From: Thermus aquaticus
GTDB taxonomy: Bacteria > Deinococcota > Deinococci > Deinococcales > Thermaceae
Direction of reading: 5' to 3'
DNA length: 39,020 nt
NCBI RefSeq assembly: GCF_001280255.1
Contig: NZ_LHCI01000106.1
Span: 1,911,856 to 1,950,875 of the forward strand
The translations under genes were made by a program, and so were the position numbers. Shown here piece after piece: positions 1 through 39,020 of this stretch; position 1 is the stretch's first letter, and the number at the start of each line of letters is the position of its first letter. A model generated the notes under the pieces. The model ran no database searches, was not told where the DNA came from, and saw nothing but the letters and a program-made list of their open reading frames with translations.

Positions 1-2
1 TG

Positions 3-554
3 GCCGCCCTGCTGGAAGAGGCGGCCCAAGAGGCCATCCGCCTGGCCCGGCGGCTCGGCCTGCCCCTCGAGGGCTACACCGCCCAGGGGGGCTTCTACGT
101 GGAGGGCGATAGCCCCCTCCTTCAAGCCCACCAGGACCTTCTGGGCCTAAAGGCGGAAGGGGCGGACCTCTTAAGGCTAGAAGAGCCCCTGGTCCGCCTC
201 CAGGTCCTAGCCGGTCCCGAAGCCCCCTTGGGCGCCCTTTTGGATGCCCTCCCCCCCGGCCTCACCTACCACGTGGCCGAAAGCCCCAAGATGCCCGGGG
301 TGCGCTTCGTCTCCCTCACCAAAGCGGGCGTGAGCAAGCTCTCCGCCGCCCGCCTGGTGGCCGAGGCCTACGGCCTCTCCCTGGCGGAGTGCGCCATGGT
401 GGGGGATGGGGAGAACGACCTGGAGCTGATCCGGGCCGTGGGCCTGGGCGTGGCCATGGGGAACGCCCCGGAAAGCGTGAAGCGGGCCGCCAAGCGGGTG
501 GTGGCCCCGGTGGAGGCCTGCGGCCTGGGGGAGGCCCTGGACCTCCTGGGGTAG
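3..554 (+). CDS. HAD-IIB (Cof-type) phosphatase, C-terminal part
   Basis: This reading frame is open from the left edge, so the gene begins outside the window; about 183 C-terminal residues are present. The conserved HAD motif IV is clear near the end (GDGENDLELI, followed by GVAMGNA), with the downstream K/R-rich tail typical of Cof-type HAD-IIB sugar-phosphate phosphatases. The upstream motifs with the catalytic aspartates are off the edge. Family members are cytosolic, Mg-dependent phosphatases acting on small phosphorylated metabolites; the substrate cannot be read from this piece. It ends 12 bases before asnS on the same strand, so the two may be co-transcribed. Family assignment is firm, substrate unknown. 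Confidence 0.85.
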   Translation, partial: AALLEEAAQEAIRLARRLGLPLEGYTAQGGFYVEGDSPLLQAHQDLLGLKAEGADLLRLEEPLVRLQVLAGPEAPLGALLDALPPGLTYHVAESPKMPGVRFVSLTKAGVSKLSAARLVAEAYGLSLAECAMVGDGENDLELIRAVGLGVAMGNAPESVKRAAKRVVAPVEACGLGEALDLLG

Positions 555-566
555 ACTAGCCCAGGT

Positions 567-1883
567 ATGCGGGCCTTCATTGAGGAGATCGCGCGCCACG
601 AAGGGCAGGAAGTAGAGCTAAGGGGCTGGGTCTACGGAAAGCGCTCCAAGGGCAAGATCCTCTTCCTGATCCTCCGGGACGGGACCGGCTTCCTGCAGGC
701 CACGGTGGTCAAAGGGGAGGTCCCCGAGGAGGTCTTCCAAAGGGCCGACCACCTGCCCCAGGAGACCGCCCTCAAGGTGTGGGGCCTGGTGCGGAAGGAC
801 GAACGCGCCCCCGGGGGGTACGAGCTTGCCGTACGGAACCTGGAGGTGGTGAGCCTCCCCCAGGGGGAGTACCCCATCGGCCCCAAGGAGCACGGCATTG
901 ACTTCCTCATGGACCACCGCCACCTCTGGCTCCGCCACCGCAGGCCCTTCGCCGTCATGCGCATCCGGGACGAGCTAGAACGGGGCATCCACGAGTTCTT
1001 CGGCGAGCGGGGCTTCCTGCGCTTTGACGCCCCCATCCTGACCCCCAGCGCCGTGGAGGGCACCACCGACCTCTTTGAGGTGGACCTTTTTGACGGAGAG
1101 AAGGCCTACCTCTCCCAGTCGGGCCAGCTCTACGCCGAGGCCGGGGCCATGGCCTACGCCAAGGTCTACACCTTCGGCCCCACCTTCCGGGCGGAAAGGA
1201 GCAAGACCCGGCGCCACCTCCTGGAGTTCTGGATGGTGGAGCCCGAGGTGGCCTTCATGACCCACGAGGAGAACATGGCTCTCCAGGAGGAGCTTGTGCG
1301 CTACCTGGTGGGCCGGGTCCTGGAACGGCGGGCCAGGGAGCTGGAGATGCTGGAGCGGGACCCCAAGGCCCTGGAACCCGCCGCCCAGGGCAACTACCCC
1401 CGCCTCACCTACAAGGAGGCCGTGGCCCTGGTGAACCGCCTGGCCGAGAAGGACCTCGAGGTCCCCCCCCTCCCCTACGGCGAGGACTTCGGGGCCCCCC
1501 ACGAGGCCGCCCTCAGCCGCCAGTTTGACCGCCCGGTTTTCGTGGAGCGCTACCCCGCCCGCATCAAGGCCTTTTACATGGAGCCGGATCCCGAAGACCC
1601 CGAGCTGGTCCTCAACGACGACCTCCTGGCCCCCGAGGGCTACGGGGAGATCATCGGGGGAAGCCAGAGGATCCACGACCTGGAGCTTTTGCGGCGCAAG
1701 ATCCGGGAGTTTGGCCTCCCCGAGGAGGTCTACGAGTGGTACCTGGACCTCCGCCGCTTCGGGAGCGTCCCCCACTCGGGCTTCGGCCTGGGGCTTGAGC
1801 GCACCGTGGCCTGGATCTGCGGCCTCAGCCACGTGCGGGAGGCCATCCCCTTCCCCAGGATGTACACCCGCATGCGCCCCTGA
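567..1883 (+). CDS. asnS: Asparaginyl-tRNA synthetase
   Basis: A 438-residue class IIb aminoacyl-tRNA synthetase, the length expected for Thermus AsnRS. An N-terminal OB-fold anticodon-binding domain (about residues 1-100, with [11 protein letters not shown]) is followed by the class II catalytic core. Motif 2 shows as [17 protein letters not shown] (residues about 210-226) and motif 3 as [10 protein letters not shown] near the C terminus. The RSKTRRH form of motif 2 and the short length favour AsnRS over AspRS, which is longer and carries an inserted domain in bacteria. It charges tRNA-Asn with asparagine in the cytosol. The start has only a weak ribosome-binding site. The 3' end faces pdxT across a roughly 300-base gap. 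Confidence 0.95.
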
Positions 1884-2187
1884 GGCCGGAGGCGTCCGGC
1901 TGACGCGCATAGGGGAGACCCCCTGGGCCGCCCGAAGCCCCGAGGCGGTGGCCCAGGGAAGGGGTTGCGGCCAAAGGCCCGGTCCCCGGACTCCCCACGG
2001 AGGCTGAGGAGAGGCTGACGTCCGACTCCCTTGCCGATACAACTCCCCTCCCACGGCCGGGCGGGGCAAGGGACGGGAAACCCCGCTCTCCGGGACCTCC
2101 CTTCTCTCCGGGAGGCCCTAGGCCACAGGGGCCTGAAAGCTTTCCGGGAAGGAAGCCCCCGGTTGCCTCTGGCCGGGACCCCGTGAG
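1884..2187. other. Convergent intergenic region with strong hairpins; possible structured RNA
   Basis: This 304-base gap lies between the 3' ends of asnS (+) and pdxT (-), so it cannot be a leader of either. No convincing ORF was found. Several self-complementary stretches can be read: CCCTGGGCC near 1919-1927 against GGCCCAGGG near 1949-1957; TCCCTTGCC near 2027-2035 against GGCAAGGGA near 2066-2074; CCTCCC/GGGAGG near 2097-2115; and GGCCC/GGGCC near 2113-2132. Some of these could simply be terminators for the two convergent genes. No match to RNase P RNA, tmRNA, SRP RNA or a known riboswitch core was recognised by eye. A free-standing small RNA is possible but unproven. Confidence 0.35.
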
Positions 2188-2763
2188 CTAGACCCCTGCC
2201 AGCTCCAGAAAGAGGCGGTGAAGGCGGGCGTCCTCCGTGAGCTCGGGGTGGAAGCTGCTGGCAAGAAGCCTTCCCTGGCGCACCAGGACGGGAAGGCCCC
2301 CAAGCTCCGCCAGGACCTCCACCCCCTCCCCTAGCCTGCGGAAGACGGGGGCCCGGATGAAGACCCCAGGGAAGGGACCGAGGCCCTTCACCTGCACCTC
2401 CTCCTGGAAGCTCTCCACCTGCCTGCCGAAGGCGTTCCGCTCCACGGCCACGTCCAGGACCCCAAGGCGAGGCTGCTCGGGGTAGCCCAAGATCTCCTTG
2501 GCCATCCAGATGGCCCCGGCGCAGGTGCCAAAGAGGGCCAGGCTCCCCTCCTCCACCCGCCGCCGCACCGCCTCCTCGAGGCCGTACTCCCGGGCCAGTT
2601 TGCCGATGGTGGTGGACTCCCCGCCGGGGACGATGAGGGCCTTAAGGCCCAGAAGGTGCTCGGGCTTGCGAACCTCTTTGGCCTCCACCCCAAGCCGCCT
2701 GAGGGCCTCCTTGTGCTCGCGGAAATCCCCCTGTAGGGCCAAGACGCCGACCACGCCCCTCAT
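2188..2763 (-). CDS. pdxT: Pyridoxal 5'-phosphate synthase glutaminase subunit PdxT
   Basis: Class I glutaminase that hydrolyses glutamine and channels ammonia to PdxS for PLP synthesis. The sequence opens with the family signature MRGVVGVLALQGDFREH. It contains PGGESTT, the nucleophile loop FGTCAGAIWMAKEI (catalytic Cys) and the C-terminal FHPELTEDARLH carrying the His and Glu of the triad. The start at 2763 is preferred over an in-frame start 27 bases upstream because the protein then begins at the conserved family N terminus and lies 7 bases after the uvsE stop. It is the last gene of a five-gene minus-strand operon. Its partner pdxS lies about 17 kb away, which is unusual because the two are adjacent in many bacteria. 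Confidence 0.95.
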   Translation of the reverse strand: MRGVVGVLALQGDFREHKEALRRLGVEAKEVRKPEHLLGLKALIVPGGESTTIGKLAREYGLEEAVRRRVEEGSLALFGTCAGAIWMAKEILGYPEQPRLGVLDVAVERNAFGRQVESFQEEVQVKGLGPFPGVFIRAPVFRRLGEGVEVLAELGGLPVLVRQGRLLASSFHPELTEDARLHRLFLELAGV

Positions 2764-2770
2764 CCTGGCC

Positions 2771-3631
2771 CTAGGCCCCCCTCTTGTCAAGGACGGGCTC
2801 TAAGGCCCTCTCCTTCCCCTTGGCCTCCAGCATGAGGTCGGCGGGGCCGGGCAAGGCCCCAAGGAGCCTCTCCCAGTCCTCCCGGGCCACGAAGAAGGCG
2901 TGGGCCCCGGGGCGCTTGCCAGGGTCCTGGCTGGAGAGGTGGACCTTGGGCCGGCCCCTCCAGGTGGAAAAGGCCAAGGCCAGGGCCTCCTTCAGGGAAA
3001 GCCGCCCGGGGTTTAAGGCGTGGTGGAGGGCGTCCACCACCACCCCCACCCCCAGGGCCTCGGCCGCTTCCAGGACCTCCTCCACACTCCAGAGCCTCTC
3101 GTCGTTTTCCAGGGCCAGGTAGCGGAGGACCTCGCCCTCTCCCCGGAGGTTTTCCACAAAGCGCCTGAGGGCCCGCCTCCGGTCCCCGTAGGCCCCGCCC
3201 AGGTGGAGGACCAAAACCCCTTCCTCGGCCTGGAGGAGGCTCAGGACCCGGGCCGAGTAGCGGAGCTCCGCCAGGGAGCGCTCCACCACCTTTGGGCTTG
3301 GGCTTCCCGGGTTCACGTACTGGCCGGGGTGCATGGAAAGCCGCTGGCCCAGAGCCCGGGCCAGGGCCCCCAGACGGGCGAGCTCCGCCCCATGGGCCCG
3401 CTCCCAGTCGTAGGGGAAGGCGGGGTGGGAGGCGAAGGGGATCAGGTGCTGGCCAATGCGGAAGAGGTGGAAGCCCTCCTTTGGGTTCCAGCGGAGGATC
3501 CTCTCCAGATCGGCCAGGTTCTCGGCCGCCTTGGCCCGGGCCCGCTCCTCCGAAAGCGAGGCCAGGCGCAGGGTGTGGTTGGTGCTGGCCCTGAGGGTCA
3601 GGTTCTCGCAGGGATAGCCCAGCCGGATCAC
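2771..3631 (-). CDS. uvsE: UV damage endonuclease (UVDE/UvsE)
   Basis: A 286-residue TIM-barrel metal-dependent endonuclease that nicks DNA immediately 5' of UV photoproducts and some other lesions. The family N terminus [15 protein letters not shown] is intact, with the lesion-probing Tyr6 and Asn10 in place. [13 protein letters not shown] (metal-binding His at about residue 101, Gln/Tyr just after), [20 protein letters not shown] and [12 protein letters not shown] supply further metal-site residues. The start is GTG, overlapping the yceI-like stop by four bases (GTGA), which implies translational coupling. A UVDE from T. thermophilus has been structurally characterised; this matches it in length and motifs. 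It sits in an operon just downstream of the rhodopsin gene. Confidence 0.93.
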
Positions 3632-4143
3632 CGCCGGACCTCAGCCTCCAGGAAGACCTCCACCTCGTCCCGGACCTCGAGGAAGAGGAAGCGGGGCCGT
3701 TCAAACCCCCAGTCGGAGAAGCGGGTCGTGAAGGCCCCCCGGAAGCGGAAGGCCCCGGGGCCTCCGGAAAGCTCCCCCAGAACCCTCACCGGCCTCCGCC
3801 TCCCCGCCATCTCCAGCTCCCCCTCCACCACGAAGGAGGCCCCGTCCCGGTAGGCCCGCCTGGGGTAGAGGCAGGCCAGGGGGTACTCCTTGGCCTTCAG
3901 GATCTCCAGGGCCTTCTTGTCCCGCTCGCCATTGCCCGAGTCCCAGGCCTCCTGCCGGAGGCACACCTTCCCAGAGGCCCTCTCCAGGCCGTCCCAGACC
4001 ACCTCCCCTTGGGCGGTGGGGTTTTTACCCTCCCAGCTTCCCAAGGGGTAGTAGCCCCGGTAGCGGGCCAGGCCCTCCACGGCGTAGGGGGCCTGGGCCT
4101 GGGCTATAAGCAGGAAAATGAACAGGAAAAGGATCCTCCTCAC
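3628..4143 (-). CDS. Secreted YceI-family (polyisoprenoid-binding type) protein
   Basis: A 171-residue protein with a hydrophobic signal peptide ([18 protein letters not shown]) followed by a beta-rich domain of YceI type. Typical elements are [18 protein letters not shown] at the start of the mature domain, [17 protein letters not shown] in the middle and an [17 protein letters not shown] strand near the end. YceI proteins form a lipocalin-like barrel; a T. thermophilus family member has been shown to bind a long polyisoprenoid. A periplasmic isoprenoid or quinone carrier role is therefore plausible (inference). It overlaps the flavin-reductase stop and the uvsE start by four bases each. The domain is divergent, so the family call is good but not certain. 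Confidence 0.75.
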
Positions 4144-4673
4144 GGCTTCTCCCCTCCGCTCGGAACGGGAACTCTGGACCGCTCCTTTGGGCTAAACCGC
4201 CAGCGCTCCCCTAAGGTGGCGTAGTCCCGGAAGCCCAGGAAGAGGATGGGCCTTTCCTTGGCCTCCCGGGAGCCCTCGGCGTGGACCACCTCCCCCAGGA
4301 AGAGGGCGTGGTCCCCGTCGGTGGGCCACTCCGAGACCCGCATCTCGTAAACGGCCAAGGCCCTCTCCGGCACCAGGGTGTGGAGGAGCTTCCGCGCGGG
4401 CCTAAGGGCCACCCCGAGCCGCCTGGCCTTGTCCACCTTACGCCCGGAGAGGTACCCGGCCCGCACCACCCAGTCCCGATCCTCCCAGGGCAGGAAGGCC
4501 AGGGCGGCTTCCGAAAGCTCCCGGAGGAGGCTTAGGGTGTGGTTCTTCCGGTCCACGGCCAGGAGGAAGCGGAAGGGCTCCTTGGAGGCAGGCATCCACC
4601 AGGCCATGGGCATGAAGTTGCGGCCCACAGCGAGGAGGGCCAGGCGCATGGGGTAGAAGTGGGCCCGGTACAC
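4140..4673 (-). CDS. Flavin reductase-like (FMN-binding split-barrel) protein
   Basis: About 177 residues from a GTG start at 4673, one base after the upstream SDR stop. An in-frame ATG much further upstream would lie inside the SDR gene and give a low-complexity extension, so it was rejected. The body resembles flavin reductase domain proteins: GRNFMPMAWWMPASKEPFRF at the N terminus, KNHTLSLLRELSEAALAFLP, and HALFLGEVVHAEGS in the C-terminal half. Such proteins bind FMN and often reduce flavin for a partner oxygenase or act as flavoenzymes themselves; the partner is not evident here. It overlaps the next gene by ATGA, indicating coupling. Confidence 0.8.
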   Translation of the reverse strand: MYRAHFYPMRLALLAVGRNFMPMAWWMPASKEPFRFLLAVDRKNHTLSLLRELSEAALAFLPWEDRDWVVRAGYLSGRKVDKARRLGVALRPARKLLHTLVPERALAVYEMRVSEWPTDGDHALFLGEVVHAEGSREAKERPILFLGFRDYATLGERWRFSPKERSRVPVPSGGEKP

Positions 4674-4674
4674 C

Positions 4675-5298
4675 CTAGACCTCCAGGACCTGGGGCGGGG
4701 GGTCCCGCAGGACCCCTTCCAGGACCCTCCCCGCGGCCTCCTCGGGGGAGAGGGCCCCTTTGGGCGGCCCGCCCAGGGGGGTCCAAAGCCCCGTGGCCAC
4801 GGCCGGAAGCCGCACCAGGACCAGGTGCACCCCTTCCCGGGCAAGCTCCTTCCTGGCCGCCTCCACGTAGGCCTCGAGGGCCCCCTTGGCGGCGGCGTAG
4901 GCGGCGAAGCCGGGAACCCGCACGTAGGCGGGGTAGGCCCCGAAGAAGACGGCCCTAGCCCCCTTGTTGAAGCGGGCGTGCTTGAGGAGAAAGGCCGCCG
5001 TGAGCAGGTGGGCGGCCAGCATGCCCTCCAGGGCCTCCCGGCTCACCTCCCGCACGGGATGCCGCCCCGCCACCCCCACGGCGTGGAAGAGAAGGTCCAG
5101 AGGCCCCACCTCCTCCAGGAGGGCCCTGGCCTCCAGCTCATCGCTGAGGTCGGCGGGGAGGGCCCGGCCGCCCACGGCCTGGGCTAGCTCCAAAAGAGGG
5201 CCGGCCCGCCGCCCGGAAAGGAAGAGCTCCTGGCCCTTAAGAGCTCGGGCCAGGGCCCCACCCAATCCCCCTGTGGCGCCGGTGATGAGGACACGCAT
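4675..5298 (-). CDS. Short-chain dehydrogenase/reductase
   Basis: A compact 207-residue Rossmann-fold oxidoreductase. The cofactor-binding motif TGATGGLGGALA is at the N terminus, the DLSD loop near residue 50 probably contacts the adenine ring, and YAAAKGALEAY holds the catalytic Tyr and Lys at about residues 134-138. The ARR after the second strand suggests NADPH preference (inference). At about 200 residues it is shorter than classic SDRs (250), as in several Thermus and Deinococcus relatives. It is the first gene of the operon SDR, flavin reductase, YceI, uvsE, pdxT, and begins 78 bases after the rhodopsin stop on the same strand, so read-through from the rhodopsin promoter is conceivable. 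Confidence 0.85.
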   Translation of the reverse strand: MRVLITGATGGLGGALARALKGQELFLSGRRAGPLLELAQAVGGRALPADLSDELEARALLEEVGPLDLLFHAVGVAGRHPVREVSREALEGMLAAHLLTAAFLLKHARFNKGARAVFFGAYPAYVRVPGFAAYAAAKGALEAYVEAARKELAREGVHLVLVRLPAVATGLWTPLGGPPKGALSPEEAAGRVLEGVLRDPPPQVLEV

Positions 5299-5345
5299 GG
5301 CCTTCAGGCTAAAGGCTGAAGCGGCCGCGGTTTGTAGGGCAGGGA

Positions 5346-5375
5346 GAAAAGCCCCAGGCGGGCCGCCTCCAGGCG
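5346..5375 (-). terminator. Candidate terminator after the rhodopsin gene
   Basis: Read on the minus strand, a GC-rich self-complementary stretch (AGGCGG/CCGCCT around 5356-5368, flanked by GCC/GGC) is followed by GGGGCTTTTCT. The hairpin is compact and the T-run is short, so termination may be partial. Confidence 0.35.
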
Positions 5376-5376
5376 T

Positions 5377-6159
5377 TCAGGCGGCCTTGACTCCCTCCCC
5401 GAAGCCCTCCTCGAGGCTCTTCGCCCGGGCGATGGCGAAGACGAGGAGGCCGTAGATGGGCTTGGCGATGAGGTCGGCCAGGCTATACCCAAGCTGGATG
5501 GCCACTTCCTGGGCGGCCCCGCCGGGAAGCCAGGTGCCCAGGGCGTAGGCGATGGGGTAGAAGCCCCAGGACATCAGGAGGACGAGCCGAGTAGCACCGA
5601 GAAGCTCCAACACCCTGGGGCCGAACTTGGCCTCCCGGATGGCCTGGCCCAGCTCCACCCAGAGCACGTAGAGGATGTAGAAGAAGGGCACCGAGGACAA
5701 GGCCCCCCAGAGCGTCCGCGGACCGGGCTCGGTGTTGACCTCCCCCACGTACCCGAGGCCCAGCATGAGCACGGAGGCCACCACCAGCTTGATCCCCAGG
5801 TTCCAGGTGCGGGCCGCAGGGAGACCCAGCACCAGGATCAGCTCCAGGAGGAGAAGGGGTACGGTGAGGAGCCAGTCGGCGTAGCGGTAGAAGTCGTTGA
5901 AGGGCTTCCCCGTGGGCACGTAGACCCCTCCTTGCAGCTGGTAGGCCCCCACCCAGCTCTCAAAGATACGCAGGTAGTGATAGCCTGCGATGAAGACGAT
6001 CAGGGCGGAGAGGTAAAGGGCGATGTGGTACCTGGGGGCCACGTAGCTCCGCGCCAGGAGGAAGAAGACGAAGGCGGCGAACATCCCGGCGATGGTCAGG
6101 GAGAGCATGTTGAACACCAGCCAGTACTGGCCAAAGCTCAGTTCCGGAAGCATCCGCAT
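5377..6159 (-). CDS. Thermophilic rhodopsin, light-driven outward proton pump
   Basis: A 260-residue seven-helix microbial rhodopsin. Counting from the ATG at 6159, helix C reads RYADWLLTVPLLLLE, giving R92, D95 (Schiff-base counter-ion), T99 and E106 (proton donor), the D-T-E pattern of outward proton pumps of the proteorhodopsin/xanthorhodopsin group. H61 in GYHYLRI matches the conserved helix-B histidine that pairs with the counter-ion. Helix G (GYSLADLIAKPIYG) supplies D229 and the retinal lysine K233. These numbers coincide with those described for thermophilic rhodopsin of T. thermophilus JL-18. Leu103, at the position equivalent to proteorhodopsin 105, predicts green absorption (inference). 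The start has the ribosome-binding site AAAGGAGGT. The retinal-forming blh gene is divergent next door. Confidence 0.96.
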   Translation of the reverse strand: MRMLPELSFGQYWLVFNMLSLTIAGMFAAFVFFLLARSYVAPRYHIALYLSALIVFIAGYHYLRIFESWVGAYQLQGGVYVPTGKPFNDFYRYADWLLTVPLLLLELILVLGLPAARTWNLGIKLVVASVLMLGLGYVGEVNTEPGPRTLWGALSSVPFFYILYVLWVELGQAIREAKFGPRVLELLGATRLVLLMSWGFYPIAYALGTWLPGGAAQEVAIQLGYSLADLIAKPIYGLLVFAIARAKSLEEGFGEGVKAA

Positions 6160-6311
6160 AACTCACGACCTCCTTTCTCGGCAGCCCGCCTGGGGCTTCA
6201 AGGCCATTAGAGAGCAAGGAAAAGGCGGAAACGTTTACCTACACAACATTTTGACAAAAGGTGTACACTACACCACAAACGCCTTTCTCAAGGCACGGGA
6301 AAAGATGAGGC
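6160..6311. promoter_or_regulatory. Divergent rhodopsin/blh promoter region with palindrome
   Basis: This 152-base intergenic region is distinctly AT-richer than its surroundings. It contains the 8-bp palindrome GTGTACAC (6261-6268), the palindrome AAACGTTT (6229-6236), and a direct repeat CTACAC at 6239-6244 and 6268-6273, 29 bases apart. TTGACA (6251-6256) and its complement-strand neighbour TTGTCA could be overlapping -35 elements for the two directions, but neither has a good -10 at 16-18 bases. Weak canonical promoters plus palindromes suggest activator or repressor control. TGTAC-type sites are reported for LitR/CarH-class light regulators, so light control is a testable inference only. 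Confidence 0.5.
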
Positions 6312-7079
6312 ATGCCCTCTTTCTACCTCCTTCCCTTCATCTTCCTCCCCGAGGCCTGGGCCCTGGGCCTCCTCCTCCTCTCCGCCCTGGCCTTAGGGAT
6401 GCCCCACGGCGCGGCCGACCTTTTGGTAGCCCGGAGGCTTGGCCTGCCCCTCCTGCCCTACCTAGCCCTCTATCTGGGCCTTGCGGGCCTTCTCCTGGCC
6501 CTCCTCCTCCAACAGCCTGCCCTCGCCCTCCTCCTCTTCTTGGGCATGGCCCTCTTCCATTGGGGCCGCGTGGAGGGCAAGGGGGCCCTGGGGTACCTGA
6601 GGGCGGGCACGATCCTCCTCTTTCCTTTCCTTTTCCATCAGGAGGCCATCCAGCCCTTTCTCCAGGCCTTCTCTGGGGGTTTTGGCCTTCCTCCATGGGT
6701 AGCGGGGGCCTCGTGGGGCTTCCTTCTGCTCCTTGCACTCCGGGAGAGGCCAAGGGCCAGAGCCCTAGGGGACACCCTCCTCCTGGCCTTGGTGGCGGCC
6801 TTGGCCCACCCCTACGCCGCCTTGGGAGGCTACTTCATCCTCCAACACAGCCTGGACAGCCTGCGCCTGGTGGGCGTTCGGGGTCGGGAGTGGCTCTGGG
6901 TGTACGGGGGGACTCTAGGGGGGATCGTCCTCGCCCTCCTCCTTTACCCCAGGCTCCAGGACCCCCTGGCCGCCTACATGGGGGCCATCTTCGCCCTCAC
7001 CCTGCCTCACCTCCTGACCATGGAGCTTTGGCTTGGGCGGCTTCGGCCTCGCGGACAATCGCCCGCGCCAGGTCGCTGA
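6312..7079 (+). CDS. blh: Brp/Blh-family beta-carotene 15,15'-dioxygenase
   Basis: A 255-residue, highly hydrophobic protein with six or more membrane segments. The Brp/Blh histidines are present: GMPHGAADLLVARR near the N terminus, LFHWGRVEG at about residue 80, AHPYAALGGYFILQHSLDSLR at about 157-175, and LPHLLTMELW near the C terminus. These histidines hold the iron that cleaves beta-carotene to two retinals in the membrane. Its position head-to-head with the rhodopsin gene shows its job: supplying the chromophore. The ATG at 6312 is chosen as the first start in this frame; its ribosome-binding site is weak. Its last 83 bases overlap the convergent SDR/DUF2867 gene. Confidence 0.92.
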   Translation: MPSFYLLPFIFLPEAWALGLLLLSALALGMPHGAADLLVARRLGLPLLPYLALYLGLAGLLLALLLQQPALALLLFLGMALFHWGRVEGKGALGYLRAGTILLFPFLFHQEAIQPFLQAFSGGFGLPPWVAGASWGFLLLLALRERPRARALGDTLLLALVAALAHPYAALGGYFILQHSLDSLRLVGVRGREWLWVYGGTLGGIVLALLLYPRLQDPLAAYMGAIFALTLPHLLTMELWLGRLRPRGQSPAPGR

Positions 7080-8445
7080 AGATGCGCCGGTGGATGGGGT
7101 AAAGGGCCCACCAGTAGAGGAAGCCCGTGAGGCCCTTGGGCTCAAAGTAGGCGGTCTGGACCAGGAGGCTTCCCCCCTTCTCCTCCCGGGCCTCCCACTC
7201 CAGCCAGGCCCGCCCGGGAAGGCGCATCTCCGCCCGCAGGCGGAGGAGCCGGGGAGGCTCTACGGCCTCCACCCGCCAGAAGTCCACCGCCTCCCCGGGG
7301 AGGAGCTCGGTGGGGTGGCGCCTCCCCCGCCTCAGGCCCGGCCCCCCCACCATCCGGTCCAACAGGCCCCTCAGGACCCAGGCCCAGTTCCAGGCGAGCC
7401 AGCCCCGCTCGCCACCTAGAGAAGAGAAGCTTCTGAAGAGGGCTTCCGGGGAAGCCTTGGCGTGGAGGACCCGGACCTCGCGGATGAGGCCCTCGCGGTC
7501 CTCGAGGCGGTACCCTTCCCCGTAAAGCGCCCCGGACCAGCGGGTCTCCACCTCCCCCAGGGCGATGCGCTCCAGGGCCAGCTCCACCGCCTTGCGGTAG
7601 GGGATGGGCTCCACCTCGGGGAAGAGGGCCCTGGCCCTACCGGTGTCCGCCACCAAGGGGTGGAGGATCCCCTCCACCAGGGGCAGGGCCAGGCGGTTGG
7701 GGATGGGGGTCACCAGGCCCACCCAAAGGGCGGCGAGCCTGGGGGCCAGCACGGGGACGGGAAGGATGACCCGCTTAAGCCCCCGGACCTCGGCGTAGGT
7801 CTCCATCATGGCCTTGAAGGAGAGGGGCTCGGCGCCGATCTCCACCACGCCGGAGGGCCCCCGCTCCAGGGCCAGGAGGAGGTAAGCCAACACGTCGCGG
7901 ATGGCGATGGGCGAGACGGGGTTCAGCACCCAGCGGGGGGCCACCATGATGGGCAGGCGCTCCGTCAGGTAGCGGACCATCTCAAAGCTAGCGGACCCCG
8001 AGCCCACGATGGGCCCGGCGCGGAACTCCGTGGCGGGGAGGTTTGCCCTCAGGATCTCCCCCACCTGGGCCCGGCTCCTTAGGTGGGGGGAGGGTTTCCC
8101 TTCCTTGGGCAGGAGCCCGCCGAGGTAGACCACGTGCGCAAGGCCCACCTCCCGGGCCACCCGGGCGAAGGTCTCCGCCTGGCGGCGCTCCGCCTCCTGG
8201 AAGGCCTTTTCCGAGAGCATGGCGTGGACCAGGTAGTAGGCGGCCTCCACCCCCTCCAGGGCCCGCCTCAGGGCTTCCTCGTCCTCGAGGCTCCCCCGCA
8301 CCACCTCCACCCGCCCCGCCCAGGGGCGCCCCTGAAGGCGGGCCTCGTCCCGCACCAGGACCCGCACCTGGTGGCCCCTCTCCAGAAGCCTAGGCACCAG
8401 CCTTCCCCCCACGTAGCCCGTGGCCCCCGTAACCAAGACGCGCAC
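6997..8445 (-). CDS. NAD(P)-binding SDR with C-terminal DUF2867-like domain
   Basis: About 482 residues from the GTG at 8445, chosen because the protein then opens directly with the Rossmann motif VRVLVTGATGYVGGRLVPRL. The first roughly 290 residues form an atypical extended SDR (NmrA/epimerase-like) with DNA-derived landmarks YYLVHAML and GPIVGSGSASFEM. The C-terminal roughly 150 residues (WLAWNWAWVLRGLLDRMVGG onward, including VDFWRVEAVEPPRLLRLRAE) resemble the DUF2867/SRPBCC-like domain often fused to this SDR. The substrate is unknown. The classic YxxxK catalytic pair is not evident, as in other atypical members. It is transcribed away from the CrtI-like gene; its 3' end overlaps blh on the other strand by 83 bases. 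Confidence 0.82.
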   Translation of the reverse strand: MRVLVTGATGYVGGRLVPRLLERGHQVRVLVRDEARLQGRPWAGRVEVVRGSLEDEEALRRALEGVEAAYYLVHAMLSEKAFQEAERRQAETFARVAREVGLAHVVYLGGLLPKEGKPSPHLRSRAQVGEILRANLPATEFRAGPIVGSGSASFEMVRYLTERLPIMVAPRWVLNPVSPIAIRDVLAYLLLALERGPSGVVEIGAEPLSFKAMMETYAEVRGLKRVILPVPVLAPRLAALWVGLVTPIPNRLALPLVEGILHPLVADTGRARALFPEVEPIPYRKAVELALERIALGEVETRWSGALYGEGYRLEDREGLIREVRVLHAKASPEALFRSFSSLGGERGWLAWNWAWVLRGLLDRMVGGPGLRRGRRHPTELLPGEAVDFWRVEAVEPPRLLRLRAEMRLPGRAWLEWEAREEKGGSLLVQTAYFEPKGLTGFLYWWALYPIHRRIFSDLARAIVREAEAAQAKAPWSGGEAG

Positions 8446-8486
8446 GCTCCAAGCATACCCGTGCTCCCCTCGGGGAAGGTGGCGGG

Positions 8487-8498
8487 GGACCATGGTCC
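8487..8498. promoter_or_regulatory. Palindrome in the SDR/crtI-like divergent promoter
   Basis: GGACCATGGTCC is a perfect 12-base palindrome roughly midway in the 95-base gap between two divergent genes. Its position suits an operator for a dimeric regulator. TATGCT just before the SDR GTG, and TACCCT just before the desaturase GTG, could be -10 elements of leaderless transcripts. Confidence 0.35.
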
Positions 8499-8540
8499 AG
8501 GCCAAGGTCTTTCCCAAACGGGGGGGCTACCCTAGGCCCC

Positions 8541-9911
8541 GTGCGGGCTTTGGTGGTGGGGGCGGGCATCGGGGGGCTGGTGGCGGCCAGGGCCCTGAGG
8601 CGGGCGGGCCTAGAGGTCCTGGTCCTGGAGGCCCACACCTACCCGGGGGGCCTCGCCGGGAGCTTCTACCACCGCGGCTTCCGCCTGGACGCCGGGGCCA
8701 CCCTCCTTTCCGGCTTCGCCCCCGGAGCCCCCCTGGCCCTGGTGGCGGAGGCCCTGGGGATGCGCTTCCCCGTGGAGCCCCTCCCCGAGGGCTTCCCCCT
8801 CCTGGAGGTCCACCTGCCCCGGGGAAAGGTGGTGCGCCCCGTGGGGCGGGAGGCGGAGCGGGAGGCCCAGAAGGACTTCTTCGGCCCCCAGGTCCTCCCC
8901 TTCTGGCGCTGGCAGGCGGAGCGGGCGGATAGGCTTAAGGCCCTGGCCCCTAGGCTCCCCTGGCCCCCGGAAGGGGAGGAGCTTCCAGGACTTTTAAGCC
9001 TATTCCCAAAGCTCCTCCCCCTCCTCCCCGACCTCTTCCTGAAAGCGGTCCACCGGGCCCCCAAAGACCCCCTTTTCCTCCGCTTCCTGGACGCCCAGCT
9101 CCTCATCGCCAGCCAAACCGAGGCCAGGAGGACCTACGCCCTCTACGCCGCCATGGCCCTGGACCTGCCCCACCTGGGCCCGGCCCTGGTCCCGGGAGGG
9201 GTGGGCCGGGTGGCCGAGGCCCTGGCGGAGGGCCTCGAGGTCCGCTACAAGGCCAGGGCGGGGAGGCTCCTCCTGAAGGAAGGACGGGCCTGGGCCGTGG
9301 AGGTGGTCTACGGGGGGAGGCGGCGGGGGGAAAAGGAGGTGGTGGAGGCCGACCTCTTCGTCCTCAACGTCCCCCCGGAGCCCCTCCTGGGCCTTCCCGA
9401 GAAGGTGCCCAAAGACGCCTGGGGGGCCTTCGCCGTCCACGGGGTCCTGCCCTTTAGGGCCCCTCCCCCCTACTTCCGGCAAAACGCCAGGGAGAGGCCC
9501 TTCGCCTTCCTCTCCTTGCGCCCCGAGGGGGAGAAGACGGCCTTCGCCCTAAGCCTCCACACCCCCCTGGCCCTCTGGGAGGGGCTTTCCCGGGAGGAGT
9601 ACGGGGCGCTCAAGGCCCGGTGGGGGGCCCTGGCCCTAAGCCTGGGGGAAGCCCTCCTTCCCGGGCTAAGGGAGGCGGAGTTCCTCCTCTTCGCCACCCC
9701 CCTGACCTACTGGCGCTTCGCCGGGCGGGCCTGGGTGGGGGGCTACCCCCAGACCCACCCCTTCCGCTTCCCCCGGGTGCGCCTCCTTGCCAACGTCTTC
9801 CGGGTGGGGGAAGGGGTCTTCCCGGGGCAGAGCGTCCCCGCCGCGGCCCTCTCCGGCCTCAGGACGGCCCGCCTAGCCCTGGCGGAGCTTGGCCTCAGGG
9901 GCCGAATGTAA
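8541..9911 (+). CDS. CrtI-like phytoene desaturase-family FAD oxidoreductase
   Basis: A 456-residue flavoprotein of the phytoene desaturase/carotenoid isomerase family. The dinucleotide-binding motif VVGAGIGGLVAARALRRAG opens the protein, followed by the family signature LEAHTYPGGLAGSFYHRGF and the substrate-pocket start LDAGATLLSG. Near the C terminus, VRLLANVFRVGEGVFPGQSVPAAALSG is the conserved FAD-binding end. A membrane-associated role in carotenoid desaturation or oxidation is likely. Its proximity to rhodopsin and blh suggests it contributes to the carotenoid precursor of retinal or to an antenna carotenoid (inference). Exact chemistry cannot be read from sequence. The start is GTG, with the next gene 45 bases downstream. 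Confidence 0.85.
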   Translation: MRALVVGAGIGGLVAARALRRAGLEVLVLEAHTYPGGLAGSFYHRGFRLDAGATLLSGFAPGAPLALVAEALGMRFPVEPLPEGFPLLEVHLPRGKVVRPVGREAEREAQKDFFGPQVLPFWRWQAERADRLKALAPRLPWPPEGEELPGLLSLFPKLLPLLPDLFLKAVHRAPKDPLFLRFLDAQLLIASQTEARRTYALYAAMALDLPHLGPALVPGGVGRVAEALAEGLEVRYKARAGRLLLKEGRAWAVEVVYGGRRRGEKEVVEADLFVLNVPPEPLLGLPEKVPKDAWGAFAVHGVLPFRAPPPYFRQNARERPFAFLSLRPEGEKTAFALSLHTPLALWEGLSREEYGALKARWGALALSLGEALLPGLREAEFLLFATPLTYWRFAGRAWVGGYPQTHPFRFPRVRLLANVFRVGEGVFPGQSVPAAALSGLRTARLALAELGLRGRM

Positions 9912-9938
9912 CCTAGCGCACACCGCTTTGGCTCGGGC

Positions 9939-9956
9939 ACCTACCTACTGGTAGGT
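9939..9956. promoter_or_regulatory. Operator-like inverted repeat abutting the tetR start
   Basis: ACCTACC-TACT-GGTAGGT is a perfect 7-base inverted repeat with a 4-base spacer, ending on the base before the ATG of the TetR-family gene. This placement is typical of autorepression and would block both transcription start and ribosome access. The sequence leaves no room for a separate Shine-Dalgarno, so the transcript may be leaderless or nearly so. Confidence 0.7.
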
Positions 9957-10487
9957 ATGGACACCCGGGCCCGCATCCTCCAGGCCGCCCGCAGGACCTT
10001 CTCCGAAAAGGGCTACGCGGCCACCCGCCTGGACGATCTGGCGGCAGAGCTGGGCCTCACCAAGGGGGCTCTGTACCACCACTTCCGCAGCAAGCGCGAG
10101 CTCCTCCTGGCCCTCCTCGAGGCCTCCCAGGCCGAGGCCCGCCGGGCTTTGGAAGGCGAGGCCCCGCTGGAAGAGCGTCTTCTACGCTACGCCCTCGCCT
10201 ACCAGGAAGGGGTGGAGCCCCTGGCGGCTCTGGCCAGCGCCCAGGGGGGCCGGGGTGGGGAGGAGGAGGCCAAGGACCTGGCCCAGGAGGCCATGCGCCG
10301 GGAACTGGCCTTTTTGGAGGCCTTTTTTTCCCGTCTGGCCCCGAGTAAGGGCCGGGAGCTGGCCGCCCTCTTCGCCTCCATCGTCCACGGGGCCCACATG
10401 CTGGAAAAGCACGTGGGCGGGTACCGGGCGGAGGACCTCCTCAGAGAAGGCATCCGGGTGTTCGCAAGGGGGGTAGAGGAAAGATGA
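9957..10487 (+). CDS. TetR/AcrR-family transcriptional regulator
   Basis: A 176-residue repressor-type protein. The N-terminal helix-turn-helix is textbook TetR: ILQAARRTFSEKGYAATRLD, LAAELGLTKGALYHHFRSKREL with the recognition helix ending in LYHHF at about residues 40-44. The C-terminal ligand-binding and dimerisation region is helical and not diagnostic. It heads an operon with a LolA-like periplasmic protein and a DHA2 exporter, each overlapping the previous stop by four bases. The classic reading is that it senses a compound that the exporter removes and represses its own operon through the inverted repeat at its start codon (inference). Confidence 0.93.
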   Translation: MDTRARILQAARRTFSEKGYAATRLDDLAAELGLTKGALYHHFRSKRELLLALLEASQAEARRALEGEAPLEERLLRYALAYQEGVEPLAALASAQGGRGGEEEAKDLAQEAMRRELAFLEAFFSRLAPSKGRELAALFASIVHGAHMLEKHVGGYRAEDLLREGIRVFARGVEER

Positions 10488-11065
10488 AACGGGTCTACAC
10501 GTTTATCCTGACGCTGGCTTTGGCTTTGGCCTGGGCGCTTTCTCCGGAAGAGGTGTGGCAGGCCCTCGAGGCCCACGGCAAGGTGCAGGGCTACCTGGCC
10601 CAGGCCCGCCAGGGCCCGGTGGTCTACCAGGTGGCCTACCTGCGGCCCAAGGTGCGCATAGACTGGCTGGAAGGCCCCGATTACCTGAAGGGGAGCGCCT
10701 TTATCTCCGATGGGGAAAAGGTCTGGAGCAAGGGGCCCAAAGGGAGCTGGCAGGTCTCCCCCGCTGGCGCCGCCCCCGATGACCCCATGCAGCTCCTCTT
10801 CACGGATGCCAAGGCCCTGCGCAAGGACTACGTGGTGCGGGAGGTAGAGGAGGAAGGAGGGCTGTGGACCTTCGTCCTGGCCAAAAAGGTGCCCCCAAAG
10901 GACGAGCGCCAGCCCGCTGCCTGGCGGATCACCCTGAACCCTAAGGGGCACCTGCCCTTCCGCTACCAGGCGCTTTCCCCTTCCGGGAAGGTTCTCTCCA
11001 CCGTGGAATACCTCAAGCTGGACCCCACGCCTCCCTCTCCCAGCCTCTTTGAGGTGAAGCCGTGA
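10484..11065 (+). CDS. Exported LolA-like protein
   Basis: A 193-residue protein with a signal peptide (MKRVYTFILTLALALAWA) and a mature domain of alternating beta strands: YQVAYLRPKVRIDWLEG, SAFISDGEKVWSKGPKGSWQV, AAWRITLNPKGHLPFRYQA. This pattern resembles the LolA/LppX/RseB-type half-barrel that binds lipid or lipoprotein acyl chains. No active-site motif is visible. It lies between the regulator and the exporter and overlaps both (ATGA and GTGA junctions), so it is almost certainly co-expressed. A role in delivering a hydrophobic ligand across the periplasm is possible. The fold call is by eye and moderate. Confidence 0.6.
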   Translation: MKRVYTFILTLALALAWALSPEEVWQALEAHGKVQGYLAQARQGPVVYQVAYLRPKVRIDWLEGPDYLKGSAFISDGEKVWSKGPKGSWQVSPAGAAPDDPMQLLFTDAKALRKDYVVREVEEEGGLWTFVLAKKVPPKDERQPAAWRITLNPKGHLPFRYQALSPSGKVLSTVEYLKLDPTPPSPSLFEVKP

Positions 11066-12555
11066 ACGGCCGCTTGCTCCTCGCCCTCCTCCTGGGCGTC
11101 TTCATGGGCGCCCTGGACAACGCCATCCTCGCCCCCGCCCTCCCCGCCATCGCCGAAGACCTGGGCACGGGCGTGGATCGGGTCACCCTGGCCTTTTCCA
11201 TCTACTCCGTCTTCTACGCTGTGGCCGTGCCCATCCTGGGGCGGCTCTCCGACCTTTGGGGCTATGGGCGCATCTACGGGACCTCCATGGCCCTTTTCGC
11301 CGGGGGTAGCGCTCTGGCCGCCCTCTCCTCCAACCTGGAGACCCTCGTCGTGGCCCGGGTTATCCAGGCCGTGGGCGCAGGGGGGCTCTTTCCTGTGGCC
11401 CAGGCCATCGTGGGGGCCACCGTGGCCCAGGAAAAGCGGGGAGCCTACCTGGGGCAGATCCTGGGGGTCTTCGCCCTGGGGAACGTGCTGGGCCCCAACC
11501 TGGGCGGCTTCATCGTGGAGCGGGCCTCCTGGCACTGGGTCTTCTGGATCAACGTGCCCATCGGCCTGATCGGGGTCCTGCTCCTTCTCGGCTCCCCCCT
11601 GCCCAAACCCCAGGGGAGAGCCATCTTGGACCTGGTGGGCGGGCTTCTGGTGGCCCTCACCTTCGGCAGCCTGGTGCTGGGTATCCAGGGGCTGGAGCGC
11701 CTGACGGAGCTGGGGTTCTTCTCCCTTAGGATCGGCGGGCTTTTCCTGCTTTCCGTAATCTCTGCCCTCCTCCTCGTCCTCTACGAGTCCCGCCACCCCG
11801 CTCCCCTCTTGGACGTGCGCCTGGCCCTCTCCCCGCCCTTTTTGCCCCTCTGGCTGGTGTCCACCCTGGTGGGCTACGCCCTTTTGGGGGGCATCATCTT
11901 CGCTCCCCTCTACGCCCAGGTGGCTTTCTTTCTCTCGCCCTTCGCCTCGGGGGCCATACTGAACGCCCTGGCCCTGGCCCTGGGGGGGATGAGTGGCTTC
12001 GCCGGGGCCATGGTGGGGCGTCTGGGCGGCAAGCGCCTGGTGGTCCTGGGCATGGGCTTCACCGCCCTGGGGCTATTCCTCATGGCCTACCTGGCCAACA
12101 CCCTCTTCGTGCTTCTTCTAGGGCTCTTTCTCCTGGGAACCGGGCTCGGCATGGTGCAGGGTCCCCTCTCCTACCTGGCCCTTGGCCTCGCTCCAGAGGG
12201 GAGCCAAGGCCAGGTGTCCAGCCTGGTCTCCCTCACCCGGAGCCTGGGAGCCGCGGCCGGCATCACCATCTCCGGGGTGCTCCTTTCCCGGAAGAGCCAG
12301 GAGCTGGCCAGCCTCACCGCCGGAGGGCCCGTGGGCTTCTCGGGAGGGACAGGCAACCTGGCCGAGGCCCCCGCCTTCGTCAAGGCCCTCCTGCAGAACA
12401 CCCTGGGGGCCGGGGTGCTGGACGGGTGGCGGCTGGCCTTCTTCGCCGCCCTACTGGGCTTCGCAGCCGCCTTCCTCCTAAGGGAGGCCCCTAAAGCCCA
12501 AGCCGCCGCAGGTACGCCAAAACCTCCCCGGCCGTCCGGTCCTCCCGCTCGGTGA
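11062..12555 (+). CDS. DHA2-family (EmrB/QacA-type, 14-TM) MFS transporter
   Basis: A 497-residue membrane protein. MGALDNAILAPALPAIAEDL in the first helix is the DHA2 D1-like motif and GRLSDLWGYGRIYG is MFS motif A. ILGVFALGNVLGPNLGGFIV corresponds to motif C of drug:H+ antiporters, and the length and hydrophobicity fit 14 membrane segments. The substrate is unknown; drugs, dyes or fatty acids are typical. The GTG start overlaps the upstream stop by four bases. The operon with a TetR regulator and a periplasmic protein supports an export system. The last 65 bases overlap the convergent alpha/beta hydrolase gene. The final roughly 20 residues (rich in Pro, Ala, Arg) form a cytoplasmic tail. 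Confidence 0.92.
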   Translation: MNGRLLLALLLGVFMGALDNAILAPALPAIAEDLGTGVDRVTLAFSIYSVFYAVAVPILGRLSDLWGYGRIYGTSMALFAGGSALAALSSNLETLVVARVIQAVGAGGLFPVAQAIVGATVAQEKRGAYLGQILGVFALGNVLGPNLGGFIVERASWHWVFWINVPIGLIGVLLLLGSPLPKPQGRAILDLVGGLLVALTFGSLVLGIQGLERLTELGFFSLRIGGLFLLSVISALLLVLYESRHPAPLLDVRLALSPPFLPLWLVSTLVGYALLGGIIFAPLYAQVAFFLSPFASGAILNALALALGGMSGFAGAMVGRLGGKRLVVLGMGFTALGLFLMAYLANTLFVLLLGLFLLGTGLGMVQGPLSYLALGLAPEGSQGQVSSLVSLTRSLGAAAGITISGVLLSRKSQELASLTAGGPVGFSGGTGNLAEAPAFVKALLQNTLGAGVLDGWRLAFFAALLGFAAAFLLREAPKAQAAAGTPKPPRPSGPPAR

Positions 12556-13735
12556 GGAGGTCCAGGTGGGTGAGGCCGGGGAGGACCTTGGCCTCTGCGG
12601 GGGTGCCGGGGAAGACCTCCCCCAGGCGGAAGCCTTGGGGATCGGGGAAAAGGCCCCTCCCCGCCCCCAGGGCCAGGACCGGGTAGGGGAGGGCCCGGGG
12701 CTTAAGGCCCGGGAGGACGTAGGGGTAGCCGCCGATCTCCAGGAGAAGCCGGTAGGGGAAATACCACTCGGAAAAGCCGGTCTCGGGCCGGGCATAGGCC
12801 CTCAAGAAAGCCCTCGGGTCCGTGGCCTCCCCCGTGTCCCGCCAGCGGACGAGCCCGTCCCTGGGCCCCCTCACCGTGAGAACCAGCCGCCCCTGGAGAA
12901 GGCCCAGGAGGCTAAGCCCCTCCCTGGCCCAGGCCCGGCCCGCGCTCACGCTGAAGACGGGAAAGAGGCTGTAGTGGTCGTCCACCCGCAGGAGGGCTAA
13001 AGCCTCCCGGGTGGCCCGATAGGGGCCGAAGGGGACGGGCTCCTCGGGGCGCTTTGCTGCCAGGTAGGCCTCGGCCTCCGCCAGGGCCAGGTCCTTGGGG
13101 GTGAGAAAGGCCCCAAAGACGGGGCTCGCCTCGCCGGCGAGGAGGGCCTTGAGCCCGGGGAGGCGGCCAAAGGGGGTGTCCTGCCCCTCCAGGAAGGCCT
13201 CCCGGGACACCTGGACCAGCCCCAGGCTCCCGTCCAGGAGGACCAGGCCCCCAAGCTTCTCCCCGTGGAGCCAGGCGTATAGGGTGGCCAGGGAGGCCCC
13301 CAGGGAGTGGCCCAGGAGGACCACCGGGCCCCGCTTCCTGGCCTCCTCCACCGCCAGGTCCAGGTCCCCTAGGTGCACCTCCAGGCCCCAAGCCCGTAAG
13401 GGGCTCAGGTCTGGCGCCTTGAGGTTCCGGTAGTAGGCCAGGGGGTCCGCCTGGAGAAACCCCTGGCGGTCCTCGAGGCCGTTGGCCCGCCTCTCCCAGG
13501 CCCAGACCTCCAAGGAGGGGTCCAGGGCCTTGAGGCGCTCCGCCAGTAGGGCGAAGTTGGTGCTCCCGCCCAAAAGCCCCGGCACGAAGAGGAGGACCGC
13601 CCGGGGCCTTTCCGCCGGGTAGACCAGGGCGTAACTTCGGTCCAGGTGGGCCAAGCCCGTGTCCGCCCCAGGAAGGGCCCGGTACTCCTGGGCCAGGGCC
13701 GAGGCCAGAAGGAGCAAGGCGGCCAGAAGGCGCAT
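12491..13735 (-). CDS. Secreted alpha/beta-hydrolase fold protein
   Basis: A 414-residue protein with an N-terminal signal peptide (MRLLAALLLLASALAQ). The alpha/beta-hydrolase core has the early strand AVLLFVPGLLGG (oxyanion region) and the nucleophile elbow VVLLGHSLGASLA (Ser at about residue 143). A C-terminal LTHLDLL supplies a candidate catalytic His (about residue 393). A long insertion between the elbow and the acid suggests a lid domain. Esterase, lipase or acyl-transfer activity outside the cytoplasmic membrane is likely, with the substrate unknown. It is monocistronic by position, overlapping the MFS gene tail on the other strand by 65 bases. Confidence 0.82.
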   Translation of the reverse strand: MRLLAALLLLASALAQEYRALPGADTGLAHLDRSYALVYPAERPRAVLLFVPGLLGGSTNFALLAERLKALDPSLEVWAWERRANGLEDRQGFLQADPLAYYRNLKAPDLSPLRAWGLEVHLGDLDLAVEEARKRGPVVLLGHSLGASLATLYAWLHGEKLGGLVLLDGSLGLVQVSREAFLEGQDTPFGRLPGLKALLAGEASPVFGAFLTPKDLALAEAEAYLAAKRPEEPVPFGPYRATREALALLRVDDHYSLFPVFSVSAGRAWAREGLSLLGLLQGRLVLTVRGPRDGLVRWRDTGEATDPRAFLRAYARPETGFSEWYFPYRLLLEIGGYPYVLPGLKPRALPYPVLALGAGRGLFPDPQGFRLGEVFPGTPAEAKVLPGLTHLDLLTEREDRTAGEVLAYLRRLGL

Positions 13736-13774
13736 GGTCCTAGGCTGAAGGCCAAACCCCCCGGGGACTAGGGC

Positions 13775-14656
13775 CTACCCCACAAGCCCCTCCAAGGCCC
13801 CAGGACCCAGGCTCCTGGCCCTCTCCAGAACCCGCATCCGGCTGGAGAACTGGCCCATGGCGTAGGCCAGGAACTCCTCCAAGGCGATCTCCAAAGGCAT
13901 CCCCTCGGGATAGGCGGCAAAGAGCTCCTGCACCACCCCCAGGGCCTCCGGCAGGAGGAGGTTAAGCCGCGCCTCCACCACGGACCAAAGCCCCGGGTCC
14001 TCCCCCAGGTGGCGGGCGATGAGGAAAAGGCCGTAGGCGATGTGGCGGCTCTCGTCCTGCTTGATGTGGGCCACCCCCGCCAGGGTACCCGGGAGGTCCA
14101 GGCCCCGCGCCCTCAGGCGCTCCGCCGCCTGGAAGAAGCCCTGGTAGCCCGTCTCGGCCAGTACCCCCTCCACCACCACGTTGTAGGTGAGGGCGGCCTC
14201 CACCTGGGCCCTGGGGCTCGGATCCTGCTCCAGGCGGCCCATGGCCTCGGGGAGGAGTTCATGGAAGATGCGGCGGTAGTGGGGCCCGTGGTAGTGGGCG
14301 AGCCCCCCCTTGGCCGAGGCCACCTCCTCCAGGAAGCGGGCGAAGAACTCCACGTGCTTGGCCTCCTCCAGGAGGAAGGTGGTGAGGTACATCTCCTCCT
14401 CCAGCCTCCCTTCCTGGGCCACCACCCGCACCAGGGGCAGGAGGTCCAGGGTCACGGCCTCCTCCCCGCCCAGGAAGAGGCTGGTGAGCCTGAGGAGAAG
14501 GTCCTGGGCCCGGGGGTCCAGGGCCTCGTAGGTGGCCTGGTCCTGGGTAAAGTCCAGGGCCGCGGGGTCCCAGAAGAGGCGCTTGGCCTTGTGGTAAAGC
14601 CTCAGGGGAAAGCCCGCCTCGAGGCCCCGCTCCACGCTCTTAAAGCCCGTGCGCAT
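13775..14656 (-). CDS. R2-like ligand-binding oxidase (R2lox)
   Basis: A 293-residue ferritin-superfamily protein related to ribonucleotide reductase R2. The metal ligands are in place: Glu65/66 in GGEEAVT, Glu98 and His101 in LLEEAKHVEFF, Glu163 in VVVEGVLAETGY, and Glu202 and His205 in QDESRHIAYG. Val68 and Tyr158 sit where R2lox proteins form an autogenerated Tyr-Val ether cross-link, in place of the R2 radical Tyr. Known R2lox proteins assemble a Mn/Fe cofactor and bind a long-chain fatty acid. No nrdA-like gene is nearby, consistent with R2lox and not RNR. It follows the methyltransferase gene by 15 bases, so the pair is likely an operon. Confidence 0.88.
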   Translation of the reverse strand: MRTGFKSVERGLEAGFPLRLYHKAKRLFWDPAALDFTQDQATYEALDPRAQDLLLRLTSLFLGGEEAVTLDLLPLVRVVAQEGRLEEEMYLTTFLLEEAKHVEFFARFLEEVASAKGGLAHYHGPHYRRIFHELLPEAMGRLEQDPSPRAQVEAALTYNVVVEGVLAETGYQGFFQAAERLRARGLDLPGTLAGVAHIKQDESRHIAYGLFLIARHLGEDPGLWSVVEARLNLLLPEALGVVQELFAAYPEGMPLEIALEEFLAYAMGQFSSRMRVLERARSLGPGALEGLVG

Positions 14657-14671
14657 TCCGCCTCCTTTACC

Positions 14672-15385
14672 TCATCCTACCTCGGCCAGGATCAGGCCCA
14701 GCCGCCCCCACCGCTCCACCCGGGACCGAAAGCCCGCCTCCTCCAGGAGGGCCAGGATCTCCTCCTCCCTAGGTCGCCAGAGGCCAAGCCCAGACCCGGG
14801 GCCCAGGAGCAAGAGGCCGAAAAGCCGCCCGCCCGGCCTCAGGACCCGCCTGGCCTCTAAGGCGGCCATCCGGGGGTCCTGGAACTCGTTCCAGGTGGGG
14901 CCGACGGCCACACCCCCAAAGACCCCGTCCCGGAAGGGAAGCCTTTCCCCGTGCCCAAGGAGGTAGGCGCCGGGCCGCTTTCTCTGGGCCACCCGGAGGA
15001 AGGCCAGGGAGGGGTCCAGGCCTATGGCCTCTTCCCCCAGGGCCTCCCGGTAAACCCCGGTCCCGGTGCCCACGTCCAGGAAGGGGGGTCCGGCAGGGAG
15101 GAGCCAGGCGCGCATTCGGTCCAGCTCCTGGGCGAAGGAAAGCCGTCCCCCGGATAGGAGGGCCGTGGAACGCGCCCGCCAATGGTCGTAGAAGTGGGCC
15201 ACCGGGGGAAGGGCGTTCACCAGGCGGAGGTGGGGCCTCTCCCCATAGGCCCGCAGGTCCAAAAACCCCCCGCGCCAGGGGTAGCGGGCCCCGCAGGCCG
15301 GGCAGAGGGCCTCCTCCCCCAGAAGGAGCCCCGCCCGGCACCGGGGGCAAGCCAAAAGAGAGCTAAGCCAAGGGAGAAGCCTCAA
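14672..15385 (-). CDS. SAM-dependent methyltransferase with N-terminal zinc ribbon
   Basis: A 237-residue class I methyltransferase. The N terminus has two Cys pairs (LACPRCRAG and ALCPACGARY), a zinc-ribbon resembling Trm112/RlmA-type modules. Motif I is FLDVGTGTGVYREA at about residues 103-116, the acidic residue after strand 2 is in AIGLDPS, and the post-motif region includes EARRVLRPGGRLFGL. The substrate is unknown; zinc-ribbon members include RNA methylases, but fatty-acid or small-molecule methylation is equally open given its operon partner R2lox. It is the upstream gene of that pair. Confidence 0.82.
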   Translation of the reverse strand: MRLLPWLSSLLACPRCRAGLLLGEEALCPACGARYPWRGGFLDLRAYGERPHLRLVNALPPVAHFYDHWRARSTALLSGGRLSFAQELDRMRAWLLPAGPPFLDVGTGTGVYREALGEEAIGLDPSLAFLRVAQRKRPGAYLLGHGERLPFRDGVFGGVAVGPTWNEFQDPRMAALEARRVLRPGGRLFGLLLLGPGSGLGLWRPREEEILALLEEAGFRSRVERWGRLGLILAEVG

Positions 15386-15433
15386 GGAAGAACCTCCCCC
15401 GGGGTAGGCCCGGGGAAGGGGGGCTTAGGAGCC

Positions 15434-16096
15434 TTAGCGGCCCCCAAGGACGGTGGCGTCCACCGCGGCCACCACGGTGAGGGTCCCCTGGCCGAGGCTG
15501 CCCACGGCGAAGAAGGTGTACATCTTACCGCTTTCCAGGGTCACGCCGGGAAGGGCCAGCGCCACGGTGGTGGTGCCCGCCGCCCGGACCTCGAGGTCAT
15601 AGGTCCCCGCGGGCACGGAGAGGTAGGTGCTGGCCCGGGGGAAGGGAAGGCCCGCGAAGAGGACCGGGCCCCCCTTCACGGCCACGTCCACCGCCGGGGC
15701 GTCGGGGGAGGCGTGGACCACCCGCACCCGGGCGTACCCTGCCCGGGGGAAGAAGCCCGCCAGGGAGTCCGTGTAGACCTGGGGCCGGATACTATTCAGG
15801 AAGCCGGTGGCGGCCACGGTGTAGTACACGCCCTCCTTCAGGTCCAGCTCCGCGTCTATGACCACCGGCGAGCTCTGCCCGGCGGGGACCACCTGCACCC
15901 GCACCTTGGCCGCGGGCAGGGGGATGTAGCGGGTGACCTCCTTAAAGGCCAAGTTGGTGATGGCCCGCTGGCCGTTCACCAGGACGTCCACCGCCGGAGC
16001 ATCCGGGGAGAGGTGGGCCACCCGCACCATGGCCCCCTGGGCCAGGGCCAGACCGCTTACCGCCAAAACCGCCAAAAGCGCCAAAACCTTTTTCAT
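15434..16096 (-). CDS. Exported protein with two DUF4397 repeats
   Basis: A 220-residue secreted protein. The ATG at 16096 gives a clean signal peptide (MKKVLALLAVLAVSGLALAQ); a longer in-frame ORF upstream runs antisense through nhaA and is noise. The mature part contains two repeats that open almost identically: VRVAHLSPDAPAVDVLVNGQ and VRVVHASPDAPAVDVAVKGG, the hallmark of DUF4397 beta-sandwich domains. Function is unknown; such proteins are extracellular or envelope-located. A minus-strand promoter, TTGTAC then TACTCT with 16 bases between, lies just upstream, so it is probably transcribed on its own. Confidence 0.88.
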   Translation of the reverse strand: MKKVLALLAVLAVSGLALAQGAMVRVAHLSPDAPAVDVLVNGQRAITNLAFKEVTRYIPLPAAKVRVQVVPAGQSSPVVIDAELDLKEGVYYTVAATGFLNSIRPQVYTDSLAGFFPRAGYARVRVVHASPDAPAVDVAVKGGPVLFAGLPFPRASTYLSVPAGTYDLEVRAAGTTTVALALPGVTLESGKMYTFFAVGSLGQGTLTVVAAVDATVLGGR

Positions 16097-16112
16097 CGCT
16101 TCCCTCCAAGGA

Positions 16113-16142
16113 AGAGTATGAGGGAAGACTTGTTGTACAAGT
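16113..16142 (-). promoter_or_regulatory. Promoter and palindrome upstream of the DUF4397 gene
   Basis: On the minus strand TTGTAC (complement of 16135-16140) and TACTCT (complement of 16113-16118) are separated by 16 bases. The -35 is embedded in a perfect inverted repeat, ACTTGT-TGT-ACAAGT (16128-16142), so a regulator could occlude it. The core TTGTACAA resembles the GTGTACAC palindrome at the rhodopsin promoter. Confidence 0.5.
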
Positions 16143-16152
16143 TTTGTCCAGG

Positions 16153-17394
16153 CTACAAAGCCTCCGGCCTCGAGGCCCTCGCCTGGAAGCCCCGGAGGAG
16201 GGCAAAGCCCAAGATGCCGGCCAGCAGGGAGGCCCCCAGGACCCCCACCTTGGCCTGGTCCAAAAGCTCCCCGGCAAAGGCCAGCCCGGCGATGAAGAGG
16301 GCCATGGTGAAGCCGATCCCGGCCAAAAACCCTACCGCCAGGATGCCCTTGAACCCCACCCCCTCGGGCAGCATCCCAAGGCCCAGGCGCAGGGCAAGCC
16401 AAGCCCCCAGCAAGATCCCCAGGGGCTTGCCCAGGAGGAGGCCCAGGGCCACCCCAAAGGCCACGCTCCCCAGGGAAAGGCCCGCCAGGCCCACCCCGGC
16501 GTTGAAGAAGGCGAAGAGGGGAAGGATGGCGTAGGCCACCCAGGGATGGAGGGAATGCTCCAGGCGGTGCAGGGGGCTTTGCGCCCCCTCCACCTCCTCC
16601 TCCAAGGTTTCCAGCTCCAGCTCCAAAGCCTCCGGCTCCTCCTCCCGGGTAGCCCCCTGGAAGGGCCTGGGAAGGCGCAGGGGAATGGCCAAGGCCAGAA
16701 GAACCCCCGCTAAGGTGGCGTGAAGCCCCGACTTCAGGATGAGGTACCAAAGGGGAAGCCCCAGGAGGAGGTAGGGCCAGAGCCACCGCACCCCGAGGCG
16801 GTTTAGGAGGAGCGCCAGGCCCAGGACCGCTCCCGCCCAGGCCAAGGCCCCCAGGTTCAGTCCCTCCGTGTAGAAGAGGGCGATGACCAGGACCGCCCCC
16901 AGGTCGTCCACGATGGCCAAAGTGAGCAGGAAGAGCTTGAGGCCCAAGGGCACCCCGGGAACCAGGGCCATCACCCCCAGAGCGAAGGCGATGTCCGTGG
17001 CCATGGGGATACCCCAACCCCGGGCCTCGGCCCCCTGGGCGTTGAGAAGGAGGTAAAGGCCAGCGGGGACCGCCATCCCCCCCAAAGCGGCCGACAGGGC
17101 CAGCCCCGCCCGGCGGACCTCCCTAAGCTCCCCCACAAGGAGCTCTCTTTTCAGCTCCAAGCCCACCAGAAGGAAGAAAAGGGCCATGAGCAGGTCGTTC
17201 ACCCAGAGGACAAGGGGTTTCTCCAGGGCGAACTCCCCTATCCGCAGGCCCACAGGCACCTCCTTGAGGGCGAAGTACGAGGCCGCCCAAGGGCTATTGG
17301 CCAGAAAGAGGGCCAGAAGGGCGGCAAAGAAAAGGAGGAAGCCCCCTTTGCTCTCGCTTTCCAAGATTTGCTCCACCCAGCGCCTGACCAGCAT
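16153..17394 (-). CDS. nhaA: Na+/H+ antiporter NhaA
   Basis: A 413-residue inner-membrane antiporter exchanging sodium for protons. Diagnostic segments are [16 protein letters not shown] (the first ion-site Asp) and [19 protein letters not shown] (the Asp-Asp pair of transmembrane segment V). The family N terminus ends in [21 protein letters not shown], and [13 protein letters not shown] lies near the C terminus. An acidic loop rich in Glu ([20 protein letters not shown], around residues 240-260) interrupts the central part. It starts 7 bases after the P-ATPase stop and is probably the last gene of the smtB operon, an unusual association of sodium antiport with heavy-metal efflux. Confidence 0.95.
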
Positions 17395-17401
17395 GGGGGG
17401 A

Positions 17402-19456
17402 TTATACCCGGGCCCAGAGGAGGCGCAGGCTGTTCAGGCTGACCAGGACCAGGGCCCCGTTGTCGGCCAGGACCGCGGGCCAGAGCCCGGTCAGGCCAAG
17501 AAGGGTGGTGAGGAGGAAGAGGCCCTTGAGGCCCACGGCCAGGGCGATGTTCTGGAAAATCACCCGCCTCAGGAAGCGGCTTAAGCGAATGGCCCGGGGA
17601 AGGGCCCTAAGGCTCATAAGCCCGGCGTCCGCCGCCTTCAGGGCCACCTCGGTGCCCTCCAGGACCGCCAAGCCCACCGTGGCCCGGGCCAGGGCGGGGG
17701 CGTCGTTGACCCCGTCCCCCACCATGGCCACCCCCCCCTCCCGGTCCAACGCCGCCACCAGCTCCAGCTTGGCCTCGGGGGTGAGGCGGGCCCGCACCTC
17801 CTCCGGGCCCAGACCTAGGGCCCGGCCCAGGCCCAGGGCCGCCGCCTCGCCGTCCCCCGTCAGGAGGAAGGGCTTCAGCCCCAAGCGGCGCACCTCTTCC
17901 AGGACCTCCCGGGCCTCGGGCCTTGGGGCATCGGCGAAGAGGAAGAGGGCCAGGGGCCTTTCTCCCTTCACCAGGAGGGCCAGGCTGTACCCCTCGGCCT
18001 CCAGGGCTGCCACCCGGCGGGCGAGCTCGGGAGAGAGGGCAAGGGCGCCCGGGCGCATAAGCCCCACCTCCTCCCCCTCCACCTGGGCGAAGACCCCTAG
18101 GCCGGGAACCCCCCGGTGCGCCCTGGCCTCAGGGAGGGGAAGCCCCCGGGCCCTTTCCCGCACCGCCCGGGCCAGGGGGTGGCTCATCCCCACCCCCACC
18201 GCCGCCGCCAGGGCCAAAGCCTCGGCCTCGGGAAGCCCCAGGGGCTCCACCCGCAAAAGCCTGGGCTCCCCCAGGGTGAGGGTCCCGGTCTTGTCCAGGG
18301 CCAGGTGGCGCACCCAGCCCAGCCGCTCCAAAGCCCCACCCCCCTTGAAGAGAACCCCGAGTCTGGCCCCCCGGGCCACCCCGGCGGCCACGGCGGCGGG
18401 CACCGAGACCACCAAGGCGCAGGGGCAGGCGATGAGGAGGAGGGCCAGGGCCTGGTAGAGGTGGCGCTGGAACTCCCCCACAAAGAGGGGCAGAACCCCG
18501 CCCCAGAAGAGGGCCAGGAGGAGGACGGCCGGGGTGTAGCGGCGGCTGAAGGCGTCCACCAGCCGCTCCATCTGGGACTTGCGCAAAAGGGCCTCCTCGG
18601 CCAGGCGCTCCATCTGGGCCAGGAAGCCCTCGAGGGGGGCCTTCTCCACCCTGAGGAGAAGGCTCCCCGTCACCACCAGGCTCCCCCCGTAGACCCTCTC
18701 CCCGACCCCTCGCCTCTGGGGCAGGGGCTCCCCAGTGAAGGCGGCCTCCTCCACCTCCGCCTCTCCCTCCAGGACCACCCCGTCCGCAGGCACCCTCTCC
18801 CCCTGGGGCACCCGTACCCGGTCCCCGGGCTTCAGGGCCCCAAGGGGAACCTCCCGGACCTCCTCCCCCTCCAGCCTTAGGGCCCGCCTGGGCAGAAGGC
18901 TCGCCAGGGCGAAGATGGCCTTGCGGGAGCGGTCCACGCTGTAGGCCTCCAGCACCTCCCCCACCAGGAAGAGGAAGACCACCACCGCCGCCTCGGCCCA
19001 GGCCCCCAGGATGAGGGCCCCCAGGGTAGCCAGGACCACCAGGGCCTGCATGCTGAAGGGGTTCTGGCGGAGGCCGGCCAGGGCCCGCCTGGCCAAGGGG
19101 AAAGCCCCCAGGAGGGCCGCCAGGGCGTACCCATAGGTCCCCCACTGGGGCCAGGCCTGGGCGAGGAGGAAGGCCAGGGCAAGGAGGCCCCCGGTGAGGA
19201 GGGCCCAGGGCCAGGGGCCGGGAAAACGCCTAGCGCGGAGGCCCTCGGGCTGCAGACGGTACCCCATGGGCCTCAGGACCCGCTCCAGCTCCTTTTCCGC
19301 CTGGGGGTTTTCCACCACCAAGAAGAGCTTTCCGCTGGCGAAGCTAACCTGGGCCGCCGCCACGCCCGGCAGGCTCCTGGCGGCCTCCTCCACGTGGCGG
19401 GCGCAGTCGGGGCAGTCCATGCCCTCCACGCGGTAAACCCTGGGAGTGGGTTCCAT
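17402..19456 (-). CDS. Heavy-metal P1B-type ATPase, probable Zn/Cd/Pb exporter
   Basis: A 684-residue P-type ATPase. An N-terminal heavy-metal-associated domain ([17 protein letters not shown]) is followed by paired membrane helices, the actuator loop with FTGEPLP, and the intramembrane metal site [14 protein letters not shown] (about residue 344). The phosphorylation motif DKTGTLT (Asp about 386) and the hinge [13 protein letters not shown] complete the core. The C-terminal helices hold a Lys (VGLKGLF) and an Asp (LADNGA) at the positions typical of the zinc-type P1B-2 subgroup, which together with the ArsR/SmtB sensor upstream argues for Zn/Cd/Pb and not copper. ATP-driven export from the cytoplasm is the expected role. 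Confidence 0.93.
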
Positions 19457-19475
19457 GCCCCCAGGGTAGCGTCAT

Positions 19476-19491
19476 TTGAGCAATCGTTCAA
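19476..19491 (-). promoter_or_regulatory. SmtB-type operator overlapping the smtB 3' end
   Basis: TTGAGCAATCGTTCAA is an imperfect inverted repeat (TTGA...TCAA arms with GC/GT inner flanks) resembling the imperfect 12-2-12 sites bound by ArsR/SmtB zinc sensors. It covers the smtB stop codon and precedes the ATPase ATG by about 20 bases. This would place zinc-dependent control of the ATPase inside the end of its regulator gene. Confidence 0.5.
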
Positions 19492-19859
19492 GTGTCTTCT
19501 TCCGCGTGGGCCAGGGCCCCCTCCAAGAGGGCCTCCACGTGCTGGTCGGCGAGGCGGTAGTAGACCTGCTTCCCCTCCCGGCGGAAGGCCACCAGCCGGG
19601 CCTGGCGGAGAAGCCTGAGCTGGTGGCTCACCGCCGAAACCGAGACCCCGGCCAGGAGGGCCAGGTCGCACACGCAAAGCTCCCCCGCCGCCCTTAGGGC
19701 CAGGAGGAGACGCATGCGGGTGGGGTCGGAAAGGGCCTTGAGGAGGAGGGCCGCCCTTTGCAAAAGGCCTTCCTCGGGAAGGGCGGCCCTGGCCCGCTCC
19801 ACCCTTTCCGGGTGGATCTCGTAGACCCCGCAGACCGCCCTACCAGCCCCGCTTGGCAA
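19488..19859 (-). CDS. smtB: ArsR/SmtB-family metal-sensing repressor
   Basis: A 123-residue winged-helix regulator. [43 protein letters not shown] is the classic ArsR core; the ELCVCDL segment carries the Cys pair used as the alpha3N metal site, and the C-terminal [17 protein letters not shown] fits the alpha5 His/Asp/Glu zinc site. An N-terminal Cys ([11 protein letters not shown]) may complete alpha3N. Metal binding in this family releases DNA. The only plausible start is TTG at 19859, which overlaps the pdxS stop by 20 bases. The downstream ATPase is the obvious target. Confidence 0.88.
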
Positions 19860-20721
19860 GCCTTTCCTCTTCCTTGAGCTGGTCCAGGTTGATGCCCACC
19901 ATGGGCTCCCCCAGGTCCTCGCTGACCTCGGCCAGGACCTCGGGGTCGTTGTAGTGGGTCACCGCCCGCACGATGGCCCGGGCCCGCTTCTTGGGGTCCC
20001 CGGACTTGAAGATGCCCGAGCCCACGAAGACCCCGTCCATACCCAAGTGCATCATGAGGGCGGCGTCGGCAGGGGTGGCGATGCCCCCGGCGGCGAAGTT
20101 CACCACGGGAAGCCGCCCGTGCTGGTGCACCCAGCGCACCAGCTCCAAGGGCGCCCCGATCTCCTTAGCGTAGGCCACAAGCTCGTCCTCGCGAAGCGAC
20201 TGGACGTAGCGGATCTGCTTCCACATGGTGCGGGCATGGCGCACCGCCTCCACCACGTTGCCCGTGCCCGCCTCCCCCTTGGTGCGGATCATGGCCGCCC
20301 CCTCGGCGATGCGCCTAAGGGCCTCCCCCAGGTCCCGGGCCCCGTTCACGAAGGGCACTTTGAACTTCCACTTGTCAATGTGGTGCTCCTCGTCGGCGGG
20401 GGTCAGGACCTCGGACTCGTCTATGAAGTCCACTCCGATGGCCTCCAGGATCATGGCCTCCACGAAGTGGCCGATCCGCACCTTGGCCATCACGGGGATG
20501 GACACCGCCGCCATGATCTCCTTGATGATCTTGGGGTCGGACATGCGGGCCACGCCCCCCTGGGCCCGGATGTCGGCGGGAACCCTCTCCAAGGCCATGA
20601 CCGCCACCGCCCCCGCCTCCTCGGCGATGATGGCCTGCTCCGGGGTGGTCACGTCCATGATCACCCCGCCCTTGAACATCTCGGCGAACCCGGTCTTGAT
20701 CTGGAAGGTGCCCTTCTCCAT
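19840..20721 (-). CDS. pdxS: Pyridoxal 5'-phosphate synthase subunit PdxS
   Basis: A 293-residue TIM-barrel lyase from the ATG at 20721, which has GGAGGT a few bases upstream; an in-frame ATG four codons earlier lies directly on another purine run and is less likely. It condenses ribose 5-phosphate, glyceraldehyde 3-phosphate and ammonia from PdxT into PLP. Signatures are [32 protein letters not shown] (lysine of the first imine), [29 protein letters not shown] (second lysine) and [14 protein letters not shown]. It is very highly conserved. It precedes smtB with a 20-base overlap, so metal stress might affect it only by polarity. PdxT is encoded about 17 kb away. Confidence 0.97.
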
Positions 20722-20777
20722 GCCGACCTCCATCCTCCACCTTACGCCTCAGGGGGTCAAGGGTGGTGAGGCACAAA

Positions 20778-20800
20778 CCCGGGGGGCGGCGCCCCCCGGG
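20778..20800 (-). terminator. Terminator after the LysM/M23 gene
   Basis: A perfect 10-base inverted repeat, CCCGGGGGGC/GCCCCCCGGG with a three-base loop, lies 13 bases after the stop at 20813. On the minus strand it is followed by TTTGT. The very stable stem would stop transcription despite the short T-run and separates the peptidase gene from pdxS. Confidence 0.65.
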
Positions 20801-20812
20801 CCAGGCCCCGGC

Positions 20813-22012
20813 TTAGGGCAGGTAGGCCAGAGGGTTCCGGGGCACCCCGTTCACCCGCACCTCAAAGTGGAGGTGGGGACCCGTGGACCAGCCCGTGGAA
20901 CCCACGTAACCGATGAGATCCCCGGCCTCCACCCACTGGCCTGGCCGCACGGCGATGCGGCTCATGTGGGCGTAGAGGGTCTCCACCCCGCCCCCGTGGT
21001 CCAGGACCACGTGGAAGCCGTAGCCGAAGGAGCTCCAGCCCGCCACCTGCACCTGGCCCGACTTGGCGGCCACGATGGGCGTGCCGTAGGGCGCGGCCAG
21101 GTCAATGCCGGTGTGGTAGCGCTGGAAGGCTCCCCGCCCGCCGAAGTAGGTGGTGATGCGGAAGCCGGAAAGGGGCCAGCGCATCCCCCCTTCCTGGTAG
21201 CTCACCCGGCGCACCTGGGGCCTTTGAACCTGGGCCTGGCGGACCTGGGCTTGGCGAAGCTGGGCCTGGCGCAAGGCCTCCTGCCGCCTCCGCTCCTCGG
21301 CCAGGCGCCTAAGCTCCTCCTGGCGCTTGCGCTCGGCCTCGAGACGGGCCTGCCTTTCCGCCTCCTGCTTGGCGAGCAAGCGCTGGTAGGTGGCCTTGGC
21401 CTCTATGCCGGGCAGGAGGACCAGGTCCCCGGGGCGGAGGGCCGTGGGGTCCTCCAGGCCGTTGGCCTTGGCCACCTCCAGTGGGGAGAGGCCAAAGCGC
21501 CGGGCCAGATCCACCAACGTCTCCCCCTCCGGCAGGGCCACCAGAAGCCCCTTGGTCTTCTTGGGAATGTAAAGGAGGCTCCCCGCCACCAGCCTGTCCA
21601 GGCTCTCCAAAGAGGGGTTGGCGGAGACAAGCTCCAAAGGCGAAAGGCCAAAGCGCTGGCTCAAAGAGGCCAGGGTGTCCCCGGGCCGGACCCGGTAGAC
21701 CTCCACCCCAGGGGGGATGCGGGGCTTTCGCTCCTCCACCGCCACCAGGGGGATGCGGAGCTCCTGGCCCACCTGGAGGCGGTCGTCCTTAAGGCCGCTG
21801 GACCACAGGATGTGCCTGGGGTCCACCCCGTAGCGGGCGGCGATGCCCGCCAGGGTGTCCCCGGGGCGCACCGTGTAGAGCACCCACCCCTTCCTGGCCG
21901 TTCCCCCCACCTCCACCGTGGCCTCCGGAAGAGGCAGGGGGCTCAAGATGGGTAGCTTGGCCCAGGCGGGCAAGGCGCAAAATACGCACAAAGCTCCCAA
22001 AATCCCCCGCAA
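20813..22012 (-). CDS. Exported LysM-repeat M23 (LytM-type) peptidase
   Basis: A 399-residue envelope protein. A signal peptide (MRGILGALCVFCALPAWA) is followed by three LysM repeats: VLYTVRPGDTLAGIAARYGV, YRVRPGDTLASLSQRFGLSP, and a divergent VALPEGETLVDLARRFGLSP. An Arg/Glu/Gln-rich coiled coil (about residues 210-275) leads to a C-terminal M23 domain with HTGIDLAAPYGTPIVA, YAHMSR and HLHFEV, so both zinc-binding histidine motifs are intact. It should cleave or regulate cleavage of peptidoglycan cross-links. The start is TTG at 22012, supported by GGAGGTGA four bases before it and by the signal peptide. Its TATAAT promoter element lies inside the loop of the rho terminator. Confidence 0.9.
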   Translation of the reverse strand: MRGILGALCVFCALPAWAKLPILSPLPLPEATVEVGGTARKGWVLYTVRPGDTLAGIAARYGVDPRHILWSSGLKDDRLQVGQELRIPLVAVEERKPRIPPGVEVYRVRPGDTLASLSQRFGLSPLELVSANPSLESLDRLVAGSLLYIPKKTKGLLVALPEGETLVDLARRFGLSPLEVAKANGLEDPTALRPGDLVLLPGIEAKATYQRLLAKQEAERQARLEAERKRQEELRRLAEERRRQEALRQAQLRQAQVRQAQVQRPQVRRVSYQEGGMRWPLSGFRITTYFGGRGAFQRYHTGIDLAAPYGTPIVAAKSGQVQVAGWSSFGYGFHVVLDHGGGVETLYAHMSRIAVRPGQWVEAGDLIGYVGSTGWSTGPHLHFEVRVNGVPRNPLAYLP

Positions 22013-22021
22013 AGGTCACCT

Positions 22022-22062
22022 CCAAAAACCAAGCCCGGGGAGATTATACCAACCCCCCGGGC
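22022..22062 (-). terminator. rho terminator with embedded promoter for the M23 gene
   Basis: On the minus strand GCCCGGGG (complement of 22055-22062) pairs with CCCCGGGC (complement of 22033-22040) and is followed by a run of five T (22022-22029 region). The 14-base loop contains TTGGTATAAT, an extended -10 (complement of 22043-22050). The same bases thus end rho transcription and could start the M23 transcript. Confidence 0.6.
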
Positions 22063-22085
22063 GAAAAGGGCAAGGGGCAAAAGGC

Positions 22086-23366
22086 CTAGCGGGCCGCCAA
22101 AGCGGCCAGGAACTCCTTGTTGCTCTTGGTGCGGGCCAGGCGGGAGAGGAGCATCTCCATGGCCTCGGCGGGGTCCATGTCCGCCAGAACCTTGCGCAGA
22201 AGCCACATCTTGTGGACCACCTCCTCGCCCAAAAGGAGCTCTTCCCGCCGGGTGCCCGACTTCAGGATGTCTATGGCCGGGAAGATGCGGCGCTCCTCGA
22301 GGCGGCGGGAGAGGTGGAGCTCCATGTTGCCCGTGCCCTTGAACTCCTCAAAGATCACATCGTCCATCCGGCTTCCCGTCTCCACCAGGGCGGTGGCCAG
22401 GATGGTGAGGCTCCCGCCCCCCCGGATGTTGCGGGCGGCCCCCAGGAAGCGCTTGGGGAAGTAGAGGGCGGCGGAGTCCAGCCCCCCTGAGAGGGTGCGG
22501 CCCGTGGGCGGGGTCACCAGGTTGTTGGCCCGGGCCAGGCGGGTGATGGAGTCCAGGAGGATCATCACGTGCCCGCCCTCCTCCACGATGCGCTTGGCCC
22601 GCTCGTGGACGAACTCCGCCACCCGGATGTGGTTCTGGGGGGGCTCGTCAAAGGTGCTGGCGATGACCTCGGCCCCCTCTACGCTTTCCCGGAAGTCCGT
22701 GACCTCCTCGGGCCGCTCGTCGATGAGGAGGACGATGACCTTGATGTCGGGCTCGTTTTTGAGGACGGCGTTGGCGATCTTCTTGAGGAGGGTGGTCTTA
22801 CCGGCCTTGGGCGGGGCCACGATGAGCCCCCGCTGCCCCCGGCCGATGGGGGCCAGGAGGTCAATGACCCGGGTGGAGAGCTCGTCCGGGGTGGTCTCCA
22901 GCCGGATCTGCCGGTCGGGGAACTGGGGGATGAGCTCGTCAAAGCGGGGGCGGTTCTTGGCGGCCTCGGGGTCTAGGTCGTTGACCGCCTCCACCTTGAT
23001 GAGGGTTCCGTAGCGCTCGTTCTCCCTGGGGGGCCGGGCCCGGCCCACGATGTAGTCCCCGCTCCTTAGGGCGTACTGGCGGATGAGCCCGGCGGAGACG
23101 ATGGCCACCCGGGACTCGAGGTTGTAGAGGTTCTCCGTGAGGAAGCCGTAGCCATCGGGGCTGATTTCCAAGTATCCCCTCACCAGCTGCAAACCCTCCC
23201 CCTGGGTCTGCCTTTCCAGGAGGGCCATGATGAGCTGGTCCTTCTTCATGCGCTTGTAGTTCTCAATGCCAGCTTCCTGGGCCAACAGGTGGAGCTCCGG
23301 CAGGATCTTCCCCGCCAGGTCTTGGTAGGAAAGGGTCGTCTCAGGGGTTTCCGCTTTCTTCTTCAT
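22086..23366 (-). CDS. rho: Transcription termination factor Rho
   Basis: A 426-residue hexameric RNA-dependent ATPase that terminates transcription. The ATG at 23366 is used in preference to a TTG six codons upstream, because it overlaps the transaldolase stop as ATGA and has a purine-rich site. The RNA-binding N-terminal part contains [13 protein letters not shown]. The Walker A is [15 protein letters not shown], the Walker B region [15 protein letters not shown], and the Q/R-loop regions include [36 protein letters not shown] and [14 protein letters not shown] complete the core. It forms an operon with the transaldolase gene. Confidence 0.97.
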
Positions 23367-24028
23367 GGCTTGACCTTCTCCCAATCCTCCATAAAGCGCT
23401 TGAGGCCTAGGTCCGTCAGGGGATGCTTGAGGAGGGCCTTGAAGACGGCGTGGGGCATGGTGGCGATGTCGGCCCCCAGAAGGGCGGCCTCCGTCACGTG
23501 GCGGGGGTGGCGGATGGAGGCGGCGATGACCCGCACCGGCAGGTCCTGGACCTCCCGCATCTCCACGATCTCCCTCAAAAGCTCTCCCCCGTCCCAGGAG
23601 ATGTCGTCCACCCGGCCCAGGAAGGGGCTCACGTAGCTGGCCCCCGCCCGGGCCGCCAGGAGGGCCTGGTTGGCGGAAAAGATGAGGGTCATGTTGACCC
23701 GGATGCCCTCGGCGCTCAATACCCGGCAGGCCTTGAGGCCCTCCTCGGTGGTGGGGAGCTTGACCACGATGTTGGGGTGGAGGGCGGCGAGCCTTCTTCC
23801 CTCCTCCACCATGGCCTTGGCCTCGAGGGCCGTGACCTCGGCGGAAACGGGCCCTCCGGCTAGCTCGCAGACGGCTTTCAGGTGCTGGCTAAGCCTTTCC
23901 CAGGTGAGGCGCTCCCCGGCAAAGGCCTTGGCCACCAGGGTAGGGTTGGTGGTGACCCCGGAGAGAACGCCCCAAAGGGCGATCTCCCGTATCTCCTCCA
24001 AGTCGGCGGTGTCCAGATAAAGCTCCAT
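23363..24028 (-). CDS. tal: Transaldolase / fructose-6-phosphate aldolase-like protein
   Basis: A 221-residue small-type transaldolase (TalC/MipB group). Key segments are MELYLDTADLEEIREI (Asp6), GVTTNPTLVAK, NIVVKLPTTEEGLKA (Schiff-base lysine), VNMTLIFSANQALLAARAGA, VSPFLGRVDD and VIAASIRHPRHVTEAALLGA. This group includes both true transaldolases of the pentose phosphate pathway and fructose-6-phosphate aldolases; the sequence alone does not separate them by eye. The start has AAAAGGAG upstream. Its promoter is divergent from, and overlaps at the -35 with, that of the ileS leader. Confidence 0.92.
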   Translation of the reverse strand: MELYLDTADLEEIREIALWGVLSGVTTNPTLVAKAFAGERLTWERLSQHLKAVCELAGGPVSAEVTALEAKAMVEEGRRLAALHPNIVVKLPTTEEGLKACRVLSAEGIRVNMTLIFSANQALLAARAGASYVSPFLGRVDDISWDGGELLREIVEMREVQDLPVRVIAASIRHPRHVTEAALLGADIATMPHAVFKALLKHPLTDLGLKRFMEDWEKVKP

Positions 24029-24067
24029 GTTGGGCTCCTTTTGGCGGGAAAGGACCGGCTTAGCTAG

Positions 24068-24098
24068 AGTCTAGCAGACGGCTAAAGGGCGTTGTCAA
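24068..24098 (-). promoter_or_regulatory. tal-rho promoter
   Basis: On the minus strand TTGACA (complement of 24093-24098) is followed 18-19 bases later by CTAGAC/TAGACT (complement of 24068-24074). The -35 overlaps that of the divergent ileS leader promoter, so the two may compete for polymerase. Confidence 0.55.
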
Positions 24099-24121
24099 GG
24101 TAGGGAGGGGCCTGCTAGCAT
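24092..24121 (+). promoter_or_regulatory. ileS T-box promoter
   Basis: TTGTCA (24092-24097) and TAGCAT (24116-24121) are separated by 18 bases, placing a transcription start near 24128, just before the first leader hairpin. Confidence 0.55.
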
Positions 24122-24127
24122 AGCCTT

Positions 24128-24420
24128 AGCCGCCAGCAGGGGATTCTACCTCAGGGCTGGCGGGTTGTAAAGGCGAGGATGGGGAGAGTACCTCCGCCCA
24201 AAAGCCCCTAGCGAGCCGGGGAGGGTGGAAGCCCGGCGGTGAGGGCGGGTGGGAAGATCACCCCGGAGCCGCGGGAGGAAAGGGCAACCCCCGAGTAATG
24301 CCCGCCGGGTGGCGCCCGTAATAGCGCCTCAACGAGGGCCTGGGGCGACCCAGGAAGCGCGGTGGTACCGCGGAAGTCTTCGTGGCTTTCGTCCGCGCCT
24401 TTGGGCGCGGGCGTTTTGCT
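24128..24420 (+). ncRNA. T-box leader of ileS, specifier AUC
   Basis: A transcriptional T-box riboswitch that senses uncharged tRNA-Ile. After an 8-base hairpin (CCGCCAGC/GCTGGCGG, 24130-24163), stem I begins with GGGG (24181) and the loop-E motif AGAGTA (24185-24190). The distal AG-bulge and loop follow (AGCGAGCCGGG to GGTGGAAGCCCGGC, about 24210-24237). On the returning strand GGGAAGATCACCCC carries the specifier AUC (24257-24259), an isoleucine codon followed by the usual A. The central CACCCCGGAGCC and GCCCGTAATAG elements match T-boxes. The T-box sequence GCGGTGGTACCGCGG lies at 24359-24373; its TGGT pairs with tRNA ending ACCA. A terminator, CCGCGCC-TTTG-GGCGCGG then TTTT (24393-24417), competes with the antiterminator. 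Low Ile-tRNA charging should raise ileS expression. Confidence 0.95.
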
Positions 24421-24432
24421 AGGAGGTGAGGG

Positions 24433-27400
24433 ATGTTCAAAGAGGTCGGCGAGCCGGACTTTCCCAGGCTGGAAGAGGAGATCCTGGCCTTCTGGAAGCG
24501 GGAGAAGATCTTCCAAAAGAGCGTGGAGGCCCGCAAGGGCGCCCCCCGCTACGCCGTCTACGAGGGCCCCCCCACGGCCAACGGCATGCCCCACGTGGGC
24601 CACGCCCAGGCCCGGAGCTACAAGGACCTCTTCCCCCGCTTCAAGACCATGCAGGGCTACTACGCCCCCAGGCGGGCGGGCTGGGACACCCACGGCCTGC
24701 CCGTGGAGCTGGAGGTGGAGAAGAAACTGGGGCTAAAGAGCAAGCGGGAGATTGAGGCCTACGGCATTGAGCGCTTCAACCAGGCCTGCCGGGAGTCGGT
24801 CTTCACCTACGAGAAGGAGTGGGAGGCCTTCACCGAGCGCCTCGCCTACTGGGTGGACCTGGAAAACGCCTACGCCACCCTGCACCCCACCTACATTGAG
24901 AGCATCTGGTGGAGCCTGAAGCGCCTCTTTGACCGGGGCCTCCTCTACCGGGACCACAAGGTGGTGCCCTACTGCCCGCGGTGCGGCACCCCCCTCTCCT
25001 CCCACGAGCTCGCTTTGGGCTACAAGGAGATCCACGACCCCTCGGTCTACGTGCGCCTGCCCCTCAAGGAGCCCGGGAGGCTGGGCCTAGAGCGGGCTAG
25101 CCTCCTCATCTGGACCACCACGCCCTGGACCCTGCCCGGCAACGTGGCCGCCGCCCTCCACCCCGAGTACACCTACGCCGCCTTCGCCCTGGGCGAGGAG
25201 GCCCTGATCCTGGAAGAGGGCCTGGGGAAAGGGCTTCTGGGCGAGGAGACGCCCGTCCTCAGAACCTTCCTGGGGAAGGACCTCGAGGGCCTCCCCTACG
25301 AGCCCCCCTATCCCCAGGAGCTGGAGCGGGGGTACTTCACCGTCCTCGCCGACTACGTGAGCCGGGAGGAGGGCACCGGCATCGTCCACCAGGCCCCCGC
25401 CTTCGGCGCCGAGGACCTGGAGACGGCCAGGCGCTACGGCCTTCCCCTCCTCAAGACCGTGGACGAGGAGGGGAAGATGAGGGTGGCCCCCTTTGAGGGC
25501 CTCTTCTTCCGGGAGGCCAACCGGGCCGTCCTCAAGGACCTAAGGGCGCGGGGCCTCCTCTTTAAGGAGGAGCAGATCCTCCACAGCTACCCCCACTGCT
25601 GGCGGTGCTCCACCCCCCTCATGTACTACGCCACCGAGACCTGGTTCATCCGAAACACCGCCTTCAAGGAGGAGCTCATCCGCAAGAACCAGGAGATCAA
25701 CTGGGTGCCGCCCCACATCAAGGAGGGCCGCTACGGGGAGTGGCTGAGAAACCTGGTGGACTGGGCGCTAAGCCGCAACCGCTACTGGGGCACCCCCCTC
25801 CCCATCTGGGTCTGCGAGGCCTGCGGCAAGGAGGAGGCCATCGGGAGCTTCGCCGAGCTTAAGGCCAGGGCCAAAACTCCCCTCCCCGAGCCCTTTGACC
25901 CCCACCGCCCCCACGTGGACCGGGTGGAGCTAGGGTGCGCCTGCGGCGGGACCATGCGCCGGGTCCCCTACGTCATTGACGTCTGGTACGACTCCGGGGC
26001 CATGCCCTTCGCCTCCATCCACTACCCCTTTGAGAACGAAGCGGAGTTCCGGGAGGCCTTCCCCGCCGACTTCATCGCCGAGGGCGTTGACCAGACCCGG
26101 GGCTGGTTCAACTCTTTGCACCAGCTCGGGGTGATGCTCTTCGGCTCCATCGCCTTTAAAAACGTCATCTGCCACGGCCTCATCCTGGACGAGAAGGGGC
26201 AGAAGATGTCCAAGTCCAAGGGCAACGTGGTGGACCCCTGGGACATCATCCGGGAGTTCGGGGCGGACGCCCTCCGGTGGTACATCTACATCTCCGCCCC
26301 CCCGGAGGCCGACCGCCGCTTCGGCCCCAACCTGGTGCGGGAAACGGTGCGGGACTACTTCCTCACCCTCTGGAACGTTTATAGCTTCTTCGTCACCTAC
26401 GCCAACCTGGACCGCCCCAACCTGAAGTCCCCGCCCCCGCCCAAGGAGCGGCCCGAGCTGGACCGCTGGCTTCTCGCCCGCATGCAGGACCTCATCCAGA
26501 GGGTGACCGAGGCCCTCGAGGCCCATGACCCCACCACCTCTAGCCGCGCCCTCCGGGACTTCGTGGTGGAGGACCTCTCCCAGTGGTACGTGCGCCGGGG
26601 GAGGCGGCGCTACTGGAAAAACGAGGACGCCCTGGACCGGGAGTCGGCCTACGCCACCCTCTACGAGGCCCTGGTCCTCATCGCCAAGCTCTCCGCCCCC
26701 TTCACCCCCTATCTGGCCGAGGTCCTCTGGCAGAACTTGGTGAGAAGCGTGGACGAAGGGGCCAAAGAAAGCGTCCACCTGGCCGACTGGCCGGAGGTGG
26801 ACCCGGCTTTGGTGGACGAGGCGCTGGTGACCAAGATGCGGGCGGTCCTTAGGGTGGTGGAGCTAGCCCGCTCGGCCCGGGCCAGAAGCGGGGTCAAGAC
26901 CAGAACCCCTCTTCCCCTCCTCCTCGTCACCGCCCCCACCCCCTTGGAACGGGAGGGCCTTCGCCACTTCGCCCCCGAGATCGCCGAGGAGCTCAACGTC
27001 AAGGAGGTGCGGGTCCTGGAGCCCGGGGAGGAGGTCCTCTCCTACCGGGTCCTCCCCAACCTCAAGCTCTTGGGCAAGAAGTACGGGCGCCTGGTCCCCG
27101 GGATCAAAGAGGCCCTGGAGAGGGAGAAGGACCGGGTGGTGGCCGCCCTTTTAAAGGGCGAGGGCGTGGCCCTGGAGGTGGGCGGTCAGGTCCTCCACCT
27201 CCTGCCCGAGGAGGTCCTCCTCGAGGCCCAGGCCCCCGAGGGGTACCAGGCCCTGGAGAAGAACGGGTACGTGGCCGCCTTGGAGGTGCGGGTCACCGAG
27301 GAGCTGAAGCTGGAGGGCCTGGCCCGGGACCTGATCCGCCTCCTGCAGGAGGCCAGGAAGAGCATGGGCCTGAAGGTGGCGGACCGCATCCGCGTGCGCT

Positions 27401-27576
27401 ACCAGGCGGAAGGGGCCTATCTGGAGGCGCTAAAGCGCCACGGGGACAGGATCGCCGGCGAGGTCCTGGCCGTGGAGCTGGCCGAGGGGCCCCTCGAGGG
27501 CTTCGGGACCGGCGTGGAGGACGAGGAGGGGAAGGCCCGCTTCGCCCTGGAAAGGGTAGAATGGCCCCATGGGTGA
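24433..27576 (+). CDS. ileS: Isoleucyl-tRNA synthetase
   Basis: A 1047-residue class I synthetase, the size of Thermus IleRS. The HIGH-type motif reads HVGH in [16 protein letters not shown] and the KMSKS loop is intact ([16 protein letters not shown], about residue 592). The editing (CP1) domain includes [11 protein letters not shown] and the later [12 protein letters not shown]. Zinc-type Cys pairs occur at [24 protein letters not shown] and CEACGKEEA. The start follows a strong AGGAGGTG site. Expression is controlled by the upstream T-box. The 3' end overlaps the Uma2-family gene by 8 bases, starting a five-gene run in one direction. Confidence 0.97.
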
Positions 27577-28123
27577 GGCGGCCGCCAAGCCCCTGAGCCT
27601 CGAGGCCTACCTGGCCCTGGAGGCGGCGAGTTCCCGCCGCCACCACCTGGTGGAAGGCTTTTTGTGGGCCATGGCGGGGGCGGGGAAGGCCCACAACCAG
27701 CTCCTCACCCGCCTTCTCCTCCAGCTGGCCCCCGCAGCCCTAGCCCAAGGATACGAGGCCTACGCGGCGGACCGCCGCCTCAAGACTGCCCAGGACACGG
27801 TCTTTTACCCCGACCTCATGGTGGTATGCGACCCCTCCCCCTCTCCCCTCTACGAGGAAACCCCCTGCCTTCTCGTTGAGATCCTCTCCGAGAGCACGGA
27901 GGACCTGGATCGGGGGAAGAAGCTTTGGCACTACCTGCGCCTACCCTCGCTGAAGGCCTACCTCATGGTGGATAGCCGCAGGATGAGCCTGGAGGCCTAC
28001 CTGCGGCAGGGGGAAACTTGGGTCTACCGGGCCCTAGGCCCTAAAGAGGCCCTAGCCCTCCCCTGCCCTCCCGTAACCCTCTCCGTAGAGGCGCTTTACC
28101 AGGGTGTGGAGCTAGGGGTATAG
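27569..28123 (+). CDS. Uma2-family (DUF820) putative PD-(D/E)XK nuclease-fold protein
   Basis: A 184-residue member of the Uma2/DUF820 family, common in cyanobacteria and Thermus. Typical features are the N-terminal [21 protein letters not shown] with the family Glu, then [12 protein letters not shown] (nuclease Asp), [19 protein letters not shown] (Glu and Lys of a PD-(D/E)XK-like site) and [15 protein letters not shown]. The fold is restriction-endonuclease-like; no biological role is established and families expand in genomes without clear linkage. It overlaps ileS by 8 bases and lies 7 bases before the peptidase gene, so it is under the T-box promoter. Confidence 0.87.
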
Positions 28124-28130
28124 TGCCCCC

Positions 28131-29168
28131 GTGCCGGAACCGCAAGCCCTCCTAGAACCTCTGGAGCTGGACGCCCTCTACATCACCCGCCCGGAGAACG
28201 TCCGCTACCTCACGGGCTTCCCCCACCCCGAGGACGCCCAGGTCCTCATCGCCCCCGAAGGGGCCTTCCTCCTCACCGACCCCCGCTACCCCGAGGCGGA
28301 GCGGGAAAGCCGCATCCCCGCCAGGGTCCTGAAGCGGGAGGAGAGGGAGGCCCTCTTCCAGGACCTGAGGGGCCGGGTGGGCTTTGAGGCGGAGCACCTC
28401 CCCTACGCCGCCCTGGAGCGCCTGCGGGAGCTTTCTCCTGCGGAGTGGGTACCCACCAAGGGGGTCATAGAGCGCCTCCGCCTCAAGAAAAGCCCCGAGG
28501 AAGTGGCGAGGATCCGCCAGGCCCAGGCCCTGGCGGAAAGGGCCCTGGAGCGGGCCCTGACCCTCCTAAGGCCCGGGGTGGAGGAGCGGGAAGTGGCCCT
28601 GGAGATAGAGTTCTTCCTGCGCAAAGAGGGCGCGGAGGACGTGGCCTTCCCCCCCATCGTGGCCTCCGGGGCGAGGGGGGCCCTGCCCCACGCCGGGGCC
28701 TCGGAGAAGCGCCTGGAGCCCGGGGAGCTCATCACCCTGGACCTGGGGGCCAAGGTGGCGGGGTACCACTCGGATATGACCCGCACCGTGGCCCTGGGGA
28801 AGCCTTCTCCGGAGATGCGCCGGGTCTACGAGGCAGTCCAGGAGGCCCTCGAGGTGGCCCTTCAGGGCCTTAAGCCCGGAAGGACGGGGAAGGAGGTGGA
28901 CGCCCTGGCCCGCGAGGCCCTGGGGCGCCACGGCCTGGACCGCTATTTCGTCCACTCCCTGGGTCACGGGGTGGGCCTCGCCGTCCACGAGGGACCGGGG
29001 CTTTCCCCCTACACCGAAGAGGTCCTGGAGCCCGGCATGGTGGTCACCGTGGAGCCCGGGGTCTACCTGCCCGGGGTGGGCGGGGTGCGGATTGAGGAGC
29101 TGGTCCTCATCACCGAGGACGGGATAGAGCTCCTTTCCCGATTTCCCCGGGGCTACCTGGAGGTCTAG
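28131..29168 (+). CDS. M24 (aminopeptidase P-type) Xaa-Pro peptidase
   Basis: A 345-residue metallopeptidase with a GTG start. The N-terminal creatinase-like domain has [14 protein letters not shown]. The C-terminal pita-bread domain carries the metal ligands: [21 protein letters not shown] (two Asp), [15 protein letters not shown] (His), [21 protein letters not shown] (two Glu). It should cleave N-terminal residues preceding proline or hydrolyse Xaa-Pro dipeptides in the cytosol, with two Mn or Co ions. It is one base from the RlpA-like gene. The exact peptidase class (aminopeptidase versus prolidase) is not settled by motifs alone. Confidence 0.92.
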
Positions 29169-29169
29169 G

Positions 29170-29673
29170 ATGCGCCTTCTCGCCCTATGGCTCGTTTTCG
29201 CCCTGGCCCTGGCCCTGGCCCAGACCTACACCGTGAAGCCGGGGGACACCCTCTACCGCATCGCCAAAGCCCACGGCCTCACCGTGGCCGAGCTCATGCG
29301 GCTAAACGGCCTCACCTCGGAGCGCATCTACCCCGGCCAGGTGCTGAGGGTGGGTGGGGAAGGGCCAAAAGAACCCAGGGGGCGCTTCTTCCAAGAAGGC
29401 CTCGCCGTCTGGTACGGCCCCGGCTTCCACGGCAAAAGGACGGCCAGCGGCGAAATCTACGACTTGCACGCCCTCACCGCCGCCCACCCCACCCTCCCCT
29501 TCGGCACCCGGGTGCGGGTGACCAACCCCAAAAACGGCCGGAGCGTGGTGGTGCGCATCAACGACCGGGGGCCTTTTGGAGGGCGGTACATCATTGACCT
29601 CTCCTACGCAGCCGCCAAGGCCATCGGGGCCCTTTCCGCCACCCGGGTGCGCCTCGAGGTCCTGGAGGAGTGA
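29170..29673 (+). CDS. LysM plus RlpA-like double-psi beta-barrel exported protein
   Basis: A 167-residue envelope protein with signal peptide [18 protein letters not shown]. One LysM repeat follows ([20 protein letters not shown], about residues 20-60). The C-terminal domain is RlpA-like: [38 protein letters not shown] with the expected His, and VRINDRGPF with the catalytic-type Asp. RlpA proteins bind denuded peptidoglycan glycans and some are lytic transglycosylases; the visible Asp and His suggest activity is possible. LysM fused to an RlpA domain replaces the SPOR domain used in proteobacteria. It starts one base after the peptidase stop. Confidence 0.9.
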
Positions 29674-30503
29674 TGGTCCGCTACGGGTTTCACCTCTCCA
29701 TCGCCAGCAAGAAGGGGGTGGCCGGGGCCCTCGAGGAGGCCATGGCCCTGGGGCTCACCGCCTTCCAGATCTTCGCCAAAAGCCCCAGGAGCTGGAGGAC
29801 CCGGCCCCTCGCCGCAAACGAGGTGGAGGCCTTCCGGGCCCTGAAGGAGATGGCGGGGGGGATGCCCGCCGTCATCCACGCCTCCTACCTGGTGAACCTG
29901 GGGGCCGAGGGGGAGCTCTGGGAAAAGAGCGTCATGAGCCTGGCCGACGACCTGGAGAAGGCGGCCATCCTGGGCGTGGAGTACGTGGTGGTCCACCCCG
30001 GCTCCGGGGACCCCAAGAGGGTCAAGGAGGGGGCCCTCAAGGCCCTCCGCCTGGCGGGGGTCAGGGGGAAGCCCACCCTCCTTCTGGAGAACACCGCCGG
30101 GGGCGGGGAGAAGGTGGGAAGCCGCTTTGAGGAGCTGGCCTGGCTCCTGGAGGACACCCCCCTGCAGGCCTGCTTAGACACCTGCCACGCCTTCGCCGCC
30201 GGCTACGACGTGAAGGAAGACCCCCAAGGGGTCCTCATCGCCTTGGATAAGGCGGTGGGCCTGGAGCGGGTGCCGGTGGTCCACCTCAACGACTCCGTGG
30301 GCGGCTTGGGGAGCCGCATAGACCACCACGCCCACCTCCTCCAGGGCCAGATCGGCGAGGGCCTCAAGGAGGTCCTTCTAGACCCCAGGCTGAGGGGCCG
30401 GGTCTTCATCCTGGAGACCCCCAGGAGCCCCGAGGAGGACGCCTGGAACCTGAAGGTCCTCCAGGGCTGGCTGGAGGAGGCCGCCTCCCAGAATAAGCTG
30501 TAG
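29673..30503 (+). CDS. nfo: Endonuclease IV (AP endonuclease)
   Basis: About 276 residues; the ATG at 29673 overlaps the previous stop by one base (TGATG), and a GTG one codon upstream is an alternative. A zinc-dependent TIM-barrel AP endonuclease of base-excision repair. Motifs in order: GFHLSIASKKG, FQIFAKSPRSW, VIHASYLVNLGA, VVHPGSGDPKR, LLENTAGGG (Glu ligand), ACLDTCHAFAAGYD, VVHLNDSVGGLGSRIDHHAHLLQGQIGEG and FILETPR. All nine expected metal ligands appear present. It is the last gene of the ileS run, ending in a strong hairpin. Repair shares its transcript with protein-synthesis and peptidase genes, a grouping without obvious logic. Confidence 0.95.
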   Translation: MVRYGFHLSIASKKGVAGALEEAMALGLTAFQIFAKSPRSWRTRPLAANEVEAFRALKEMAGGMPAVIHASYLVNLGAEGELWEKSVMSLADDLEKAAILGVEYVVVHPGSGDPKRVKEGALKALRLAGVRGKPTLLLENTAGGGEKVGSRFEELAWLLEDTPLQACLDTCHAFAAGYDVKEDPQGVLIALDKAVGLERVPVVHLNDSVGGLGSRIDHHAHLLQGQIGEGLKEVLLDPRLRGRVFILETPRSPEEDAWNLKVLQGWLEEAASQNKL

Positions 30504-30565
30504 GGCGGAGACCGCCAGGGCGAGAAGCCCCAGCCTAAAGGCCCGGTCTTCCCCTTTGCCGGGGC

Positions 30566-30593
30566 CCCCATGCTGGCGCAAGCCAGCATGGGG
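30566..30593. terminator. Bidirectional hairpin between nfo and the M50 operon
   Basis: CCCCATGCTGGC-GCAA-GCCAGCATGGGG is a perfect 12-base stem closed by a stable GNRA-type tetraloop. It lies where two convergent transcription units meet, 63 bases after nfo and 6 bases after the small minus-strand ORF. T-runs are poor on both sides, so it may act as a Rho-assisted terminator or a 3'-end stabiliser. Confidence 0.6.
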
Positions 30594-30598
30594 TGGTA

Positions 30599-30694
30599 TT
30601 AGGCCACCCCGAGCCCCGCCCCCAGGAGGGCCAGGGCGATCCCGTTGAGCCAGCCCAAGAGGGGCAGGAGGGTGGGGTATTTAAAGCTGCGCAT
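30599..30694 (-). CDS. Candidate 31-residue single-pass membrane protein
   Basis: A short ORF, too small for normal gene finding, starting 9 bases after the M50 protease stop on the same strand. It encodes about 31 residues: a short polar, basic N terminus (MRSFKYP) then a continuous hydrophobic segment (LLPLLGWLNGIALALLGAGL) long enough to span a membrane. Third positions are mostly G or C, as in local genes. The ribosome-binding site is a GGGGG run very close to the ATG, so translation may be coupled. It ends just before the 12-base-stem hairpin, which gives it a natural transcript end. No family was recognised; an accessory role for the adjacent proteases is speculation. Confidence 0.45.
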   Translation of the reverse strand: MRSFKYPTLLPLLGWLNGIALALLGAGLGVA

Positions 30695-30703
30695 ACCCCC
30701 AGC

Positions 30704-31363
30704 CTAGCTAAAGAAAAACCCAAAGAAGGCCCTGCGGGCGAAGCGGAGCACCTCCTGGATAGGCCCCCGGAGCACGGTGAGGATGAGGAGGAAGGAGAGC
30801 CAAGCATACTGCTCAAGCCGCCAGAGAAAAGGGTGCCAGGAGAGGGGCAGAAGGCTTTGCAGGATCTTGGAGCCGTCCAGGGGCAGAATGGGCAGGAGGT
30901 TGAAGACGGCCAGGAGCAGGTTGACGCTGCTGGCGAAGAAGAAGGCCAGGGCTAAAACCCCGAGGAAGGTCTGCCCCTCCCCCCGGAAGGTGAGGGCCAC
31001 GCCCCAGGGGTCCAAGGCGAACAGCCCCCGCACCAGAAGGGCGAAGAGGACCGCCAGGGCCAGGTTGATGACGATGCCGGCGATGGAGACCACAAAAAGG
31101 CCCAGGCGGTAGCTCCGGAAGGCCCAGGGGTTCACCGGCACCGGCTTGGCCCAGCCGAACCCCACGAGAAGGAGCAGGACCGTGCCCAAAGGGTCCAGGT
31201 GCTTTAGGGGGTTCAGGGTGAGGCGGCCCAGGCGCCTGGCGGTGTCATCGCCAAAGCGGTAGGCGGCGTAGGCGTGGCCCCACTCGTGGAGGGCCAGGCT
31301 CAGGAGGAGGGCCGAAAAGGCCAGGGCGAAGGCCAGGGGGTCCTGCTGCAGGAGGGCGATCAT
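30704..31363 (-). CDS. M50 site-2-protease-family membrane metalloprotease
   Basis: A 219-residue polytopic membrane protein with an intact zinc protease core: [19 protein letters not shown] contains HEWGH (HExxH) at about residues 26-30, and [16 protein letters not shown] supplies the second motif (LPxxPLDG with the third zinc ligand Asp). Its size and arrangement fit the rhomboid-sized M50B group without PDZ or CBS domains. Such enzymes cut transmembrane segments, often of anti-sigma factors, but no such substrate is encoded here. It overlaps the related upstream gene by four bases and is followed by a 31-residue hydrophobic ORF. Confidence 0.93.
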
Positions 31364-31965
31364 AGGCCAAGAACCCGGTAGACGCTATCCAGGAGGCCGG
31401 AAAGCCCCTGGGCCACGGTGGCCGTGACCCCGGCAAAGGAGAGGACCAGGAAGATGAGGATGAAGCCCAGAGGCCCCAGGGCAGCGATCTGGTCCAGGAA
31501 GCGCCGGGCCTCGAGGCCCCCCACGGCGTAAAGGGCCTTGGCCCCGTCCAGGGGCGGGACGGGGAAAAGGTAGATGGCGGCGTGGAGGAGCATGAGGCGC
31601 TGGGCCACCAGAAGCCCCTCCCCAAAGGGATAGGGCAGGAAGCGGGCCAAAAGGCCATAGAGGAAGGCGGCGAAGAAGAAGCCCAAAGGCCCCATGAAGG
31701 CCACCATGGCCCCTTTCCACCCCGGCAGGTTGGTGGGCACAAAGCGGGGCCAGCCAAAGCCCAGAAGGAGAAGGAGCACCAGGCCCAAAGGCTCCAGGTG
31801 GACCCTTAGGTCCAGGGAGAGGAAGCCGTAGCGCCTGGGGGCGGTTTCCCCATAGCGGTCCGCCAGGTAGGCCTGGAAGAGGTTGTGGAGTACAAGCCCC
31901 AGGGCGGCCAAGGCGAAGGCCACCAGGAAGACCGGGGGGTCATTCAGGAGAGGGAAGAGTCCCAT
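31360..31965 (-). CDS. M50-like membrane protein lacking the HExxH zinc site
   Basis: A 201-residue paralogue of the gene after it. The two align along their length: LGLVLHNLFQAYLADRYGET here against [20 protein letters not shown], and YLFPVPPLDGAKALYA against [15 protein letters not shown]. In this copy HEWGH is replaced by HNLFQ, so the catalytic Glu and the second zinc His are lost while the C-terminal PLDG motif remains. It is therefore expected to be inactive as a protease yet folded and conserved enough to keep an open frame. A regulatory or heterodimer partner role for the active neighbour is an attractive inference. It overlaps both flanking genes (four bases and 26 bases). Confidence 0.85.
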   Translation of the reverse strand: MGLFPLLNDPPVFLVAFALAALGLVLHNLFQAYLADRYGETAPRRYGFLSLDLRVHLEPLGLVLLLLLGFGWPRFVPTNLPGWKGAMVAFMGPLGFFFAAFLYGLLARFLPYPFGEGLLVAQRLMLLHAAIYLFPVPPLDGAKALYAVGGLEARRFLDQIAALGPLGFILIFLVLSFAGVTATVAQGLSGLLDSVYRVLGL

Positions 31966-34399
31966 CGCCCACCAGTCTACGGGCTAGGGCCAGCTCCTCC
32001 TCAAAGGTCCGCACCTCGCCCCTGGCCCGGGCCTCGGCCACCCGCCTCAGGATCTCCCCGATCTTTGGCCCGGGCTGCAGGCCCATCTCCAGAAGGTCCC
32101 TCCCCATGAGGACCCTGGGCCTTTCCGCAAGCCAGGCCTCCTTCTCCGGGAAGAGGGCCAGGAAGGCGCTCCTAAGGGGCTCCTTCTCCAAGGCCTCCCG
32201 ATCGGCCTCTCCCCTACCCGCCCTGAGGAGTAGGGCAAGCCCCTCCCTGAGGCACCTGGGGAGGGCCAGGGCCTGGGCCCTTTCCATGGGGTCCTCCTGG
32301 AAGTAGAGGAGGAGGAGAAGCCTGGCCTCCACCAGGGCCTTCCCCTCCCCCTTGAGCCTGGCGAAGGGCTCCTTGGGGGGCAGGCGGAGGCGGTAGAGGG
32401 GGTAGAGGGCGGAAAGCGCCTCCAGCAGGGTCAGGGCCTCCAGGAAGGTGTCCTCCTCGAGGGTGAGGAGGAGCTCGTCCCGAAGCCGGCTCTTGCTGGC
32501 CGTGGCCAGGACCTCGGGGAGAAGGGCCGGGGGAAGGGCCTTCAGGGCCTCCTCGGCGAAGCGGAAGGCGAGCCGGGCCGCCAGGCGGGCCCCCCGGACG
32601 ATGCGGCTCGGGTCCTCCACGAAGGAAAGGGGGTGGAGGGGCCTTAAAAGCCTGGCCTCCAGGTCCGAAAGGCCCCCGTAAGGGTCCAAAAGCTCCAGGG
32701 TGGCCAGGGAGAGGGCCATGGCGTTCACCGTGTAGTCCCGGCGCTCCAGGTCCTTGGCGATGGGGGCGGGCCGCACCTCCGGTAGGGCCCCGGGGTAAGG
32801 GTAGACCTCCTCCCGGCTTTCCGCCAGGTCCACGGAAAGGCCGAAGGGCAGGCGCACCCTCCCCGTGCCGAAGGCGTAGTGGAGGGCGTAACTACCCCCA
32901 AAGCGCTCCACCAAAAGGCGGGCCACCTCCTCCACCCGCACCCCCGGCTCCAACACCAGGTCTATGTCGGGGCCGGACCGCAAAAGAAGGGCGTCCCGCA
33001 CCGCACCCCCCACCAGGTAGACCCCCTGGGGGAAAGCCTCCTTGAGGGCCAGAAGCACCCGCCTGACCCCCTCGGGGAGGGAAAAGAGAAGGCGCTCCCC
33101 TAAAGGGGCCTCCGGGGAGGGGCGCTTGCGGTAGAGGTCGGTGCGGGTGAAGATGCCGAGGAGCCTGTATCCCTCCCCCACCGGCTCCCCCACCAGGAGC
33201 CGTCCCCCGCCCTCCTTGAGCCTGGCCTCCGCCTGGGACAGGGGGGTGTCGGGGGGCAGGACCACGGCCCGGGCCAGAAACCCCTCCACCGGGTGGTGGG
33301 AAAGCCCCAGGCGCTCGGCCTTCTTGAGGTCCCGCCTCCTGGCGATCCCTAAAACCCTGACCCCGCCCTCGGGGAGGGGCACCACCACGGGCATGGCCCC
33401 GTACCCCCGTTCCTCCAGGACCCGCAGGGCCTCCCGCACCGTGGTGGGCTTTAAGACCTCCACGGGGGCGGTCATCACCTCCCCCAGGGTGGGCTCGGGG
33501 TCCAGGTGCTGGGCAAGGGTGGTGAGGAGGAGGTTTAGGGCCCGCCTCTCCCCCCTGACCCGGGCGAAGGCGGCCCGGGGATGCCCCCCGCCCCCCACCT
33601 GGGCCAGCCAGCGGGCCACGTCCAGGCGGGCCCGGCTTCGGGCGATGAGAAGCGCCTCCTTCCCCAGGCGCAGGACGAGGAGGACCCCGTCCGCCTCGTG
33701 CAGGTCCAGAAGGGTGTGGGCCAGGGGGGCCAGGGCAGGCACGTACCCCTCTTCTTTGGCCCGGGCCAGGAGGAGGCGAAACCCCTCCACCTCCACCACC
33801 CTGGCGCTTTTGAGAAGCTCCTGGAAGATGGCCCTGGCCTCCGGGCCCAGAGGGGCCCGGACCCAGGTCCTTACCCGGGGGATCTCGGCCCCCATGAGGG
33901 CCAGGAAGTGGGCGGCCTCCAGGTCTAAAGGCTTGGTGGAGGGAAAGCTGAAGCCCCCGGTGTCCTCCCAAATCCCCGCGTAGGCCAAGGTGGCCTCCAA
34001 GGGGGTGAGGCCCAGGCCCCGTTCCTGGAGGAGGGGAACCAGAAGGCTCACCGTGGCCCCCACCTCCTGGACCCGCCCCCCCACAGCGGGCACGTCCCCG
34101 GGCAAGCGGGGGTGGTGGTCAAAGACCAGGAAGGGCACCTTCCCCACCAGGGCCCGGAAGGGGCCGATGCGCTCGGGGCGGGCGTTGTCCACCAGGATCA
34201 CCTCGGTGACCCGATCCAAAGGCACCTCCGAGGCGGGCACCAGGTCCAGGCGGTCCTCCAGAAGGGGGGCGATCTCCTTTAGGGGACCCTCGAGGCCCCC
34301 CACCACCGCCAGGAGGCTCCCGGGAAAGAGCTTGCCCGCCAGGACCATGGACCCCAGGGCATCAAAGTCCAGGTTCTCGTGGGCCACCACCACCCGCAC
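31940..34399 (-). CDS. DHH-CBS-tRNA nucleotidyltransferase fusion (CCA- or A-adding)
   Basis: About 819 residues from the GTG at 34399. A GTG 14 codons upstream is also in frame, but it lies inside the -10 of the divergent tRNA-Ser promoter and was not chosen. Domain order: DHH/DHHA1 phosphoesterase-like (VAHENLDFDALGSMVLA, VDNARPERI, FDHHPRLPGD, QVGGGGHPRAA; about 1-310), two CBS motifs (LGEVMTAPVEVLKPTTVREA and the following repeat; about 315-430), then a class II poly(A) polymerase head (VYLVGGAVRDALLLRSGPDIDLVLE and ERRDYTVNAMALSL) and helical tRNA-binding tail. Related Aquifex and Deinococcus fusions are A-adding or CCA-adding enzymes; which activity applies is not clear. Both tRNAs in this window already encode CCA, so its role would be repair. 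Confidence 0.88.
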   Translation of the reverse strand: MRVVVAHENLDFDALGSMVLAGKLFPGSLLAVVGGLEGPLKEIAPLLEDRLDLVPASEVPLDRVTEVILVDNARPERIGPFRALVGKVPFLVFDHHPRLPGDVPAVGGRVQEVGATVSLLVPLLQERGLGLTPLEATLAYAGIWEDTGGFSFPSTKPLDLEAAHFLALMGAEIPRVRTWVRAPLGPEARAIFQELLKSARVVEVEGFRLLLARAKEEGYVPALAPLAHTLLDLHEADGVLLVLRLGKEALLIARSRARLDVARWLAQVGGGGHPRAAFARVRGERRALNLLLTTLAQHLDPEPTLGEVMTAPVEVLKPTTVREALRVLEERGYGAMPVVVPLPEGGVRVLGIARRRDLKKAERLGLSHHPVEGFLARAVVLPPDTPLSQAEARLKEGGGRLLVGEPVGEGYRLLGIFTRTDLYRKRPSPEAPLGERLLFSLPEGVRRVLLALKEAFPQGVYLVGGAVRDALLLRSGPDIDLVLEPGVRVEEVARLLVERFGGSYALHYAFGTGRVRLPFGLSVDLAESREEVYPYPGALPEVRPAPIAKDLERRDYTVNAMALSLATLELLDPYGGLSDLEARLLRPLHPLSFVEDPSRIVRGARLAARLAFRFAEEALKALPPALLPEVLATASKSRLRDELLLTLEEDTFLEALTLLEALSALYPLYRLRLPPKEPFARLKGEGKALVEARLLLLLYFQEDPMERAQALALPRCLREGLALLLRAGRGEADREALEKEPLRSAFLALFPEKEAWLAERPRVLMGRDLLEMGLQPGPKIGEILRRVAEARARGEVRTFEEELALARRLVGDGTLPSPE

Positions 34400-34413
34400 G
34401 CCTAAAAGCTTAC

Positions 34414-34442
34414 TTGACGGAGGAATCCCCCCTTGGTACACT
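34414..34442 (+). promoter_or_regulatory. tRNA-Ser promoter
   Basis: TTGACG (34414-34419) and TACACT (34437-34442) are separated by exactly 17 bases and end 14 bases before the tRNA. It overlaps the upstream alternative start of the divergent nucleotidyltransferase gene. Confidence 0.8.
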
Positions 34443-34456
34443 CAGGCTTGGCGCTT

Positions 34457-34550
34457 GGAGAGGTGCCCGAGTGGCTGAAGGGACACGACTGGAAATCGTG
34501 TAGGCGGGCTTAAACCTGCCTCGCGGGTTCGAATCCCGCCCTCTCCGCCA
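34457..34550 (+). tRNA. tRNA-Ser(GGA)
   Basis: A 94-base type II tRNA with CCA encoded. The acceptor pairs GGAGAGG with CCTCTCC, discriminator G. The anticodon stem is CACGA/TCGTG around the loop CTGGAAA, giving anticodon GGA (reads UCC and UCU). A long variable arm (TAGGCGGGC...GCCTCG region) and the T arm GCGGG-TTCGAAT-CCCGC complete the serine type. Confidence 0.97.
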
Positions 34551-34553
34551 AAC

Positions 34554-34577
34554 CGCCCCCGGTCTCAGGGCCGGGGG
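34554..34577 (+). terminator. Hairpin after tRNA-Ser
   Basis: CCCCCGG and CCGGGGG pair around an eight-base loop within a few bases of the tRNA 3' end, followed by CCTTCCTCT. The T content is low. The stem also covers the stop region of the truncated oxidoreductase on the opposite strand, so it may serve both directions. Confidence 0.45.
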
Positions 34578-35383
34578 CCTTCCTCTACCTCCACCACCCG
34601 CCCCGCCCTCCTGGCCGCCTCCGCCAAAAAGGTGAGCCGGTGGGCGTAGAGGACCTCCTCAAAGGGCTCCAAAAGCCCCGGGTCCTCCCGCTCAACCGCC
34701 GCCATGAAGGCCGCCATAAGCCCAAAGTCCCCGCCCCCGTATCCCGAACGGATGGACCCCTCCGCCTCCCCCTTCAGGTCCACGGTCCCTTCGCCCTTCA
34801 CAAAGTCAAAGATGCGGATGTACCGCCCGTCCCCCCAGATCTCCCCGCCCGTCCCAAAAAGCCGCGTCTCCCGAAAGCGCATCCGGGAAAGCCCCTCGGC
34901 GTGAAAGCTGGCCGTGCGGCCATCCCGGCACTCCAGGGCCACCACCTGGTGGTCGGCCACGTCGTTCTTTCCCCAATAGACGCACTCCCCGTAGGGGCCC
35001 TCCGCCAAAGCCCGCTCCAGGTTCTCCCGGGCCACCGGGAAGGCCACCACGTCCAGAGGCCAGCCCCGCTCCCCCCTCTCGTAGGCCTCCAGGTAGATGC
35101 GCCTGGCCGAGAAGGGGCAAGCCCTCTCCACCTCCTCGGGGCAGAGAAGGCACCGCTCCGCCGCCCCCTTGGGCCTCCTCTCCGGGCGGAAGTGGTAGAG
35201 GCCCCCGAAGGAGGCCACCCGGGCCACCTCCCCAGGCATCAGGAAGAGGAGCCAGTCCAGGTCGTGGACGCTCTTGGCCAGGAGGAAGGGGCTGGACTCC
35301 CCCTCCTTCCGCCAGTTGCCCCGCACGAAGCTGTGGGCGAAGTGCCAGTGGCCCACGGGCTCCAGGTGCTGGACCGAGACCAC
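34565..35383 (-). pseudogene. Gfo/Idh/MocA-family oxidoreductase lacking its N-terminal domain
   Basis: An open frame of about 272 residues that starts abruptly at VVSVQHLEPVGHWHFAHSFVRGNWR. This is an internal segment of Gfo/Idh/MocA oxidoreductases at the start of the C-terminal substrate domain, with later KSVHDLDWLLFLMPG and ETRLFGTGGEIWGDGRY. The N-terminal Rossmann domain (about 120-130 residues with GxGxxG and the EKP motif) is absent, and an in-frame TGA lies at 35390-35392, a few bases before the first codon. Without the cofactor domain it cannot work as a normal dehydrogenase. The break coincides with the edge of the accessory region near tRNA-Ile, so an insertion or deletion removed the 5' half. 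A retained short product from GTG 35383 is possible but unlikely. Confidence 0.75.
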
Positions 35384-35481
35384 CTGAGCTCATCCATGAG
35401 GCCATAGTCCTGACCCGAGAGAGGCTGAGGATAACCTGAGCTTTAGCCCTCGAGACCCCTCTCCCCTTCGCCCATCTCCTA

Positions 35482-35509
35482 TTGCGCAACACGATGCGGG
35501 CTCTATAAT
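35482..35509 (+). promoter_or_regulatory. tRNA-Ile promoter
   Basis: TTGCGC (35482-35487) and a perfect TATAAT (35504-35509) are 16 bases apart, with the tRNA beginning 13 bases downstream, close to the predicted transcription start. Confidence 0.8.
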
Positions 35510-35521
35510 GCCCCTGTGCCG

Positions 35522-35598
35522 GGGCCGTTAGCTCAGCTGGTGAGAGCGCCGGCCTTATAAGCCGGTGGTCGCGGGTTCAAGTCCCGCACGGCCTACCA
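35522..35598 (+). tRNA. tRNA-Ile with anticodon UAU
   Basis: A 77-base tRNA with CCA encoded. The acceptor is GGGCCGT/ACGGCCT with G-U at pair 1-72 and discriminator A. The D arm is GCTC-AGCTGGTGA-GAGC, the anticodon stem CCGGC/GCCGG, and the loop CTTATAA (35554-35560) gives TAT at 35556-35558. The T arm is GCGGG-TTCAAGT-CCCGC. The body and the GGCCTACCA end look like tRNA-Ile. UAU reads AUA directly, whereas most bacteria use a CAU anticodon modified to lysidine by TilS. The ileS T-box specifier is AUC and would sense the GAU isoacceptor, not this one. Confidence 0.93.
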
Positions 35599-35599
35599 G

Positions 35600-35967
35600 G
35601 CTTGAGTCTTCCCGGCTCAGGTTGCTGACCTAAAGCGTGAAGCAGGCCTCGAGGGGCGAGGTACCGAGGAGCGGGTATGGCGGTTGATGTGGAGGCGGGG
35701 CCAACCAGCTACAGGCCCCGTGGCCGGTGTGGGCCACCATCGCCGCCCCTCGGGGAAGGGGGCGGGCATTACTCCCCGCGGCCTTCACGCCCCCACCTCC
35801 TCAACTCTATGCGCCCTAAGGGGCCGATGTGCATAGAGTTGCGACGAATCTCTAGGGCTCTTTTGCATAAACCCCGCAAGCGGTCTTCGGGGAGAAGCGC
35901 GGGGCCAAGGCGGCCCGCATCCTCCGAGGGAAAAGGGGCCTCCAGGAGCGCCCCCTGAAGACCGGTC
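35600..35967. other. Non-coding accessory segment, possible mobile-element remnant
   Basis: These 368 bases after tRNA-Ile hold no convincing gene. A plus-strand frame beginning just after the tRNA reads through ADLKREAGLEGRG and on to about 35833; the KREAG tail faintly recalls the ends of IS605-family TnpB proteins, but the catalytic and zinc-finger parts are absent. At 35677-35958 a 93-codon ORF has poor codon usage and was not accepted. The clearest structure is the inverted repeat at 35802-35841. A second GC-rich hairpin, CCCCGC/GCGGGG, lies near 35873-35920. Confidence 0.3.
35802..35841. repeat. 11-bp perfect inverted repeat with structured loop
   Basis: CAACTCTATGC (35802-35812) and GCATAGAGTTG (35831-35841) are perfect complements separated by 18 bases that themselves contain GCCC-TAAG-GGGC. 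The AT-rich arms contrast with the surrounding GC-rich DNA. It could be an element end, a recombination site or a terminator without a T-run. Confidence 0.7.
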
Positions 35968-36237
35968 CTAGATACCCTCAGGGAGCTTTGGGGGCTCCAG
36001 GCCGTAGCGGGAGACCACGGCCCGGATGTCCTCCACCAGGCGGGAAAGGCGTTCCCTCTCCTCGGGGGTGGTGGGGCGTGCCCGCTTCAAGAGGCCGTAC
36101 AGGTGGCCCAGTTCAGACACCTCACTCAGCCACTCCTGGTCGTCCCAGTCATCGGGGTTGAGGAGAGCGTCCCGGATGACGGGCCAGTACTCCTCAGCCC
36201 AGTTGAGGAGAGCCTGGGGGTCGTCTCCTCTCAACAT
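35968..36237 (-). CDS. Small acidic protein of unknown family (copy A)
   Basis: An 89-residue protein from the ATG at 36237, chosen because AGGAGG sits five bases upstream; an ATG six codons earlier is less well placed. No family was recognised. It is acidic, helical and Trp-rich: LLNWAEEYWPVIRDALLNPD, DWDDQEWLSEVSELGHLY, ERERLSRLVEDIRAVVSRYG. It shares a pattern with the divergent gene at 36743: NPDDWDDQEWLSEV here and NPEDFDDDYVLAEV there, followed in both by a leucine-rich helix, a TPEE/NPEE turn and a final basic helix ending in LE. The two are probably diverged paralogues. No signal peptide or membrane segment. Confidence 0.75.
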   Translation of the reverse strand: MLRGDDPQALLNWAEEYWPVIRDALLNPDDWDDQEWLSEVSELGHLYGLLKRARPTTPEERERLSRLVEDIRAVVSRYGLEPPKLPEGI

Positions 36238-36742
36238 GAGTCCTCCTGGGGCCATTATGGCCGGAGAAACCGCCCGAGGCGAGGCCCCCTCGAGGCCCGG
36301 TCAAGGCCGGGGGGAGGCCTCCCCCTGCAAACTTGTGCCTTCCCTTCACGATGTGGGAGGCCCTTCTCACCGTAGCCCCACCGCCGCCGCGGCCTGACCC
36401 TCGAGGCCCAGGAGGCCTCCCGGGGCCCCTCCCCCAGGCCCCGGGCCAGGGCCTCTTGGGGTAGCCCCCCCAAGTCCTTTTAGAAAGAAGGGGGAAGCGA
36501 ATAGCCGCAATAGCCGCAATAGCCGCGAAGCCCGTCTGGTAGGGCATTTCTGCCTGCGGCTATTGTGCGGCTATTGCGGGGAAGAGGGGGCGAATAGCCG
36601 CAAGTGGGCATGCCGTCCTGGAGAGCGTTTGCGGCGTTCGCGGCTATTACCCCGCCGCTTTTTCTAAAAGCCAGGGGCCAGGCCGGCCTCGAGGGCCGTG
36701 GTATCCTCTCCCTAAGAAGCCGCCCTAAGGAAGGAGGCCCCG
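36238..36742. promoter_or_regulatory. Divergent region between the two small genes
   Basis: This 505-base region separates copies A and B. Its centre (36480-36670) is an imperfect inverted duplication. Reading outward from the middle in either direction one meets GCGGCTATT repeats and then a CTTTCTAAAAG-type block: CTTTCTAAAAG on the minus strand near 36478-36488 and CTTTTTCTAAAAG on the plus strand near 36658-36670. Each arm therefore looks like the leader of one gene. Between the left block and gene A are about 240 bases of GC-rich DNA with palindromes such as GGAGGCCTCC near 36411-36420, and no accepted gene. Gene B follows its block by about 75 bases with the site AAGGAGG. Confidence 0.6.
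36500..36648. repeat. Array of seven 9-bp repeats (AATAGCCGC) in alternating orientation
   Basis: Direct copies of AATAGCCGC lie at 36500-36508, 36509-36517, 36518-36526 (three in perfect tandem) and 36593-36601. Inverted copies, GCGGCTATT, lie at 36556-36564, 36567-36575 and 36640-36648. The arrangement allows two stem-loops: 36509-36526 with 36556-36575 (two 9-base stems with a 2-base bulge, 29-base loop), and 36593-36601 with 36640-36648 (38-base loop). The repeats contain the AT-rich core of an otherwise GC-rich region. They could be iteron-like protein sites, a cruciform or RNA hairpins. A short open frame reads the tandem copies as repeated Ala-Ala-Ile on the minus strand but loses coding character afterwards. 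Confidence 0.9.
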
Positions 36743-37033
36743 ATGGAGGAAGAGTTCAAGTGGCCCAGCCCGTTGGAGAGGGCCAGAGACCGTTGGGAAA
36801 CGCTGAAGGAGATGCTGGCCAACCCGGAGGACTTTGACGATGACTACGTCCTGGCCGAAGTGTTGGAGTTCCCCATCCTCCTTGACCAACTGCAGAGGGC
36901 CTACCTCGAGAACCCCGAGGAGGTGCGGGCCATCGTGCGGGAGATTTGCGAGCGGAAAGAGGAGCTGAAGCGGGTGCTGGACCTCGAGGTCAGGGAGGCC
37001 CTTCTGCCCGGGGGGTGCGAGGGAGAGGGTTAG
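36743..37033 (+). CDS. Small acidic protein of unknown family (copy B)
   Basis: A 96-residue protein with a good ribosome-binding site (AAGGAGG, six bases before ATG). No family was recognised. It is strongly charged and helical: SPLERARDRWETLKEMLANP, EDFDDDYVLAEVLEFPILLD, NPEEVRAIVREICERKEELK, RVLDLEVREALLPGG. The NPEDFDD segment and the helix pattern after it match copy A (35968-36237), which is transcribed in the opposite direction. Codon use is typical of the chromosome. The pair, the shared leader block and the repeats between them look like a duplicated unit. The next gene on the plus strand is mgtE, 350 bases on, from its own promoter. Confidence 0.8.
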   Translation: MEEEFKWPSPLERARDRWETLKEMLANPEDFDDDYVLAEVLEFPILLDQLQRAYLENPEEVRAIVREICERKEELKRVLDLEVREALLPGGCEGEG

Positions 37034-37140
37034 GACTCTTCTTCATAGGCCAGGAGGTCCTGAACGCCGTAGGGCTTGCCCGTGAGCTTCCGTAGGCCCC
37101 AGCCCACAGGGTTGACAAAACCTCCCTCACCCCCTACCCT
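37030..37140 (-). pseudogene. Probable 3' fragment of a minus-strand gene
   Basis: An open frame on the minus strand ends at 37030 with roughly 30 residues that look coding: GGFVNPVGWGLRKLTGKPYG then VQDLLAYEEES and a TAA stop, mostly with G or C in third positions. Upstream the same frame stays open to about 37311 but turns into low-quality sequence opposite the mgtE promoter and leader. It overlaps the end of copy B by four bases. It may be the remnant C terminus of a gene, perhaps of plasmid or phage type, or a short real gene. The family is not recognised. Confidence 0.35.
37112..37140 (+). promoter_or_regulatory. mgtE promoter
   Basis: TTGACA (37112-37117) and TACCCT (37135-37140) are separated by exactly 17 bases. 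This predicts a start near 37147 and so an untranslated leader of about 237 bases before mgtE. The spacer and -10 form one copy of an imperfect 23-base direct repeat whose second copy is near 37215-37238. Confidence 0.7.
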
Positions 37141-37146
37141 GAAAAG

Positions 37147-37383
37147 GGTATGCGGAGAGGAGGTGAGACCAAGGTGCGAGAAGAAGGCCCGCAAAGTCAC
37201 CCAGGCCCTTGGGAAGCCTCCCTCTCCACCTTCCCTTCCCCCTAAAACGCCAAATCGGCTCTCCCAAGGGTGAGGCCAACGGCAAAAGTTGCCCCTAGGC
37301 GCTTTCCTCATAGGTCGCGCTCGAGGGGTATGGCCTGGAACGTTCGTTTCCAGGGATCAAGGAAACCCTTACGAGGTGGAGCC
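37147..37383 (+). promoter_or_regulatory. Long mgtE leader, possible Mg2+- or translation-responsive regulator
   Basis: The predicted leader is about 237 bases, unusually long for this compact genome. It contains a strong Shine-Dalgarno, GGAGGTGA (37159-37166), far from mgtE and suited to a leader ORF at 37174. Hairpins include CCCA/TGGG (37199-37213), GGCAA/TTGCC (about 37281-37293) and CCTGGAA/TTCCAGG (37334-37354), the last 30 bases before mgtE. The mgtE start has its own GAGGTGGAG site. Early bases AGGTGAGACC superficially resemble an M-box, but the rest of that riboswitch was not found. Confidence 0.45.
37174..37245 (+). CDS. Candidate leader peptide upstream of mgtE
   Basis: A 23-codon ORF starts at GTG 37174, seven bases after GGAGGTGA, one of the strongest ribosome-binding sites in the window, and ends with TAA at 37245. 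It begins Met-Arg-Glu-Glu-Gly-Pro and contains five prolines (HPGPW in the middle, FPSP at the end). An overlapping frame from GTG 37163 (36 codons, to 37273) is even richer in proline (KPPSPPSLPPKTP) but its start lies within the Shine-Dalgarno. Codon use is weaker than in normal genes. By analogy only, the mgtA leader of Salmonella has a short proline-rich ORF through which ribosome behaviour controls a Mg2+ transporter. Confidence 0.4.
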   Translation: MREEGPQSHPGPWEASLSTFPSP

Positions 37384-38748
37384 ATGCCTTTGGTCTGCCG
37401 GAACCTCATGAGCCTTTTGGAGGAAGGAAACCTGCAGAGCGTAAAGCTCCTCCTGGGGCAAGCCAGCCCCCAGGAGATCGTGTTTTGCCTTAGGCTGTTG
37501 GAGTCCCCCCGCAGGGCCCTTGTCTTCCGCCTGCTGGACAAGGAGCGGGCCCTGGCCGTCTTCGAGGCCTTGGACCGCCCCGAGCAGGCCGAGCTGGTCA
37601 AGGCCATGGAGGACCCCGACCTCCTGCCCCTCTTGGAGAGCCTGAAGGCAGAGGAACGGGTAAGGCTTTTTGAGGAGCTCCCTGCCAAGGTGGTCAAGCG
37701 GCTCCTGCAGGAGCTCTCCCCAGAGGCTCGGGAAGGGGTCAGCCTGCTCCTGGGCTACCCCGAGGGTAGCGCAGGCCGGGTGATGAACCCGGATTACCTG
37801 GCCCTCCCCGAGGAAACCACGGTAGAGGAGGCCTTGAAGCGGGTGAAAGACTCCCCACTTCCCACAGAGAACCTGGAGGTGATCTTCGTGCTGGGGCCGG
37901 GCAGGATTTACCAGGGCTACGTGCCCCTGGCCCGGCTCCTCAAAGCGGACCCCCAAACAACCCTAAAGGACCTGGCGGTGGTCGGGGCCGCCGTCTCCGC
38001 CTACGACTCCCAGGACCAGGTGGCCGAGCTGTTCAAGCGCCACCAGTACCCCCTGGTGGCGGTAGTGGACAAGGAGGGGCGGTTGGTGGGGGCCATCGAT
38101 GCCGAGCGCGGTGTGGAGCTGGTGGAGGAACACGAAGCCCAACGGCTCACCACCTTTGGGGGCATCCTTCCCCCAAAAGGCCCCGACGTGGACTACCTCA
38201 GGAGCCCTCTGGGCGTACTCTTCCGGACCCGGGTGATCTGGCTAGCCCTTCTGACCCTCTTTGGGGTCTTCGTCTCCACCTACGTGGCCGAACAGGAGGA
38301 GGTCCTGGAGCGCGTCATCGTCCTCGCCGCCTTCATCGCCCCCATCATCGACATGGGGGGGAACACGGGTAGCCAGGCGGCCACCCTGGTCATCCGCTCC
38401 CTGGCCCTGGGGCAGGTGCGGCCGCGGCTCAGGGACTACCTCCTCATCCTCAGGCGGGAGGTGCCCGTGGCCCTAAGCCTGGGCATCGTCATCGGCATAC
38501 TGGAAGCCGTCCTGGCCTTCTTCTCCAAAGGCGTGGGTTGGGACATCCTGCTGGTGGTGGGTCTGGCCATGACCACGGTCACCATCCTCGGGGGCTTGAT
38601 CGGCTCTGCCCTTCCTTTCCTGGCTAAGCGCTTCGGCGTGGACCCCGCCACGCTAAGCGGCCCCGCCATCACCTCCATCATGGACCTCCTAGGGGTCTTC
38701 GTATACTTCGGCTACGTCCGCCTCTTTCTGGGCCACCTGCTGGAGTGA
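37384..38748 (+). CDS. mgtE: MgtE-family magnesium channel/transporter
   Basis: About 454 residues from the ATG at 37384, preceded by GAGGTGGAG; a longer frame back to 37270 lacks coding character and was trimmed. Domains follow the MgtE plan: an N-terminal helical superhelix (about 1-130), two CBS domains (MNPDYLALPEETTVEEAL and AYDSQDQVAELFKRHQYPLV; about 130-255), a connecting helix, and five membrane helices. The pore motif PIIDMGGNTGSQAATLVIRS is intact, and the Asp of SIMDLLGVFVYFG corresponds to the conserved pore Asp of T. thermophilus MgtE. It admits Mg2+ and is gated by cytoplasmic Mg2+ through the N and CBS domains. Confidence 0.95.
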   Translation: MPLVCRNLMSLLEEGNLQSVKLLLGQASPQEIVFCLRLLESPRRALVFRLLDKERALAVFEALDRPEQAELVKAMEDPDLLPLLESLKAEERVRLFEELPAKVVKRLLQELSPEAREGVSLLLGYPEGSAGRVMNPDYLALPEETTVEEALKRVKDSPLPTENLEVIFVLGPGRIYQGYVPLARLLKADPQTTLKDLAVVGAAVSAYDSQDQVAELFKRHQYPLVAVVDKEGRLVGAIDAERGVELVEEHEAQRLTTFGGILPPKGPDVDYLRSPLGVLFRTRVIWLALLTLFGVFVSTYVAEQEEVLERVIVLAAFIAPIIDMGGNTGSQAATLVIRSLALGQVRPRLRDYLLILRREVPVALSLGIVIGILEAVLAFFSKGVGWDILLVVGLAMTTVTILGGLIGSALPFLAKRFGVDPATLSGPAITSIMDLLGVFVYFGYVRLFLGHLLE

Positions 38749-38805
38749 GCACGGAGGCTGAGCTCTCATCCCTTCGTGTGCTACTTGACCCAACCCCTGG
38801 GGTGT

Positions 38806-38851
38806 GAAAAAAGAGGGGGTGCTACGCTTCCAAACCGAGAGCACCCCCTCT
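38806..38851 (-). terminator. Terminator of the transposase-like gene
   Basis: AGAGGGGGTGCT and AGCACCCCCTCT form a perfect 12-base stem with a 16-base loop (38812-38851). On the minus strand the stem is followed by a run of six T (38807-38812). It is a classic intrinsic terminator lying 10 bases after the stop at 38862, and could alternatively overlap an insertion-sequence end. Confidence 0.85.
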
Positions 38852-38861
38852 ACTCAGGGCT

Positions 38862-39020
38862 TTACCCAAAACTCCTTCCTCGCCCTCCCTTAGCCTGCTT
38901 CAAGAGTTCTTGGGTGACTTCATAGTTGAGCAGGCGAACCAGGCCCCTCAGGAGCAGGTACGGACCATCCCTCTCGCTGGGCAGCCCCAGCTTGCCCCCG
39001 AGCTGCAAAAGAAACCCCTT
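38862..39020 (-). CDS. C-terminal fragment of a probable transposase
   Basis: An open minus-strand frame enters from the right edge and ends at 38862 after about 52 residues: KGFLLQLGGKLGLPSERDGP then YLLLRGLVRLLNYEVTQELL and a basic tail ending GGRGRSFG. The gene continues beyond the window. The basic, helical ending and the dedicated strong terminator suggest the 3' end of a DDE-type insertion-sequence transposase such as occurs widely in Thermus, but no catalytic motif is inside the window. Identification is therefore tentative; the reading frame itself is convincing. Confidence 0.5.
   Translation of the reverse strand, partial: KGFLLQLGGKLGLPSERDGPYLLLRGLVRLLNYEVTQELLKQAKGGRGRSFG

Follow-up and report, generated by a model that had tools for sequence, protein, structure and literature searches.

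The window, a stretch of 39,020 nucleotides from Thermus aquaticus, contains two small genes, A and B, that point away from each other on either side of a repeat array. Gene A (35968-36237, minus strand) encodes 89 amino acids and has AGGAGG directly 5' of its ATG; gene B (36743-37033, plus strand) encodes 96 amino acids. Both have open frames and AGGAGG-type ribosome sites, and both proteins are acidic. That two related small acidic genes flank the array, as the preliminary description of the locus had it, was confirmed: a single BLASTP comparison aligned 56 amino acids at 38% identity (E 5e-9), and the alignment score of 91 compared with a mean of 29 and a maximum of 58 for 2000 shuffles (z 11.3). 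The family had not been recognised at that stage, and no known family was found here either, since profile searches of A and B in Pfam, NCBIfam, PHROGs, PADLOC and PDB yielded nothing significant, a match to the PrlF antitoxin (E 0.2) included. An AlphaFold model of B was all-helical (pLDDT 89), and a fold search with it returned a helical-bundle background and nothing else. P0002 gave no match to genome contigs, viral contigs or phages.

Between the genes lies an origin-type block (36477-36670) of mirror-image 9-bp iterons with AT-rich ends on both sides. The block end CTTTTAGAAAG (36477-36487, plus strand) is followed by three tandem iterons AATAGCCGC on the minus strand (36500-36526; starts 36500, 36509 and 36518), a first spacer of 29 bp (36527-36555), a length kept in most relatives with differing iterons, and two iterons GCGGCTATT on the plus strand (36556-36575; starts 36556 and 36567). 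One iteron AATAGCCGC on the minus strand (36593-36601) then precedes a second 29-bp spacer (36602-36630), a degenerate iteron GCGGCGTTC (36631) with a further GCGGCTATT (36640; together 36631-36648, plus strand) and the block end CTTTTTCTAAAAG (36658-36670, plus strand), giving the order <<< > > < degenerate > >. Exact copies of GCGGCTATT or AATAGCCGC numbered seven in the 39-kb window, all at 36500-36648, where 0.10 were expected under a dinucleotide model, and one strand of the array folded better than 200 of 200 shuffles (z -6.0). The DNA between the genes had been described as an imperfect inverted duplication; this holds for the array of ~195 bp, to which the inverted symmetry is confined, and not for the leaders and genes, which lie outside it. 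Searches of viral contigs with the iteron 18-mer yielded 12 chance matches, none of them with the block.

The left flank of the locus is an oxidoreductase-like chromosomal gene (34565-35383, minus strand) with its 5' part missing. An 81% match to the relative G019 ends at 35381, while the gene goes on in G019, placing the left border of an inserted relic at ~35382. Two segments beyond this border are common to a second locus, L009, situated ~200 kb away in the same genome. The first (35446-35641, plus strand; 98%) includes a tRNA-Ile(UAU) (35522-35598, plus strand) with an identical copy at 6438-6514 of L009; the second (36285-37102; 95-96%) includes the array, gene B and the tail of an Xre-like regulator. 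The regulator gene survives as a C-terminal remnant (37030-37102, minus strand) cut at 37102/37104, where the homology switches from L009-like DNA to the mgtE region of another locus. This mgtE-type transporter region (37104-38758, plus strand) is 94% identical to a different locus of G018 and interrupts the element, into which it was apparently brought from another source. The mgtE-type gene is the second in the genome; the G018 copy is 94% identical in DNA, that of G025 61% in protein and others mostly ~33%. Approximately 4 kb past the window lie an integrase remnant, its ORF split into two frames, and tRNA-Ala(UGC). The left att copy of the relic is lost. The relic also contains, on the same contig past the window (L031, ~718-3021), transposase-like ORFs and a masked stretch of N.

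The sister element in L009 occupies 13.4 kb between 46-bp repeats of the tRNA-Arg(UCU) 3' end (~6137-6182 and 19458-19503). It carries two regulator genes, one ImmA-type and one Xre-like, a copy of B (93% identical) and a DUF4411 gene, together with genes for RecT, a Toprim primase, a helicase, a methylase and a tyrosine integrase (PF00589, E 9.7e-28); no structural genes were found among the ORFs searched. Empty sites were identified in two relatives, G019 (oxidoreductase - tRNA-Ala) and G018 (tRNA-Ser - tRNA-Ala), both of which are without an insert. In G025 (L102, 1385-1430, and L103) tRNA-Ala(UGC) has been occupied independently: its 3' end is duplicated over 46 bp, and a related integrase region is present (72% DNA identity). 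The element and its empty site can be read directly from the sequences. The sister, the empty sites and the separate occupation of tRNA-Ala indicate that what the window contains is the left portion of a decayed element of the tRNA-integrated type. The earlier suggestion of a remnant mobile or plasmid locus is borne out by the sister element, the att repeats and the empty sites in relatives.

None of 26 further genomes from the genus has the tRNA-Ile(UAU), which is consequently regarded as element-borne. A UAU anticodon for tRNA-Ile is unusual in bacteria. The idea that this tRNA serves ATA codons of the iteron stretch was unsupported, with 12 ATA in 2973 element codons.

Two further copies of the array were found in this genome, both in L009, where they are ~6 kb apart and mutually inverted. 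The sister copy of the window array has one extra 9-bp unit at the second iteron group (window 36631-36648). The other L009 block falls within the 3' end of the helicase gene, where it encodes IAANAANAA. Aligned with the helicase block, the window block fits better in the reversed orientation (score 110 vs 55.5 for the L009 copy), and on the minus strand the displaced block of L009 reads IAANAANAANALQDGMPTCGY where the helicase reads IAANAANAAKPLQDGTPDCGY. From these two observations, the window block is a copy of the helicase 3' end that is inverted, carries a frameshift and was cut at both AT-rich ends. The displaced copy was found in this genome only and may therefore represent a dead duplication. 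A small transposable element with the CTAAAAG ends as its terminal repeats was also considered and ruled out, because these ends are conserved helicase codons (LLER / LSK).

In Thermus and Meiothermus, where homologues of the helicase occur near tRNA genes, ten full-length relatives carried a single 9-mer cluster at the 3' end of the gene. The 9-bp words were GCGGGGGTT or GCGGGGGAT, GCGGTGGTT, GCGGTAGAT and those of the GGTGACATT group; close elements have a common word, and lineages differ in their word. The layout begins with an AT-rich TTTTAGAAA-like end (in some), three reverse units, a 29-bp spacer, usually containing a CCAGGACG-like sequence, and a forward unit. After a variable middle come one reverse unit, another 29-bp spacer, three forward units and, at the end, a TTTCTAAAA-like sequence. 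Deviations in detail occur in L147 and in the GGTGACATT group. Across 18 large loci, a 9-mer was present at least five times in seven of 1358 windows of 250 bp, and all seven were these clusters. Iterons were absent from the distant helicases L148, L152-L155 and L158, and the Methylobacterium plasmid relatives L192 and L193 had no cluster at the gene end. A helicase relative with 39.7% identity is encoded by pH6Ac, a 12-kb plasmid of the archaeon Methanothrix, and possesses mirror-image iterons in the same position. The pH6Ac array (L191, 4329-4603; NC_016637.1) is built from the iterons GGAGGCGGT and GGAGTACAT, arranged as two mirror half-sites that flank an A-rich stretch; it sits in the 3' end of a Prim-Pol/helicase gene and is a candidate origin. 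The view of the locus as a duplicated unit of leader plus small gene is not supported by these data, as the array itself is mirror-symmetric within helicase genes of other elements and L009 carries the array and B without A.

From the homology of layout, the case of plasmid pH6Ac and the turnover of words, we infer that the array is a displaced copy of the putative replication origin of this element family; the homology of the blocks, their layout and their lineage-specific words are evident at the level of sequence. The locus as a whole is probably a decayed ICETh2/PICI-like element with a displaced origin copy and orphan immunity genes, A and B. In the mechanism proposed, the C-terminal domain of the AAA+ initiator helicase would read the element-specific 9-bp word; searches of the helicase against Pfam gave weak AAA matches, and no DNA-binding domain was mapped. 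The helicase would assemble on the two mirror half-sites (<<< 29 bp > and < 29 bp >>>), possibly in the form of two rings that face away from each other, melt nearby AT-rich DNA and then load itself, leading to replication of the excised circle. As the words change between lineages and the layout remains constant, the recognition code between helicase and iterons is directly testable.

Satellite phage P4 has an alpha protein with a cis replication site and a second cis site. L009 resembles it in its primase/helicase logic and in having two separated sites; in contrast to P4, the second site is found in this genome alone and may be a decayed duplicate. The block might thus be a regulatory or inc-like site that titrates the helicase of the sister, represses transcription or acts as a P4-like second cis site. 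This we consider possible but unlikely: the two mutually inverted blocks of L009 would be in keeping with it, as would the dependence of P4 on the alpha protein together with its cognate cis site (PMC6092414), but ten helicase relatives have a single block and the displaced block resembles decayed coding DNA. A further alternative arises because every intact relative has the block in frame, inside its helicase gene, so that the conservation of the block could partly reflect the protein tail. That the array is nothing other than a repetitive tail of tripeptides (e.g. IAAIAAN), with no role as DNA, is nevertheless highly unlikely, because the encoded peptides differ wholly (AAN, PAT, TAT, PPQ, NVT) while the DNA layout, strand symmetry and 29-bp spacers persist, the units lie on both strands, and the displaced copy is frameshifted and yet nearly identical in the window and L009.

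By analogy, the closest known design to the proposed origin is the Rep-iteron origin of SaPI/PICI, placed in an ICETh2-like chassis. SaPI Rep recognises iterons directly 3' of its own gene via its C-terminal domain, apparently as two hexamers, and SCCmec Cch2 binds iterons in a similar manner, likewise via the C-terminal domain (PMC7581432). Two mirror-image half-sites would suit two rings. The elements described here share with these systems (PMC7581432, PMC6092414) a putative initiator helicase that has short iterons of its own at the gene end, an adjacent primase and a size of ~13 kb. L009, at 13.4 kb, is within the 12-15 kb of PICI/SaPI elements, and shares with them an integrase and, among the ORFs searched, the lack of structural genes. 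Unlike the SaPI/PICI origin, located just 3' of rep, the repeats here are within the 3' end of the helicase gene, and they differ further in the two mirror half-sites, the fixed 29-bp spacers and the displaced second copy; no helper phage is known. The ICETh2-like elements of Thermales are 8-13 kb in length with a tyrosine integrase, a tRNA-3'-end att repeat of 45-50 bp and a replication module with a helicase (PMC7693054). Correspondingly, L009 has a direct repeat of the tRNA 3' end (46 bp) at both ends and a tyrosine integrase beside the tRNA; a Toprim-type primase stands in place of the Ppol of ICETh2-like elements. The best-studied relative, ICETh2, exhibited little replication after excision in the laboratory, and the accessible text of that report, in which its replication was studied, mentions neither iterons nor an origin found (PMC7693054). 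The blocks described here indicate a likely replication origin for the tRNA-integrated elements of Thermus and Meiothermus.

Homologues of A and B were sought by profile search in 111 genomes of the order, yielding 25 members in 18 genomes, all of one family (Thermaceae). This gene family has its home in a Mu-like prophage whose genes include those for terminase, portal, MuF and tape-measure-like proteins. Seventeen of the 25 homologues lie directly beside a particular MuF C-terminal domain, and each of the 17 Thermaceae loci with this domain, remnants in G021, G063, G002 and G020 included, has a directly adjoining A/B-type gene. In seven pairs the genes overlap, the partner starting 37-49 nt before the end of the domain ORF. 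Distances among partners and among C-terminal domains covary (r 0.91; 0 of 5000 permutations), which is no proof of binding since adjacent genes covary by shared descent. A small ORF has been found after 89% of MuF toxin genes as opposed to 26% of short MuF genes (PMC5576092), and in the present set a small ORF lies directly downstream of the MuF gene at all 17 loci, unlike the copies in the window. As in the MuF polymorphic toxins (PMC5576092) and PBECR proteins (PMC5512222), a MuF head protein, a BECR-like C-terminus and a small adjacent ORF occur together; in contrast to those systems, the domain and its partner match no sequence family searched in Pfam, PHROGs, PADLOC or PDB, and the window carries its copies as orphans, on a mobile element of another type. 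One toxin-domain sequence from the same genus as the window is 100% identical to a sequence of Thermus tenuipuniceus.

The MuF toxin-like domain is absent from the genome of the window. Orphans comprise A, B, the L009 copy and the tandem pairs of G008 and G056. A resembles the partners found with the G062/G021 subtype (53-54% identity), and the nearest relative of B is the G010 partner (43%). Since all 17 domain loci adjoin an A/B-type gene, A and B, which represent subtypes A and B of the immunity-like proteins, are best read as putative orphan immunity genes against two toxin subtypes. They would be cargo of the element, encoding immunity proteins that bind and block two subtypes of a BECR-like RNase, the C-terminal domain of MuF head proteins in Mu-like prophages of Thermaceae. 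In G050 (L122, L140) a B-like gene comes after the MuF C-terminal domain and an A-like gene after that, the two genes being separated by a residual toxin tail, an order that resembles the immunity-gene arrays of polymorphic toxins.

The BECR pattern consists of a helix with His and four to five strands with Ser or Thr in strand 4 (PMC5512222); here there are four strands, with Thr. A BECR-like C-terminus was noticed in the MuF proteins ahead of any fold search. The model of the C-terminal domain (pLDDT 65) has the BECR order with His64 and Thr144 in place, and the pattern is present in the model and in most of the alignment, some members being without His or Thr. Family-library searches of the domain gave no match naming it. 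The top structural neighbour was 6cp9, a BECR tRNase, with Z 4.5 (next entry 3.3). Because Z below 8 can reflect common arrangements, this value is suggestive of a BECR-fold RNase toxin and does not amount to proof. No sequence similarity was found to this nearest structure, the CdiA-CT Kp342 tRNase, and the Kp342 immunity protein is mostly beta, in contrast to the all-helical model of B; for other CDI toxins of the BECR type, immunity proteins that are entirely helical have been described (PMC9086364). The 6cp9 tRNase cleaves tRNA-Ile(GAU), and any link to the tRNA-Ile(UAU) of the element is speculation.

The partners of the C-terminal domain might alternatively serve in structure or assembly and not as antidotes. 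The PBECR domain at the C-terminus of phage Mu gpF has been described as inactive (PMC5512222), and pairing alone does not demonstrate toxicity; the alternative is credible, if unlikely, as immunity is the better fit to the orphan copies that lie on elements and to the tandem arrays that have no head genes (G008, G056, G000, G050). The toxicity of the domain and the immunity function of A and B are putative. That A and B are instead a regulator pair acting on the repeats to control divergent promoters, as had been proposed, is most improbable: the genes do diverge from the array, and B and the array are kept together in both elements of this genome, but 22 of the 25 homologues belong to genomes that lack these repeats or lie away from the repeat-bearing loci searched, 17 adjoin the MuF C-terminal domain, relatives of the repeats are found in helicase genes, no DNA-binding family or fold match was obtained for these acidic proteins, and no sigma-70-type promoter-like site was found.

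A decayed element with a displaced origin copy and orphan immunity genes is mostly an explanation of a known kind, combining an integrative-element relic, a SaPI-like displaced origin and orphan immunity. As far as the searches here show, what is new is the origin inside the helicase gene with its fixed mirror layout and lineage-specific words, and the family of toxin domain and partner. The latter offers, in thermophiles, a candidate MuF toxin-like domain that has no name as yet, together with its putative immunity family, and suggests that immunity genes of the MuF type move onto other mobile elements. It is rather unlikely that the displaced origin copies are functional, the L009 helicase acting in trans on the relic block while A and B guard the host from Mu-like phage toxins. 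Were this the case, a near gene-less remnant could be amplified together with gene B, possibly along with adjacent chromosomal DNA, or could act as a decoy limiting the sister, and one mobile element would join an initiator-embedded origin, a spare origin and immunity to phage toxins.

Two further A/B relatives were observed outside these settings. In G020 (L131) a homologue and a truncated toxin tail lie directly next to an apparent CRISPR array, and in G015 (L081, 9932-10171) a frameshifted A-like relic lies ~50 bp from the tRNA-Arg(UCU) att site, as used by L009.
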